From Nostoc carneum NIES-2107 (GTDB taxonomy: Bacteria > Cyanobacteriota > Cyanobacteriia > Cyanobacteriales > Nostocaceae): a DNA stretch of 64,000 nt. The notes beneath the pieces are model-generated. The model made no database searches. It had not been told where the DNA came from and saw only the letters and a list, made by a program, of their open reading frames with translations. Positions 1 to 64,000 of this stretch are shown here, one piece after another (position 1 is the stretch's first letter; the number at the start of each line of letters is the position of its first letter). The position numbers and the translations under genes were made by a program. The stretch lies in contig AP018180.1 of NCBI GenBank assembly GCA_002368155.1, positions 3,846,719 through 3,910,718 on the forward strand, read 5' to 3'.

Positions 1-112
1 GCCGATAACTTCTTGTGAGTTACACCCTGAACATCGCTAAAATAAACCAAGAAAACTTTACAAATCTCTACAACTAAGTTCGTAGACGTACCTTGCTCCC
101 TCACATACATAT

Positions 113-274
113 ATGGCTATTTTTCGTCAATACATCGCCCCTTTGCTTGTAGTGCTAGTATTCATATTCGCCCTTGTAGCAGTCAGCGCCAGAATATTTT
201 TACCTTCCGATATGGCTGCACCTGCACCAATTGAGGAGGTAGGGGTAATTTTGTCAAGTATTTACAGTGCCTAA
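113..274 (+). CDS. small single-pass membrane protein, unknown function
   Basis: This is a 53-residue open frame from ATG to TAA. Residues about 8-30 form one hydrophobic helix (APLLVVLVFIFALVAVSARIF), followed by a short Ala/Pro-rich acidic tail, so it is probably a one-helix membrane protein. Its stop overlaps the GTG start of the acetyltransferase downstream by eight bases, which suggests translational coupling and a shared transcript. I do not recognise a named family. The compact hydrophobic frame and tight coupling favour a real gene over chance. Confidence 0.6.
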   Translation: MAIFRQYIAPLLVVLVFIFALVAVSARIFLPSDMAAPAPIEEVGVILSSIYSA

Positions 275-797
275 CCAACTGCTACCAGGATACAATATCC
301 GCCTCGGTTCCAGCTTAGATCGAGCTTTACTGGTAAAGTTCATGCAACGCAGTTACCAGGATATATTTCCCCAGGCGGATTTTTCCCATCTCGCGCAAAC
401 AGTCGAGCAGTACTTCTCTAGTAAAACCCCCTTGTGGTGGGTAGAAGAAGCAGAGGGAGCAGAGAAAGCAGAGGAAGCAGAGGGAGAAAAGAAAATATTA
501 TCTCTCTCATCTTCCTTATCCCCCGTCGCTTGCTTATGGGTGGGAAATGCTATCGATCAAGTCACTGGGACTCGTAATGCTCACATTTTTCTGCTTTACG
601 TTTTGCCAGAATATCGGCGGCGAGGTATTGGTACAGCGTTGATGAAGTATGTGGAAAATTGGGCGATTCAAAGAGGCGATCGCCAACTTGGTTTACAAGT
701 CTTTCAATCTAACCAACCAGCATTGAATCTTTATCATCAACTTGGTTATCAAACCCAATCCCTGTGGATGGTAAAATCACTCAGTATGGAAAAATAG
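267..797 (+). CDS. GNAT family N-acetyltransferase
   Basis: The 176-residue product has the GNAT fold: the acetyl-CoA loop EYRRRGIGTALM lies near residues 113-125, followed by the QVFQSNQPALNLYHQLGY segment typical of the family's C-terminal half. It should transfer acetyl from acetyl-CoA to an amine; the substrate cannot be read from sequence. The start is GTG and overlaps the stop of the small membrane protein. Residues about 60-76 (EEAEGAEKAEEAEGEKK) are low complexity and are encoded by a run of GCAGAGG-like repeats that also occur between genes here, so they look like a repeat captured in frame within a surface loop. Confidence 0.85.
   Translation: MPNQLLPGYNIRLGSSLDRALLVKFMQRSYQDIFPQADFSHLAQTVEQYFSSKTPLWWVEEAEGAEKAEEAEGEKKILSLSSSLSPVACLWVGNAIDQVTGTRNAHIFLLYVLPEYRRRGIGTALMKYVENWAIQRGDRQLGLQVFQSNQPALNLYHQLGYQTQSLWMVKSLSMEK
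443..495 (+). repeat. in-frame GCAGAGG-type short tandem repeat
   Basis: The stretch is built from variants of AGCAGAGGGAGCAGAGAA inside the acetyltransferase gene. Related strings occur between genes near 5912-5931 and 12813-12830. The frame stays open through the repeat. Confidence 0.65.
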
Positions 798-956
798 GCT
801 GGATATTACTCAAATAGCAGTCAAGAGTCACAGAGACGCGATTAATCGCGTATGGACAAAAGTCAAAAGTCCAAAAATTTGGATTATTGACCATTAACAC
901 ACTTTAAGAAAAAATATGACAATTGCTTAAGCCCTAATAAACTAGTAGAAAATTCT

Positions 957-982
957 AATTTTGAATTTTGAATTTTGAATTC
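957..982. repeat. ATTTTGA short tandem repeat
   Basis: Three to four copies of the heptamer ATTTTGA lie just upstream of the HEAT-repeat gene. This is a short tandem repeat of the type common between genes in Nostocales. Confidence 0.7.
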
Positions 983-1011
983 CCCTTTGGGGTTTGCCTT
1001 CTTGCACTATT

Positions 1012-1770
1012 ATGTATGACGAAGACGACCTAAGCCTACTTGATATAGAAGACGAGCTAGAAAGTCCCTTGGATCGGATGGAACCTCTAACTGCTGAGTC
1101 AGAAGTGGCAAAACCAGATCCCGATGTGATGCTAGTTCTCTTAGAAAATGACCAACCGCAGCAGAGAATGCTAGCGGCGCGTGCGTTTTGTGACATCGAA
1201 GATGCACGTGCGACTCCCCATCTCATCCGGCTGTTGACTGATACCTGTCCCTTAGTGCGGGTGAGTGCAGCCTATGCGATCGGGCGCAATCCCAGTAAAG
1301 ATGCAGTAGAGCCGTTAATTAACCAACTCAACCGAGATTGGAACGGCTATGTCCGCAAAGGTGTAGTTTGGGCTTTAGGAAACTGCCGCGATCGCCGTTC
1401 CTTAGCTCCCCTAACAGATGCTTTAATAACAGATATTTCCGCAGTGCGGTTGTGGGCTGCTAGTGCCTTAGCGCAAATGGCAGATGTTGGTTATGAAGCA
1501 GTTTTAGGGGCAATCCCACCACTAATTGAAGCCTTGGTGAAAGATCCTGTAGCCGCAGTCCGGAGTAACTGCGCTTGGACAATTGGGCAATTGTGCCGCG
1601 AACTTCCATCTAACATCGTTTACGCCACAGCTATCGACGCTTTAATTCAAGCCTTTGCTGAAGACAAAGATTTAGGCGTGAGAGAAGATGCTAAAGCCTC
1701 ACTATTAGGTGTAGGCGACCCCCGTGGTTTACAGTTAATCGAAACCTTAGAACAAGAAGGTTGGTTTTAA
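1012..1770 (+). CDS. HEAT-repeat protein
   Basis: The 252-residue protein has an acidic N-terminus (MYDEDDLSLLDIEDELE) followed by five or so HEAT/PBS-lyase-like helical repeats. These are visible as recurring units such as ATPHLIRLLTDTCPLVRVSA, VEPLINQLNRDWNGYVRKGV and IPPLIEALVKDPVAAVRSNC. Such repeats form a curved solenoid for protein-protein contacts, and cyanobacterial relatives include phycobilin lyase subunits (CpcE/F type) and assembly factors. The specific partner here is unknown. The frame can be extended to a TTG at 994, but the ATG at 1012 fits better because the upstream part overlaps a TTTTGAAT tandem repeat. Confidence 0.8.
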   Translation: MYDEDDLSLLDIEDELESPLDRMEPLTAESEVAKPDPDVMLVLLENDQPQQRMLAARAFCDIEDARATPHLIRLLTDTCPLVRVSAAYAIGRNPSKDAVEPLINQLNRDWNGYVRKGVVWALGNCRDRRSLAPLTDALITDISAVRLWAASALAQMADVGYEAVLGAIPPLIEALVKDPVAAVRSNCAWTIGQLCRELPSNIVYATAIDALIQAFAEDKDLGVREDAKASLLGVGDPRGLQLIETLEQEGWF

Positions 1771-1879
1771 GGAATTGGGGATGAGTGGTTCTTCTATTCA
1801 TAGTTGATGGCGCACCGCCTGTGCGGTTACTCTTAACACCAATCAATATCTCAATTTTGCGTAATTCTGAGCGCAAAAG

Positions 1880-1922
1880 AGCAAATGCGATCGCTGAAAT
1901 CACAAGGGCGATCGCATTTGCT
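1880..1922. repeat. inverted repeat with HIP1 arms
   Basis: Two perfectly complementary 15-base arms (AGCAAATGCGATCGC at 1880-1894 and its complement at 1908-1922) are separated by 13 bases. Each arm contains the HIP1 octamer. It could fold in RNA downstream of the HEAT-repeat gene, but no T-run follows, so its role as a terminator is uncertain. Confidence 0.7.
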
Positions 1923-1953
1923 ATGGAACTCATATTTGATTTTTAAAACTTAG

Positions 1954-1979
1954 GATGCGTTAGCGATCGCTAACGCATC
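1954..1979. repeat. perfect 26-bp palindrome centred on HIP1
   Basis: GATGCGTTAGCGA is followed directly by its exact reverse complement, with GCGATCGC at the centre. It lies 43 bases left of the insertion sequence's target duplication. The outer GATGCGTTA/TAACGCATC arms match the shorter hairpin at 3441-3463, so both belong to one foldable intergenic repeat type. Confidence 0.8.
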
Positions 1980-2061
1980 TGTGGCAATGCTGATATTTCT
2001 CGTAGTGCTTGCTGAAAAAGTCGGCGTTGCATAATAGAGGGATGAATTTAGGTGCGCTACT

Positions 2062-2421
2062 GTGAATTGTCCATACTGCGGCTCTACTGAGATTAGGAAA
2101 AATGGCTGGCGACGAGGTAAACAGAATCACATCTGTACTAATTGCGATCGCCAATTCATTGATATCTACAGCCCACCAAAAGGATACTCAGATGAGAAGA
2201 AAGTAGAATGCTTAAAAGCATACGTTAATGGTGCAGGCTTTAGAGCAATTGAACGTCAAACAGGGATTCATCACACGACGATAATTAACTGGGTAAAACA
2301 AATCGGCGAAAAGTTGCCGGAGGCACCGCCAACAGATAAAATACCATCCGTTGGGGAATTAGATGAACTAGAAACTTTTGTGCGGTCAAAAAAAACAAAA
2401 TTTGGATATGGACGGCGTTAG
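2062..2421 (+). CDS. IS1-family InsA-like protein (first transposase frame)
   Basis: The 119-residue product starts with a four-cysteine zinc finger (CPYCGS, then HICTNC) and continues with a helix-turn-helix region (GFRAIERQTGIHHTTIINWVKQIG). This matches IS1 InsA, which binds the terminal repeats and represses transposition. The start is GTG. A run of eight A at 2388-2395 before its end gives a slippery A-AAA-AAA heptamer where ribosomes can slip -1 into the InsB frame. Without slippage, translation ends at the TAG at 2419-2421. Confidence 0.9.
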   Translation: MNCPYCGSTEIRKNGWRRGKQNHICTNCDRQFIDIYSPPKGYSDEKKVECLKAYVNGAGFRAIERQTGIHHTTIINWVKQIGEKLPEAPPTDKIPSVGELDELETFVRSKKTKFGYGRR

Positions 2422-2441
2422 ACCACTTTAATAGGGGAATT

Positions 2442-2753
2442 TTGGCTTGGGTTGTAGGAGACCATAGTGCAGAAACCTTTAAACCTTTATGGAATATTGT
2501 TAGCCTCTGGGGATGCTATTTTTACGTCACAGATGGATGGCCTGTTTACGCTAGTTTCATTAACCCAGGAGACCATATTATTAGCAAAACATATATGACA
2601 CGAGTAGAAGGAGAAAATACACGTTTACGCCATTATCTGGCACGTCTACATCGCAAAACATTATGTTACTCCAAATCTGTAGATATGCTTAAGCTATCAA
2701 TTAAATTGTTACTACATTACCTGAAGTATGGAGAAATACCCGTATTTAGCTAA
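2442..2753 (+). CDS. IS1-family InsB-like catalytic frame (reached by -1 frameshift)
   Basis: This frame encodes the catalytic half of the IS1 transposase. After slippage in the A-run at 2388-2395 the reading continues KKNKIWIWTALDHFNRGILAWVVGDHS, so the true product is an InsA-InsB fusion of about 230 residues. Catalytic candidates for the DDE triad are the Asp in WTALD, upstream of 2442, the Asp in YVTDGWP, and the Glu in VEGENTRLR. The basic C-terminus LARLHRKTLCYSKS is also typical. The coordinates cover the part after the first possible in-frame start. Confidence 0.88.
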   Translation: MAWVVGDHSAETFKPLWNIVSLWGCYFYVTDGWPVYASFINPGDHIISKTYMTRVEGENTRLRHYLARLHRKTLCYSKSVDMLKLSIKLLLHYLKYGEIPVFS

Positions 2754-3017
2754 TTCATCCCGCATTTATGCAACGCCAAAAAGTCTTATAGTCGGTTCGC
2801 CCTGAGCAGCTTTATGCAAATTATCTATGTTGCAGGTAAGAAGTTATCGTAAGCCGATATGATTGCGAAAATTATTTGCTGAGGGAGGAAATAGGGCAAT
2901 CCCAATGAAAAAAATTCATTGCCATGCATAAAAGTCGAAATAGGATTTTTACTCAGCACTTTCAAGCCTGAGATAAGAGGGGATAAAAGCTGAGGTAGGA
3001 CAGAGTTTCTGGAAGCA

Positions 3018-3242
3018 TTAAGAATTAGATGGTTTATCTTTTTGGACTTTTTTAATTATTTCCATGTAGACATTAACTTCATTCACTTCTACATCATGTT
3101 CAACTCTAGTTACTTTCCATTTCTCCTTTTTAAGGTAAACTTCCTCTCCCACTCTGGGAACAAATTGTAAGTCATAAAACTTTTTAATATATTCTTTTTC
3201 ATTCTCTTCCCATAAAATTACTTTGGCTACTTCTCTAGACAT
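3018..3242 (-). CDS. hypothetical small charged protein
   Basis: This 74-residue product is rich in Lys, Glu and Val, with alternating strand-like segments (VGEEVYLKKEKWKVTRVEHDV, then VNVYMEIIKKV). It has no signal peptide or membrane helix and could form a small beta-barrel. I do not recognise the family. The ATG is preceded by a weak AAGGAT element. It stands alone between the insertion sequence and the next acetyltransferase. Confidence 0.55.
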   Translation of the reverse strand: MSREVAKVILWEENEKEYIKKFYDLQFVPRVGEEVYLKKEKWKVTRVEHDVEVNEVNVYMEIIKKVQKDKPSNS

Positions 3243-3440
3243 GGTTAAAGCTTATCCTTTGTTGTTAGTAAGCTCCAGATAGGAGTTTGATGACATCCAC
3301 CTGGCAAGTTTATCTTACTAATTCCACATCAGAAGGTAGTTAAAACCACATTATTTACTAATATTCATTAGCCTGCGTATTATTGACTCTAAATCTAGAG
3401 TAGAGATACTCAATTTTTATATAGAAATCATCATAAATTG

Positions 3441-3463
3441 AGGATGCGTTAATAACGCATCCT
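3441..3463. terminator. palindromic hairpin at the 3' end of the acetyltransferase gene
   Basis: AGGATGCGTTA is followed after one base by its exact complement TAACGCATCCT. The hairpin overlaps the acetyltransferase stop codon on the minus strand and may act in 3'-end formation. The arms are the same type as the palindrome at 1954-1979. No clear U-tract follows. Confidence 0.5.
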
Positions 3464-3959
3464 ATTTGGTCGCGGGAGGCAAATTTTTACTCATTTTACT
3501 AACTGGAACAATCATCCCTCTTTTTAAGTAATGAGGCGCTCTTTCGATAAATTTAAAACCCAATCTCCTATAAAATCCTTCGGCGTAAAGGCTAGCAGTT
3601 GTAATTACCTTTTCTATACCTTGCTTGCTTGCTGCTTCGCAAAAATGATTAACTAACGCTCTACCAACTCCTTGCCCTTGGTGTTTAGGATGCACGTATA
3701 ATGCTATAAGTTCATCAAAAATGTAACTAGTGAATCCCACAATTACATTTTTATCAATAGCAACCCAGCAATTTTTGATTTTCATACTCCTGAGAAGATT
3801 AGCACCGTCAGGTTGGTCTAGGTAGTTTCGCCAAGCTAACAGTTCTTCTTCCGAATATAAAGTTGCTGGTAGCGCTTTGATAGCAGCAATATGAATTGCA
3901 CTCATACAGCAAGCATCTGTTTCCACCGCAGGCCGAAGAAATATGTTGTTAGCGCTCAT
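3462..3959 (-). CDS. GNAT family N-acetyltransferase
   Basis: The 165-residue product has the acetyl-CoA binding loop HPKHQGQGVGRALVNHF near residues 92-108 and the ending EGFYRRLGFKFIERAPHYLKRG, both characteristic of GNAT enzymes. It probably acetylates a small molecule or protein amine; the substrate is not evident. The gene is transcribed alone. Its upstream region is filled by a TAATTCG tandem repeat that starts four bases before the ATG, leaving no obvious ribosome binding site. Confidence 0.85.
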   Translation of the reverse strand: MSANNIFLRPAVETDACCMSAIHIAAIKALPATLYSEEELLAWRNYLDQPDGANLLRSMKIKNCWVAIDKNVIVGFTSYIFDELIALYVHPKHQGQGVGRALVNHFCEAASKQGIEKVITTASLYAEGFYRRLGFKFIERAPHYLKRGMIVPVSKMSKNLPPATK

Positions 3960-3962
3960 GAT

Positions 3963-4027
3963 TATTAATTCGTAATTCGTAATTCGTAATTCGTAATTTG
4001 CAATTCGTAATTCGTAATTCGTAATTA
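3963..4027. repeat. TAATTCG heptamer tandem repeat
   Basis: About eight copies of TAATTCG, one of them degenerate (TAATTTGCAATTCG), sit directly upstream of the acetyltransferase start. This is a typical Nostocales short tandem repeat. Confidence 0.9.
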
Positions 4028-4507
4028 CGTGAGTTAATGTTGCTGGGAGGTGAGAAGTTCAACGCCAGCACAGATTGTAATTAATATTTAGATAGATGCG
4101 GAGTGGTTGGGGGTAGCTGTTACCTTGCCACTACAGAGAAGCAAGTTATAGGTAGTTTCTCTAATAAAAGAAGGATAAGGCTTACAGCAGGTTATTATCA
4201 ATGCAGAATTAATGTGTTGAGATGGGAATAAAGATATAGGTTTGGTTATAAAACATTTAAAGCGCGATCGCAATCTGTAAACAAGCTCACTTTTGAGGTT
4301 GATTGTGGATCTGTATCACCTGGATGTCAGTATAAAAGCAGTTTCTGGGGTTTATTACAAATAGATAAGTACTGCTACGTAGAATTGCAAACTATCAAGA
4401 TTTTGCAGTAAAGCTCAGTGTATCTAGCAAAGTTTTATGCCCCTAATTAGCTTAAGATTTCTATAGATACTTTGCTGAATCTCCCCATTTTTAATAAGGG
4501 AAATCAA
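4028..4507. other. intergenic region without a recognised gene
   Basis: These 480 bases lie between divergently transcribed genes and should hold the promoter of the antiporter gene. One HIP1-like site occurs near 4263. An AGGG at 4497-4500 is spaced seven bases from the antiporter ATG and is the likely ribosome binding site. I see no other gene or structured element. Confidence 0.5.
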
Positions 4508-5797
4508 ATGTCTAATTTTGAGCTAGTACTTAAGCTATTGTTACAACTAACAATAATTTTGGTGACTTGTCGCATCGTGACTATTATTGGCACGCGATAT
4601 CTCAAACAAACCGATGTGGTTTGTGAAATGATTGCGGGAGTAATGTTAGGGCCATCATTACTGGGTTTAATTACTCCAGAGATACAGCAATGGTTATTTC
4701 CCAAAGCGCCAATCTTATTGGCGACGGGAGCTAAAATTCCCAATCCTTCGATGTCGATTCTCTTCGCCATTAGTCAGATTGGGTTAGTAATTTATATGTT
4801 TTTGATTGGCTTAGAATTTAATACTGATTTAATTAAGCAGCGTCTTAAAAGTGCAGGTTTAGTGTCTGCGGCAGGAATAATTGCACCTTTTTGCTTAGGT
4901 GCGATCGCAGCTTTTTTCTTATACAATAAGGGCGACCTGTTTAAAGCTGGTGTAACTCCTTGGGCTGCGGCTTTATATTTGGGTGCATCGATGTCGATTA
5001 CCGCATTTCCGATGTTAGCAAGAATGCTTTATGAACGAGGAATTGCGAAAACTACTTTTGGTACTTTAGCTTTAGCCGCAGGTTCTATAGATGATGCAAC
5101 GGCATGGTGTTTACTCGCTATTGTATTAGCTAGTTTAAATGCTAATTCGAGTATTGCCGCTTTTGCAATTGGTGGTGGTATTGGCTATGTTTTATTAACA
5201 ATTTTTGTCGGTAGACCTGCTTTAACTATTTTTACTCGCATCACAAATAAAGATGGTGGAGTGACAATTCAAACATTAACTTTAGTACTCACCGTTTTGA
5301 TGTTTGGGGCTTGGTTTACGGATGCTATTGGTATCTATGCAGTCTTCGGTGCGTTTATTTTAGGCACAGCAATGCCGCGCGGTGAATTTGCCGAACAAAT
5401 ACGCGATCGCACTGAATTTTTGACGACGGGTTTTTTACTACCAATATTTTTTGTATTCTCAGGATTGAATACACAAATAGGATTAGTAAATACACCGACT
5501 TTGTGGGCAATTACATTTTTGATTATTGCGATCGCAATTCTTGGTAAAGGCATTGCTTGTATGCTCGCCGCCAAATTAGCTGGCGAAAGTTGGCGAGAAT
5601 CAGCAACAATTGGGGCACTCATGAATGCTCGCGGTTTGATGGAGTTAATTATCCTGAATATTGGTTTGGAACAAGGAGTAATTACGCCAACTTTATTCAC
5701 TATGATGGTTATTATGGCAATCGTGACGACATTAATGGCATCACCACTGGTTGCCTATTTATTGCAAGGTACGAGGTATGAGAAATCTCTGGCTTAG
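4508..5797 (+). CDS. CPA2-family cation/proton antiporter (Kef/NhaS-like)
   Basis: The 429-residue protein is almost entirely hydrophobic helices, about a dozen, in the pattern of CPA2 sodium or potassium/proton antiporters. Family marks include GVMLGPSLLG (residues 45-53), MFLIGLEF (97-104), SMSITAFPMLARML (161-174) and the paired acidic ion-site residues in GSIDDATAW (Asp195-Asp196). It should exchange cations for protons across the plasma or thylakoid membrane. The ATG at 4508 is preferred over an upstream TTG at 4472 because AGGG is correctly spaced before it. The paralogue at 6227 carries an extra cytosolic half that this protein lacks. Confidence 0.9.
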   Translation: MSNFELVLKLLLQLTIILVTCRIVTIIGTRYLKQTDVVCEMIAGVMLGPSLLGLITPEIQQWLFPKAPILLATGAKIPNPSMSILFAISQIGLVIYMFLIGLEFNTDLIKQRLKSAGLVSAAGIIAPFCLGAIAAFFLYNKGDLFKAGVTPWAAALYLGASMSITAFPMLARMLYERGIAKTTFGTLALAAGSIDDATAWCLLAIVLASLNANSSIAAFAIGGGIGYVLLTIFVGRPALTIFTRITNKDGGVTIQTLTLVLTVLMFGAWFTDAIGIYAVFGAFILGTAMPRGEFAEQIRDRTEFLTTGFLLPIFFVFSGLNTQIGLVNTPTLWAITFLIIAIAILGKGIACMLAAKLAGESWRESATIGALMNARGLMELIILNIGLEQGVITPTLFTMMVIMAIVTTLMASPLVAYLLQGTRYEKSLA

Positions 5798-5859
5798 GGG
5801 TTGGGGATTGAGTATTAGGGACTGGGGATTGGGGATTGGGGACTGGGGACTGGGGATTC
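5798..5859. repeat. GGGGATT/GGGGACT tandem repeat
   Basis: About eight heptamer-like units of the GGGGATTGGGGACT type follow the antiporter stop codon directly. The same unit recurs, on one strand or the other, near 13810, 24690, 26690, 31175 and 59075. Confidence 0.9.
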
Positions 5860-5948
5860 TAAATTAATTTAGTTTTTTCAAAATCGAGATTGCAAGGAAG
5901 AAAGAGAAGACAGCAGAGAAAGCAGAAGAGAAATGACACATCACTCTG

Positions 5949-6074
5949 CAATACTAATCGGTTAAGCGTTTTGAACCCAAAATTGGTTTTGGGGAAAAGG
6001 TTAAAGGTTAAGGATTAAAGGTTTTTTCTTTCCCTTTTCCCATTCCCCTTTTTCCCCTTCACCGACAAGTATTG
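5949..6074 (+). mobile_element. 126-bp MITE with 10-bp target duplication (copy 1)
   Basis: The element runs from CAATACTAATCGGTTAAG to ACCGACAAGTATTG, so its ends are inverted repeats (CAATACT, two variable bases, TCGGT). It is flanked by CATCACTCTG at 5939-5948 and the identical CATCACTCTG at 6075-6084, a perfect 10-bp target duplication. It has no coding capacity. A second copy of exactly the same length, in opposite orientation, lies at 55986-56111. The pair align end to end without gaps, with roughly four in five bases identical by eye. Confidence 0.92.
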
Positions 6075-6086
6075 CATCACTCTGCT

Positions 6087-6151
6087 ATTACCAGTTACCA
6101 ATTACCAATTACCAATTACCCAATGCCCAATGCCCCATGCCCCATGCCCCA
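6087..6151. repeat. TTACCAA and ATGCCCC tandem repeats
   Basis: Four units of ATTACCA-type sequence are followed by CAATGCCC/CATGCCCC units. Such compound repeats occur between many genes in this window. They lie about 75 bases before the second antiporter start. Confidence 0.85.
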
Positions 6152-6226
6152 GTATAAAAGGTTGACATTTTTGAGTGTTATAAAGAATCATCTTAGGGAA
6201 ACCGGATAGTCACTTGCGAGGAAACT

Positions 6227-8404
6227 ATGCACACAGTAATACTCGTTCTGTTTGAGGTGCTGATTGTTATTGGACTGTCTCGGCTAGTAGGACTGGGATT
6301 TAAGTCAATTAAGCAACCGCTGGTAATTGGAGAGATTGTAGCTGGGATTATGCTCGGCCCTTCTCTATTTGGTTTGATAGCTCCATCAGTAGCAGCTACT
6401 TTGTTTCCGCCTGAAGCCGTGCCGTTTTTAAATGTGCTGTCTCAGGTGGGACTGATATTTTTTATGTTTCTGATTGGCTTAGAACTGAATCCCAGATATC
6501 TCAGTGGGCAATTAGAAACAGCAGTTTTGACTTCTCATGTCAGCATTTTGGTGCCGTTTTCTTTAGGAACGCTGCTCGCAGTGTTGCTTTATCCTCTGGT
6601 TTCTAATGCTAGTGTTTCCTTTACCGCTTTTGCCCTATTTTTGGGCGCGGCGATGTCAATTACCGCATTTCCGGTACTGGCGAGAATTATTACAGAGAAC
6701 AACTTGCAAGGAACGCGCTTGGGAACCTTGGCGTTAACTTGTGCGGCGGTGGATGATGTGACGGCTTGGTGCGTGTTAGCAGTAGCGATCGCAGTTGCTA
6801 GAGAAGGTAGTATTGTCAGTGCATGGCCGACAATTATTGAAAGCATTCTCTACATCGGCTTTATGGTAACTGTGGGGCGTTGGTTCCTGCAACGGCTGGC
6901 TACCTACCACCAACGCACGGGACGCTTAAGCCAAATGGTAGTAGCGTTAATTTACATGGGAGTGGTGGCTTCTGCTCTAGTTACCGAATTAATTGGCATT
7001 CACCTGATTTTTGGCGCATTTTTACTGGGTGCAGCAATGCCTAAAAATGCAGATTTGGTGAGAGAACTGGCAGAGAAAACCGAAGATTTTGTCTTAGTAT
7101 TTCTGCTCCCAGTATTCTTTGCTTATAGCGGCTTGCGGACGCAAATTGGCTTGCTCAACCGTCCAGAGTTGTGGTTACTGTGTGCATTAGTTTTAGCAGT
7201 GGCGATCGCAGGCAAGTATATTGGGACTTATGTTGCAGCTCGTGTCAGTGGAATTAATAAGCGGGAAGCCTCAGCCCTTGGTTGGTTGATGAATACTCGC
7301 GGTTTAACTGAGTTAATCGTACTCAATATTGGACTCGAGTTAGGTGTAGTTTCACCCTTACTGTTTACCATGCTGGTGATTATGGCATTGGTAACTACAT
7401 TTATGACCTCACCACTGCTGGAATGGACTTATCCCAAGAAGCTGATCAGGTTAGATGTAGTAGAACCAGAATTAGCAGAAGAAACTGATACACCAACTAG
7501 AGTTGGCGAAGAATACCGAATTTTAGTACCAGTAGCTAATCCTAGCACCCAAAAAGGCTTATTACAGTTAGCAGTTGCGATTGCACTTAACTATCGTCAA
7601 TCTGCTGTGGTTCATCCCCTGAGTCTGATTGAGTTTGAAGAAGACTATGCTTTTGAAAGTACACCAGTTGAGGCTAACCGCTTAATTGCTCAACGTCGCC
7701 AACAGCTAGAAGAGTTAATTAATACTCTCGAACCTGCAACTTCTCGTGCTTATGTACATCCTATTATCCGCACATCAAGCAACGTTGCTAGAGAAACTGC
7801 CCAAATTGCCCAAATTGAGCAACCTAACTTGATTTTAGTCGGATGGCACCGCCCAGCTTTTAGTAATAATCGCTTAGGTGGGAGAGTTGGTCAAATTCTG
7901 ACAACTGCACCCGTAGATGTTGCAGTATTTATCGACCGGGGAGGAGAAAGACTAGAAAGCTTACTAGTTCCTTATTCTGCGAATATTCATGATGATTTAG
8001 CACTGATACTTGCCTTAAGATTGCTGATTAACAGAGATACCTGTATGTTGCGGATTTTACAGGTACGAGCAGAAAATCAGGTTAAGGACGAAATGAGCCA
8101 CGAATTACAAATCATGATGGAGCAATTACCAAACAGTGTACGCGATCGCATCGAAATTCAGATAATTGCAGCTCCAGATTCAATCCAAGCTGTAGTCGAA
8201 GCTTCCGAATTTGTTGATTTGACAATTGCTGGAACTAGCCGCGCTTGGGGTATTGAACGCCAAACTCTAGGAAGATATACAGATGAACTCGCTATTCAAT
8301 GTCGTTCTTCACTGCTCATTACCCGACGTTACAGTCAAGTTACCTCACATTTAGCCTCTGTACTTCCTGAAGTGAGTAGTCCAGAATCAGCAGCTAGGAG
8401 CTAA
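6227..8404 (+). CDS. CPA2-family cation/proton antiporter with C-terminal universal-stress-like region
   Basis: The 725-residue protein has two parts. Residues 1-410 form the membrane exchanger, with IMLGPSLFG (41-49), MFLIGLELNPR (80-90), AMSITAFPVLARI (142-154) and the ion-site pair Asp176-Asp177 in AAVDDVTAW. Residues about 430-700 are soluble and resemble two universal stress protein units (YRILVPVANPSTQKGLLQLAVAIA; NLILVGWHRPAFSNNRLGGRVGQILTTAPVDVAVFIDRG), which in the family bind nucleotides and may gate transport. The ATG follows GAGGA at good spacing. An AGGAG just before the stop probably serves the next gene, four bases on. Confidence 0.92.
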   Translation: MHTVILVLFEVLIVIGLSRLVGLGFKSIKQPLVIGEIVAGIMLGPSLFGLIAPSVAATLFPPEAVPFLNVLSQVGLIFFMFLIGLELNPRYLSGQLETAVLTSHVSILVPFSLGTLLAVLLYPLVSNASVSFTAFALFLGAAMSITAFPVLARIITENNLQGTRLGTLALTCAAVDDVTAWCVLAVAIAVAREGSIVSAWPTIIESILYIGFMVTVGRWFLQRLATYHQRTGRLSQMVVALIYMGVVASALVTELIGIHLIFGAFLLGAAMPKNADLVRELAEKTEDFVLVFLLPVFFAYSGLRTQIGLLNRPELWLLCALVLAVAIAGKYIGTYVAARVSGINKREASALGWLMNTRGLTELIVLNIGLELGVVSPLLFTMLVIMALVTTFMTSPLLEWTYPKKLIRLDVVEPELAEETDTPTRVGEEYRILVPVANPSTQKGLLQLAVAIALNYRQSAVVHPLSLIEFEEDYAFESTPVEANRLIAQRRQQLEELINTLEPATSRAYVHPIIRTSSNVARETAQIAQIEQPNLILVGWHRPAFSNNRLGGRVGQILTTAPVDVAVFIDRGGERLESLLVPYSANIHDDLALILALRLLINRDTCMLRILQVRAENQVKDEMSHELQIMMEQLPNSVRDRIEIQIIAAPDSIQAVVEASEFVDLTIAGTSRAWGIERQTLGRYTDELAIQCRSSLLITRRYSQVTSHLASVLPEVSSPESAARS

Positions 8405-8408
8405 ACAC

Positions 8409-8930
8409 ATGAATAATTTCAAATTAAAATCCTTGGGCTTTTATGGAGCAACAATAGCTGGAGTTCTTATCTTATTTAAAGCTGTGAGCGCTTATGGAGA
8501 CAGCAATCTCAAAGCTCCTCCTGTAATCAACGGTTCCTATAGTCTTGCTTTGGATGAAAAGCTACCTAACTGTAATCAAACAGCAGCCCCCATTCTCAAA
8601 ATTCAACAATCAGGGATTTATGTAAATGCTTCTTTATTACCAGCAGATACTAACTCTGAAAATGCTACCAGCAATGAAAAAACTCATCCGCTCTCAGGCA
8701 TTTTAAGAAACCAAGAATTAAATTTATCTGGCAAAATAGAGGGTTCTGCTCTGTGCAATATTGCTTCTACTCAAAATGCACCTTTTCACTCAGCTAAAAT
8801 GCAAATGCAATTACTGGATAAAGGTAATTTTACTGGGCAATTAACTCTTAGTGGTAGCTCGCAAAGTTTCAAATTTACGGCGATACCACAAAAAACACAG
8901 GAAAAATCACAGTCAGTTAAAAAGCATTAA
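8409..8930 (+). CDS. exported protein of unknown function, in operon with antiporter
   Basis: The 173-residue product begins with a hydrophobic stretch (LGFYGATIAGVLILFKAVSAYG) that reads as a signal peptide or membrane anchor. A Ser/Asn-rich mature part follows, with two cysteines that could form a disulfide (PNCNQ and ALCNIAS). It starts four bases after the antiporter stop, with its AGGAG inside the antiporter gene, so the two are almost certainly co-translated. A periplasmic partner or sensor of the exchanger is possible but not shown. I do not recognise a named family. Confidence 0.7.
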   Translation: MNNFKLKSLGFYGATIAGVLILFKAVSAYGDSNLKAPPVINGSYSLALDEKLPNCNQTAAPILKIQQSGIYVNASLLPADTNSENATSNEKTHPLSGILRNQELNLSGKIEGSALCNIASTQNAPFHSAKMQMQLLDKGNFTGQLTLSGSSQSFKFTAIPQKTQEKSQSVKKH

Positions 8931-9050
8931 CAGCAGGATGATGAAAAATATTCAGCTTACCAAATTTTATGCTGAGATAAATCAAAATAATCATCCTAAA
9001 CTCAAAACTCTAAATCTAGTAGAGAGTTTTTCAATCAAGAGCTAAAAATC

Positions 9051-9998
9051 ATGGTCAAAGGTGTGAGGAATAGACAATTTTTTCAATTCTACAAGCAGCT
9101 TATTAGTATCAGCTTGTTGGGTATATCCACAGCAATGATTCTAGAAGCTGGTAGTAGTATTGCTCAACCAGCAGCAAAGCAAATAAGACCGCCCTATTAT
9201 CCCAATCTACCCGTGCAACCTGCTACCACAAATGTGACAGGCTCATTAGCTAGGCTGGATAATTGGCACTTTTCCCCAGAAGCTATGCAACTGGAATTTA
9301 CGCTATCAGCAGCTAGAACTCCTAAATACTTTTATCTCGCTCAACCTGCGCGCATTGTTGTAGATTTACCCAATACCAAATTAGGGTATGTTCCCACTCA
9401 ACAAAATTATTCCGGTAAGATTCAGAGAGTTCGCATTTCTCAATTAAATGCAGGTGTAACTCGCATTGTTTTAGATTTAGCACCAGGAAATTCTTTAGAT
9501 CCAAATCAATTAAAATTGCAACCTACTTCCAAGAAAAACCCGAATCGCTGGGTTTTACGTCCTGCTGTTAATGCTGCTCAAAACTCAGTCAAACCAGGGT
9601 ACTATCCGCAATTACCTAATAATTTACCTGTAAATCCTCAACCTCTAAATCTACCTCAAATTCCATCTAACTATCCGCCAACACCCATTAATCAATTACC
9701 AATAAGTAATAACCAACAATCACCATTTTTTACTTTACCGCCGCCTGTTAACAACTTACCTCCAATAAGTAATAACCAGTCGCAACCTTTTGTGACTGTA
9801 CCGCCCCTTACTTCTAACAACTCACCCCAAATACCAGTTAATCTTCCAGCGTCAATCGTGCCAAATCAACCAGTTAATTTTAACAGCCCTGCACCTGTTA
9901 TCAGCCCTAATTTTCCTGTTCCTACAATTCCCAATTCTCCACCTAATATTTCAGAAACTCAGGTAGTTGAATTTGGTCAACCCATTCCTCGTAAGTGA
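9051..9998 (+). CDS. AMIN-domain exported protein with proline-rich tail
   Basis: The 315-residue protein has a signal peptide-like N-terminus (LISISLLGISTAMILEAGSSIAQ). An AMIN-type beta domain follows at about residues 65-155, with RLDNWHFSPEAMQLEFTLS, PARIVVDLPNTKLG and GVTRIVLDLAPG. After it comes a long Pro/Asn/Gln-rich unordered tail of about 140 residues. AMIN domains bind peptidoglycan or envelope partners and occur in cell-wall amidases and secretins; here there is no catalytic domain. It follows the antiporter and the exported protein at 8409 in the same direction, with a 120-base gap, and may share their transcript. Confidence 0.82.
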   Translation: MVKGVRNRQFFQFYKQLISISLLGISTAMILEAGSSIAQPAAKQIRPPYYPNLPVQPATTNVTGSLARLDNWHFSPEAMQLEFTLSAARTPKYFYLAQPARIVVDLPNTKLGYVPTQQNYSGKIQRVRISQLNAGVTRIVLDLAPGNSLDPNQLKLQPTSKKNPNRWVLRPAVNAAQNSVKPGYYPQLPNNLPVNPQPLNLPQIPSNYPPTPINQLPISNNQQSPFFTLPPPVNNLPPISNNQSQPFVTVPPLTSNNSPQIPVNLPASIVPNQPVNFNSPAPVISPNFPVPTIPNSPPNISETQVVEFGQPIPRK

Positions 9999-10159
9999 TG
10001 TTTGGATTAAAGCAAATTAACCACCGGTACAAGCTGATAAAATGATTTTTCTTGATAAAAAGAATGGCTGATGGTACCAGAAATAAATAAAGGTCAAAAA
10101 TCACTATTTGTAAAATCCACTGTAGGGGCAAGGGCATTGCCGTGCCCTTATAATTTACA

Positions 10160-10187
10160 ATTTTGAAAAAAGAACGCGACAGATGGG
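10160..10187 (+). repeat. 28-bp dispersed repeat, copy 1
   Basis: The sequence from ATTTTGAAAAAAGAACG to GACAGATGGG is identical to 29674-29701 in the same orientation, with unrelated bases outside. It is non-coding and looks like the conserved core of a dispersed element. Confidence 0.85.
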
Positions 10188-10191
10188 CAGC

Positions 10192-10253
10192 TAGGGGCAC
10201 GGCACCAGTAAGATAATTTGATACACCACAAGATTATGGATGCCGTGCCCCTA
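10192..10253. repeat. inverted repeat with TAGGGGCACGGCA arms
   Basis: Perfect 13-base arms lie at 10192-10204 and 10241-10253. A related GTAGGGGCAAGGGCATTGCC segment precedes it at 10122-10141. The type resembles foldable intergenic repeats of this order. Confidence 0.75.
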
Positions 10254-10505
10254 CAAAGAATTTATTTGTCCCAAACATTGTTTGAATTATTATTATAATT
10301 ATCTGTAACTCACTAACTTGCAATCTGCTGTATTTTTATATATTAGGAAACTACAAAAAATATTCAATTTCTAATAATATAAATAGATAAGGACACAACA
10401 TTAGTTGTGCCCCTATATATCTGTATTCTTTTTCAAATTGGTAACAATTATCCAATTCCACCAAATCAAAACAGCTTTCTTTTCCTCTGCTTCTTCAGTG
10501 AAATT

Positions 10506-11042
10506 TTAGAATCTATCCGTTTCTTGAGTCGGCGCAACTGCTCCAGGTTGAGACATAAAGAAGTTTTGCGCGGATTCATTTTGGTATATGCATCTAATAT
10601 CAGGCTTGTCAGTATCTAAGTTACCTGTAAAGCCAAAAGTATTTAGGCGATTTTTACATTCTCTTACTTGGTCAGATGTTACCAACTTCCGCTGCTCTAA
10701 AAGTGCCCAGTTATTTTGCCGCAGAACGCATCCAGGGCGCATACTCGGTTGAGCAACATAAACATTAAATGGGTTAAGAGTTACGAAAAGTCTCGCGTCC
10801 ATCACCATAGCGCTGGCTCCATATTGCACACAAATCTCAGGGTTGGGTGCTTTAGTATCAATAAATTCACGAGAAGCCACGTTAGATGGGGACAAAGTAG
10901 TTGTTGAGCTAAAAGCAATGCCAATCCCAATCCCCAAGACAAACACTCCCCCCAAGATTGCTATGGTGGTGAAGTTAAAGAGGGAAGATTGAAATGGAGA
11001 AGATTTAGAACTATTACCTGGTCTAGTGGGTGTACGTCTCAT
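10506..11042 (-). CDS. DUF3172-like cyanobacterial membrane protein
   Basis: The 178-residue product has a basic N-terminus (MRRTPTRPG), one membrane helix at about residues 27-47 (TTIAILGGVFVLGIGIGIAF), and a soluble domain with four conserved-looking cysteines (EICVQYG, PGCVLRQ, RECKNR, IRCIYQ). These fit the cyanobacterial DUF3172 family as I remember it; the function is unknown. The ATG at 11042 is chosen over a more upstream start because the protein then begins with the MRRTPTR segment. Confidence 0.7.
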   Translation of the reverse strand: MRRTPTRPGNSSKSSPFQSSLFNFTTIAILGGVFVLGIGIGIAFSSTTTLSPSNVASREFIDTKAPNPEICVQYGASAMVMDARLFVTLNPFNVYVAQPSMRPGCVLRQNNWALLEQRKLVTSDQVRECKNRLNTFGFTGNLDTDKPDIRCIYQNESAQNFFMSQPGAVAPTQETDRF

Positions 11043-11210
11043 TGTCGCTGGTTTACCTTCACGCCTCAGATAGCAGGGAGTTTTATACAATGCTCTCCCT
11101 ATTTAAGTATGACGATTATTGCGTGGAATTGCCTCCTAGTTTCTAGACTTTTTACAAATATAGGGTGTCAAGGGTGTGAGAAAGCAGAGGGGACAAGGTA
11201 GATCAGGAAA

Positions 11211-12704
11211 CTAACGTAATTCTGTAATTATTTGCTCAAAGTTACGGGTATATACTTTTTGGTTATATTCTTGCCACTGTTGCTCTGATGAGTAAGGGAA
11301 TAGCGTTAATGTGGCTGCTTGAATATACTCCATAAACGGGCGACGAAGACGCTCATATTTCTCGAAGGCTGTGGCTATAGCTTGCTTGTTATTCCAATCA
11401 TGTTCTTTGGCAATATGATTAATTAATGTTGTAACTGCCATAGCATCTTCAAGACCTTGGTTAGCTCCTTGAGCCATAAAAGGAGGCATACCATGTGCTG
11501 CATCACCAACTAAAATAATTCTTCCGGCACTCCAGGCTGGGAAAATCTTCTCAGCACCAGCGGCGCGATGAATGTAATATGGACGTTGCAACATATTTTC
11601 TGGAGGAGATAGCTGCACTAATTGTTTAAGTTCATCGGGATAACCTGCTTTTTCTAACTCTTGCAAAACTAAGTTAATCAACTCCTTACCAGACTTACCT
11701 TGCAATGAGTTTAACGGTACAGGCAGATGTAATAAATAGAGAATGCTTTGTCTGTTAACTAACATCATTCTCGGACATTCACTAAAAGAATGCTGACTAG
11801 CTAAATCGTAATTAGCTACTGTTAAAATTGGTGAGCCTGCAAAAAATTTCTCTTCAAGACGCGATCGCAGTTCTGTTGGTATGTCGAGTATTTCTCTACA
11901 ATAGATTGCAGTAAACCCAGAATATTCTGGTTTGGCAAAACTTTGGTAAGGGCTTTCTGCATAAAGTAGCCTACGAACTGTAGAGTTGATACCATCTGCG
12001 GCAACAGCTATTTTGGCTCGGAATGATGTTGTGACTGAGTTTTGCTCAACACTGTCTAAATTTTGGGCTAATAAATCGTTATTTTTTTGTCCATCTGCCC
12101 AATATGCATAGGGGTTAGCTTCTACACTGGCATCAGAAAGACAATCGAGGCGAACGCATCCCAATTCTGGTTCATCCACAACATTGATGCAACGATGATT
12201 TGGTTTAACTTGGTCTTCGGGAAGCAGTTTTCTGAGAGTAGTCTGTAAATCATACCAAGAAAGGGAAATTCGACCCTCACCATAATTTTGAAACCAAACC
12301 TCAAAACTTAAAGAAGTTGACCTAACTAGTTTTCCCTGTAAGTTTTTATAAACCCATTGTTGAGAAGGCTTTGGTGGATTTTTTTCAGAAGCTTCGGCAG
12401 TTTGCTCTTTATCAGACTGGGGAGAATTAACGAAAGTCAAGCTTGCTGTTTTGACTGCTTCGTAGGCGTTAGGATCTACATACTTCAAAGCTTTTAAACC
12501 ATTAGGTAGAAGATCCACAACTTGGCCAGCCTGACGAAAAGCACGAGCTTGGTCGATGACAAGAATATTTTCAATACCACGTTTGCGTAAACCAATGGCA
12601 GTGGCTAAACCAATAGGCCCAGCACCAACTATGACAACATCGTAGATTTTATTGCTGAATGTATCTGCGGGATATGCTGTAGATTGGCTTTGTGGAGTAT
12701 TCAT
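11211..12704 (-). CDS. FAD-dependent monooxygenase (PHBH/UbiH fold)
   Basis: The 497-residue enzyme has the FAD-binding GxGxxG motif near residue 27 (VVIVGAGPIGLATAIGL), the internal AVAADGINSTVRRLL segment, and the second FAD motif VGDAAHGMPPFMAQGANQGLEDA. These are the three marks of aromatic-hydroxylase-type flavoproteins, which use NAD(P)H and oxygen. The substrate may be an aromatic, isoprenoid or carotenoid compound; nothing nearby decides. The ATG at 12704 is used rather than the TTG two codons upstream. Residues about 100-120 are a polar, probably disordered insert. Confidence 0.88.
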   Translation of the reverse strand: MNTPQSQSTAYPADTFSNKIYDVVIVGAGPIGLATAIGLRKRGIENILVIDQARAFRQAGQVVDLLPNGLKALKYVDPNAYEAVKTASLTFVNSPQSDKEQTAEASEKNPPKPSQQWVYKNLQGKLVRSTSLSFEVWFQNYGEGRISLSWYDLQTTLRKLLPEDQVKPNHRCINVVDEPELGCVRLDCLSDASVEANPYAYWADGQKNNDLLAQNLDSVEQNSVTTSFRAKIAVAADGINSTVRRLLYAESPYQSFAKPEYSGFTAIYCREILDIPTELRSRLEEKFFAGSPILTVANYDLASQHSFSECPRMMLVNRQSILYLLHLPVPLNSLQGKSGKELINLVLQELEKAGYPDELKQLVQLSPPENMLQRPYYIHRAAGAEKIFPAWSAGRIILVGDAAHGMPPFMAQGANQGLEDAMAVTTLINHIAKEHDWNNKQAIATAFEKYERLRRPFMEYIQAATLTLFPYSSEQQWQEYNQKVYTRNFEQIITELR

Positions 12705-12905
12705 ACACAAATAGTCGATACTAAGCTATCAAGTAACATAGCATTCAGCGAGAAAATTCAAGGCTCTATTAATCGACCCTAGTAATACAAATTCTCCAAA
12801 ATATAGCTACATAGGGAGCAGAGGGAGAAGTTGATGAGCTTGCTAACTATACATGAAGAAATATAAAGTAATAGTTAAAACAAGTTGAATATATAACTAT
12901 AAAAA

Positions 12906-13733
12906 GTGACATCTTCTAGACAGCTAATCAGGGGCACAGGCTTTAAAATCTCGCAATTACAAATTCTCTTGGCTGATAGCCTAACAATTTTTTGGGGAGA
13001 TTGGCTTGATTTACGTATAAGAATAGTACAAATTGCAGCATCAGGCTTAGTATCTCCACTAATATATATTTTAGCCTTTGGCTTAGGTTTAGGGAGTTCA
13101 ATTCGTCCGGGGTCAGGAATTAGTAGTAACTATAATAACTATCTAGAATTTATCCTGCCGGGGATGGTAGCGTTATCTTCGATGACAATCAGCTTTGGTG
13201 GCACCACATTTTCGATTTGTGGTGAGCGGTTATTCACTAAAACCTTTGAAGAATTTTTGTTAGTCCCCATACAACCCATAGCATTGCACATCGGCAAAAT
13301 GCTGGCAGGAGTTGTACGGGGATTGATGACTTCTGGCTCTGTTATTTTGGTGGCGCTGCTGTTAACAGGAAATTGGAACTTTTTACATCCACTTTTTTTG
13401 CTGTTACTGGTACTCAATTGTACTGTGTTCGCAGGGTTAGGGGTAATTGTAGGATTAACTGTGCGATCGCTCGAATCGGTAGGCTTCTATAACAACTTTA
13501 TAATTATCCCTATGTCGTTCTTAGGGGCCACCTTCTTTGACCCTGGCACTTTACCAGTTGCCTTAAAAGTTTTAGTTTACCTATTACCCCTAACCTATAC
13601 CAGCATTGGACTACGGGCAATCACTCATTTACCCTTATCTCAATTTCCCTGGTATAGCCTGCCAATATTATCAGTAATTGCGATCGCACTTACTATTTGG
13701 GGTGGCTATAAATTTGCTCATTTACAAGATTAG
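12906..13733 (+). CDS. ABC-2 type transporter permease
   Basis: The 275-residue protein has six predicted membrane helices and the ABC-2 permease pattern, including the YLEFILPGMVALSSMTISF region and the C-terminal LLPLTYTSIGLRAI segment, similar to NodJ- and drug- or polysaccharide-export permeases. It would form the channel with an ATP-binding subunit, but none is next to it, so the partner is encoded elsewhere. The start is GTG, without a strong ribosome site. The substrate is unknown. Confidence 0.85.
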   Translation: MTSSRQLIRGTGFKISQLQILLADSLTIFWGDWLDLRIRIVQIAASGLVSPLIYILAFGLGLGSSIRPGSGISSNYNNYLEFILPGMVALSSMTISFGGTTFSICGERLFTKTFEEFLLVPIQPIALHIGKMLAGVVRGLMTSGSVILVALLLTGNWNFLHPLFLLLLVLNCTVFAGLGVIVGLTVRSLESVGFYNNFIIIPMSFLGATFFDPGTLPVALKVLVYLLPLTYTSIGLRAITHLPLSQFPWYSLPILSVIAIALTIWGGYKFAHLQD

Positions 13734-13850
13734 GGCATGGGGCATGGGGCATTGGGCATTGGGCATTGGTAATGGGTAATTGGAATTTCTCCCCCTGCTT
13801 CCTCATCTCCCTCATCTCCCCAGTCCCCAGTCCCCAGTCCCCAATCCCTA
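13734..13850. repeat. compound short tandem repeats between convergent genes
   Basis: CATGGGG, GGGCATT, CTCATCTCC and CCCCAGT units follow one another between the permease and the ferritin-like gene. The last bases run into the stop of the ferritin-like gene, whose C-terminal RGD residues are partly repeat-encoded. Confidence 0.85.
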
Positions 13851-14726
13851 ATCCCCCCTCTTCTGAATCCCGTTGAGGAACATGGGCACAAATTTCTCCA
13901 TAAATACTTTGGGATCGCGCTGCCAAGCTTTTTGGGCTGCTTGGATTCTCACCATTTGTAACTCAGGTGCTAGCAAAGTCTGCGGTAAGCGTTCCATGAG
14001 GTATTGGGGACGTTGCCAAACTGGCATATTATTTGCTAGTTCCACCAAGGTAGCAACCCGACGCAGTTCTGCACCGAGAGTAATATCCATACCAGATTCA
14101 AAGGCAGCTTGCTCAATTGCGGCATACTTGCGCTTGGCTAGCTCGACTTTTTGCCGATGTTCTGGACTTTTATCGGCTATTTGCGCTAACCAGCGATTAC
14201 CCCAACGCACGTGTCCGGCTTCTTCTGGCAAGATTTTTTCGATGGTTTCGCGAATTTTAATGTTTTCTTCAGTTTGTGGTGCTTGTTTTAAGGCGTAGAT
14301 ATGAGCCGAGAAATACTCACAACCCCGCTTTTCGGTAATGTTAATTGTGGCTAGGGTAGAAATTACAAAATCGTCTAGGTTTCCTACTGGGTCTTGATTT
14401 TCTGAGTCGAGTAACCGTTCAAATTCATCAATGTAGGAAGAACCTGGTGGCTTGCCAATATCTGCTCCCAAATCCACTAACAAGTCGGTTAGCCACATTG
14501 CATGACGCGCTTCATCAGAGATGTGGTGCGACAAATCCTTAATTAGTTGCTTTGGCTGTCCATTGAGATATTCAATCAGCTCGGTCAAGTCTTTACAACT
14601 GCGCTGCTCGCTATAACGGTAGCGGTTGAGGGTGATTAAATGCAATTCGCGATCGCTTACTACTCTTTTGAGGATATCCCGCGCACTGATCGCATTCTGA
14701 AATTTCCGTGGGTAAATAACGGTCAC
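13848..14726 (-). CDS. ferritin-like diiron protein
   Basis: The roughly 292-residue protein is helical and shows the four-helix diiron pattern: Glu in SDRELHLITLNRYR, ExxH in SDEARHAMW, Glu in ITEKRGCEYF and ExxH in LPEEAGHVRWGNRWL. Such proteins act as oxygen-activating hydroxylases or oxidases (the tRNA hydroxylase MiaE type is one relative) or as iron-binding proteins. The substrate is not evident. The open frame extends to a TTG at 14747, but the GTG at 14726 has GGAG nine bases upstream and is preferred. Confidence 0.75.
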   Translation of the reverse strand: MTVIYPRKFQNAISARDILKRVVSDRELHLITLNRYRYSEQRSCKDLTELIEYLNGQPKQLIKDLSHHISDEARHAMWLTDLLVDLGADIGKPPGSSYIDEFERLLDSENQDPVGNLDDFVISTLATINITEKRGCEYFSAHIYALKQAPQTEENIKIRETIEKILPEEAGHVRWGNRWLAQIADKSPEHRQKVELAKRKYAAIEQAAFESGMDITLGAELRRVATLVELANNMPVWQRPQYLMERLPQTLLAPELQMVRIQAAQKAWQRDPKVFMEKFVPMFLNGIQKRGD

Positions 14727-14747
14727 GTCGCTTCGCTCCAAATTCAA

Positions 14748-15138
14748 AATTTAAACTTCAGATGTCAAAAATCTACTTGGCTCTCGCCTATTGCCTATTC
14801 CCGGGTCATAAATAACCAATGCCCAATTAAATTTCTCAGATTTCTGATAGTACAACCGTACAAATATAAATAAGTGTAACGAATAAATCATCAATCGGGG
14901 GATAGTTGTACATGTGAAGCTATCCCAATCTGAAGCCATATGTCTTATCTCAATAGCTGTTTCAGGCTGGTTGCGAATGTTTGCTGTTGGCGTTGGTTCT
15001 CATAAAAATCCAGAGAATTATTAACTTTCATTACAAATATCGATTTTGTAACTTTGGTTACAGAATTATTTGGTATATTAAATAAAGAAAGAACATCTCA
15101 TCTATCATCTATAAGAAAAAACTACGGAGGACTTAGTT
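14748..15138. other. intergenic region, likely promoter of the small protein gene
   Basis: This region separates divergent genes. The last part, 15030-15138, is AT-rich and ends in a strong GGAGGA ribosome site (15126-15131) eight bases before the ATG. No other gene or repeat is evident. Confidence 0.45.
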
Positions 15139-15339
15139 ATGTCTATTCAAGAAAAATCTCGTGCAATCATGGCGCGTCAATACCAAGAAGTCAAGAAGCG
15201 CCAACAATCTATGCTAATGCGTAGCGCACAAGAACTCGGTCTTCCTGAAGAAATGTCTCACTACTGGAACCCCATTCAAGGTAAGGTTGACCAAGATGCT
15301 CGCGCAATTTATGGCAGCAGCCACGCTGGTATGAGTTAG
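15139..15339 (+). CDS. conserved-looking small soluble protein, unknown function
   Basis: The 66-residue protein is basic and helical in its first half (EKSRAIMARQYQEVKKRQQSMLMRSAQELG), then has an aromatic segment (MSHYWNPIQGKVDQDARAIYG). A perfectly placed GGAGGA site, a long A/T-rich leader and a good Rho-independent terminator 93 bases downstream mark a strongly expressed single-gene unit. There is no membrane helix or cysteine. I cannot name the family. Confidence 0.75.
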   Translation: MSIQEKSRAIMARQYQEVKKRQQSMLMRSAQELGLPEEMSHYWNPIQGKVDQDARAIYGSSHAGMS

Positions 15340-15432
15340 GCTGTAAGAGTTCTTATCTAATTGTTGTTGCGTGAGAACTTATAAGCTATGAATGCAAAAT
15401 CAGGTGTCACAAGTTGTAGACATAACTGAATA

Positions 15433-15454
15433 CCCCCTTAAAAAAGGGGGTTTT
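15433..15454 (+). terminator. Rho-independent terminator
   Basis: The perfect stem CCCCCTT/AAGGGGG with a four-A loop is followed by TTTT. It lies downstream of the small protein gene and serves it. Confidence 0.85.
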
Positions 15455-15545
15455 GCATGGCTATGATGATTAATAATTTTTAAAATTCATATTTTGTTCC
15501 AGGGGAAAGAGGAAAGTTTTATTCTTTTTCCCCTCTTCAATATGT

Positions 15546-15986
15546 TTATAATTTCTTCCTCATTTTTATATGAGGAATACCTGCTTCGATAAATATTTCT
15601 CCTTCTGCTATAAAACCCATTTTTTGATATAAGGATTTGACATATTCTTGAGAATTAATCACAACCTCGGGAATATTTTGATTAGCAATAAAATCTATTG
15701 CTTTTTCCATGATTTGCTTACCAAAACCATTACCTCTGGCGTGAGATAAAACCGCTAGTCTTTCTATTTTGGCAGTCTGCTCATCCAAATATCTAATTCT
15801 GGTAGTACCGACAGCTTGTTGATTTAAATAAGCTATTAAATGGTCACAGATTTCATCTTTACCATCAAACTCTAAAGCAGCTTCTACGCCTTGTTCTTCC
15901 TGAAACACAGCAATTCTAATTGCTTTAATTGCTGCAAATTCTTCAGGAGACTCAACAATTTTGATCATTAAATCACTGCTTACCAT
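15546..15986 (-). CDS. GNAT family N-acetyltransferase
   Basis: The 146-residue product has the GNAT core: an N-terminal VFQEEQGVEAALEFDGKDEICDHL region, then AKIERLAVLSHARGNGFGKQIME with the acetyl-CoA loop, and a VKSLYQKMGFIAEGEIFIEAGIPHIKM ending that resembles ElaA/YjcF-type acetyltransferases. The substrate is unknown. A second in-frame ATG at 15968 is also possible; neither has a strong ribosome site. It is probably transcribed alone. Confidence 0.85.
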   Translation of the reverse strand: MVSSDLMIKIVESPEEFAAIKAIRIAVFQEEQGVEAALEFDGKDEICDHLIAYLNQQAVGTTRIRYLDEQTAKIERLAVLSHARGNGFGKQIMEKAIDFIANQNIPEVVINSQEYVKSLYQKMGFIAEGEIFIEAGIPHIKMRKKL

Positions 15987-16020
15987 CTCTCTGTGTTCTC
16001 TGTACCTCTGTGATTAGATG

Positions 16021-16047
16021 AAAAATTAAGTAGGGCATCTGCCCTAC
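16021..16047 (-). terminator. putative Rho-independent terminator of putA
   Basis: The GTAGGGC/GCCCTAC stem with a four-base loop lies 15 bases beyond the putA stop. On the minus strand it is followed by TTAATTTTT. Confidence 0.7.
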
Positions 16048-16061
16048 CTACTTATATACTG

Positions 16062-19046
16062 TTAATCTGCGCCCTCAATTGGTGCAAAACCTTGGCGTTG
16101 AATATTTTCTGTGATGGTGCGCGGTTCTAGGAACTGTAGCAGGTAATCAGGGCCGCCTGCTTTAGAACCAACACCAGAAAGATTGAAGCCACCAAAGGGT
16201 TGACGCGCTACGATCGCACCTGTAATTGTACGGTTAATGTACAAATTCCCAACTTCAAATTCTTGTTGTGCTTGCTGAATATGGGATGGGGTACGCGAAT
16301 AAAGTCCTCCTGTTAAAGCATAGTTAGTCCCGTTAGCAACGGTTAATGCTTCCTGAAAGTCTTTGACTTTAATTACTGCTAGTACAGGGCCAAATATTTC
16401 TTGTTGGGCAATTATCGCATTTGGTGGCACTTCGCTAAAAATAACTGGGCCGATAAAATATCCCTGTTCTGGTGCGGGTAACTCTAGTGCAACTAAGGCT
16501 TCTGTTTTACCTTTTTCAATATACTCGCGAATGCGATCGCGGGCGTTGGCATCAATTACCGGGCCGACTTGGGTACTAGGTAATTCGGTTTCCCCAATGT
16601 TCAAGGATTTTGTGGCTTCTACTAACCTTTCTACAAAGGTATCGTAAATCGATTGCAGCACAATTACTCGAGAACAAGCAGAACATTTTTGTCCGCTATA
16701 ACCAAATGCTGATTGCACCACCCCGACAACAGCTTGGTCTAAATCCGCACTCTCATCGACAATAATGGCATTCTTACCACCCATCTCTGCAATTACCCGC
16801 TTCATGTGTTTTTGACCGGGTTTAAGAATCGATGCTTCTGCGTAAATTCTACAGCCAACTTCTTGAGAACCAGTAAAGGCAATCACATGAGTATCAGGAT
16901 GATTTACCAAATACGCACCAACTTGGGAACCCTTACCGGGTACATATTGATAAACACCTTGGGGAATCCCCGCTTCTACCAAAATTTCTGTGAGTTTGGC
17001 GGTAATTACAGAAGATGTTTCCGCAGGTTTGAGCAGAGTACAGTTACCAGCAACTAACGCTGCTACAGTCATACCACAGGCGATCGCCAAAGGGAAATTC
17101 CAAGGTGAAATCACCACAGCAATTCCCCGTGGCTGGTAAATATAACGGTTCGTCTCTCCAGACACATCATAATTTACGCCTTTATCCAAGCGTTCCATTT
17201 CATCGGCGTAGTAACGACAGAAATCTATCGCCTCCGAAACCTCTGCATCTGCTTCCTTAACTGGCTTCCCAACTTCCAAAACTATCCAAGCCGAAAGTTC
17301 CGCGCGGCGTTGTGACATCAAATCCCCAGCTTTCCGCAAAATATCAGCGCGTTGCTTCGCTGGAGTTTTCCGCCAAGCAGGAAAAGCTGCTTTCGCTGCT
17401 TTCATCGCCTGTTCAGCTTGTTCAACACTGATGAGTCCGATTTTCCCCACCACCTGACTAAAATTAGAAGGATTGAGAGAATCAATCACCTCTGGAGTAT
17501 TCACATACTCCCCATTAATCAAAGGTAAATAAGTCCTCCCCAATTGCTGATGAACAGCCTTAAACGCCTCCGCCGACTTCCTCCTCTCTTCCTCCTCCGC
17601 ATAATCAGTATCCGCCACACCCACAAAACCCCCATTTTCCTCTCTGCGCCTCTGCGTCTCTGCGTGAGCTAAATCCACCTTCGGAGGCGCTATCAACTCC
17701 TCAACTGGTCTATTCTCTAAATTTTGCCGTAAAAATGAACTATTCGCGGTATTTTCCAACAAACGCCGAATCAAATAAGCCATTCCCGGCAATAATTCAC
17801 CGTATGGACAATAAACTCTTACTCGGTAACCCTTATCAACCAAAGCCTTCGCCAGCTTATCGCCCATACCGTAGAGAACTTGCATTTCAAAACTACGGCG
17901 GGGAACCTTTAGACTTTCCGCAATCGCGATCGCCCTAGCTTGCGATCGCACATTATGGCTACCAATGGCAGCATATACATATTGATGATTCTCTAGCAAT
18001 AGCTGAGTAATGGTTTCAAAGTTCACATCGCTGGCGGCTTTGTCATTATAAACAGGTTGCGGCCAATGTTTTTGCGCTGCTTTGATAGTTTCCTGATCCC
18101 AATATGCGCCTTTAACTAAACGAATAGTTAAGGGATAACCACGCTGTTTCAACCAAGCAATCACATCTCTAGCATCTTGCTCGCTGTCACGCAGATATGC
18201 TTGGATAGTGATCCCAATATCTGTACGTTGGCGAAACTCTTCTTCCATTAATAATTTTTTCAGGATATGAAGAGTTATATCTTTATAGGCATACTGTTCC
18301 ATATCAAAATGTACAGCCGCCCCTAATTCTTTAGCATGACGTAAAAGAGTGCGAATGCGATCGCTAACTCTCGCCTCGCTACCTTCAGCGTCTAAGGGGT
18401 CAAATTGCGAATAAAACGCCGTTAACTTCACAGAAACTTGAACTTTGGCTAACTGTTCGCCGTCTGCTTCATCGATAGCCGGGATAGCTTTCCAATTCTT
18501 TGATGCAGCTACCAATTGCTGTATTAATTCCGAATAGCGTTCTAAGTAAGATTGTGCTTCCGTTTCTGTAATTACCGCTTCACCTAGTAAGTCAATAGTG
18601 AAAGCCATTTTATCTTTACGTAGGCGTTCAACTGTTTTAATGACTTGTGTAATATTTTCCCCAGAAATATATTTATGAGCGAGAGTTTCAACGGCTGTCG
18701 CTACTGTTGTGGCTGCTACTTGTCCCGGCATAGAATCAGGGTTAGCAAAATTCAGCATTCCCTTTAACGCCGCAGGTAATTCTACAGATTCATCTCCTAA
18801 ATATTCTTGTAAATGGGCAGCAATTTCCGCCTTGCTGCGTAAAGCTGGTAATGTATCAATAAAGCGAAATAATTGCACCCGTAAACCTGGATTGCTCATC
18901 GCCCAAGCTAGTAATTTATCATCCCAGCGCATTTGGTCGCGTAAAGATGCCAAAAACGAGCGATTTTCTTGGGTTACTTCTAGAAGTTGTTTAGCAATTT
19001 CTTGGGTTTTCGCTTCGTAAGTGCTGGTTTGTACTTGTAATACCAC
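16062..19046 (-). CDS. putA: bifunctional proline dehydrogenase / L-glutamate-gamma-semialdehyde dehydrogenase
   Basis: The 994-residue enzyme oxidises proline to glutamate in two steps. Residues about 130-440 form the FAD-binding proline dehydrogenase barrel (LVKGAYWDQETIKAAQ; YAAIGSHNVRSQARA; FEMQVLYGMGDKLAKAL). Residues about 500-985 form the aldehyde dehydrogenase, with VISPWNFPLAIACGM, the Glu in VIAEMGGKNAIIVDESAD and the catalytic Cys in FGYSGQKCSACSRV. No ribbon-helix-helix DNA-binding domain is present, so it should not act as a repressor like E. coli PutA. The start is GTG with AGGAG nine bases upstream. The linker near residue 460 carries HAETQRRREENG, a captured repeat. Confidence 0.95.
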   Translation of the reverse strand: MVLQVQTSTYEAKTQEIAKQLLEVTQENRSFLASLRDQMRWDDKLLAWAMSNPGLRVQLFRFIDTLPALRSKAEIAAHLQEYLGDESVELPAALKGMLNFANPDSMPGQVAATTVATAVETLAHKYISGENITQVIKTVERLRKDKMAFTIDLLGEAVITETEAQSYLERYSELIQQLVAASKNWKAIPAIDEADGEQLAKVQVSVKLTAFYSQFDPLDAEGSEARVSDRIRTLLRHAKELGAAVHFDMEQYAYKDITLHILKKLLMEEEFRQRTDIGITIQAYLRDSEQDARDVIAWLKQRGYPLTIRLVKGAYWDQETIKAAQKHWPQPVYNDKAASDVNFETITQLLLENHQYVYAAIGSHNVRSQARAIAIAESLKVPRRSFEMQVLYGMGDKLAKALVDKGYRVRVYCPYGELLPGMAYLIRRLLENTANSSFLRQNLENRPVEELIAPPKVDLAHAETQRRREENGGFVGVADTDYAEEEERRKSAEAFKAVHQQLGRTYLPLINGEYVNTPEVIDSLNPSNFSQVVGKIGLISVEQAEQAMKAAKAAFPAWRKTPAKQRADILRKAGDLMSQRRAELSAWIVLEVGKPVKEADAEVSEAIDFCRYYADEMERLDKGVNYDVSGETNRYIYQPRGIAVVISPWNFPLAIACGMTVAALVAGNCTLLKPAETSSVITAKLTEILVEAGIPQGVYQYVPGKGSQVGAYLVNHPDTHVIAFTGSQEVGCRIYAEASILKPGQKHMKRVIAEMGGKNAIIVDESADLDQAVVGVVQSAFGYSGQKCSACSRVIVLQSIYDTFVERLVEATKSLNIGETELPSTQVGPVIDANARDRIREYIEKGKTEALVALELPAPEQGYFIGPVIFSEVPPNAIIAQQEIFGPVLAVIKVKDFQEALTVANGTNYALTGGLYSRTPSHIQQAQQEFEVGNLYINRTITGAIVARQPFGGFNLSGVGSKAGGPDYLLQFLEPRTITENIQRQGFAPIEGAD
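17631..17668 (-). repeat. in-frame HAETQRRRE-coding dispersed repeat
   Basis: On the minus strand the gene reads CACGCAGAGACGCAGAGGCG, a repeat unit common between cyanobacterial genes. It adds HAETQRRREENG to the linker between the two PutA catalytic domains. Confidence 0.8.
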
Positions 19047-19071
19047 TGATAATAACTCCTAATTCCAGGTA

Positions 19072-19157
19072 ATACCAATTTTAGATTTTGGATTGAAAAC
19101 CTTGAAAACAAGGCTGTGACAGGATTTTCAAGCAATACTACATATCCAATTTGGTAT
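19072..19157 (-). repeat. MITE-like repeat with ATACCAA ends (copy A)
   Basis: The block is bounded by ATACCAATT and AATTTGGTAT. Its reverse complement aligns with 53841-53936 through the interior, sharing TAGTATTG, CAGCCTTGT and CCAAAATCTAAAATTGGTAT-like segments. TAA occurs directly outside TACCAA/TTGGTA on both sides, a possible 3-bp duplication. Confidence 0.75.
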
Positions 19158-19260
19158 AAGGCTTGCATTTACAAGCCTCTGTATTCTATTTTGACTCCTC
19201 AATTTTGCTGTCACCATATTTCCTGAGTGCAAAATTCACCGATCAAATCGGCAAACAGAT

Positions 19261-20148
19261 ATGCTACCCAATCATGGTAAAAATTGGGGAGAGTTATCGA
19301 AAAATTACATGATTGAAAATCAGCCAGTAGATCTACCTTATTTTGATCAATTATTAGGGGAGATTGCTCAAGGAAATACGCAAGTTATTAAAGCTTTTGG
19401 CTTACATGTACACTGGGGTTATTGGCAAAATCCTGCATTAGCAGATGGTTCCATTGATGACTTTGCTTTAGCCGCAGAAAATTTAACTAGAAGAGTGTGT
19501 GACGCAGGTGATGCTGCTGATGGACAAAGTATATTAGATTGTGGTTGTGGTTTTGGTGGCACTATCGCCAGTTTAAGCGATCGCTTCCACCATTTGCAGC
19601 TAACTGGTGTAAATATAGACCCTCGCCAACTCGCCAGGGCTAGGGAACAAGTTCAACCCCGCAACCACAACCACATTGAATTTGTCCAAGGAGACGCTTG
19701 TCAGCTAAACTTTGCAGATAATTCTTTTGATTTAGTGCTGGCTGTGGAGTGTATTTTCCATTTTCCCAGCCGCGATCGCTTTTTCCAAGAAGCATGGCGA
19801 GTTTTGAAACCAGGTGGAAAACTAGCTATCTGTGACTTTATACCTCAAAAATTTCTGAGTCCCATCATGACAATTGGCGGAAAATTACTAGCCCCAATCA
19901 TTGGTAATACATACGGACAGGTTGATAGTAGCTTTACCCTCAATGCTTACCGCCAACTTGCTCAAACTACAGGCTTTAAAACAATCTTAGAAGAAGATAT
20001 CACCGCTAATACCATACCTACCTATCCTCTGCTTTACAGACTGCAAATTGAGGAAGGAAAGTCAAAGTCAGCAAATTCCACAGTTATAGGTGAGTGGATT
20101 AGTCGTTTAGGGATACTTCGTTACTTTATTCTGTCTTTTGAGAAATAG
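19261..20148 (+). CDS. class I SAM-dependent methyltransferase
   Basis: The 295-residue protein has the SAM-binding motif ILDCGCGFGGTIASL near residues 90-104, the acidic ribose-contact loop LTGVNIDPRQL, the EFVQGDACQLNFADNSFDLVLAVECIFHF block and the WRVLKPGGKLAICDF strand, all in standard class I order. It is most like methyltransferases acting on small molecules or lipids; the substrate is unknown. An internal ATG at 19309 (MIENQPVD) is an alternative start. The gene is transcribed alone. Confidence 0.85.
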   Translation: MLPNHGKNWGELSKNYMIENQPVDLPYFDQLLGEIAQGNTQVIKAFGLHVHWGYWQNPALADGSIDDFALAAENLTRRVCDAGDAADGQSILDCGCGFGGTIASLSDRFHHLQLTGVNIDPRQLARAREQVQPRNHNHIEFVQGDACQLNFADNSFDLVLAVECIFHFPSRDRFFQEAWRVLKPGGKLAICDFIPQKFLSPIMTIGGKLLAPIIGNTYGQVDSSFTLNAYRQLAQTTGFKTILEEDITANTIPTYPLLYRLQIEEGKSKSANSTVIGEWISRLGILRYFILSFEK

Positions 20149-20186
20149 AAAATACCTGCTGAATAGCGGCTAGTACCGCAAAGCGG

Positions 20187-20231
20187 AAGTCAAAAGTCAA
20201 AAGTCAAAAGTCAAAAGTCAAAAGTCAAAAG
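20187..20231. repeat. AAAAGTC tandem repeat
   Basis: Six copies of the heptamer AAAAGTC lie downstream of the methyltransferase gene. Confidence 0.9.
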
Positions 20232-20275
20232 GTTTATACATTAAGAGACTATTTATAAAGTAAATCTTAAGTAGG

Positions 20276-20336
20276 GTGTGTTACGGCTATGAAAGGATTT
20301 GGGATTTAGAGACAATGAATTTTAGCCGTAACGCAC
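20276..20336. repeat. foldable repeat of the GTAGGGTG..TAACGCAC type
   Basis: Arms GTGTGTTACGGCT (20276-20288) and AGCCGTAACGCAC (20324-20336) pair with one G-U step. The outer bases give GTAGGGTG on the left and CCGCCCC on the right. Related units lie at 21163-21196, 29240-29317 and 55847-55911. Confidence 0.75.
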
Positions 20337-20390
20337 CGCCCCATCAATGGTGCGTTTTTTACTTAATTAATTTGCAATTTACTGTAATAT

Positions 20391-21041
20391 ATGCCGACAG
20401 AAAATTTGCACGATATCTTATTACATCGCTGGCAAAAAACAATCCAACCTTTTGAATTTAAACCAAGAGATGCCAATCAAATATTTAATGAACTAGTTGC
20501 AGCTTATTCTGCTCCTAAAAGGTACTACCACACACTAGAACATATTCTTCATGTTTTGATGACTATTGATAATTTACAAGCCTATATTAAAGACATAAAT
20601 TCTGTGCAAATTGCTGCCTGGTTTCACGATATAGTTTATGATAGTCAGGCTAAAGATAACGAAGAAAAAAGTGCAAAATATGCTTGTGAGTTATTGCATA
20701 ATTTAGGATTAGAACCTAACAATATTGCTCAGATAGCACTTTTAATTCTCAATACAAAATCACATCAAGCGGCTGCGGATGATTTTGATAGCCAAGTTCT
20801 ACTGGATGCCGACTTAGCAATTTTAGCTGCTGACCCAGTTCAATATCAAGAATATGCTCAGGCAATTCGCCAAGAATATGCTTGGGTTCCACAAGACCAA
20901 TATATTGCCGGACGTAAGCAAGTTTTAGAGAAATTTTTGCAGCGCGATCGCATTTATTTTACGCCTTTAATGTTTGAGGTTGCTGAAACAATCGCCAGAG
21001 CTAATATCACAGCCGAAATTAAAACTTTGAGCCAACAATAA
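20391..21041 (+). CDS. HD-superfamily metal-dependent phosphohydrolase
   Basis: The 216-residue protein carries the HD-type metal ligands in order: RYYHTLEHI (about residues 44-52), AAWFHDIVYD (His-Asp pair, about 78-87) and VLLDADLAILAADP (Asp, about 141-154). This arrangement matches the predicted HD phosphohydrolases of the COG4339 type, small single-domain enzymes probably acting on a nucleotide or phosphoester; the substrate is not known. It is transcribed alone between repeat-rich spacers, and no strong ribosome site is visible. Confidence 0.85.
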   Translation: MPTENLHDILLHRWQKTIQPFEFKPRDANQIFNELVAAYSAPKRYYHTLEHILHVLMTIDNLQAYIKDINSVQIAAWFHDIVYDSQAKDNEEKSAKYACELLHNLGLEPNNIAQIALLILNTKSHQAAADDFDSQVLLDADLAILAADPVQYQEYAQAIRQEYAWVPQDQYIAGRKQVLEKFLQRDRIYFTPLMFEVAETIARANITAEIKTLSQQ

Positions 21042-21099
21042 AAGCCAAATTAAATATCTATTATGGTGGAATGGCACTTACATAAAAAAGTTGCTTCTC

Positions 21100-21132
21100 A
21101 GATCCCCGACTTTTTCAAAAAGTCGGGGATCT
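21100..21132. repeat. 16-bp perfect hairpin (AGATCCCCGACTTTTT)
   Basis: Perfect 16-base arms flank a one-base centre downstream of the HD gene. The AAAAAGTCGGGGATCT arm matches a hairpin type widely dispersed in Nostocales. It may stop or stabilise the upstream transcript, although no U-tract follows. Confidence 0.8.
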
Positions 21133-21162
21133 AAATCTCGCTCAAGTAAGTAACATTCTCCA

Positions 21163-21196
21163 GTAGGGTGTGTTATGGCTGTAGCCTAACGCACCG
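21163..21196. repeat. short foldable repeat, GTAGGGTG..TAACGCAC type
   Basis: GTAGGGTGTGTTATGGCT is followed closely by AGCCTAACGCACCG, a shorter relative of the 20276-20336 repeat. Confidence 0.65.
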
Positions 21197-21369
21197 TTTC
21201 TATGCCAGCAATTAAACAAGTTAATTATCTTAAATTCATTTAAATAATATTCGTAGATGCCGCTAACCATCTATGGCATTTTATTTTTAAATTAATAATC
21301 TTGAATTGAATTTCTACATCTTCCCTATTCTTGAAGGTACAAATCACCATAAGATAATTAGCGCGGTGA

Positions 21370-22152
<783 letters not shown>

Positions 22153-22220
22153 GGAGTGCTGACTGTTGAGTGTACAGTGCGGAAGGCTCAGTACTCTACA
22201 CTCAACATTCAATTCACAAC

Positions 22221-23318
22221 TTATAATCCCAACAGTGCTGGTTCTACGCCTACTTGTTTCCAAGCATGACGAACAGCGTTTTGTTCTTTACTTCCATGAC
22301 CATATAATTCCCCAGCTACAGAGATTGTATGGTGTGCGGCTTTAGCAAAATTTGAACGGGGGCGTAATCTGTCTCTTAAGGTGATATACCAAATTTTTCC
22401 AGCTTTTTCCCAAGCATAACCGCCGATTTCTACTGCGGCTAAATAAAAAGCATGGTTGGGAATACCAGAGTTGATATGTACACCCCCATTATCTTCGGTT
22501 CCTTTATATAAATCTTTGAGATGAGCGGGTTGGGGGTCTTTACCCAACACAGGATCGTCGTAAGCAGTTCCCGGCGCTTTCATAGAGCGAATACCTACTC
22601 CCTTCACCCCAGGCATAAATAAACCAGCGCCAATGATCCAGTCGGCTTGATCTGCTGTATGGTTGAGTACTCGTTGTTTAACCAAAGAACCAAAGACATC
22701 AGACATCGACTCATTTAATGCCCCTGGTTGATTTTGATAGATTAAAGCAGCTTCGTATTGGGTGATACCGTGGGTGAGTTCATGGGCGATGACATCAATT
22801 GATTTGGTGAAGCGAGTAAAAATCTGCCCATCACCATCACCATAAACCATTTGGTTCCCATCCCAAAAGGCGTTGTCATAATTCTGGCTGTAATGAACTG
22901 TAGAGTCTAAACGCAAACCGCGATCGTCAATAGAATTTCGCTTGTAGATTTCCTTGTAAAAATCAAAGGTAGCACCAGCAGCATCGTAGGCTTCATTTAC
23001 CGCTGGGTCTTGAGTAGGAGGATTGCCCTCACCACGTACCAGTTTGCCAGGAAGTTCTAGACCATTATTGGCATCATAAATCGTCCGGCGCTTCTCTCCA
23101 GTTGATTTAGCCGAAGGAATCAGGCTTAAGACATCGCGCTGTCCGCGAATCCGGGCGGAACGGGTTAAGCTTTGAAACGCCCAGTCGCTCTGTTGAGTAT
23201 CACCACGTTTGGCTATCTCCTTCAACATATGTGGTGGGACAACAAAGCAAATCGGACAAAATTGGTTATTGGCGTGACAAACCTGAGATTTAGCCGCTCT
23301 TTTACTTTGACGATGCAT
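22221..23318 (-). CDS. M4 family metallopeptidase, protealysin-like
   Basis: The 365-residue protease has the zinc motif HELTH (residues 179-183), the third zinc ligand in NESMSD (Glu203) and the catalytic His281 in GGVHINSGIPNHAF, all in thermolysin (M4) order. There is no signal peptide. Instead a short N-terminal segment, CPICFVVPPHMLKEIAKRG, matches the compact propeptide of protealysin-type enzymes, so it is probably made as an inactive cytoplasmic zymogen. The four Cys/His near residues 14-24 are unusual. The ATG has AGGAG at good spacing. Confidence 0.92.
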   Translation of the reverse strand: MHRQSKRAAKSQVCHANNQFCPICFVVPPHMLKEIAKRGDTQQSDWAFQSLTRSARIRGQRDVLSLIPSAKSTGEKRRTIYDANNGLELPGKLVRGEGNPPTQDPAVNEAYDAAGATFDFYKEIYKRNSIDDRGLRLDSTVHYSQNYDNAFWDGNQMVYGDGDGQIFTRFTKSIDVIAHELTHGITQYEAALIYQNQPGALNESMSDVFGSLVKQRVLNHTADQADWIIGAGLFMPGVKGVGIRSMKAPGTAYDDPVLGKDPQPAHLKDLYKGTEDNGGVHINSGIPNHAFYLAAVEIGGYAWEKAGKIWYITLRDRLRPRSNFAKAAHHTISVAGELYGHGSKEQNAVRHAWKQVGVEPALLGL

Positions 23319-23435
23319 AGTTTTACTCCTGAATCACAGAAGTAGCGATCGCATTTTCATTCAATTTGCGATCGCTACTTTCCTTAGATCCAGACAAATT
23401 CGCTCAAATTTCGAGGTTCTGTCACAAAAATTCAC

Positions 23436-24527
23436 TCATGAAATCGCTTCTACCCTCTTCATTCGTCCCCAGATAGTAAAGCCAATCAGGAGGATGACAC
23501 TCAAGGTTGTAGCTAGCATTTGCACCAAAGACAAATGCTGCATTCTCATCGCCAACAAATTAAAAACTAAGCTAATTGACCACAGGGTAAACGCAGCACG
23601 GCGTTGAGAGAATCCCCAAGCTAGCAAGCGGTGATGGAGATGGTCTTTCCCTGGGGTACTCATAGGGTTTTTACCCGCCATCAGCCTTCGCACAATTACT
23701 TGTGTTGTATCCAGTACAGGTAATAATAAAAATAATACTGTAGGCACAAGTGCAAATACGGTAGTTATTTGCAATTTTCCTAAAATACTAGTCGCCGCTA
23801 GCACATAGCCAAAAAAGTAGGCTCCAGCATCACCCATAATAATTCTCGAAGGGTGGAAGTTATGGCGCAAAAAGCCCAAAGCTGCGCCTCCCAATGCTGC
23901 TAATACTAAGGTTGCGGCTGCTTTTTGGGAAATTTGGGCAGAAACCGCCAATAGGCTCATCGCAGTGATAAAACTCACCCCTCCAGCTAACCCATCCATA
24001 CCATCCATCAAGTTGATAGCATTGGTAATGCCTACTACCCAAAATACGGTCAGCGATATGGAAAGCAAATAATCAATGGGTGTGCCGAAAGTTACTTCGA
24101 CTCTAATACCGTTAGCAACTAGTAACAGCGCCGTGAGAATTTGAGTAAACATCCGCACAGAGGGAGGTAAGCCAAATTGATCATCAATAAACCCAACCAG
24201 AACTAATATTGTTCCTCCCAAAAGAATAGTTAAAACCTGAGCTAATACACCTTGCAATTCAATCGGTCGTAAAAGAGTAGCTAATACCAGTGCAGCAATC
24301 ACACCTGTGTAAATAGCCAATCCCCCTGCATTCGGCAAAGGTTCTCGGTTCAATCGTCGTGCGTTTGGTTGATCGGCCCAACCCACCCGCAAAGCAAATT
24401 TACGTACTGTCGGCATTAAACGCCAGGTTACTAACCAAGCCAAAATAAACGTAAACATTACAGCCAACCAGCCGGTGCCGCTTGGTTCGGCAATACCCAG
24501 GGATTTCAGGGAGTTATATAGATTCAT
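23436..24527 (-). CDS. undecaprenyl-phosphate sugar-1-phosphate transferase (WecA/TagO type)
   Basis: The roughly 363-residue protein has about eleven membrane helices and the polyprenyl-phosphate transferase marks: PNAGGLAIYTG, VGFIDDQFGLPP (the Asp pair for Mg), NAINLMDGMDGLAGG, IIMGDAGAYFFGY and KDHLHHRLLAWGFS. It moves a GlcNAc- or MurNAc-pentapeptide-type phosphosugar from UDP to the lipid carrier. The HHR motif in the last cytosolic loop favours WecA/TagO over MraY, so exopolysaccharide or wall-glycan initiation is likely. The ATG at 24527 is preferred to a TTG four codons upstream. Confidence 0.87.
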   Translation of the reverse strand: MNLYNSLKSLGIAEPSGTGWLAVMFTFILAWLVTWRLMPTVRKFALRVGWADQPNARRLNREPLPNAGGLAIYTGVIAALVLATLLRPIELQGVLAQVLTILLGGTILVLVGFIDDQFGLPPSVRMFTQILTALLLVANGIRVEVTFGTPIDYLLSISLTVFWVVGITNAINLMDGMDGLAGGVSFITAMSLLAVSAQISQKAAATLVLAALGGAALGFLRHNFHPSRIIMGDAGAYFFGYVLAATSILGKLQITTVFALVPTVLFLLLPVLDTTQVIVRRLMAGKNPMSTPGKDHLHHRLLAWGFSQRRAAFTLWSISLVFNLLAMRMQHLSLVQMLATTLSVILLIGFTIWGRMKRVEAIS

Positions 24528-24603
24528 CTCCCAATCCAACCATTACTGCTAATATTCAACATAAGCATCAACTGTATCTTAATCAATAAAAGTTAAGGTT
24601 AAG

Positions 24604-24762
24604 GTCATTTGTCATTTGTCATTTGTCATTTGTCATTGGGTAATTGGTAATTGGTATTTGTCCTTGTCCCTTGATCACTCTTTTTCCCAGTCCCCAATCC
24701 CCAATCCCCAATCCCCAATCCCCAATCCCCAATCCCCAGTCCCCAGTCCCCAACCCCCAATC
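24604..24762. repeat. compound short tandem repeats upstream of groEL
   Basis: ATTTGTC, TTGGTAA and CCCCAAT/CCCCAGT units occur in succession, ending 13 bases before the CIRCE operator. Confidence 0.9.
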
Positions 24763-24774
24763 TTCGTTTTAGTA

Positions 24775-24801
24775 TTAGCACTCTGGCGCTGTGAGTGCTA
24801 A
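24775..24801 (+). promoter_or_regulatory. CIRCE operator (HrcA binding site)
   Basis: TTAGCACTC (24775-24783), nine bases, then GAGTGCTAA (24793-24801) is an exact match to the CIRCE consensus. It ends 32 bases before the groEL start, so HrcA should repress this gene until heat or other stress. Confidence 0.96.
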
Positions 24802-24830
24802 ATTGTCTAATGGAAGCGCTTGAGAAATAA

Positions 24831-26510
<1,680 letters not shown>

Positions 26511-26579
26511 AACCCTCCACCTCATCAGTGCTGAGTACTGAGTGCTGAGTACTGAGTAAAAAAGAAAAATTAGTTAGTA

Positions 26580-26612
26580 AAAACAGTTTGTCTTTGCACA
26601 AACTGTTTTTTA
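26580..26612 (+). terminator. Rho-independent terminator of groEL
   Basis: Perfect 12-base arms AAAACAGTTTGT and ACAAACTGTTTT around a six-base loop are followed by TTTATTTG. Confidence 0.88.
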
Positions 26613-26744
26613 TTTGTCATTTGTCAATTGGTAATTGGTAATTGGTAATTGGTAATGGGAATTTCTCCCCTTGTCCCCTTGTCCCCAATCCCCAGTCCCC
26701 AATCCCCAGTCCCCAATCCCCAATGCCCAATGCCCCATGCCCCA
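26613..26744. repeat. compound short tandem repeats
   Basis: ATTTGTC, AATTGGT and CCCCAATCCCCAGT units, then ATGCCCC units, fill the spacer between the groEL terminator and aroB. Confidence 0.9.
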
Positions 26745-26788
26745 GATTGCGGTAAAATACAGCCCACGGCGTGTTTTGGGGCTGGGCA

Positions 26789-27880
26789 ATGACTTCTGTA
26801 ATTAATGTGAATTTACCAGAGCAATCCTATGAGATTGCGATCGCACCTGGTAGCTTGGATCAACTGGGTGAAAAAATGACTAGTTTGCAGCTAGGTAAAA
26901 AGGTACTAGTCGTTTCTAATCCGACAATTTTTAAGCATTACGGCGATAGAGCTATCAATTCTTTAAAAACAGCAGGATTTGAAGTTGCTAGCTGTATCTT
27001 ACCTGCAGGGGAACGCTTCAAAAACCTGAATTCTATTCAAAAAATCTATGATGCAGCCTTAGAAAACCGCCTCGAACGTTCCGCCACCATTGTGGCTTTG
27101 GGTGGCGGTGTAATTGGTGATATGGCTGGTTTTGCCGCTGCTACTTGGTTACGTGGGATTAGTGTCGTGCAAGTGCCTACCACATTGTTAGCAATGGTAG
27201 ATTCCGCAATTGGGGGCAAAACAGGCGTAAATCATCCCCAAGGCAAAAACTTGATAGGGGCGTTCCATCAGCCACGCTTAGTTTTAATTGACCCAGAAGT
27301 TTTGAAAACCCTGCCTGTGCGCGAATTCCGTGCAGGAATGGCAGAAGTAATTAAGTATGGTGTGATTTGGGATGCGGAGTTATTCGCCCAAATGGAAGCG
27401 AGTAAACACCTGAATCAACTCCGCTACATTAAACCGGAATTGATAGAAAGCATATTAATTAAATCTTGCCAAGCTAAAGCTGATGTCGTCAGCAAAGATG
27501 AGAAAGAAGCCGGATTAAGAGCAATTCTTAATTATGGTCACACCATCGGTCATGCCGTAGAAAGCTTAACTGGTTATCGCCTAGTCAATCACGGCGAAGC
27601 TGTGGGTATTGGTATGGTAGCAGCTGGGCAAATTGCTGTGGAACTAGGAATGTGGACAAAAGAAGAGACAGAACGTCAAAACGCCTTAATTAAAAAAGCA
27701 GGTTTACCGACTCAGTTACCATCCGGGGTAGATATTGCAGCCATTATTGACGCACTGCAACTAGATAAAAAAGTCAAAGCAGGTAAAGTCAGGTTTGTTT
27801 TACCAACAAAGATGGGTGTAGTGACAGTTACCGATGAAGTACCAGCAGATACTATTCGCCAAGTTTTACAAGCGATGTAA
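26789..27880 (+). CDS. aroB: 3-dehydroquinate synthase
   Basis: The 363-residue enzyme makes 3-dehydroquinate from DAHP in the shikimate pathway, using NAD and a metal ion. The motifs are [41 protein letters not shown], the Glu of [12 protein letters not shown] and the metal-binding His of [12 protein letters not shown], all in AroB order and at normal length. The ATG at 26789 is used; the frame could begin at a GTG at 26771, which would add a few unconserved residues. It is transcribed alone. Confidence 0.95.
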
Positions 27881-28095
27881 TCAATTCAAAACCAATTTGC
27901 CACAGATTGCGGGTACATGAAGTCACCAAACAGGGGTTGGGGGCAAGGCACTGCCTTGACCTTACGATTTCTGTACTCTTGTGGAGTAAGCCAAAAAGCC
28001 TTCTACAGGTTTCCTCACACACAAATAAGCAAATTGCTTATCCAGAATCCGAAATTCCAAATCTAAAATTGATTGTATAATCGCTGATTTGCGCC

Positions 28096-28671
28096 ATGAT
28101 ACTCCAAGCCCACAATCAATTGACCTTGCAAGACTTTCTCAATCTTTCTCCAGGTGAGGGAGATGTCACCTACGAACTTGTCGATGGTCAAGCAATTCCT
28201 AAGATGTCACCAAAATTTTTTCACGCCAAACTTACCCATGCCTTTCTGAATTTAATTGCACAATGGACTGAGGGCAAGGGATTAGTTTGTCCAGAATGGG
28301 CTGTTCTGTTAAAGCGACATGGGCGAGATTGGGTACCGACACCGGATCTTTTGTATATTTCTAATGAACGGTTACCTGCAGGCTGGAACGGAGATGAAGC
28401 TTGTCCTGTTCCTCCAGATTTGGTGATTGAGATTATCTCTCCAGGGCAAACCTTTGGACAAATGATAGCTAAAGCTAAAGATTATTTAGATGCTAATGTG
28501 TTGCGAGTATGGGTAGTAGATAGTAAAGCCAGAAGTATCACTGTTTTTTACCCCGATGCACCACCAAAAACTTTTATGGGAGATGAATTACTCACAGATT
28601 CCTTATTTGAAGGATGGGAATTTACTGTTGAGCAAGTATTTCAAATGGCAAAAATTCCTTTCAACAGTTAA
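28096..28671 (+). CDS. Uma2 family (DUF820) nuclease-like protein
   Basis: The 191-residue protein has the Uma2/DUF820 pattern: YELVDGQAIPK at the N-terminus, VPTPDLLYIS, PPDLVIEIISPGQTFG (acidic residues of a PD-(D/E)xK-like site) and KAKDYLDANVLRVWVVDSKARSITVF. The family is greatly expanded in cyanobacteria and has a restriction-endonuclease-like fold, but its role is unknown. No methylase or toxin partner is adjacent. Downstream, no terminator is evident. Confidence 0.87.
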   Translation: MILQAHNQLTLQDFLNLSPGEGDVTYELVDGQAIPKMSPKFFHAKLTHAFLNLIAQWTEGKGLVCPEWAVLLKRHGRDWVPTPDLLYISNERLPAGWNGDEACPVPPDLVIEIISPGQTFGQMIAKAKDYLDANVLRVWVVDSKARSITVFYPDAPPKTFMGDELLTDSLFEGWEFTVEQVFQMAKIPFNS

Positions 28672-28765
28672 AAATTTTCTATTAGAGTGGAGTTCAGTTC
28701 ATTACTCAACCTAGCCAAATGCCAGATGTTCGCTTTTTTATACTTCAGCCTGACACCAAAAGTTA

Positions 28766-29080
28766 TCAATGATGTATCCGAATTGTTTGTTGTACTGTGA
28801 TTCTAGCTACTTCCCGTAAAGCCTGAGCCAGAGAATCTGCTTGTATGCACATACCAATACTTAATACGCCGAGAAGCCCAATAAGTAAACAGACAGCTTT
28901 GTACTCAGACTTATCAGTGTTTTGTCTTGCTTTTATAGGTGATTTTACAATTTTTAGAAGAGGCTTATTTGTAAAGGAATTCGGATTATCTTCCCTGTAA
29001 AATTTACAGTTTAACCTCTTTCCTCTATACAAAAATAAAGCATCATCATACTGTGAACTAAAATTATCTTTATTTTTCAT
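28766..29080 (-). CDS. hypothetical membrane protein
   Basis: The 104-residue product has a basic, polar N-terminal half and one hydrophobic helix (AVCLLIGLLGVLSIGMCIQ, about residues 62-80), followed by a short amphipathic tail. A GGAG seven bases before the ATG supports translation. I do not recognise a family and cannot infer a role. It stands alone in a gene-poor stretch. Confidence 0.5.
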   Translation of the reverse strand: MKNKDNFSSQYDDALFLYRGKRLNCKFYREDNPNSFTNKPLLKIVKSPIKARQNTDKSEYKAVCLLIGLLGVLSIGMCIQADSLAQALREVARITVQQTIRIHH

Positions 29081-29239
29081 GTGCTACTCCGATTAAATTT
29101 ATTTATGGTGTTTAATGGAGAAATTCACCAATATTGACTATATATTACCTTTTTATAAAGGTTTAGCTTCTAATCGCTTTGTTTTAATAAATATATACAT
29201 ATAGGAATCCGATTTGATTATTGAAAAATCTAAGTATGT

Positions 29240-29317
29240 GTAGGGTGCGTTATCACGAAGTGTAACGCACCGTATTCTGGGCTTTGGTGCGTTGCGCTGC
29301 GCGACAACACACCCTAC
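29240..29317. repeat. foldable repeat, GTAGGGTG..CACCCTAC type
   Basis: Outer arms GTAGGGTG and CACCCTAC enclose two inner hairpins, GTGCGTTA/TGTAACGCAC and TTGCGCTGCGCGACAA. This is the longest member of the family seen at 20276, 21163 and 55847. Confidence 0.75.
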
Positions 29318-29673
29318 GTGTATTTCAGAAATTAAATATGAGTCCTATATAACAGTTATCACTAATAAAGGAGTTAAATAGCTCCAATCATTGGAAGTAA
29401 TAGCAAGTAGAGTCATGATAAAGAACATGAAAATTCATGAAAAATAGTGAATATATGTATTTGGATTTAGTAAATTAATATTTTTTTGAATCACCATCAG
29501 TAAACCATGATGCGATACTAATATATAGGCTGTGATGCCAATATACCGCCTAGGTTGAAGTAGCCAAATTCACACTTTGTTGCTGCGAGTATTTGTAAAA
29601 ACTTTTCTAAATCAACTTGGTGCTAAAGTTGCCTTTAAAGTCAGTAATGCTAAGCAACCAAGTAGGTTATACC

Positions 29674-29701
29674 ATTTTGAAAAAAGAACGCGACAGATGG
29701 G
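29674..29701 (+). repeat. 28-bp dispersed repeat, copy 2
   Basis: This segment is identical to 10160-10187 over all 28 bases and in the same orientation, with different flanks. Confidence 0.85.
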
Positions 29702-29780
29702 TTGGTAGTGTCTCATTTTCATGCACTATAAACCATCTTTTTGATGTAATGAATTATTTTGCGATCGCTCTCACTCCTGC

Positions 29781-29815
29781 AAATAAGAAAGGGAAAGGTT
29801 TTTCTCCTTTCCCTT
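29781..29815 (-). terminator. putative Rho-independent terminator of ftsW
   Basis: Perfect ten-base arms AAGGGAAAGG/CCTTTCCCTT lie at 29789-29798 and 29806-29815. On the minus strand they are followed by TCTTATTT, 39 bases beyond the ftsW stop. Confidence 0.7.
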
Positions 29816-29853
29816 AAAAAATGACATATTTAACTTTAATTGCGCCTCATTAG

Positions 29854-31056
29854 TCAAACTTTAGTTTTCTTAAAAAGCCGACGCTGACGTATAGGTTGGG
29901 ACGGAGTTGTGTGTAATGGTACTACTTCTGCTTCGCTACTTTCTCTGGCTACGCGGATCAGTAATGCAGCCGCAATCAGACTGGCTATCATCGAATTACC
30001 ACCATAACTAAACATAGGTAAAGGTAAGCCAGTAGTAGGTAACGCACCTGTAGTTACGCCTATATGCAGCAGTGATTGTCCTACCATGACAATGGTTACA
30101 CCCATCGCTACTAGTCGAGATATGGGATTTTTGGCTTTTAGCGCTACTCTTAATCCCAAGGTGGCAAATAAAGCTAACAATACTAACAACACCATACTGC
30201 CAAGAAAGCCAAATTCTTCGGCGTATACTGCGAAAATAAAATCAGTGTCCTGAATTGGCAAATAAAACAATTTTTGTTGAGAAAGCCCAAATCCTGCACC
30301 CCAGGTTTTCCCGGAACCTACTGCAAGTAAGCTTTGCACAAGCTGGTAGCCGTCGCCTGTCGCATCAGCCCAAGGATTCATAAATGACATTACGCGTTTG
30401 CGCTGATATTCTTTGATGCTAATACTAAGTAACGCTAACAAAACCCCACCAACTGCTGTTCCCCCTAGATACTTGTAAGGTAAACCAGCGGCTAAGGCAA
30501 TTAACCAGATGGTGATACCGCAAAGTGCAGTTGTACTGAGGTTAGGCTGGGCGAGAATCCCCAAAAGTACTAAACCAAAAATTGCTAACCAAGTGAAACG
30601 AACTCGCCAACTGATTTTTTCCCACTGTCCAAATAGTCGGGCGCTTTGTAGTACTAAAAAGGGTTTAATGAGTTCTGATGGTTGAATGGGAATTGGGCCG
30701 ATCGCGATCCAGCGCGCTGCGTCAAAGGCCTTTTTACCTAGTCCAGGTACGAGGGTGACAAAGATTAAGCCTAAAAATAATATCAAAAACCAATGGGCTA
30801 CCCCTACAAATTTCTTTAAGGGGAGATGGACGATAAAGTTGAATAAAATTAAAGAAACTAGCACCCACAGAAGTTGACGCTTAAAGTAATACAGTCCATC
30901 ATTCTGGCGGGCGGCGGCAACAGTATAAGATGCAGAAAATAGCATTATCAAGCCGACACACAGCCAAATCAGTGTTAACCACCGCAGCAGCCGTGCTTCT
31001 AAAGCCCAACTGGAGACGGTATCATCAAAAATTGGTATTAAGCGGCGTAAATTCAC
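29854..31056 (-). CDS. ftsW: peptidoglycan glycosyltransferase of the SEDS family (FtsW)
   Basis: The 400-residue protein has about ten membrane helices and the SEDS marks: FSASYTVAA in the first helix, WIAIGPIPIQPSELIKP, the RVMSFMNPWADATGDGYQLVQSLLAVGSGKTWGAGFGLSQQK loop, the DTDFIFAVYAEEFGFLG catalytic region and GLPLPMFSYGGNSM. It polymerises lipid II glycan strands at the septum; FtsW is preferred over RodA from the ending pattern and the basic C-terminal tail (RQRRLFKKTKV). The septal penicillin-binding partner is not in the window. Confidence 0.9.
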   Translation of the reverse strand: MNLRRLIPIFDDTVSSWALEARLLRWLTLIWLCVGLIMLFSASYTVAAARQNDGLYYFKRQLLWVLVSLILFNFIVHLPLKKFVGVAHWFLILFLGLIFVTLVPGLGKKAFDAARWIAIGPIPIQPSELIKPFLVLQSARLFGQWEKISWRVRFTWLAIFGLVLLGILAQPNLSTTALCGITIWLIALAAGLPYKYLGGTAVGGVLLALLSISIKEYQRKRVMSFMNPWADATGDGYQLVQSLLAVGSGKTWGAGFGLSQQKLFYLPIQDTDFIFAVYAEEFGFLGSMVLLVLLALFATLGLRVALKAKNPISRLVAMGVTIVMVGQSLLHIGVTTGALPTTGLPLPMFSYGGNSMIASLIAAALLIRVARESSEAEVVPLHTTPSQPIRQRRLFKKTKV

Positions 31057-31171
31057 AATGGATACAGGTGTAAGAATTTTTAGATTTTAGATTCGAGATT
31101 TGAGATTTGGGAAGAGGGAAGTAATTATCAGTGTGTATAATACGCACTCTATTTTTAATTACTACTGTCTT

Positions 31172-31296
31172 AGGGGGGATTTGGGGATTGGGGACTGGGG
31201 ATTGGGGATTGGGGACTAGGGACTGGGGATGAGGGAGAAATTGCTATTACCCATTACCCAATTACCCATTACCAATTACCAATTACCAATCCCAAT
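31172..31296. repeat. compound short tandem repeats
   Basis: GGGGATT/GGGGACT units are followed by ATTACCC and ATTACCA units. They end three bases short of the glycosyltransferase stop. Confidence 0.9.
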
Positions 31297-31299
31297 AAA

Positions 31300-32316
31300 T
31301 TAAATTTGCTCAATTTGACGTACTGCTTCCACTGCACCGTTGATATAAGACGGTGTTGGTAAGCTGTTTGCTGGTATTGCTTCATCTAGTAGTCTCCTAA
31401 CCATCGCATAGATGTTTAGCAGCTGTTCGTCAAATGTCACATCTTGATGATTTTGCACCCAATAGCCTTTGTAAGCTCTTTTTTCTTGGCGATCGTATAG
31501 TCGCTCTAATGGTATTGCTACTAAAGGTACTTCTACGGCGGCACATTCGTAAACTGTGTTGTAACCTGCGCCTCCAATGACAATATCTGCGGCGGCGATA
31601 CATTCAATTCCAGGATGGTGAGATACCCACAACTCTTTTGGGCATTCTTGGGGACAAGTAGCCGCTAAAATTCTGACTGCACAATCAGGAAAATTTCGCT
31701 GTAGCCACAGTGTTAATTCGCCAAATAAAGTCAACTCTGATGCTTTACCAGATGCACAAACCAGGATAGTTTTGATATATGGGCTAACTCTAAGAATATG
31801 CGATCGCGTGGTGGTTTTATCTGGTAACTCCCAATGGTTGCGAATTAACCACGGTGCTGTATGCTCCACCATCGGTAAATCACAAAATGGTAAATCTTCA
31901 CCTTCACCAGGGACGATTACTCGATTAAAATTTTCTTTGACAAAAGACTTTAATTTTTTAGCATATACATATCGAGAGTTAATATCCCGATGAATTAAAA
32001 TCCGAGGAATATAATCCAGTTTGGGTAATATATCTGCTAATTCTGCCCCCAAACCCCTAGGAAAGGTATCGATAATCAGACAATCGTAGTAATTGTTGCA
32101 CAATATTTCTCGGACTTGCAAACAAGTTTCTGAAAAATTGACATTTTCAGGAATTAAGTATACAAAACAACCATCATGATCTATTTTTTGAGCATAGGGA
32201 CTATTAGTAATAATTTTAACTTTTCTTTGGCGAGAAGCTATTCTTCCCAAAGATAAAGCACGATTTAAATGTCCCCAACCGCCGCCCAAGGCGTAAATCA
32301 GCCAAGTCTCAGCCAC
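31300..32316 (-). CDS. MurG-like GT-B glycosyltransferase
   Basis: The roughly 338-residue protein has a GT-B architecture. The N-terminal glycine loop ALGGGWGHLNRALSLG resembles MurG and MGDG synthase, and the C-terminal half has IKTILVCASGKASELTLF and the nucleotide-sugar binding IECIAAADIVIGGAGYNTVYECAAVEVPLVAIPL. It probably transfers a UDP-sugar, but the identity is not certain and it is more diverged than MurG itself. The start chosen is a GTG with GAGGTGA seven bases upstream; an in-frame TTG at 32337 is the alternative. Confidence 0.8.
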   Translation of the reverse strand: MAETWLIYALGGGWGHLNRALSLGRIASRQRKVKIITNSPYAQKIDHDGCFVYLIPENVNFSETCLQVREILCNNYYDCLIIDTFPRGLGAELADILPKLDYIPRILIHRDINSRYVYAKKLKSFVKENFNRVIVPGEGEDLPFCDLPMVEHTAPWLIRNHWELPDKTTTRSHILRVSPYIKTILVCASGKASELTLFGELTLWLQRNFPDCAVRILAATCPQECPKELWVSHHPGIECIAAADIVIGGAGYNTVYECAAVEVPLVAIPLERLYDRQEKRAYKGYWVQNHQDVTFDEQLLNIYAMVRRLLDEAIPANSLPTPSYINGAVEAVRQIEQI

Positions 32317-32887
32317 GATTTGGTCACCTCGCCCCAACTAGGAATAAAAATATAAAATTCTCTTGGACGGAACAAAATTCAATTCATACAGTCAATTAGG
32401 AATGCTACATTCTTATAGCACTTCACAAAATTTTTGCTGCCAGATATTGCCTTAAAAGAAAGCCTTCGTTCAGTATATATTTATCCTTGTCAATAACTAT
32501 AAACATTAATAACTATTAATGGATAAAACTATATTACATTACTTATGTATCGAGTATATTTAATGACTAAATGCAGATAAATTCAGATGAATACTGATTA
32601 TTAAAGATTTAGCATTGAAAATTATGGTATTACTGGATAGAGAACGAATTTTGATGTCTTAAAATCTCAAACTCCTGATTATCTATGCATATTTGTACAA
32701 CGGACGCTTTGCGTCTCCAAGTCGGGAAAGCAGCCTACACAAGTTTATTGCTGTGCATATTAGCGAATTAGGACGTAGCCAGATAAATTATCCTAGAATG
32801 ATGTAATGCTGAAATTAGGTGTAACATTCAGGGTGAAAATTTAAGCGAAGCGATCGCCATCACCACACTCTTGATTAATGAAAAGCT
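32317..32887. other. intergenic region without a recognised gene
   Basis: About 570 AT-rich bases lie between two minus-strand genes. I see a HIP1-like site near 32850 and a fragment resembling the GACGCTTTGCGTCTCC repeat near 32704. No gene or clear hairpin is present. It should contain the promoter of the glycosyltransferase. Confidence 0.4.
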
Positions 32888-33496
32888 TCAACTTGCTCCC
32901 ATATCAGTTTCAAACTCGGCATCGCTTTGGGCTTCTACACTCACAGCATCCGCTTCTGTAAAGTCTACATCGCCAGTCTCAGGATCGTAGGAATAGCGAT
33001 CGCGATCGTCATAATAATCTCTACCCCAGCCGGAGCGATAATTACCATATTCCGAATAATAGGCGTAATCTTCTTCGTAAGATTGCTCACAATAAGGACA
33101 GCCTGTTCTATCAGTACGTCCACAGCGACGTTTAAACAGGAAGCCTACCATGCGATCGCACTCCCAGGCTGTAGCTGTAAAAGTTACCACGATTTCACAA
33201 GCGCCAATGGTGATGCGATCGCCAGATGTTAAAATCCCACTAGTTACTTGGACACCATTAATTTTGATACCATTGCTGGTATTTTGGTCAGTAATAGTTA
33301 ATCCTTGATTTTGCCAATCAATTAAAGCATGGTAATCTGCAATTAAGTCATCTTGAATGGTGATTCTGGAAACTCTTTGTTCATCAATTTGTTGTGGCAT
33401 TTCTGCAAATGCTCGCCCAATAGCTACAGGAGTTTCTAATAGTGGTTCTCGCCGTTCTTCGCTATTAGGATCTATCCAACTTAGCTGTATCTGCAA
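32888..33496 (-). CDS. FHA domain protein with four-cysteine knuckle and Tyr/Asp-rich tail
   Basis: The 202-residue protein has an FHA-like domain at residues about 22-105 (VAIGRAF at 24-30, RVSRITIQDDLIADYHALI, NTSNGIKINGVQVTSG, LTSGDRITIG), which in the family binds phosphothreonine. Cysteines 113, 125, 133 and 136 form a possible zinc site, and the tail from 139 is rich in Tyr, Asp and Glu. The start lies three bases from the stop of the lipoprotein gene, so it is the last gene of a three-gene operon. The usual Ser-Arg pair before the conserved His is altered (ADYHALI), so phosphopeptide binding needs testing. Confidence 0.85.
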   Translation of the reverse strand: MQIQLSWIDPNSEERREPLLETPVAIGRAFAEMPQQIDEQRVSRITIQDDLIADYHALIDWQNQGLTITDQNTSNGIKINGVQVTSGILTSGDRITIGACEIVVTFTATAWECDRMVGFLFKRRCGRTDRTGCPYCEQSYEEDYAYYSEYGNYRSGWGRDYYDDRDRYSYDPETGDVDFTEADAVSVEAQSDAEFETDMGAS

Positions 33497-33499
33497 GGT

Positions 33500-34171
33500 T
33501 TATTTTCCTCCTGTTAAATTTACCGCGTAAGCCAGTCCAGCCTGCTGTTCGCGGGTAAGTACATCTAAGCCGAAGCAGGTAAATTCAATCGGTGATAACT
33601 GAGATTTGGTAGAGAAAATAGTTTTGGATGATGCTTTTCTTAAAGAAGTTTTACCCTCTTTAACTTTTACTTGATAAACTAAATTTTTATCTGGTGTTTC
33701 TATTACAAAACCGTCCTTACTTGCTGTAATACGATAAACTTCTTTTTTGGCAGTATCTTCCAATTTATAATCACCATCATTCTGCCTTCTAAGAACATAT
33801 AAATCTTGGCTTTGGTTAGCATCTTTTACCTTCCAAGCACCTTTTTCTGCTACTATATAACCTAAAACTTTTTCGCTACTATCCTTAATTTTAATTTTGC
33901 CCGATTTATCTGCTTTAATTCTCGCTAACTCCTGATTTTTCCCATCTACCAATTTAGCGCCGTCTGCTTCCGGCTTCATGGCAAATAATTCCGAGCCACC
34001 TTCAGTTTTAAATTGAATTTTTCCCTGATTAGCAGCTACATTAGTAGCTACTGGTGTATTTTGCAAACTACTATTATTAGCTACATCGCTTCCAGATTTA
34101 CCACTACTACAGCTAACAATAGTAGTAATTAAAAATAAGGCTATGAAAATTCTCAAAAATCTTATTTTCAT
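33500..34171 (-). CDS. lipoprotein with six short beta-type repeats
   Basis: The 223-residue protein begins with a lipoprotein signal ending in TIVSC (Cys21). Residues about 55-185 are six degenerate units of about 21 residues, each a strand pair around a turn: ELFAMKPEADGAKLVDG, ELARIKADKSGKIKIKD, VLGYIVAEKGAWKVKD, DLYVLRRQNDGDYKLED, EVYRITASKDGFVIETPD and LVYQVKVKEGKTSLRK. The C-terminal 35 residues (PIEFTCFGLDVLTREQQAGLAYAVN) differ. It sits between the membrane protein and the FHA gene with gaps of eight and three bases. I know no named family; it may be an envelope sensor or scaffold. Confidence 0.78.
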   Translation of the reverse strand: MKIRFLRIFIALFLITTIVSCSSGKSGSDVANNSSLQNTPVATNVAANQGKIQFKTEGGSELFAMKPEADGAKLVDGKNQELARIKADKSGKIKIKDSSEKVLGYIVAEKGAWKVKDANQSQDLYVLRRQNDGDYKLEDTAKKEVYRITASKDGFVIETPDKNLVYQVKVKEGKTSLRKASSKTIFSTKSQLSPIEFTCFGLDVLTREQQAGLAYAVNLTGGK

Positions 34172-34179
34172 TATTTTGA

Positions 34180-35082
34180 TTACTTAGAAAGTAATTTTGC
34201 TAAATTTAATACTTGATAAAGGCTGAGAAACATCATGGTAATGGTTTGATATATTTCATTTTCATTATCTGCTACTTGAGGAGCCATTCTCACACTCAAA
34301 TGCACAGCTTTATCTGTGAGCTTGACATTTCTTGGATGAGATAAGTTAGGCAACTTCACCGCCTGGCTAACTTCACTTTGTAAAATTTTAATCGCTCCAT
34401 AACGGCGTTGCGGATATTGTAGAGTTAAAACTATATCTAAACCGACATCATTACTTTTTGTTTTATATTTACTTTTGCCACTGCTACCACGTTTCCAACC
34501 ATATTGAGTTTTAGAAATCTCCGTAGCAGTTAATAAAAACCGAGTTTTATCTAACAATTGTCCTTTTAATTTCAACCATTCATTTTGATATTTATCAATT
34601 TTCCAGTCGCGCTTAGTTGGATGAGGTATAGTTTCTGCTAAATTTTCCTTACTCTTTGTCCGTTTAAAAGATAGTTTAATTTCCATCTCGCTATCTCTAT
34701 CCATATCTCGCGTTAGCATCTGCACAATTCGCTGGGTTACTTCATAGCGATAATTGAGAATATTTAATTTCCCTAGCTTAAATCTCTTTACTAGTTCATA
34801 AATAGTCAAAATTGTCAATACAAATATGGCTAAAAATAATGCAAATAAGGCAAAAATAAAAACTGGTATTTTAGCAATTACAAATAACAGAATAAACCCT
34901 AATACAAAACAGCCAATTATCCCATAAAAATAATAGAGTGCCCGTTTAGCATATTTACTTTGCTGCAACTCCGCCAGATGATCTATACCTTCTATTTCTT
35001 GCAAATCAGCAATGATATTACTAAGGTTTGCTGTTGTAGAATAAATCAAATTTTTTCTAAAATCGAGAAATTCTATCGGCAT
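34180..35082 (-). CDS. membrane protein of unknown function, first gene of FHA operon
   Basis: The 300-residue protein has two or three hydrophobic helices at about residues 48-95 (ALYYFYGIIGCFVLGFILLFVIA; VFIFALFALFLAIFVLTILTIYEL) and a large soluble C-terminal part rich in Lys and Thr, ending in a hydrophobic helix (TITMMFLSLYQVLNLAKLL). No family is recognised. It starts the operon with the repeat lipoprotein and the FHA protein, so the three may form one envelope-linked signalling unit. Confidence 0.7.
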   Translation of the reverse strand: MPIEFLDFRKNLIYSTTANLSNIIADLQEIEGIDHLAELQQSKYAKRALYYFYGIIGCFVLGFILLFVIAKIPVFIFALFALFLAIFVLTILTIYELVKRFKLGKLNILNYRYEVTQRIVQMLTRDMDRDSEMEIKLSFKRTKSKENLAETIPHPTKRDWKIDKYQNEWLKLKGQLLDKTRFLLTATEISKTQYGWKRGSSGKSKYKTKSNDVGLDIVLTLQYPQRRYGAIKILQSEVSQAVKLPNLSHPRNVKLTDKAVHLSVRMAPQVADNENEIYQTITMMFLSLYQVLNLAKLLSK

Positions 35083-35253
35083 TTTATTAAAACTCCATCA
35101 ATGCAATTTAAAATGCTTTTATCAATTTTTATTAACTTTGCTAAATAAATATATATGACTTGAAACTCAGCAGTAAATCATTAACAAAATATACAATGTG
35201 GCTGTCAGTATAACAAACACAAAATTAGGTGTCAACGAAATTTATATACATTA

Positions 35254-36444
35254 ATGACTGAATCAAAAATTGCTTATATTGCCTTTGATACTGTTCCTGC
35301 ACCTAAGGGCGCAGCCATTCATATAGCAGCTTTTTCTATTGCTTTAGCAGCAGCTTTTGAGCAAGTACAGTTAATAACAGTTTCTCCCACAGCAACAGGT
35401 ATAGATTATCAAGAAATTTATCCGCAAGTTAGACAAACAACATTACCAGCAATCGGCGAGACTTTAATTCATAGAGTTTTATATTTTCGGCAGTTACTCA
35501 AAGCCTGGTTACAGGGAAAGCGATTTGAAGTCATCCAAATACGTTCAATTTACGAAGGCTTTCCCATCGCCCGCAACAAACATAAATATTGCGATCGCCT
35601 AATTTTTGAGGTTAATGGGTTACCTTCAATCGAGTTAAAATATCGCTATCCTGCCGTAGCTGAAGATAGAGAACTGCTACATAAATTGCATTCTCAAGAG
35701 CAAATTTGTTTAGAAGCAGCCGATTTAATTGTTACCCCCAGCAGTGTCACCAGTGCATATTTGCAAAATCGCGGTGTACCAGCCAAGAAAATCCGCGTCA
35801 TTCCCAACGGCGTAGATTTAAATATATTTACAAATGACAAAGAACAAAGGACAAATGACCAATTTCAAATTATATATTTTGGTACACTTTCGACTTGGCA
35901 AGGTGTAAACCAAGCTGTTGAAGCATTAGCATTAATCAACCGAGATTTTCCTGCTAATTTGAAAGTTATTGGACAAGCTAGAGACTATCAACTAAAAGCC
36001 TTAAAGCAGCTAGCGCTAAAGTTAGGAGTAGCGGATAAACTCACTATTTTAGAACCAATGCCACAAACTCAATTAGTGGCACATATTCATACCTGTGATG
36101 TAATTTTGGCACCTCTAATGCCAAGCGATCGCAATGTAGTCCAAGGTTGTTGTCCGCTAAAAATTTTAGAAGGGATGGCGACGGGAATACCTGTAATTGC
36201 TAGCGATTTGCCAGTAGTTAGGGAGTTAGGCGAAGACGGAGTACATTTTTTATTAGTCAAGCCAGGTTCTGCCAAGTCGATTAAAGATGCTGTGTTCAGC
36301 TTGCACAATCACCCAGAACTAGCAACACAACTGGCGATTAATGCCCGTCAGCGAATTGAAGAGTATTATACTTGGCAAATTGCTGGCGAGGCTTTGATTA
36401 ATGCTTATACAGAATTGGGAATCAACCGCGCCATTAAAGTTTGA
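35254..36444 (+). CDS. GT4-family glycosyltransferase
   Basis: The 396-residue GT-B enzyme shows the GT4 pattern: an N-terminal PAPKGAAIHIAAFS loop, IRVIPNGVDLNIF in the interdomain linker, and the donor-binding VILAPLMPSDRNVVQGCCPLKILEGMATGIPVIASDLPVVREL, with the E-x7-E type site. It should transfer a sugar from a nucleotide donor to an exopolysaccharide, lipid or wall precursor. After the linker motif there is a short insert, TNDKEQRTNDQ (residues about 193-203), encoded by an ACAAATGACAAAG repeat. Its 3' end overlaps the convergent GT4 gene by 40 bases. Confidence 0.88.
   Translation: MTESKIAYIAFDTVPAPKGAAIHIAAFSIALAAAFEQVQLITVSPTATGIDYQEIYPQVRQTTLPAIGETLIHRVLYFRQLLKAWLQGKRFEVIQIRSIYEGFPIARNKHKYCDRLIFEVNGLPSIELKYRYPAVAEDRELLHKLHSQEQICLEAADLIVTPSSVTSAYLQNRGVPAKKIRVIPNGVDLNIFTNDKEQRTNDQFQIIYFGTLSTWQGVNQAVEALALINRDFPANLKVIGQARDYQLKALKQLALKLGVADKLTILEPMPQTQLVAHIHTCDVILAPLMPSDRNVVQGCCPLKILEGMATGIPVIASDLPVVRELGEDGVHFLLVKPGSAKSIKDAVFSLHNHPELATQLAINARQRIEEYYTWQIAGEALINAYTELGINRAIKV
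35830..35862 (+). repeat. in-frame ACAAATGAC-type repeat in GT4 gene
   Basis: ACAAATGACAAAG, AACAAAGG and ACAAATGACC units lie within the coding frame. The same words form tandem repeats between genes elsewhere in this order. Confidence 0.75.
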
Positions 36445-37601
36445 AGTTGCAATTTTTCTTGAGCGAGGGAATATTCAGTTAAAATGCGATCGCGTGCAGC
36501 TTGGCTAATTTGAGTTTTTTCCTCAGTTGTCATCGCCAAAAATTCTAACACCGCCTCACCCAGCTTATGCAAATGCGATCGCGGTAGTAAAAAGCCATTT
36601 TTACCATGTGTAATCACCTCCGGAATCCCACCCGCATCACTAGCAATACAACAACAACCACAAGCCAATGCTTCTAATAAAGCATTCGGCATTCCTTCCC
36701 ACAATGAAGGCTGTAGGTAGATATCACACAGGCGTAAATATTCAGCCACCGCTTCCGAATTTGGTAAATGTCCTGTGATAATGATTTTCTGGGCATTTTC
36801 TGGCTGATTAGTTTTATATAATTGCAGCACAGACTCCTGAGAAGCTCTTACCTCACCAATAATTAACAAACAAGCCGGACGCACTTGTCGAACTTTCGTT
36901 AAAGCATTCAATAAAAACTGCTGCCCTTTTTTCTCCCGCAATTCCCCACAAAATGCCAACACCATCTCATCTGGAGTAATTCCCAAAGACTCCCTATTCA
37001 TTCCTTCCCCCCTCCTCGCTTGCGGGGAGGGGCTGGGGGTGGGGTTGTTATGTGGTGAAAATATTTCTGTATCAACCGCATTTTTCAACACCAACACATC
37101 ACCCCGCCCACTAAGTAACTGAATCTTACGAGACATATCAGCACTTACCGCCGTAATCACCTTAGCGTGTTGTAGCGTCCATTGCAAACGGGCAAAATCT
37201 CCCGGCGGAAACATTTCGCGGTCAATATCATTACCACGGGCGCTAATTGTACTGGGTAACCCCACCAGTCCCGCAAACCAAGTAGCCAAAAAACCACTGG
37301 GAAATAAATAATGACCCCATACAGCATCATAAATATGAGCAGAATGTAACCATTCCAAAACATTCAATGTATGAGGCATCGTCATATCCCAATGACGATA
37401 TAATCCTATGCGATAAACGCGAATATTAGTTTCTGTAGTTTCCGGTGGTAAAACTTCACCAGGTTGTAAATAACGACTCCAAGTCACAACATCAATTTCC
37501 ATCCCCAACTGCGAGAGTGTCCCCACAAGCCGAGTTGCACTCCTAGCCAAACCACCCAAATCTGGCGCAAATCTTTCTGTAATGAAAAGTAGGCGTGTCA
37601 T
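36405..37601 (-). CDS. GT4-family glycosyltransferase
   Basis: The 398-residue enzyme has the GT-B N-terminal FAPDLGGLARSATRL loop, the linker VLKNAVDTEIFSP, and the C-terminal donor site LCDIYLQPSLWEGMPNALLEALACGCCCIASDAGGIPEVI. It probably acts in surface glycan assembly with its convergent neighbour. Directly after the linker motif lies NPTPSPSPQARRGEG (about residues 185-199), encoded by a dispersed palindromic repeat. The linker site is the same one that carries an insert in the neighbour. The 3' ends of the two genes overlap by 40 bases. Confidence 0.88.
   Translation of the reverse strand: MTRLLFITERFAPDLGGLARSATRLVGTLSQLGMEIDVVTWSRYLQPGEVLPPETTETNIRVYRIGLYRHWDMTMPHTLNVLEWLHSAHIYDAVWGHYLFPSGFLATWFAGLVGLPSTISARGNDIDREMFPPGDFARLQWTLQHAKVITAVSADMSRKIQLLSGRGDVLVLKNAVDTEIFSPHNNPTPSPSPQARRGEGMNRESLGITPDEMVLAFCGELREKKGQQFLLNALTKVRQVRPACLLIIGEVRASQESVLQLYKTNQPENAQKIIITGHLPNSEAVAEYLRLCDIYLQPSLWEGMPNALLEALACGCCCIASDAGGIPEVITHGKNGFLLPRSHLHKLGEAVLEFLAMTTEEKTQISQAARDRILTEYSLAQEKLQLQTLMARLIPNSV
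36999..37052 (-). repeat. in-frame palindromic repeat coding PSPSPQARRGEG
   Basis: The CCCCTCCTCGC/GCGGGGAGGGG core is a palindromic repeat scattered through Nostocales genomes. Here it lies within the second GT4 gene with the frame preserved. Confidence 0.78.
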
Positions 37602-37675
37602 GACTGTCCTTTAGCTCATTTCCGCCTTGTAATTATCTCTTGCAGAATGGGAGTAAAGGAGTAAAGTTTAATTTT

Positions 37676-37705
37676 GCGATCGCACTCCTCAAAACTACCA
37701 AAAGG
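37676..37705 (+). repeat. 30-bp direct repeat left of hicAB
   Basis: The segment starts with GCGATCGCACTCCTCAAAAC and ends ACCAAAAGG. It is identical to 38399-38428, and the hicAB pair lies between the two copies. Confidence 0.9.
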
Positions 37706-37793
37706 AGATAACTTCTCTTCGAGACGCTACGCGAACGTTAAGCTGCGCTAAAGCACTTCCCCAACTACAATAAATGCGTAGTCCCCACTTAAC

Positions 37794-38024
37794 TTAGGCA
37801 ACTTGCAACGGTTTTTTAGGAAGCATTCTCGGTTCTGGTAGCGGTTTGTTTTCTTCTTTCAACATTTCCACAAAAGTCTCAATTACTTCCTGACCATTTT
37901 TTGCTGCTTCTTCATAAGTCCTACCATGCGTATGAAATTGTTGCCAGGGAAACTCAGGTAAGTGTACTAAAAAAAGTCTATCTTCCTCCGACCATTGAAT
38001 TACCATGCTGTAGTGATAGTTCAT
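37794..38024 (-). CDS. hicB: HicB-like antitoxin
   Basis: The 76-residue protein has the HicB fold pattern: YSMVIQWSEEDRLFLVHLPEFP, then HTHGRTYEEAAKNGQEVIETFVEMLKEENKPLPEP. It should neutralise the HicA nuclease. It lacks a clear C-terminal DNA-binding domain, so autoregulation may differ from long HicB proteins. Its ATG overlaps the hicA stop by four bases (ATGA), giving coupled translation with the toxin gene first. Confidence 0.9.
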   Translation of the reverse strand: MNYHYSMVIQWSEEDRLFLVHLPEFPWQQFHTHGRTYEEAAKNGQEVIETFVEMLKEENKPLPEPRMLPKKPLQVA

Positions 38025-38269
38025 TCTTCTGGCTCCTGTTTTGCTTCGTTTTCTGTGTTTTCCATTTCTTGCAGTTTTTTCAGCACCCGTTGGATATTTT
38101 TTTCTAAATATAACGGAGCATCATCGCCGTCTTTACCTGGTATTGTCAGGGGTTCTTCGGGTAACAACGGATGCTTCCAATATGTATGACTTCCTTTACC
38201 TCTTCCTGGTTGAAGGATATAACCAACCTTTGACACCATTGCTTTCAACTCTCTTACTTTTTTCGGCAT
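38021..38269 (-). CDS. hicA: HicA-like mRNA interferase toxin
   Basis: The 82-residue protein has the HicA dsRBD-like fold: VRELKAMVSKVGYILQPGRGKGSHTYWKHP, with the catalytic His in GSHTYWKHP, then LTIPGKDGDDAPLYLEKNIQRVLKKLQ. HicA toxins cleave mRNA when not bound by HicB. The C-terminal acidic tail (ENTENEAKQEPEE) is longer than usual. It is the first gene of the pair and overlaps hicB by four bases. Confidence 0.9.
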   Translation of the reverse strand: MPKKVRELKAMVSKVGYILQPGRGKGSHTYWKHPLLPEEPLTIPGKDGDDAPLYLEKNIQRVLKKLQEMENTENEAKQEPEE

Positions 38270-38398
38270 TACTCCTCAGCGCCAACTCCTCATTTATTTT
38301 CTCTGCTTAAAAGCCAAAAATCCCAGATTAATTGTTAGTATTTTAGATGTTATATCCTTGCATGAGTGGTTGTGGCGGTAAGCAGAACTATGTTTTAG

Positions 38399-38428
38399 GC
38401 GATCGCACTCCTCAAAACTACCAAAAGG
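38399..38428 (+). repeat. 30-bp direct repeat right of hicAB
   Basis: This copy is identical to 37676-37705 over all 30 bases and in the same orientation. A second HIP1 octamer follows at once (GGCGATCGCTC). Confidence 0.9.
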
Positions 38429-38520
38429 CGATCGCTCTTTTACAAATTTCTGTAGATACAAATAACTAATGACAAACAGCAATTGCCAATTACCAATTAC
38501 CAATTACCAATTACCTAATA

Positions 38521-38550
38521 ACAAAAAAGAGGCCAATATTGACCTCTTTT
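38521..38550 (-). terminator. Rho-independent terminator of the apc operon
   Basis: Arms AAAAGAGG and CCTCTTTT enclose an inner CAATATTG palindrome. On the minus strand the stem is followed by TTTT, 32 bases beyond the apcC stop. Confidence 0.8.
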
Positions 38551-38582
38551 AACTCCCTACAATAATGTTAGGTATATAGTAA

Positions 38583-38789
38583 TTACAGCAACCCAGTATT
38601 TGTACCTTGCTTACCAGTTGCCAGTTCCACCTTAACGATTTTTCCACCCATTTTCATGATGCGTTGCTGTTCACGGAACCAGTTCTCGAAGGGGACTAGC
38701 TTGGTGAAGTAGGTATTTTGTAGTTCGCGTTGGGTACGAATCCGGGTTTGACTGGGTACACAAGCAGTAACTTTAAACAACCGGGCCAT
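38583..38789 (-). CDS. apcC: phycobilisome core small linker (Lc7.8)
   Basis: The 68-residue protein (MARLFKVTACVPSQTRIRTQ...) is the allophycocyanin-associated core linker, which caps core trimers. Length and sequence match the family: the N-terminal RLFKVTACVPS and the QNTYFTKLVPFENWFREQQRI segment. AGGAG lies nine bases before the ATG. It is the last gene of apcE-apcA-apcB-apcC, with a terminator close behind, and is 241 bases downstream of apcB. Confidence 0.96.
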   Translation of the reverse strand: MARLFKVTACVPSQTRIRTQRELQNTYFTKLVPFENWFREQQRIMKMGGKIVKVELATGKQGTNTGLL

Positions 38790-39030
38790 TTTAGATTCTC
38801 CTGTATTAATTGTGAAAACTTTTTTATTTCAAAAAAAGGGGAGTGTTTTTTTAAGGCAATTCTTTAAATTAATCACTGCAAAGGCTGGAAATCAAGCATC
38901 AATACTAGACCACTAACACTCATCATAATTGATTATTTCAACCAAGGTAAGCGATAAACGCTCTAGCACTCACGATTGATTTCCAGACCTCAATTAAGCC
39001 GCACCTAAATTATTAAGTGCCAACTAACTC

Positions 39031-39519
39031 TTAGCTTAAGCCAGAGGAGATGTAGTCTAGGTAAACACCCATTTCTTTACCAGCGTCAGAACCTACCAAG
39101 CTAGCGGTTACTTCTTTGATAGCTTGGATAGCTTGTACGGTGGAGCTAACGGGAACGCCTAAGGAGTTGTAGGTTTCTTTCAAACCGTTTAGTACGCGCT
39201 CATCCAGGATGGAAGGATCGCCAGCTAACATAGCGTAGGTAGCGTAGCGCAAGTAGTAGTCTAAGTCGCGGATACAAGCAGCGTAGCGACGGGTGGTGTA
39301 CATGTTACCACCGGGGCGGGTAACGTCAGAGTACAACAAAGATTTTGCTACAGCTTCTTTAACAATTGCAGCAGCGTTTGCACTGATGGTGCTAGCAGCA
39401 CGTACACGCAGTTCGCCAGTTCCAAAGTAGCCTTTTAGCTTATCTAAAGCAGCAGAGTCCAAATATTTACCTTGAACGTCTGCAGAGTTGATGACAGAGG
39501 TAATTGCGTCTTGAGCCAT
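39031..39519 (-). CDS. apcB: allophycocyanin beta subunit
   Basis: The 162-codon gene encodes AP-beta, which binds one phycocyanobilin through the Cys in [22 protein letters not shown] and pairs with ApcA in the phycobilisome core. The ATG at 39519 (MAQDAITS) has AAGGAA upstream and gives the standard 161-residue protein; the longer open frame to 39552 is not used. It follows apcA by 65 bases on one transcript. Confidence 0.97.
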
Positions 39520-39584
39520 ATTGTTAATTCCTTTTTTCCAACCGTATTGCAATACTTCGGTTTTAGCGACGAAACAGCTTTAAC

Positions 39585-40070
39585 CTAGGAGAGGGCACCA
39601 ACTACGTAGTCGAAGTAAGAACCAGCTTCAGCAGCGTCTTCACCAGACAGTAAGGAGGAAGCACCACTCTTCAGGGCACGGATACCTTCGGTAATACCTT
39701 CAATAGGAGTACCCAAGGATTTGTACATTTCACGAGCACCGATTACACCGATTTCTTCGATGGGGGTAACATCGCCAGATACGATTCCGTAGGTAACTAG
39801 ACGCAAGTAGTAGTCTAAGTCGCGTAAGCAAGTAGCAGTCAATTCTTGACCGTAAGCGTTACCACCAGGAGATACAACGTCAGGACGCTTTTGGAAAACT
39901 TGTTCGCCAGCTTGCTTAACCAAACGCTCGCGGTTTTCGGTCAAAATTTGAGCAATCCGCAGACGGCGCTCACCACCGCTAACAAAGCTCTTGATCCGAT
40001 CTAGTTCGCCAGGGCTGAGGTAGCGGGCTTCTGCATCAGCATTCACGATGGACTTCGTGACGATACTCAT
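39585..40070 (-). CDS. apcA: allophycocyanin alpha subunit
   Basis: The 161-residue protein ([22 protein letters not shown]) is AP-alpha. The bilin Cys lies in [22 protein letters not shown]. It forms alpha-beta monomers, then trimers, with ApcB in the core, which passes energy from rods to photosystems. GGAGG before the ATG is strong. It follows apcE by 444 bases, a gap large enough for its own promoter and leader, as expected for the high demand for AP. Confidence 0.97.
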
Positions 40071-40514
40071 TAATGGATTCCTCCAACTACGATTTAAACC
40101 AGAATTTAAATTAAAACTGGTGCGACTTTCAATTTGGGTAACGGTAGCTGTGTTTTTTCGTTTTTACTTCAGACATAGCACTTGACAAAATATCTCAGCT
40201 ATGAATTACAAACTACTTGAGTCAATACAACCACACAAGTATTTAAAACATCAGTTACCTTCCGCAAAACATTCTCCGGCATTCTGTTGAGCATTTATGA
40301 CTGCTCTTAATATTTTGTAATATTCCTTTTCAGATTTACGTTATTTTTTCCAATCTGAAAGTAATGTTACGAAAGATTGCCAAGCTCTTGTCAAAAGTCA
40401 ACAGTGCTGGTTCACGCCCAGAAATCAGCACTCAGTACTCAAAACAGAATTTAGTCAAGAGTCCATGATATGAACTCCTGACCTGTGAGTGTTAATTACT
40501 GACAAACGAGAGTA
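40071..40514. promoter_or_regulatory. apcE-apcA intergenic region, probable internal promoter and leader
   Basis: No gene fits in these 444 bases. The AT-rich section near 40160-40400 and the strong GGAGG at 40079-40083 suggest a dedicated promoter and leader for apcAB. This is inferred from layout; no defined promoter elements were identified. Confidence 0.45.
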
Positions 40515-44261
<3,747 letters not shown>

Positions 44262-45479
44262 ATGTCAGATCCTCAAACCGTTAGTACTGCTGTTGCCAAA
44301 CTCTACGATACCTACCCATTTCCGCCAGAACCACTGCTGGATGAAGCCCCACCGGGGTACAATTGGCGTTGGAATTGGCTAGCAGCTTACAATTTCTGCA
44401 CTGGACAGAAGCCACAAAAGCAGGATATTCGGATTTTAGATGCAGGATGTGGCTCTGGGGTGGGAACAGAATACTTGGTGCATCTTAACCCCCAAGCTCA
44501 AGTCGTTGGTATTGACCTGAGTGCTGGTACATTGGCAGTAGCAAAAGAACGTTGTCAACGTTCTGGTGCTAACCGTGTAGAGTTTCATCACTTGAGTTTA
44601 TTCGATGTAGAACAGCTACCAGGTGAGTTTGATTTAATTAATTGCGTTGGCGTTTTGCATCATACCCCTGACCCCATTCGGGGTATTCAAGCCTTAGCCA
44701 AAAAGTTAGCCCCAGGTGGTTTAATGCACATTTTCGTGTATGGCGAGTTGGGACGCTGGGAAATTCAACTGATGCAAAAAGCGATCGCTCTCCTCCAAGG
44801 TGAAAAACGCGGCGATTATCGCGATGGTGTGCAAGTTGGGCGGCAAATATTCGCTTCGTTACCAGAAAATAACCGGATTGCCAAACGGGAAAAAGAGCGC
44901 TGGTCATTGGAAAATCATCGGGATGAAAACTTCGCTGATATGTACGTTCATCCCCAAGAGATTGATTACAACATTGAGACGCTATTTGAATTAATTGACG
45001 CTTCTGGCTTAGAGTTTATCGGTTTCTCCAATCCTGGTTTCTGGCAATTAGACAGACTTTTAGCCAAAGCACCTGATTTGATGGAGCGAGCCAAAAACTT
45101 GAGTGATGCCTCCGGTGAGCTACGCCAACGCCAAATATACCGCTTAATCGAATTACTCGATCCAGAAGTCACCCATTACGAATTTTTCCTAGGTCGTCCC
45201 CCCATCACGAAAGCTGATTGGTCAGAAGATAATGCCCTATTGCAAGCAATTCCCGAACTTAATCCTTGTATAGATGGCTTTCCCAGCCAATGTATATTTA
45301 ACTATGATTACCAAATAGTTAATTTATCGGTAGAAGAGTTGGAATTTTTACAACGCTGTGATGGTAATTCTACAGTGGCGCAAATACTATCTGCTGTAGA
45401 GCTAGAGTTAGATGGAGTGAGAAAGCTCCTGAAGCAGCAAATAGTTATTTTGACACCAACTTCAAGAGGATTGCACTAA
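44262..45479 (+). CDS. class I SAM-dependent methyltransferase with C-terminal extension
   Basis: The 405-residue protein has a class I methyltransferase domain at residues about 45-190: ILDAGCGSGVGTEYL, VVGIDLSAGTLAVAK, FDLINCVGVLHHTPDPIRGI and LAPGGLMHIFVYGE. The N-terminal KLYDTYPFPPEPL segment and the long helical C-terminus (residues 200-405), which ends in a winged-helix-like unit (LSVEELEFLQRCDGNSTVAQIL), are seen together in a group of cyanobacterial methyltransferases; the substrate is unknown. A terminator lies 85 bases downstream. The gene is monocistronic. Confidence 0.85.
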   Translation: MSDPQTVSTAVAKLYDTYPFPPEPLLDEAPPGYNWRWNWLAAYNFCTGQKPQKQDIRILDAGCGSGVGTEYLVHLNPQAQVVGIDLSAGTLAVAKERCQRSGANRVEFHHLSLFDVEQLPGEFDLINCVGVLHHTPDPIRGIQALAKKLAPGGLMHIFVYGELGRWEIQLMQKAIALLQGEKRGDYRDGVQVGRQIFASLPENNRIAKREKERWSLENHRDENFADMYVHPQEIDYNIETLFELIDASGLEFIGFSNPGFWQLDRLLAKAPDLMERAKNLSDASGELRQRQIYRLIELLDPEVTHYEFFLGRPPITKADWSEDNALLQAIPELNPCIDGFPSQCIFNYDYQIVNLSVEELEFLQRCDGNSTVAQILSAVELELDGVRKLLKQQIVILTPTSRGLH

Positions 45480-45563
45480 GTTAGCTCACGCAGTTAAACC
45501 AAGCTATGTAATTAGCAAATTCAGGATTTTCACTACCTCACTCAAGTGCTTATATAACTATAA

Positions 45564-45597
45564 AAATTCGGATTCTGAACTATCCGGATTTTTTTTA
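45564..45597 (+). terminator. Rho-independent terminator
   Basis: Arms AAATTCGGAT and ATCCGGATTT (one G-U pair) enclose an eight-base loop and are followed by a T-run. The structure ends the methyltransferase transcript. Confidence 0.82.
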
Positions 45598-45773
45598 TTC
45601 AAAAAATATACATTTACTCGAAATTTACAAAACCCTCCAAAAATATAAAGTTTTATTCAAAACTACTTTTTCTGCTTCCGTATAAAAGTAAATGCCGATA
45701 CATTGTACTTGTCATCTCTTACGAGCTTGTACTTACGTAGTTTTACTTCAATAATCATAAGGAGAATTTGCGG

Positions 45774-46301
45774 ATGAAATTAGCTAAAAAGCTGAGCATT
45801 GCCGCTACTAGTGTTGCCTTGTCTGTTGGTGCTGTTAGTGCTAAACCCGCTGAAGCCGCCAGTGTAAACTTCATTAATCAAGTTGGTGGCACATTTAATT
45901 ACAATGTACTTGCCGATAAAAACAATGAAACGTTGGCTAAAAATAGCACCATTACAGTGTCTGGTTTGGCTGGTGTAACTAATGTTAATGTTGCAGATTC
46001 ATCATTTCTGAAGATTTTTGGATTTGATGAAAGTCAGGTTGTTTTGACACTGAAGAAAGCAGCAACAGGTACTGCAATAGGTAACCCCTTTGCAGGATTA
46101 GATTTTTCTATAATCAGTAAATTTACAACACCAGCTACAGTCAGTTTCTCAGTTCTCAATGGTACTCAGTTCAATGCTGGGAATACCACGGGAGTTACAG
46201 AAGATGTCCCTGAACCTATGACAGTTGGTGGCTCATTAGTAGCTATTGGCTTTGGTACATGGCTGAAGCGCAAGAAAGCTGAGTCTGTACAGAAAGCTTA
46301 G
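45774..46301 (+). CDS. PEP-CTERM sorting-signal exported protein
   Basis: The 175-residue protein has a signal peptide (MKLAKKLSIAATSVALSVGAVSAKPAEA) and a C-terminal PEP-CTERM tripartite signal: VPEPMTVGG, a hydrophobic helix and KRKKAES. In cyanobacteria such proteins are handled by exosortase and delivered to the envelope or matrix. The middle is Thr/Asn/Val-rich beta structure. AAGGAG lies nine bases before the ATG at 45774, which is preferred over a TTG two codons earlier. A long hairpin follows. Confidence 0.88.
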   Translation: MKLAKKLSIAATSVALSVGAVSAKPAEAASVNFINQVGGTFNYNVLADKNNETLAKNSTITVSGLAGVTNVNVADSSFLKIFGFDESQVVLTLKKAATGTAIGNPFAGLDFSIISKFTTPATVSFSVLNGTQFNAGNTTGVTEDVPEPMTVGGSLVAIGFGTWLKRKKAESVQKA

Positions 46302-46375
46302 TCAATAAACCTTTCTCACTCAAACCTCCTCTTAGTTAACGGGGTGCAACAACCACTTTGATAAGACATAATTTC

Positions 46376-46415
46376 ATGCCCCTAGAGATTGCCTGTAATT
46401 CTCTCTGAGGGGCAT
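46376..46415 (+). terminator. long hairpin downstream of PEP-CTERM gene
   Basis: ATGCCCC..AGAGAATT-type arms (ATGCCCC at 46376-46382 and GGGGCAT at 46409-46415, with an inner AGAGATT/AATTCTCT pairing) form a long stem. The U-tract is weak, so its terminator role is provisional. Confidence 0.55.
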
Positions 46416-46875
46416 TCATAATTTAGGGCATTGGGCATTGGGTATGGCAAAGACAGATTTTCATGGCAAGGCTTGTGCCAGAACCTGGTATGAATGGCTG
46501 GCTTGAAAATTATACTAACTAGCTACAATTTAGATTCGTAATCGAGGGCGATCGCTCTTGTAAATCTTGGCAGAATATTTGATCAATTGTTGTAACATCT
46601 AGGCATTACAACTCGAGTATTAGCACTTTCACGGAATAGACCTTAAGAAAATTATTAAGCAGCAAGCGATCGCCAGATTAAGAGCTATTGTAAAGTTGTC
46701 TGGTAATAGCTCCAGCGCTTTCTCTAATTCTCCTCATCGCCCCTTATTTGGTTGGTCGCTGGCTGCTGAACAACAAGTTAATTGTTTTTTTCTAAAGTAT
46801 TGTTACCAGATCGTGATATGATTCAGCTGACTGGATGTGCAGTCATCATCCTTATCTGTACTGGTTTCGAGTCTC
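46416..46875. promoter_or_regulatory. region upstream of the atp operon
   Basis: These 460 bases should hold the atp operon promoter. A GGCATTGGGCATTGG repeat lies near 46429-46443 and HIP1-type sites near 46549 and 46667. I see no gene, and no promoter boxes that I can assign. Confidence 0.4.
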
Positions 46876-47313
46876 GTGAGCTTGTCAGACGAATCAACTG
46901 CATCGACTCCAACAACACCAAATGCTCAATCTGGTTCTGATGACGAAGAACGAGTAAACTCTATGGATGAGTTCTATCAACTCTACCAGAAGTTGTTGGT
47001 AATCACACTTGTATTGACAGGGATAATATTTATCTCTGTGTGGATTTTTTATTCACTAAACATTGCTCTGAATTATTTGATTGGAGCGTGTACAGGTGTG
47101 GTTTACTTAAAAATGCTGGCCAAAGACGTTGAGCGACTCGGTGGTGAGAAAAAGCGTCTGAGTAAAAGTCGTTTTGCTCTATTTGTTGGGTTGATTGTAT
47201 TAGCAACTCAATGGCAAGACCTACAGATTTTGCCCATTTTCTTGGGATTTCTAACTTACAAAGCCACGCTCCTCGTCTACACCGTGCAAACTGCGTTTCT
47301 TCCTGATTCTTAA
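46876..47313 (+). CDS. atpI: ATP synthase assembly protein I
   Basis: The roughly 145-residue protein has an acidic, Ser/Thr-rich N-terminus ([24 protein letters not shown]) and four membrane helices ([68 protein letters not shown]). This is the Atp1 type that heads cyanobacterial atp operons and helps assemble the c-ring. The first gene is 60 bases from atpB. Start choice is uncertain: the GTG at 46876 gives the usual length, while a GTG at 46837 would add 13 residues. Confidence 0.85.
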
Positions 47314-47373
47314 CAAGTCAGGCTCACAAAGATAATACTCCCATCCTCGCTCGTTGGGGAAAATGCTTGAAGA

Positions 47374-48138
47374 ATGCAAATGCTTAGTGTCTTAAACGCC
47401 TTTAATTCATTTCCCCTAGCCGAATTAGAAGTAGGTCATCATTTCTACTGGCAATTGGGCAATTTGAAAATTCATGGGCAGGTTTTTCTCACCTCCTGGT
47501 TTGTGATTGGCTTGCTAGTAATAGCTTCACTAGCTGCTACTCGCAATGCCCAAAGAATTCCTCGTGGCATCCAAAATTTGATGGAATATGCCCTAGAATT
47601 TATTCGGGATCTAGCAAAAAACCAACTTGGTGAGAAAGAGTACCGCCCTTGGGTGCCATTCCTTGGCACACTGTTCTTGTTTATCTTCGTATCGAACTGG
47701 TCAGGCGCGCTCATCCCTTGGAAACTAATCAAGTTGCCTTCTGGTGAATTAGCAGCTCCCACCAATGACATCAATACGACCGTAGCATTGGCATTGCTGA
47801 CTTCTTTGGCGTATTTTTACGCGGGTTTTAGCAAGCGGGGTTTGGGCTACTTTAAAAAGTATATTGAGCCAACGCCTGTTCTGTTGCCGATCGCGATCCT
47901 AGAAGATTTCACCAAGCCCCTCTCCCTAAGCTTCCGTCTATTCGGGAATATATTGGCGGATGAATTGGTAGTAGCGGTGCTGGTTCTACTTGTTCCTCTA
48001 TTCATACCTCTGCCTGTGATGGCTTTAGGTTTATTTACCAGTGCTATCCAAGCCCTGGTATTTGCTACCCTGGCCGGGGCATACATTCATGAGGCCTTAG
48101 AGGGACATGGTGGAGAAGAGCATGAGGAGCATCATTAG
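47374..48138 (+). CDS. atpB: ATP synthase F0 subunit a
   Basis: The 254-residue subunit forms the proton half-channels beside the c-ring. The essential Arg lies in [22 protein letters not shown], and the [21 protein letters not shown] helix precedes it. Five or six membrane helices are evident. The C-terminal His-rich [12 protein letters not shown] is common in cyanobacterial AtpB. The start is the ATG at 47374; a second ATG lies two codons on. Confidence 0.96.
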
Positions 48139-48247
48139 CGCTTCTCAGGAGATAGCACAGTTCCGACGAGCCTAGATGCTCAAAACATCGCCCAGCGCGA
48201 TTTGTAAGAACTTGGTGCAGCGTGGAAACCACGTCTTTACTAGTTAA

Positions 48248-48535
<288 letters not shown>

Positions 48536-48552
48536 GACCTAAAAGTTTTATG

Positions 48553-48584
48553 TTGTAGAGACGTGAATCTTCACGGCTCTACAA
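48553..48584 (+). repeat. hairpin between atpE and atpG
   Basis: Arms TTGTAGAG and CTCTACAA with an inner CGTGAA/TTCACG pairing form a stable stem 18 bases after atpE. It resembles the TGTAGAGACGTG dispersed hairpin of Nostocales and could stabilise the upstream atpE message, which is needed in excess. Confidence 0.7.
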
Positions 48585-48712
48585 TTAAAATCTTTTGGGT
48601 ATTTAGTCGTTCTGATGTAAGTTACCCTGATTGGCTAAGGGTTCCTAAAATACAAACGGTTGGATGTTATTGCTAGCCATGAACACTGCTACTCCAGCCA
48701 AAGAGGAGAGAA

Positions 48713-49144
48713 ATGTTTGATTTCGATGCTACTTTGCCATTGATGGCATTGCAGTTCCTGTTGTTAGCAGCTTTGTTGAATGTAATTTTCTATAAGCCAC
48801 TGACCAAGGTGCTGGACGATCGCGATAATTACATCCGAACGAATACCCTTGAAGCCAAAGAACGCTTGGCTAAAGCCGAACGCTTAACCCAGGAATATGA
48901 GCAACAACTAGCAGACGCTCGCAGACAGTCGCAAGCGGCTATAGAAACAGCTCAGTTGGAAGCTAAGAAAATTACTGCCCAAAAAATCGCTGAAGCGCAA
49001 CAGGAAGCTCAAAAAGAAAGAGAACGCGCTGCTATTGAAATAGAGCAACAAAAACAACAAGCTTTTAGCGAGTTAGAACAACAAGTTGATGCTCTAAGCA
49101 GACAGATTCTAGAAAAACTATTAGGGCCAACTCTCGCTAGATAA
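48713..49144 (+). CDS. atpG: ATP synthase F0 subunit b'
   Basis: The 143-residue protein has one N-terminal membrane helix ([21 protein letters not shown]) and a long charged coiled coil ([30 protein letters not shown] onward). This is the b' subunit, which pairs with b in the peripheral stalk of cyanobacterial and chloroplast enzymes. AGAGGAGAG lies just before the ATG. It follows atpE by 177 bases, with a hairpin between them. Confidence 0.95.
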
Positions 49145-49335
49145 GCGAAAGTATTGGTTCTGTGAAAGCATACGCGCAGATGGGCAATTGCCACGAAGCG
49201 CTTAATTAAGTGTCCAAAAAAGGCACTTTTTTCCTTCGGGAAGTTAAGCAACTTAATTGCCCTTGAGGAAGTTAAGAACCTTTATTTCCCAACAGGAAAA
49301 TACAACGTATTAGCAAGCGAGCAGCGCACTTGTAG

Positions 49336-49893
49336 ATGGGTAACATGGGCACATTCTTATTACTTGCCACAGAACACTCTGAATTAGCAGAAGGCGCAGC
49401 AGAAGGTGGTTTCGGTCTTAACCTAGACATATTAGAAACCAACGTCATTAACCTAGCGATTCTGATTGGCATATTATTCTACTTCGGACGTAAAGTTTTA
49501 AGCAATATCCTCAACGAGCGACGGTCTAATATTGAAACCGTAGTTCGGGAAGCAGAAAAGCGCCAAAAAGAGGCACAAATTGCTTTATCTCAGGCGCAAG
49601 AGCAGTTAACTCAAGCTCAGGCAGAAGCGCAACGCATCCGCAAAGCTGCCGAAGAAAGCGCCCAAGCTGCTAAAGACGCTCTGTTAGCCAAAGCAACGCA
49701 AGACGTAGAACGCTTGCGACAAACAGCAGCAGCAGATTTGAACACAGAAAGAGAGCGAGCGCTAGCCGAATTGCGGCAGCGGGTAGCCGCATTGGCATTG
49801 CAAAAAGTCGAGTCAGAACTGCGGACAGGTATTGCTGACGATGTTCAACAAACAATAATTGACCGCAGTATCGCACAGGTGGGAGGACGCTGA
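49336..49893 (+). CDS. atpF: ATP synthase F0 subunit b
   Basis: The 185-residue peripheral-stalk subunit has one membrane helix ([17 protein letters not shown]) after a short lumenal or periplasmic leader, then a long Ala/Glu/Gln-rich coiled coil ([20 protein letters not shown] onward). It pairs with b' and contacts delta. The stop TGA overlaps the atpH ATG by one base, giving coupled translation. Two nearby ATG codons (49336 and 49345) are possible starts. Confidence 0.95.
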
Positions 49894-50447
49894 TGAAAAG
49901 TAATGTAGAAACAGCCGAAGTCGCCCAACCTTACGCACAGGCTTTGATGTCAATTGCTCAATCCCAAAATCTGACAGAAGAATTTGGTGAAGATGCACGG
50001 GCATTGCTGAATTTGTTGAAAAATTCAGCACCACTGCAAAACTTAATTGACAACCCGTTTATTCAGCCTGAAAAGAAAAAAGCAGTGATCACTCAAATAT
50101 TGGGTGATGGCGCAAATCAGTACTTACGCAGATTTTTGCAGCTGCTGGTAGACAAGCGCCGGATTTTCTTCTTGGAGCAGATTTTACAGCAGTATTTAGC
50201 GTTGTTGCGCCAGCTGAATCAAACCGTATTAGCGGAAGTAACTTCAGCTGTTCCCCTCACAGAAGCTCAACAACAAGCTGTAAAAGATAAAGTTCTTACT
50301 ATCACTAATGCTCGCCAAGTAGAACTGGAAACTAAAATCGACCGCGACTTAATTGGTGGTTTGATCATTAAAGTAGGATCGCAGGTAATTGACGCTAGTT
50401 TACGGGGTCAGTTGCGCCGCCTTTCTTTGCGCTTAAGCAGTTCATAG
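49893..50447 (+). CDS. atpH: ATP synthase F1 subunit delta
   Basis: The 184-residue subunit (OSCP type) links the peripheral stalk to the top of F1. An N-terminal helical bundle ([22 protein letters not shown]) and the C-terminal [25 protein letters not shown] signature are clear. The ATG overlaps the atpF stop. GGGAGG lies eight bases upstream, inside atpF. Confidence 0.96.
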
Positions 50448-50511
50448 AAATTTCAGTAGTTTCGGTGAACCGATTACTCTGTTCCGTCTCCCAAGAAAAA
50501 AAGTTAGACAC

Positions 50512-52032
50512 ATGAGCATTTCAATCAGACCTGACGAAATTAGTAGCATTATTCAACAGCAAATCGAGCAATACGACCAAGATGTCAAAGTTGCTAACGT
50601 CGGTACCGTACTCCAAGTAGGTGACGGTATTGCCCGGATCTATGGTCTGGAAAAGGCTATGGCTGGGGAGCTATTGGAATTTGAAGACGGTACAGTTGGC
50701 ATCGCCCAAAACTTAGAAGAAGACAACGTCGGTGCGGTGTTAATGGGTGAAGGTCGGGAAATTCAAGAAGGTAGCTCTGTAACAGCTACTGGAAGAATTG
50801 CCCAAGTACCCGTAGGGGAAGCTTTGATTGGACGCGTGGTTGATGCCCTAGGCCGTCCTATCGATGGTAAAGGAGATATCAAGACCACAGAAAGCCGCTT
50901 GATTGAATCTCCTGCTCCTGGTATTATCGCTCGTCGTTCTGTACACGAACCGATGCAAACCGGGATTACAGCTATCGACTCCATGATTCCCATCGGTCGT
51001 GGTCAGCGGGAGTTAATCATTGGTGACCGCCAAACCGGAAAAACCGCGATCGCAATTGACACCATCATCAACCAAAAAGGTGAAGATGTAGTTTGTGTCT
51101 ACGTTGCCGTTGGTCAAAAAGCTTCCACGGTCGCTAACGTTGTCCAAACACTGCAAGACAAAGGCGCAATGGACTACACAGTAGTCGTCGCCGCTAACGC
51201 CAGTGACCCTGCAACCTTACAATTCCTCGCTCCCTACACCGGAGCCACCATTGCCGAGTACTTCATGTACAAAGGCAAAGCTACTCTCGTCATTTACGAC
51301 GACCTCTCCAAGCAAGCCCAAGCTTATCGGCAAATGTCCTTGCTGCTACGTCGTCCACCCGGACGGGAAGCTTACCCCGGAGACGTATTCTACATTCACT
51401 CTCGCTTGTTAGAAAGAGCAGCGAAGCTCAGTGATGAATTGGGTAAAGGTAGCATGACCGCTCTACCCATCATCGAAACCCAAGCAGGTGACGTATCCGC
51501 ATACATCCCCACCAACGTAATTTCCATTACCGACGGTCAGATCTTCTTGTCTTCTGACTTATTTAACGCTGGTATCCGTCCCGCTGTAAACCCTGGTATC
51601 TCCGTATCCCGTGTAGGTTCTGCAGCGCAAACCAAGGCAATGAAGAAAGTTGCCGGTAAGATTAAATTGGAACTAGCACAATTTGACGACCTGCAAGCCT
51701 TCGCACAATTTGCTTCTGACTTAGATAAAGCTACCCAAGACCAGTTGGCCAGAGGTCAACGCTTACGGGAACTCTTGAAGCAGCCTCAAAATGACCCACT
51801 GTCTGTATACGAGCAAGTAGCTATTCTCTACGCTGGTATCAACGGTTATTTAGATGATATCGCTGTAGACAAAGTTACCACCTTCACCAGAGGTCTCCGC
51901 GATTACTTGAAGACTGGTAAACCTCAGTACGCTGAAGCAGTAAAATCTTCCAAAGCACTGGGTGACGCAGAAGAAGCTGCTTTAAAGGAAGCACTAACCG
52001 AATTCAAAAAGACCTTCAAAGCAACAGCGTAA
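50512..52032 (+). CDS. atpA: ATP synthase F1 subunit alpha
   Basis: The 506-residue subunit forms the non-catalytic sites of the F1 hexamer. The P-loop is [13 protein letters not shown] (about residues 170-182), [17 protein letters not shown] follows, and the family signature lies near [13 protein letters not shown]. Length and order are standard. It begins 64 bases after atpH. The downstream spacer to atpC is made of tandem repeats. Confidence 0.97.
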
Positions 52033-52113
52033 TTGGTCAAGGGTCAAGGGTCAACAGTCAAAAAACTTGAGACTCTGGACTCTTGACTTTGGACTCAGGA
52101 CTCAGGACTTCAG
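52033..52113. repeat. short tandem repeats between atpA and atpC
   Basis: TCAAGGG units followed by GACTCTTGACTTTGGACTCAGGACTCAGGACTT-type units fill the whole spacer. No purine-rich ribosome site is left before the atpC ATG. Confidence 0.88.
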
Positions 52114-52116
52114 AAT

Positions 52117-53064
52117 ATGCCCAATCTTAAAGCAATACGCGATCGCATTCAGTCGGTCAAAAACACCAAAAAAATCACAGAAGCCATGCGGCTGGTAGCG
52201 GCGGCGAGAGTACGCCGGGCGCAAGAACAAGTATTAGCCACCCGTCCCTTTGCTGATAAATTAGCGCAAGTTTTATATGGTTTGCAAACCCGACTGCGGT
52301 TTGAAGAAGCCAACTTGCCTCTGCTGAGAAAACGGGAAGTTAAAACAGTAGGTCTATTGGTTATTGCAGGCGATCGCGGTTTGTGTGGCGGTTACAATAG
52401 TAACGTCATTCGCCGTGCCGAAAATCGTGCCAAGGAACTCCAAGCCGAAGGTATTAACTACAAATTTGTCTTGGTAGGACGCAAGTCTATCCAATACTTC
52501 CAACGCCGCGACCAACCCATTGATGCTACCTACAGCGGTTTAGAACAAATTCCTACCGCCGCAGAAGCGACAAAGATTGCTGACGAATTGCTGTCTTTGT
52601 TCCTGTCGGAAAGTGTAGACCGCATCGAATTAATCTACACCCGATTTGTTTCTTTGGTAAGCTCGCGCCCAGTTGTGCAAACCCTGCTTCCTTTAGATCC
52701 TCAAGGTTTAGAAGCAGCAGATGACGAAATCTTCCGCTTAACAACCCGTGGTGGTCAATTTGAAGTAGAACGCCAAAAAGTGACTACCGAAGCCCGTCCT
52801 TTCCCCCGTGACATGATTTTTGAACAAGATCCAGTACAAATTCTGGATTCATTATTGCCTTTATATTTGGGTAACCAGCTATTACGGGCATTACAAGAAT
52901 CAGCCGCTAGTGAACTAGCCGCACGGATGACGGCGATGAACAACGCCAGTGACAACGCCGGTGAATTGATTAGAACCCTATCGTTGTCTTACAACAAAGC
53001 TCGACAAGCTGCAATTACTCAAGAACTTCTAGAAGTTGTTGGTGGTGCTGAAGCATTAACTTAG
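52117..53064 (+). CDS. atpC: ATP synthase F1 subunit gamma
   Basis: The 315-residue rotor subunit has the paired terminal helices ([37 protein letters not shown] and [47 protein letters not shown]). Residues about 195-230 form the insert typical of cyanobacterial and chloroplast gamma ([21 protein letters not shown]). The two redox cysteines of the plant chloroplast form are absent. A good terminator follows at 53088. Beta and epsilon are not here, as is usual for cyanobacteria. Confidence 0.96.
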
Positions 53065-53087
53065 GGATTTTTCAATTGTTAGTTACA

Positions 53088-53136
53088 AAAAATAGCCAAT
53101 TGCTAGTTTTTAGAACATTAGCGATTGGCTATTTTT
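53088..53136 (+). terminator. Rho-independent terminator of the atp operon
   Basis: Seventeen-base arms AAAAATAGCCAATTGCT and AGCGATTGGCTATTTTT pair with one G-U step around a 15-base loop and end in a T-run, 24 bases beyond atpC. Confidence 0.88.
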
Positions 53137-53331
53137 AGTGTTTGCTATCAAAGATTATTTGCTAGATTCCACAATCATGGCGATTCTTCCTCATCCCCAA
53201 CTCCCCAACACCCCAACACATCTGTAATCCAGGATACTCACCAATAATTATCAAAAAGTAAAGTTTCTTGCGAAACTCCTGACAAGCGCTGATAATTGCC
53301 TCAAAGCTCAAGCATTAAGGAGAAGCTCAAC

Positions 53332-53841
53332 ATGACTTTAACCCGTGGGCGGAGGATTTTAGCTGCTTTGTTACTATCAGTATTATTGCTGACATCAGCC
53401 TGTAGCGCTAAAACTCCTGGACGTTTTGATCAGGCGCAGCAAGAAAGCAGTCGCCAAAAAAGTGGTCAAGCAGTTGCTAAAAATGCAACTCAGGGTAGCA
53501 AATTGAACAAATTTTTCCCCAGTGGAGGGGATGGCTACCAGCGCGTTTATACTCAAGAGAAAAAAGGCTTTTCGGAAGCGAATTTGAAAAAAGGTGGCAA
53601 GGTTGTAGCGCAACTAGCCATTTCCGACACAACTAGTACTCCCTCTGCAGCAGCAAAATTCTCTAATAGTAGCAAAAAAGTTGCTGGTTATCCTGCAGTC
53701 ACACTTGGTAATACTCAAACTTCAATTTTGGTTGGTAAATACCAAGTAAAAGCAATTTCCAAAGACCCAACATTTACAGCCGCAGACAGAGAAGCTTGGT
53801 TAGAAAAATTCAATCTAAATGGTTTAGCAAGACTCAAATAA
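53332..53841 (+). CDS. lipoprotein of unknown function
   Basis: The 169-residue protein has a lipoprotein signal (ILAALLLSVLLLTSAC, Cys24) and a basic, Ser/Lys-rich mature part with one likely globular unit (SGGDGYQRVYTQEKKGFSEANLKKGGKVVAQLAISD onward), ending ADREAWLEKFNLNGLARL. AAGGAGAAG precedes the ATG at 53332, so the longer frame from 53296 is rejected. It follows the atp terminator and is transcribed separately. I cannot name the family. Confidence 0.75.
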   Translation: MTLTRGRRILAALLLSVLLLTSACSAKTPGRFDQAQQESSRQKSGQAVAKNATQGSKLNKFFPSGGDGYQRVYTQEKKGFSEANLKKGGKVVAQLAISDTTSTPSAAAKFSNSSKKVAGYPAVTLGNTQTSILVGKYQVKAISKDPTFTAADREAWLEKFNLNGLARLK

Positions 53842-53936
53842 TACCAAATTGGCATAGTTAGTATTGTTTGAGAATCGGAAAGCAGCCTTGTGTTTTAGGT
53901 GTTCAATTCTCAATTCTCAAATCCAAAATTGGTATA
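53841..53936 (+). repeat. MITE-like repeat with ATACCAA ends (copy B)
   Basis: The block is bounded by ATACCAAATT and AAAATTGGTAT and is homologous through its interior to the reverse complement of 19072-19157. It begins at the last base of the lipoprotein stop codon. TAA stands just outside both TACCAA-type ends. Confidence 0.75.
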
Positions 53937-53985
53937 AGCTGCACAAGAGAAATAAAAATTACATCACAGCAATCAGGAGATTATT

Positions 53986-54873
53986 TTGAGTAAACCGATT
54001 TTTCAGTTAGTTGATGAACTACCAAGCAGTGGTTTAACTGTTTCTATGTTAAACGCCCTAGATTTTGTTGCTCCTGGTGAGTGGCAAAATACTGTAGGCT
54101 TTGTCAACACCATTAAAACCGTGACTGGTGAAAGTGACGAAGCCCTAATTCAACAAATTGGCGAACGGGCAATTTATCTATTCAACGATAAATCTCAAGG
54201 TTATCAAACAGCTTTGTGGCTATATCAAACTGTTGATGGTACAGATAAAGCCCTGGGTGCAGCAGCTTTAGCTAATAAGGTGGGTGAGAAAATTCCCTTG
54301 TTAGGCTTTTTAAATAGTGTCACTCCCAAACCAGATAAAGCTCAAACTATTGACCTGACATTAAAAGTTGTGGCTGAATTGGTAGCTTTCTGCCAAATTA
54401 ATGGCATTCCCGGAGATAGCATTGGCGATTTTGTTGCTTCTTTAGGTGAGTATGCTGGCGAATCTTTGATTCGCATGGTTGCATTAGTCTGCGTTGATGG
54501 TTTGATACCTTTAGGGCCTGACTTTATTAGTAAAGCTTTATCACAGATTAGCAGTACAAATCCCCAAGAGTTAGAACAAAACTCAACTTTTCAAGGTATC
54601 AAAGATGCCATCCCTGGTAACAACGCTAGTAGTAAGCTCAACTTTATTGGTGAAAGCTTTGATTCAGTTAAAGGTTGGATGAATAGTCTGGTTGTATCCA
54701 ACAATTTAACGCCACAAACTGTTGTGGGCCATTTGCAAAATTTCGTTGAATTTTCTGATAGCAAATTAGATTATCTAGCAGCATTTTTGGATGTGGCAAC
54801 TAACTACTACGAACACACAGGAACGCAAACTTTAGCGCGTCGATTGATTGAACGAGCTGTAGCTGAGATTTAA
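53986..54873 (+). CDS. soluble helical protein of unknown function
   Basis: The 295-residue protein starts at TTG, supported by AGGAG six bases upstream. It is mostly helical, with segments such as ALIQQIGERAIYLFNDKSQGYQTALWLYQTVDG and LDYLAAFLDVATNYYEHTGTQTLARRLIERAVAEI. There is no signal peptide, and only scattered cysteines. I do not recognise a domain. It is flanked by the MITE-like repeat and a convergent gene. Confidence 0.7.
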   Translation: MSKPIFQLVDELPSSGLTVSMLNALDFVAPGEWQNTVGFVNTIKTVTGESDEALIQQIGERAIYLFNDKSQGYQTALWLYQTVDGTDKALGAAALANKVGEKIPLLGFLNSVTPKPDKAQTIDLTLKVVAELVAFCQINGIPGDSIGDFVASLGEYAGESLIRMVALVCVDGLIPLGPDFISKALSQISSTNPQELEQNSTFQGIKDAIPGNNASSKLNFIGESFDSVKGWMNSLVVSNNLTPQTVVGHLQNFVEFSDSKLDYLAAFLDVATNYYEHTGTQTLARRLIERAVAEI

Positions 54874-54976
54874 TCGATAGGTAATTGGTATTGAGTAATG
54901 GGTAATGTTGATATTTATCTATTACTCATACCAATTATTAATAAACAGAATTATCTAATAGCAGTACATTATATAT

Positions 54977-55717
54977 TTACTTTTGGGTCAAATTGAGATC
55001 AGCTGCGATCGCATATAAATATGGTTGGAAAATGGCCCAGTCTTCTAACTTATCAAACTTACCTGTAGCTGAAGCAGGGTCATAGCCACTAGTAATTACG
55101 TAAAGTGAAGTTCCATCAAAGGTTACATGACCAATATGTTGTTCTTGCACTCCTGCTTGACGCTTTAGTCCCACAAATCCATAACGGAGTCCTGGAAGTT
55201 TGCCAATCGTTACTGTTTGGGGGGGATGGCTAGAGAAGATAATATTGTTTTTGTAAGTAGCCTGACGGTCTTTAGAGATAGCACTATAGTAGTCTGTGAC
55301 CCAAGCTTTTAGTGCCGTCAATATCTGAGTTTGGTACTGAGGATTTTGGGAATCCACTTTACTACCTGCGGGAATACCAACTGCTTCTAGTTTCTTTTGA
55401 AAATCGGGATTGTTTGCTAATGGGTAAACCCCAATCTCAACTGTACCTAAAAGTTTGCCTTGGGTTGATACGCATAAAAGCGGTGCATTTCCCTTACAAG
55501 GAACAACTTCCCAATTGTTTGGCGCACTCTTATTAACCAAAATTTTCTGCCAAATATTCCCTTCTCCCTCATTAGGACTAGGTTTATTTAACGGCTGTAC
55601 TGCTGGGTTTTTCTGCTGGGGATTATTTGCAGAAAACAGAGGTGGAACAAATTTAATTCCCACGGGGATTAGTGCTACCAAGATAGCACCAATTAAAAGA
55701 TGATAAAGGCGCAACAT
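54977..55717 (-). CDS. exported or membrane-anchored protein of unknown function
   Basis: The 246-residue protein has an N-terminal hydrophobic segment (LYHLLIGAILVALIPVGIKFVPPLF), then a Pro/Asn linker with NKPSPNEGEG, then a globular periplasmic-type domain with two cysteines (VPCKGNAPLLCVST) that may form a disulfide. No named family is recognised. It is convergent with the soluble protein gene at 53986 and has no operon partner. Confidence 0.7.
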   Translation of the reverse strand: MLRLYHLLIGAILVALIPVGIKFVPPLFSANNPQQKNPAVQPLNKPSPNEGEGNIWQKILVNKSAPNNWEVVPCKGNAPLLCVSTQGKLLGTVEIGVYPLANNPDFQKKLEAVGIPAGSKVDSQNPQYQTQILTALKAWVTDYYSAISKDRQATYKNNIIFSSHPPQTVTIGKLPGLRYGFVGLKRQAGVQEQHIGHVTFDGTSLYVITSGYDPASATGKFDKLEDWAIFQPYLYAIAADLNLTQK

Positions 55718-55846
55718 TTTATCTGAAACCCTAGAATCAGAGATGGCATGATGAAAGTATCTGCAACACTTTGTCAGTATACAAAGAAGATAGCTCTACA
55801 TAGCTGTAAGTTCCGCAAAAGAAACGTAACGCATCGCCGCATGGAT

Positions 55847-55911
55847 GGTGCGTTAGGCGCTAAGATAGGTCTTTGTTGACAAATCATCTAGAAATCAGCG
55901 CCTAACACACC
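55847..55911. repeat. foldable repeat, GGTGCGTTAGGCGCT type
   Basis: Fifteen-base arms with one mismatch (GGTGCGTTAGGCGCT and AGCGCCTAACACACC) enclose 35 bases; CCTACT follows. It belongs to the GTAGGGTG..TAACGCAC family. Confidence 0.75.
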
Positions 55912-55985
55912 CTACTGAAGATTTATTTTATAAATATCCTCTAAGCACGCTACATGAATTACAAAAATCAAATAAGAGTCCTATA

Positions 55986-56111
55986 CAATACTTGTCGGTT
56001 AAAGGCAAAAGGGGAAGGGGAAAAGGGGCAAGAAAAAACCTTTAACCCTTACCCTTTCACCTTTTCCCCAAACCAAATTAAGAGTTGAAAATCCTTAACC
56101 GAGCAGTATTG
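55986..56111 (-). mobile_element. 126-bp MITE with 10-bp target duplication (copy 2)
   Basis: The element has the same ends and exact length as 5949-6074, in reverse orientation (CAATACTTGTCGGT at one end, ACCGAGCAGTATTG at the other). It is flanked by GAGTCCTATA at 55976-55985 and the identical GAGTCCTATA at 56112-56121. The different target sequence from copy 1 shows two independent insertions. It has no coding capacity. Confidence 0.92.
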
Positions 56112-56315
56112 GAGTCCTATATACATTTGTAGTAGCACTGCAAGCTAAAACAGTGCTACTACTAAAGGTTATTATTGATGTCTAGCTGTCTCTAGCCCCT
56201 AATCCCTAGTCCCTAGTTTCTAGCTTCTTCTCTTCTTTGGGCTTGCTGATAGTCAAGCTACCAATATGGTAGTTAAACACAGTGATTTAGTCGAAGAGCA
56301 AATTTCTAAGAAATT

Positions 56316-56510
56316 TTATTTGTAGCGAGAACGTTGTCTACGACTTTGCTTATGTCTTGCAACTGCTTTGCGTTTTTCTTTCTCTAAAGGCGTTTCAAAG
56401 TGACGCTTTTTACGCATATCTTGGAAAATTCCGGCTTTGGAAACTTCCCGCTTAAATCTTCGTAAAGCTGATTCAATACCTTCGTTCTCTCCTAAAACTA
56501 CTTGGGTCAT
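56316..56510 (-). CDS. rpsU: 30S ribosomal protein S21
   Basis: The 64-residue basic protein ([52 protein letters not shown]...) is S21, which sits on the small subunit near the anti-Shine-Dalgarno end. AGGAGG lies seven bases before the ATG at 56510; the longer frame is not used. It lies 110 bases after the RNA-binding protein gene in the same direction, the known rbp-rpsU arrangement of Anabaena. Confidence 0.96.
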
Positions 56511-56554
56511 TCTCATTCCTCCTGAATGTGGATGAATAGACAAAATAAAATATT

Positions 56555-56588
56555 CCAGCAGAATTGAGCCTTTGGCTTTATCTGCTGG
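56555..56588 (-). repeat. hairpin between rbp and rpsU
   Basis: Arms CCAGCAGA and TCTGCTGG pair around an 18-base loop in the intergenic part of the rbp-rpsU transcript. It may adjust the ratio of the two products or mark an RNA processing site. Confidence 0.6.
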
Positions 56589-56620
56589 AGACTCTAGATT
56601 TTAAGTTTTCAGCGCCAGGC

Positions 56621-56926
56621 TTAGTAGCGACGATTATTGCGGTTATTGTTATTCCAGCCACCACGAGAAGCAGGGCTTCTTTCTTCACGAGGTTTAGCTT
56701 TGTTGACTTTCAAATCGCGTCCCATCCATTCTGCGCCATCTAGCGCTTCAATTGCAGCTACTTCTTGAGCATCTGTGTCCATTTCCACAAATGCAAAGCC
56801 ACGTGGACGACCAGTTTCGCGGTCTGTAGGTAGTTGAACGCGATTAACTGTTCCATATTCAGCGAAAGCCCGTTTCAGGTCATCTTCTGTAACCTGATAG
56901 GACAAATTCCCAACATAAATCGACAT
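56621..56926 (-). CDS. RRM-type RNA-binding protein (Rbp)
   Basis: The 101-residue protein has a single RRM: RNP2 is IYVGNLSY (residues 3-10) and RNP1 is RGFAFVEM (42-49). A short Gly/Asn/Arg-rich tail follows (GGWNNNNRNNRRY). In Anabaena such proteins are cold-induced and cotranscribed with rpsU, as the layout here suggests. GGAG lies before the ATG. The upstream region is long and AT-rich, consistent with a regulatory leader. Which numbered rbp paralogue this is cannot be told from sequence alone. Confidence 0.93.
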   Translation of the reverse strand: MSIYVGNLSYQVTEDDLKRAFAEYGTVNRVQLPTDRETGRPRGFAFVEMDTDAQEVAAIEALDGAEWMGRDLKVNKAKPREERSPASRGGWNNNNRNNRRY

Positions 56927-57660
56927 GGTTTGTCTCCGAATCCAGTTAGCGTAGAGACTTAAATTCGGAGAGACGCTTTAGTGAAATCAAAACGAATAAC
57001 TCAACCGAAAATAATCTTTATATCCACGATTATAGCACAGGATTTGAGAACTAAATCCTGTATAGTTTGATTTTCAATATACAAATTTTTCAGAGCAGGC
57101 AAAAAATTTTTTATTCAGAATCTGATTTTTGTGAGCATTATATTATTACATTTTTGAGGGGTTTTTCAACGGAATTATTGTTTAATTTTTCAAAACTTCT
57201 CTTCTTTTCATAGTTTCTCTGCTGTAATTGACCCTTGAATGGCAATTGCCTGTAATTGCCAAGTTGTGATTATAGGATAAATTTTAGGTTCTGTTAAACG
57301 CCTTAAAAGCTAACATTTCCGGTGCTTGTTGGGTTGAGGAAATAAACCCAATCTACGCATTTTCAGGTTTTTGGCGCTGAATAAACGGTATTGGATGATA
57401 AATTATCAAAGTGTAGTTTGCCTAAAGATCAGCCAAAATCTTAGTTTAGTCTCATCTCGCTATCGAGTAAATTGCCAGCTAGATTTTTGATGATTAGCAT
57501 TAATTATTTTTATAAAAAATTAAGGTGGATACATGACCCACCTTATACCAATTCAAAATTTAAAATGAGGATAGCCAGATACATAAGAGTTAATGAATTT
57601 AGCCCCGTTGCTGAATTTTAAAGAATTGGTATTGCTGTTTTATTTGCTATGTTTTTCGCA
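56927..57660. promoter_or_regulatory. long leader and promoter region of rbp, plus a spacer
   Basis: The first roughly 270 bases upstream of rbp are AT-rich and gene-free, fitting the long cold-responsive leader described for Anabaena rbp genes. The part at 57545-57632 is a repeat. Nothing else is recognised up to the aldolase stop codon. Confidence 0.5.
57545..57632. repeat. possible third repeat with ATACCAATTC ends
   Basis: ATACCAATTC at the left and GAATTGGTAT at the right are exact inverted repeats 88 bp apart. The interior does not visibly match copies A and B, so membership in that family is tentative. Confidence 0.45.
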
Positions 57661-58743
57661 TTAAGCTATGGTCACATCTGGTGATAGGTAAACATCTTGA
57701 ATGACGTGAAATAATTTCACTCCTTCTTCAAAGGGACGTTGAAACGCTTTTCGTCCAGAAATTAAGCCAGTACCACCAGCGCGTTTGTTAATCACAGCGG
57801 TGCGAACTGCTTCTGCAAAATCATTTTTACCCGATGCACCACCAGAGTTAATTAATCCTGCGCGTCCGCAGTAGCAATTCAGTACTTGGTAGCGAGTCAA
57901 GTCAATGGGGTGGTCGGTTACCAAATCTGTGTAAATCCGCTCGTTAGTTTTACCGTAAGATTCGCCTGTTGCTTTAGCTACAGCAGCGTAACCATGATTA
58001 TTTTCTGGTAACTTCTGCTTAATAATGTCCGCTTCAATCGTGACACCCAAATGATTTGCTTGTCCGGTGAGGTCAGCGGCTAGATGATAGTCTTTATCTT
58101 GCTTGAAAGCGTTATTTCTCAGATAGCACCAGAGAATAGTTGCTAACCCCAATTCATGGGCGTATTTAAAAGCTTGGCTAATTTCCTGAATTTGTCTAGT
58201 TGACTGTTCAGAACCAAAATAAATTGTCGCACCAACAGCGGCTGCACCCAAATTCCAAGCTTGTTCGACATCAGCAAACAATACCTGATCGAATTGATTG
58301 GGAAAAGTCAAAAGTTCGTTATGATTTATTTTGACTATGAAGGGTATTTTGTGAGCATATTTCCGCGAAACACTGCCCAAAACACCTAAAGTTGTAGCTA
58401 CAGCATTACAACCTCCAGCTATTGCTAACCGCACAATATTTTCTGGATCAAAATAAATCGGATTAGGCGCAAACGATGCTCCGGCTGAATGTTCAATACC
58501 TTGGTCTACTGGCAGAATTGAGAGATAGCCAGTATATGCTAAACGACCAGTAGAATAGAGTTGCTGAAGATTACGCAATACTTGCGGATTGCGATCGCTG
58601 CTTAGCCAAACTCGCTCCACAAAGTCTGGCCCCGGTAAATGTAATAAATCTTGAGAAACTTTTGCTTTGTAGGTGAGCAGGTCTTCTGCTTCTTTACCTA
58701 AATACGACTCAATAGAACTACCTGCTAAAAGCGTTGCAGTCAT
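57661..58743 (-). CDS. class I fructose-bisphosphate aldolase (DhnA type)
   Basis: The 360-residue enzyme cleaves or forms fructose-1,6-bisphosphate through a Lys Schiff base. It has the DhnA-type barrel marks [37 protein letters not shown], the probable Schiff-base Lys in [14 protein letters not shown], and [14 protein letters not shown] near the phosphate site. It is unlike the class II enzyme that cyanobacteria use in the Calvin cycle, so a second, metal-independent route is indicated. GAGGA lies before the ATG. It is transcribed alone. Confidence 0.93.
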
Positions 58744-59109
58744 GATTTATTCCTCAAAATTTGAGTGAATGACCTTGCTTTTAAGATAACACTCTTATTA
58801 TTTAGAACTTATTACGCAAGTGTGAATTAAATATGCTTTTAATTATAGAATTTTTCTATTTCTTCAGAGCGATCGCATTTAATTATGATATAAAGAAATT
58901 GACTTTTGGCAATACGCCTTTAGGTATATATTCTTCGCAATAATTATTAATCGCACATATCGTCATCATCTCTGATGTACATCAATAAGGATCAAAACTT
59001 TCTATAATTTCCCCTCAGCTTTTCCCAATCCCCATTACCCCTTATCCCCAGAGGGGGCCCCGAGTTCCCCAATCCCCAGTCCCCAATCCCCAATCCCCAG
59101 TCCCCATAT
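58744..59109. other. spacer between divergent aldolase and STAND genes, with repeats
   Basis: The section at 59030-59106 consists of CCCCAAT/CCCCAGT tandem repeats that reach to within four bases of the STAND gene ATG. The section at 58744-59029 is AT-rich, and I see no gene. Confidence 0.55.
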
Positions 59110-62100
59110 ATGAATGACAACCACCCACCAGAAAATAACGATCGCACTTTACAACAACTAGCTTGGGCGTTAGAAGCTTCTGTGGGGCAGTTTAAGCTAA
59201 TTTTGGCCAAGTGCAACTATACTAACTTGCGCGATCGCCTCCTCGCACAATTACCAAAAATCTGTCGGGTGGAAATCAGCATTTTAACTATCCGACAAAC
59301 TAACAGAACGCTGTACAGCGCTATCCGCGAAGAGTTTGGCGAAAAATTACCAGCTTGTTTAATGGTGGTTGGTTTAGAGGATGTGCAGGATTTACCGCAG
59401 ATGCTGAGTTCTGCAAATCAGGTGCGGGAAGAATTTCGCAAGCATTGTCCTTTCCCTTTGGTGTTGTGGATTAACGATGAAGTTCACAAGCAACTGATGC
59501 AAGTTGCGCCTGATTTGGAAAGTTGGGCGATTACTAGAAACTTTGCTATTTCCAAACAAGATTTAGTTACTTTCTTACAAAAAACTGCCGATCAGTGGTT
59601 TAGTAATAACTTGTCATTGAGTTTAGCTGCATATCGCAGATTGGAGACAGAACTTCAAGCTGCTCAGAGAGATTTGCTTGGTGATACTGAATTTAACAGC
59701 TTAGAAATTCAGGCTGATATCGAATCATTGCTGGGGTTAATCAAACAAGTTAATCATCAATTAGATGCGGCGTTAGAACATTATCAAACAGCGCTCACAC
59801 TTTGGCAGAAAAGTAATAACTTAGAACGGCAAATTAAGATTATTGGCAATATAGCTTTGTGTTATTATCTCAAGGCTGCAAAATATTTAGATATTAATAA
59901 TTATAATTGGCAAAAAACTCAAAATTATTTACAACAATATATAGACTTACTCGCTGAAATCCAAAATCCACAGTTAATTGCTGATGCCATCGAACAACTA
60001 GGTGATATTCTCCGTGATGTGAGGATTTGGCAGCAGTTTCAAAACTTGGCAGACCAGCTAAAAAGTTTTGCCCAGCAAGCTTTAGTCATACATCAAGCTA
60101 ACAATCAACCAAGAGAATTAGCAAAAGATTATGGTTTTTTAGCCGAAGTAGCCCTTGTGCAAAAATCTTGGCAGGAAGCGAATAATTTTATTCAGCAAGC
60201 ATTGCAAATTTGGTCAGCTATTCCTAGTGTAGAGTCGGGTTTATTCTCTGAATTACCAGAAAAATTGATTGCTGCTCATGATTTCAGCTTATATCAATTT
60301 ATCCTGGCGCTTTCTCAATATCATTTAGGGCAAACTCAAGACGCAATTACTAGCTTAGAAACTGCGAAAAATCATACTAATCCGCTTAAAGACCTCAAAC
60401 TTTATATCCAAATTCTTGATTATCTACAGCGACTTTATTTTGAACAGCAAGAATATGCCAAAGCTTATGAAATTAAACAACAGCAGCGTTCTGTTGAGCA
60501 ACAATTTGGCTTGCGGGCGTTTATTGGTGCTGGGCGTTTAGGCTCAACCAAGCAAGTATTTGCAGAAACAGTAGCCTCAGCCACCTTAAAAGAAAATATT
60601 TCCCCAGAAATCGCCGCATCTGGTCGTTTACTTGATGTCGAACGCTTAATTGAGCGCATCGGTCGCCCTGATTATAAGTTGATTGTCATTCATGGGCAAT
60701 CGGGTGTAGGTAAAAGTTCCTTAATTAACGCGGGATTGGTTCCAGCTTTAAAACAAAAAGCCATTGGTATTCAAGATAACTTACCTGTTGTCATGCGCTT
60801 TTATAGCCATTGGGAAGAAGAGTTGGGGCGAGTGATGATGGAGGCGCTAAGGGAGAGGAGGGATGGGAGGCAGGGGGCAGGGGGCAGGGGGCAGGGGGAG
60901 GTAGAACCTGATGATTTAAGTTCGGAAGGGGATAATTCAAGCTTTTTACTTGATGCTTCGAGTTCGGAAGGCGACAATTCAAGCTTTTTACTCGACAGTT
61001 CGAGTTCTGAAGCCAACAATTCAAGCTTTTTACTCGACAGTTCGAGTTCGGAAGGCGACAATTCGAGCTTTTTACTCAACACTCCGAGTTCCGAAGACGA
61101 TAATCCAAGTTCCGAAGGCAACAATTCAAGCTTTTTACTCAACACTCCGAGTTCTGAAGGCGACAATTCCACTTTGTCACCCGATAATCTAACTTCCAAA
61201 CCTAACAATCCAACCTCAGAACCTCCCCTTTTCCCCCAGCCCCCTGCCCCCTGCCCCTTTCCCTCCGACTTACTGGCTCAATTACGGGAAAATGAAGCAA
61301 AAAACCTCCGCACTGTGTTAATTTTTGACCAATTTGAAGAATTTTTCTTCACTTACCCTGAACCAGCGCAGAGGCGACAATTTTTTGAGTTCTTGGGAGA
61401 ATGTTTTAATGTTCTCTCTGTGAAAGTAATCCTGTCGTTGCGGTTAGATTACTTGCATTATTTGCTGGAATGCAATGATTTGCCGAATATGCAGATTATT
61501 AACAACGATATTCTCAGCAAAAATGTGCTTTATAAGTTGGGCAATTTTTCGCCTAGTGATGCGAAATCAATTATTCAGCGCTTAACTGAGAATAGCAGCT
61601 TTCGCCTAGAGCCTACATTAGTTGAGCAACTAGTGCAAGATTTAGCCAGTGAACTAGGGGAAGTGCGCCCGATTGAATTACAAGTGATAGGCGCACAATT
61701 GCAGACTGAGAATATTACAACTTTGGCAGAATATCGGCAACGAGGCACCAAAGAACAACTAGTGAAGCATTATTTAGATGAAGTTGTGCATGACTGCGGT
61801 GCTGAAAATCAGCAATTGGCAGATTTATTACTATATTTACTCACCGATGAGAAAGGAACTCGACCTCTGAGGACTTTGGTGGAATTAGAACGGGATTTAC
61901 AAGCCTTTGTTAAGGAAGAGAACGAGACACGCAAGCAAAGAAATAGAAGGCGAAGGCTGAGAAGAAGTCAAAAATATCTCAATGGAACTCCTACTTTACC
62001 TAGGGAATCATCTCTGAGCCAAAAATTAGAGTTAGTTTTAGAAATTTTTGTGAAATCAGGCTTAGTGGTTTTGTTAAAAGAAAACCCCTCTGGGCGTTAT

Positions 62101-64000
62101 CAACTGGTACATGACTATTTAGCCGCCTTTATCCGCCAGCAACAAGAACCGAAGCTGAAAGAGTTAATGGCGGAACTCGAAAATGAAAGGAAGCAAAGAA
62201 AGCTAGGTGAAGCCAAGCTAAATAGTTTACTCAAAGTTGGTTTAATTGTTTCCGTTACTGCAGGATTAATCTTCGGTAGTTTGGCGATTATCTCATGGCG
62301 ATGGGCATTAGAGGCAGAAGCACAGAAAAAACAAGCGGAAATCAACGAAATTAACTCCCTGGTTAACTCCTCGGCTACTTTTTCCGCCTCTGGTCAAACC
62401 AGAGATGCGATTATTGAAGTTTTGAAAGCTGTGAAAAAACTGCAGAAATTAAATCCACCACCAGCCATTACGCAAATGCACGTTGTGGGAAGATTGCGGG
62501 AGGCGGTGTATTTACAACCCCAGAATAAATTTCAAGAACTGCAAACTCTCAGCGATCATAATAGTGCGGTCAATAGTGTTGCTTTTAGCCCCGATAGTCA
62601 AAAATTAGCTTCTGGAAGTGATGACAGTACCATTAAACTCTGGGATGTCTCCACAGGTAAAGTTATACAAACTATTCCCCATCTACAAGAGGCTACGCCA
62701 ACAGCAAGCTATATAGATAGCGGCTATCAAGACTCTGTTACTAGCATCGCTTTTAGTAGTGATGGCAAAAAATTAGCTTCGGGGAGTGAAGACAAGACCA
62801 TCAAACTCTGGGATATCTCCACCGGGAAACTACTGCAAACTTTTAATGGTCATAGCAGTTTAATCAAAACCATTGCTTTGAGTAGTGATGGTAAAAAATT
62901 GGCTTCTGGGAGTGATGACAAGACCATCAAACTTTGGGATATCTCCACCGGGAAACTGCTACAAACTTTTAGCGGTCATAGCGATGTGGTCAATAGCGTC
63001 GCCTTCAGCAGTGATGGTCAAAAATTAGCTTCTGGGAGTAAGGACAAGACCATCAAACTCTGGGATGTCTCCACCGGGAAAGTACTGCAAACATTTAATG
63101 GTCATAGCAAGTCAGTCAATAGTGTCGCTTTTAGCCCAGATGGTAAACAGTTAGCTTCTGGAAGTAGTGATAATACCATCAAACTCTGGAATTTTAGCAA
63201 CAGCAAAGTATCGCAAACTCTTAGCGGTCATAGCAATCCAGTGAATAGCGTTGCTTTTAGCAGGGATGGTAAGCAGTTGCTTTCTGGGAGTAATGATAAG
63301 ACCATCAAACTTTGGGATGTGACCACAGCTAAACTGCTGCAAACTCTTAGCGGACATCGGGAGGCGGTGAATAGTGTAGCCTTTAGGGGTGATGGTCAAC
63401 AGTTAGTTTCTGGGAGTAACGATCACACCATTAAACTTTGGAATGTGACGATTGGTAAGGTGCAGCAAACTCTTCCTTCTGAAAGTAACGCCAATAGCGG
63501 ACATGAGGCTTGGGTCAATAGTTTCGCCTTTAGCAGTGATGGTAAACGCTTGGTTTCTGGGAGTAATGATTACACCATCAAACTCTGGGATATTACCACT
63601 GGTCAACTGCTACATACTTTTAGCGGTCATCGGGGGGTGGTCAATAGTGTCGCTTTGAGTAGCGATCGCAAAAAGTTAGCTTCTGGAAGTGATGATAAAA
63701 CTATTAAACTCTGGGATATCACCACTGGTCAACTCCTACAAACCTTTCCTTCTGAAACTAACGCTAACAGCGGTCATCGTGATTGGGTCAAAAGCGTCGC
63801 TTTTAGCCCAGATGGTAAACAATTAGCTTCTGGTAGTAAAGATAAAACCATCAAAATCTGGGATGTCAACACTGGTAAACTTCTGCACAATTTTCGTGGT
63901 TTTTTTGTATTCTTGAATAGCGGTCATCGCGACTCAGTTAATAGCGTTACCTTTAGCCCAGATGGAAAACAGTTGGCTTCTGGGAGTAGTGACAACACCA
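59110..64000 (+). CDS. STAND NTPase with TPR region, membrane helix and WD40 propeller (3' end outside window)
   Basis: The frame stays open for 1630 codons and runs off the window. In order: an N-terminal domain (residues about 1-180, with FPLVLWINDEVHKQLMQVAPDLESWA), a TPR-like helical part (about 195-480), a STAND-type NTPase resembling nSTAND1 with Walker A GQSGVGKSS (529-537) and Walker B VLIFDQFEEFF (737-747), one membrane helix (about 1040-1062), then at least eleven WD40 repeats from about residue 1140. Such proteins are signal-sensing ATPases linked to conflict and cell-fate control. A 42-bp tandem repeat of about 100 codons splits Walker A from B. No ribosome site is visible; tandem repeats lie directly upstream. 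Confidence 0.93.
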   Translation, partial: MNDNHPPENNDRTLQQLAWALEASVGQFKLILAKCNYTNLRDRLLAQLPKICRVEISILTIRQTNRTLYSAIREEFGEKLPACLMVVGLEDVQDLPQMLSSANQVREEFRKHCPFPLVLWINDEVHKQLMQVAPDLESWAITRNFAISKQDLVTFLQKTADQWFSNNLSLSLAAYRRLETELQAAQRDLLGDTEFNSLEIQADIESLLGLIKQVNHQLDAALEHYQTALTLWQKSNNLERQIKIIGNIALCYYLKAAKYLDINNYNWQKTQNYLQQYIDLLAEIQNPQLIADAIEQLGDILRDVRIWQQFQNLADQLKSFAQQALVIHQANNQPRELAKDYGFLAEVALVQKSWQEANNFIQQALQIWSAIPSVESGLFSELPEKLIAAHDFSLYQFILALSQYHLGQTQDAITSLETAKNHTNPLKDLKLYIQILDYLQRLYFEQQEYAKAYEIKQQQRSVEQQFGLRAFIGAGRLGSTKQVFAETVASATLKENISPEIAASGRLLDVERLIERIGRPDYKLIVIHGQSGVGKSSLINAGLVPALKQKAIGIQDNLPVVMRFYSHWEEELGRVMMEALRERRDGRQGAGGRGQGEVEPDDLSSEGDNSSFLLDASSSEGDNSSFLLDSSSSEANNSSFLLDSSSSEGDNSSFLLNTPSSEDDNPSSEGNNSSFLLNTPSSEGDNSTLSPDNLTSKPNNPTSEPPLFPQPPAPCPFPSDLLAQLRENEAKNLRTVLIFDQFEEFFFTYPEPAQRRQFFEFLGECFNVLSVKVILSLRLDYLHYLLECNDLPNMQIINNDILSKNVLYKLGNFSPSDAKSIIQRLTENSSFRLEPTLVEQLVQDLASELGEVRPIELQVIGAQLQTENITTLAEYRQRGTKEQLVKHYLDEVVHDCGAENQQLADLLLYLLTDEKGTRPLRTLVELERDLQAFVKEENETRKQRNRRRRLRRSQKYLNGTPTLPRESSLSQKLELVLEIFVKSGLVVLLKENPSGRYQLVHDYLAAFIRQQQEPKLKELMAELENERKQRKLGEAKLNSLLKVGLIVSVTAGLIFGSLAIISWRWALEAEAQKKQAEINEINSLVNSSATFSASGQTRDAIIEVLKAVKKLQKLNPPPAITQMHVVGRLREAVYLQPQNKFQELQTLSDHNSAVNSVAFSPDSQKLASGSDDSTIKLWDVSTGKVIQTIPHLQEATPTASYIDSGYQDSVTSIAFSSDGKKLASGSEDKTIKLWDISTGKLLQTFNGHSSLIKTIALSSDGKKLASGSDDKTIKLWDISTGKLLQTFSGHSDVVNSVAFSSDGQKLASGSKDKTIKLWDVSTGKVLQTFNGHSKSVNSVAFSPDGKQLASGSSDNTIKLWNFSNSKVSQTLSGHSNPVNSVAFSRDGKQLLSGSNDKTIKLWDVTTAKLLQTLSGHREAVNSVAFRGDGQQLVSGSNDHTIKLWNVTIGKVQQTLPSESNANSGHEAWVNSFAFSSDGKRLVSGSNDYTIKLWDITTGQLLHTFSGHRGVVNSVALSSDRKKLASGSDDKTIKLWDITTGQLLQTFPSETNANSGHRDWVKSVAFSPDGKQLASGSKDKTIKIWDVNTGKLLHNFRGFFVFLNSGHRDSVNSVTFSPDGKQLASGSSDNT
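60919..61230 (+). repeat. 42-bp in-frame tandem repeat within the NTPase domain
   Basis: Units begin at 60919, 60961, 61003, 61045, 61087, 61108, 61150, 61192 and 61213, with steps of 42 or 21 bases. The 42-base unit codes SSEGDNSSFLLDSS and the half unit SSEDDNP. Guanine-rich and cytosine-rich short repeats flank it (60868-60900 and 61231-61262). All steps are multiples of three, so the frame is kept. Confidence 0.92.
62530..64000 (+). repeat. array of near-identical WD40-coding units
   Basis: At least eleven units of about 126 bases code for GH-x4-VNSVAFS-DGK-LASGS-D-TIKLWD-x3-GK-LQTF, several with almost identical DNA. Two units carry a PSES/TNAN insert before the next GH. The last unit is cut by the window end. 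Confidence 0.92.

Follow-up and report, generated by a model that had tools for sequence, protein, structure and literature searches.

Among the closest described systems is Nezha, which was reportedly described by Zhou et al. (2008, BBRC 365:790) and is said to reside in Anabaena variabilis and Nostoc sp. PCC 7120. Excerpts of two papers treat Nezha as a cyanobacterial miniature inverted-repeat transposable element (MITE) and propose its mobilization by IS elements (ISNpu3-like) (PMC10969869, PMC3049150). In excerpts of a further paper, Anabaena sp. strain 90 carries many short MITEs with inverted ends, mostly intergenic (132/147), which are classed as type II for having ends unlike those of any IS in that genome (PMC3542288). 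The MITE that we describe here is likewise a short cyanobacterial one, and may or may not be Nezha itself. As far as the excerpted description of the strain 90 elements allows, it is like them in its short length, inverted ends and intergenic siting, in a related genome, and differs in that its ends resemble ISs of relatives. With the IS4 family (Nterm_IS4), whose target duplications range from 9 to 13 bp, it has in common near-identical 18-bp ends and 10-bp duplications; unlike those ISs it has no coding sequence, and at positions 7-9, where the two ends of an IS agree, its own ends differ. Literature searches on cyanobacterial MITEs (Nostoc, Tolypothrix, Nostoc punctiforme) and IS4 returned no title or abstract opening that names the element, and searches with the end sequences, and for ISNpu3 with Nostoc, found nothing.

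Within the window, by which we mean the whole 64,000-nt stretch of DNA analyzed, copy 1 is a non-coding block of 126 bp (5949-6074, + strand) with imperfect 18-bp inverted ends (CAATACTAATCGGTTAAG / CAATACTTGTCGGTGAAG) at 5949-5966 (+) and 6057-6074 (-), flanked by an exact 10-bp duplication, CATCACTCTG, at 5939-5948 and 6075-6084. It is thus short and lacks transposase coding capacity, and the ORFs of at least 40 aa that touch it, of 42 and 45 aa, both enter from the flanks. Copy 2, also of 126 bp and in the opposite orientation (55986-56111, - strand), is flanked by its own duplication, GAGTCCTATA, at 55976-55985 and 56112-56121. The two are identical at 103 of 126 positions, copy 1 belonging to subfamily A and copy 2 to subfamily B. 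The original prediction had described both copies with their duplications, and its coordinates were exact; it had further read them as a MITE family mobilized by a transposase (IS4-like or related) with the same ends elsewhere in the genome, to be checked by more end-bounded copies across the genome, 10-bp repeats at their flanks, empty sites in relatives that lack the block, and full ISs with the same ends. Copy 1 sits between two + strand ORFs, 4472-5797 and 6227-8404, which, judged by eye, look like putative cation/proton antiporters. Short degenerate tandem repeats of GGGGATT/GGGGACT and TTACCAA/ATGCCCC types, variable among relatives, lie on either side of copy 1 (5797-5865 and 6085-6155). 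Scanned by itself for the end pattern with up to 3 mismatches allowed, the window yielded 4 matches where 0.93 were expected, a weak excess taken alone.

The host, a filamentous cyanobacterium, has a genome of 9.36 Mb in 4 contigs. With up to 2 mismatches allowed, the end pattern matched 306 times across it, compared with 11 for a reversed control pattern, and 100 of these places were listed; with both ends held to the strict pattern there were 40 elements against 0 in the control. Copy 1 as a query had at least 42 matches (40 of 268 candidates scored). From the fetched host-genome loci we assembled 72 distinct copies, all with a recognizable end pair, copies without such a pair being left out. 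An exact 10-bp duplication flanks 37 of the 72 and one with at most 1 mismatch flanks 52, while exact flank matches at 5-9 or 11-13 bp occur at none and at 4 bp at 1; when flanks were permuted among the copies in 2000 shuffles, no 10-bp match arose at 0 or 1 mismatch. The target-site duplication is thus of fixed length, 10 bp. Three members (L025, L098 and L190) are doubtful, and without them, among 69 clear copies, the counts become 37 exact and 51 with at most 1 mismatch. Length is exactly 126 bp in 37 of the 72 copies, with a range of 112-149 bp. With the doubtful rows removed, subfamily A has 26 copies, 9 with exact duplications, and subfamily B has 43, of which 28 have them; mean pairwise identity is 0.89 for A and 0.92 for B (the B figure includes one doubtful row). 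Because B has both the higher share of exact duplications and the higher mean identity, it looks younger than A, and recent. The 37 exact duplications have a weak purine/pyrimidine skew, which may reflect a target preference.

Several variants accompany the family. Two subfamily B copies of 149 bp (L110:2123-2271 and L185:570-718) carry the same 23-base insertion, of GTTCGC-TAGCGTCTCCGCAGGA type, at one place, and a third (L160:601-726), still 126 bp long, carries the inner hairpin segment in the opposite orientation to that of the other copies. A 338-bp nested case (L155:474-811) has degenerate outer ends, whose flanks match at 9 of 10 bases, and encloses a subfamily B copy that has an exact 10-bp duplication of its own. 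A second MITE family, of about 114 bp, is found at L098:496-609 (G000:C1:5424995-5425108); its CAATACGGTTCGGTTAAG-type ends fit the GGT lineage of IS4-family elements considered below, and a BLAST search with it returned 60 matches, many of which cover just an inner repeat containing GATAAATCGCGTCTCTAC.

Relatives record the insertion itself. In two genomes of the same genus as the host, G293 (L226) and G294 (L228), the copy 1 site is empty, with a single CATCACTCTG and no element, while a third genome of the genus, G292 (L197), shares the insertion with both repeats present. Spacers at L227, L229, L230 and L232 (G295, G296 and G297 included) are too diverged to judge. G292 also shares the copy 2 insertion; relatives without copy 2 are diverged on one flank, and its empty site is not clean. 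The exact left-end pattern occurs in at least 88 stretches of genome contigs, and among the 80 left-end matches listed the records are named Nostoc, Calothrix or Nostocales cyanobacterium. Searched against plasmid records, copy 2 had 13 matches (Nostoc 7, Tolypothrix 4, Microchaete 1, Aulosira 1); phage records searched for the MITE gave none. Given the end pairs, the many copies, the 10-bp duplications and the empty site in relatives, the 126-bp block is a MITE, an ordinary sort of element of a known kind. The original prediction therefore held on the identity of the family, on its further copies and their flanks, and on the empty sites.

The insertions avoid open frames: once rejoined, 5 of 72 junctions fall inside an open frame (120 codons or longer), against 106 of 144 control sites in the same sequences at a distance of 350 bp. 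Both copies in the window also fold as single strands better than shuffled sequences do, as RNA (z -3.3 to -4.9) and as DNA (z -2.2 and -4.6). These two observations would suit a structure fixed between genes, for instance a terminator or a regulatory hairpin, rather than a mobile element. However, good folding follows from the inverted ends together with complementary halves, the intergenic bias is explained by selection against gene disruption, and the exact 10-bp duplications and empty sites show that insertion took place, so that we give a fixed structure almost no credence. A secondary regulatory role for the MITE is possible.

Which transposase might move these elements is suggested by ISs in related genomes. 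Among 291 genomes sampled from the order, 46 had matches to the PF13006 profile (IS4 transposase N-terminal); within the family, the transposase of locus L139 matched 155 of 217 genomes at E <=0.001, many of these matches being weak. We inspected 60 transposase loci, 30 from each search, and found paired CAATAC-NNN-TCGGTTAAG ends 1.2-2.7 kb apart at 42; the remaining 18 had no end pair, several being fragmentary or truncated by contig ends. Exact 10-bp duplications flank 29 of the 42 end-paired loci, or 28 of 40 when each place is counted once (L139 equals L233 and L147 equals L239), and these ISs thus fall within the IS4 range of target duplication. By Pfam and NCBIfam the L139 and L125 transposases belong to the IS4 family, with Nterm_IS4 and DDE_Tnp_1 domains, and the L139 translation has Y-2-R-3-E-6-K spacing, which we take to be the IS4 signature. 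G292, the relative that shares copy 1, carries three intact transposase copies of such ISs on contig C4. Its 2168-bp element matches plasmid elements of Tolypothrix sp. PCC 7601 and PCC 7712 at 100.0%, the PCC 7601 plasmid copy being annotated as an IS4 family transposase; at two of its G292 sites there are no matching 10-bp flanks, and the third is cut by the end of the stretch. In the 2.2-kb IS group (L139, L147 and L377) a further ORF, about 125-145 aa long, lies on the opposite strand (953-1390 (-) in L139), and the L139 copy of this ORF matched nothing in Pfam or NCBIfam.

At positions 7-9 of the ends, ISs and MITE part company. Of the 40 distinct ISs of relatives, 39 carry one and the same triplet at their two ends (GGT 13, TGC 9, TTC 8, TTT 5, TGT 4), the exception, L250, having a poor right end. 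Among the 69 clear MITE copies, by contrast, 41 have TGC on the left, 19 have TAC, 4 have TAA and 5 have other triplets, while on the right 59 have TTG, 6 have TTT and 4 have others. The subfamily B left triplet, TGC, is that of the 2.2-kb IS group, whereas TTG is found in none of the ISs examined. Beyond the 18 bp, subterminal similarity between MITE and IS ends was not convincing against shuffles, and the best cases rest on purine-rich stretches.

In the host genome itself, PF13006 had 0 matches, and the transposase of the end-matched L139 IS found one homologue only, 23% identical, whose locus (L086) shows no such ends at up to 4 mismatches. DDE_Tnp_1 has 71 matches in this genome; scanning 43 of these loci (30, plus 13 transposase loci among 20 further stretches) for ends at up to 4 mismatches identified no IS bounded by MITE-type ends, and most of the other 28 equal a scanned one in profile score and size. 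Locus L094, the sole one in which degenerate ends flank a transposase, was rejected as partner, its true IS borders, set by 1401 identical bases in common with L093, lying elsewhere. Among 165 loci and the window, 66 end pairs stand 300-3500 bp apart, and one of them, the nested L155, has flank likeness (10 bp, up to 2 mismatches); many of these loci reach only about 600-1500 bp past the element, so that a longer IS could escape. Finally, in the host-genome loci examined, 148 of 152 distinct near-perfect ends are followed by a MITE-like interior, the other four being L098 (another MITE family), L105 and L187 (which start MITE-like and break off) and L051 (unlike the MITE). An autonomous element with the same ends is thus found in relatives and not among the host loci examined. 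The predicted full IS with such ends was accordingly not recognized there, and the predicted IS4-like partner stands for relatives, where such ISs with 10-bp duplications exist, and not for the host genome.

A different, unrecognized transposase still resident in the host might nonetheless move the MITE, and two observations would fit it: the right-end TTG is absent from all 42 end-paired IS loci, and subfamily B looks recent, with exact duplications at 28 of 43 clear copies, yet no partner was found in the host loci examined. We nevertheless consider a resident transposase improbable, since the scanned DDE_Tnp_1 loci, L094 among them, and the MITE-like interiors speak against it, and relatives carry IS4-family elements whose 10-bp duplications and similar ends fit the MITE. 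The host-genome copies instead look like orphans, with no IS bearing these ends among the loci examined, and orphan MITEs are a known phenomenon; the missing resident partner bears on the type of MITE. The case for this absence is strong but not complete, as part of the genome was examined and a strongly divergent partner is conceivable. A further, more speculative suggestion, which we think possible though on balance unlikely, is that an orphan population was amplified fairly recently by an IS4-type transposase since gone, perhaps with its plasmid, that the lineage-specific triplet common to both ends of an IS is a recognition code, and that a MITE with unlike triplets could be a hybrid substrate for more than one transposase.

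Our preferred reading, to which we assign a probability of roughly 85%, is that the family is a non-autonomous MITE which inserts with a 10-bp stagger and whose ends are probably recognized in trans by a DDE transposase of the IS4 family that carries an Nterm_IS4 domain. Such a transposase would recognize the 18-bp MITE ends, move the element and insert it where the target is cut with a 10-bp stagger, and the direct repeats would arise when this cut is repaired. The IS4-family transposases of relatives would act on the MITE, its movement would be cut-and-paste, and the supplying IS would have been lost from the host genome or have acted from a plasmid now gone. An IS4-family partner in relatives is likely, judging from sequence comparison, because elements of that family there have near-identical ends and the same duplication length, and the intact copies in G292, which shares copy 1, count in its favor. 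Counting against it are the lack of such a transposase in the host loci examined, the end triplets that differ from left to right with TTG in no IS examined, the unconvincing subterminal similarity, and the two G292 sites lacking matching flanks.

The family thereby offers a clean case of a MITE multiplying in cyanobacteria: it has an empty site, its duplication is of defined length, and sister genomes supply candidate transposases. Trans-mobilization by the IS4 family and the possible role of positions 7-9 thus become directly testable.
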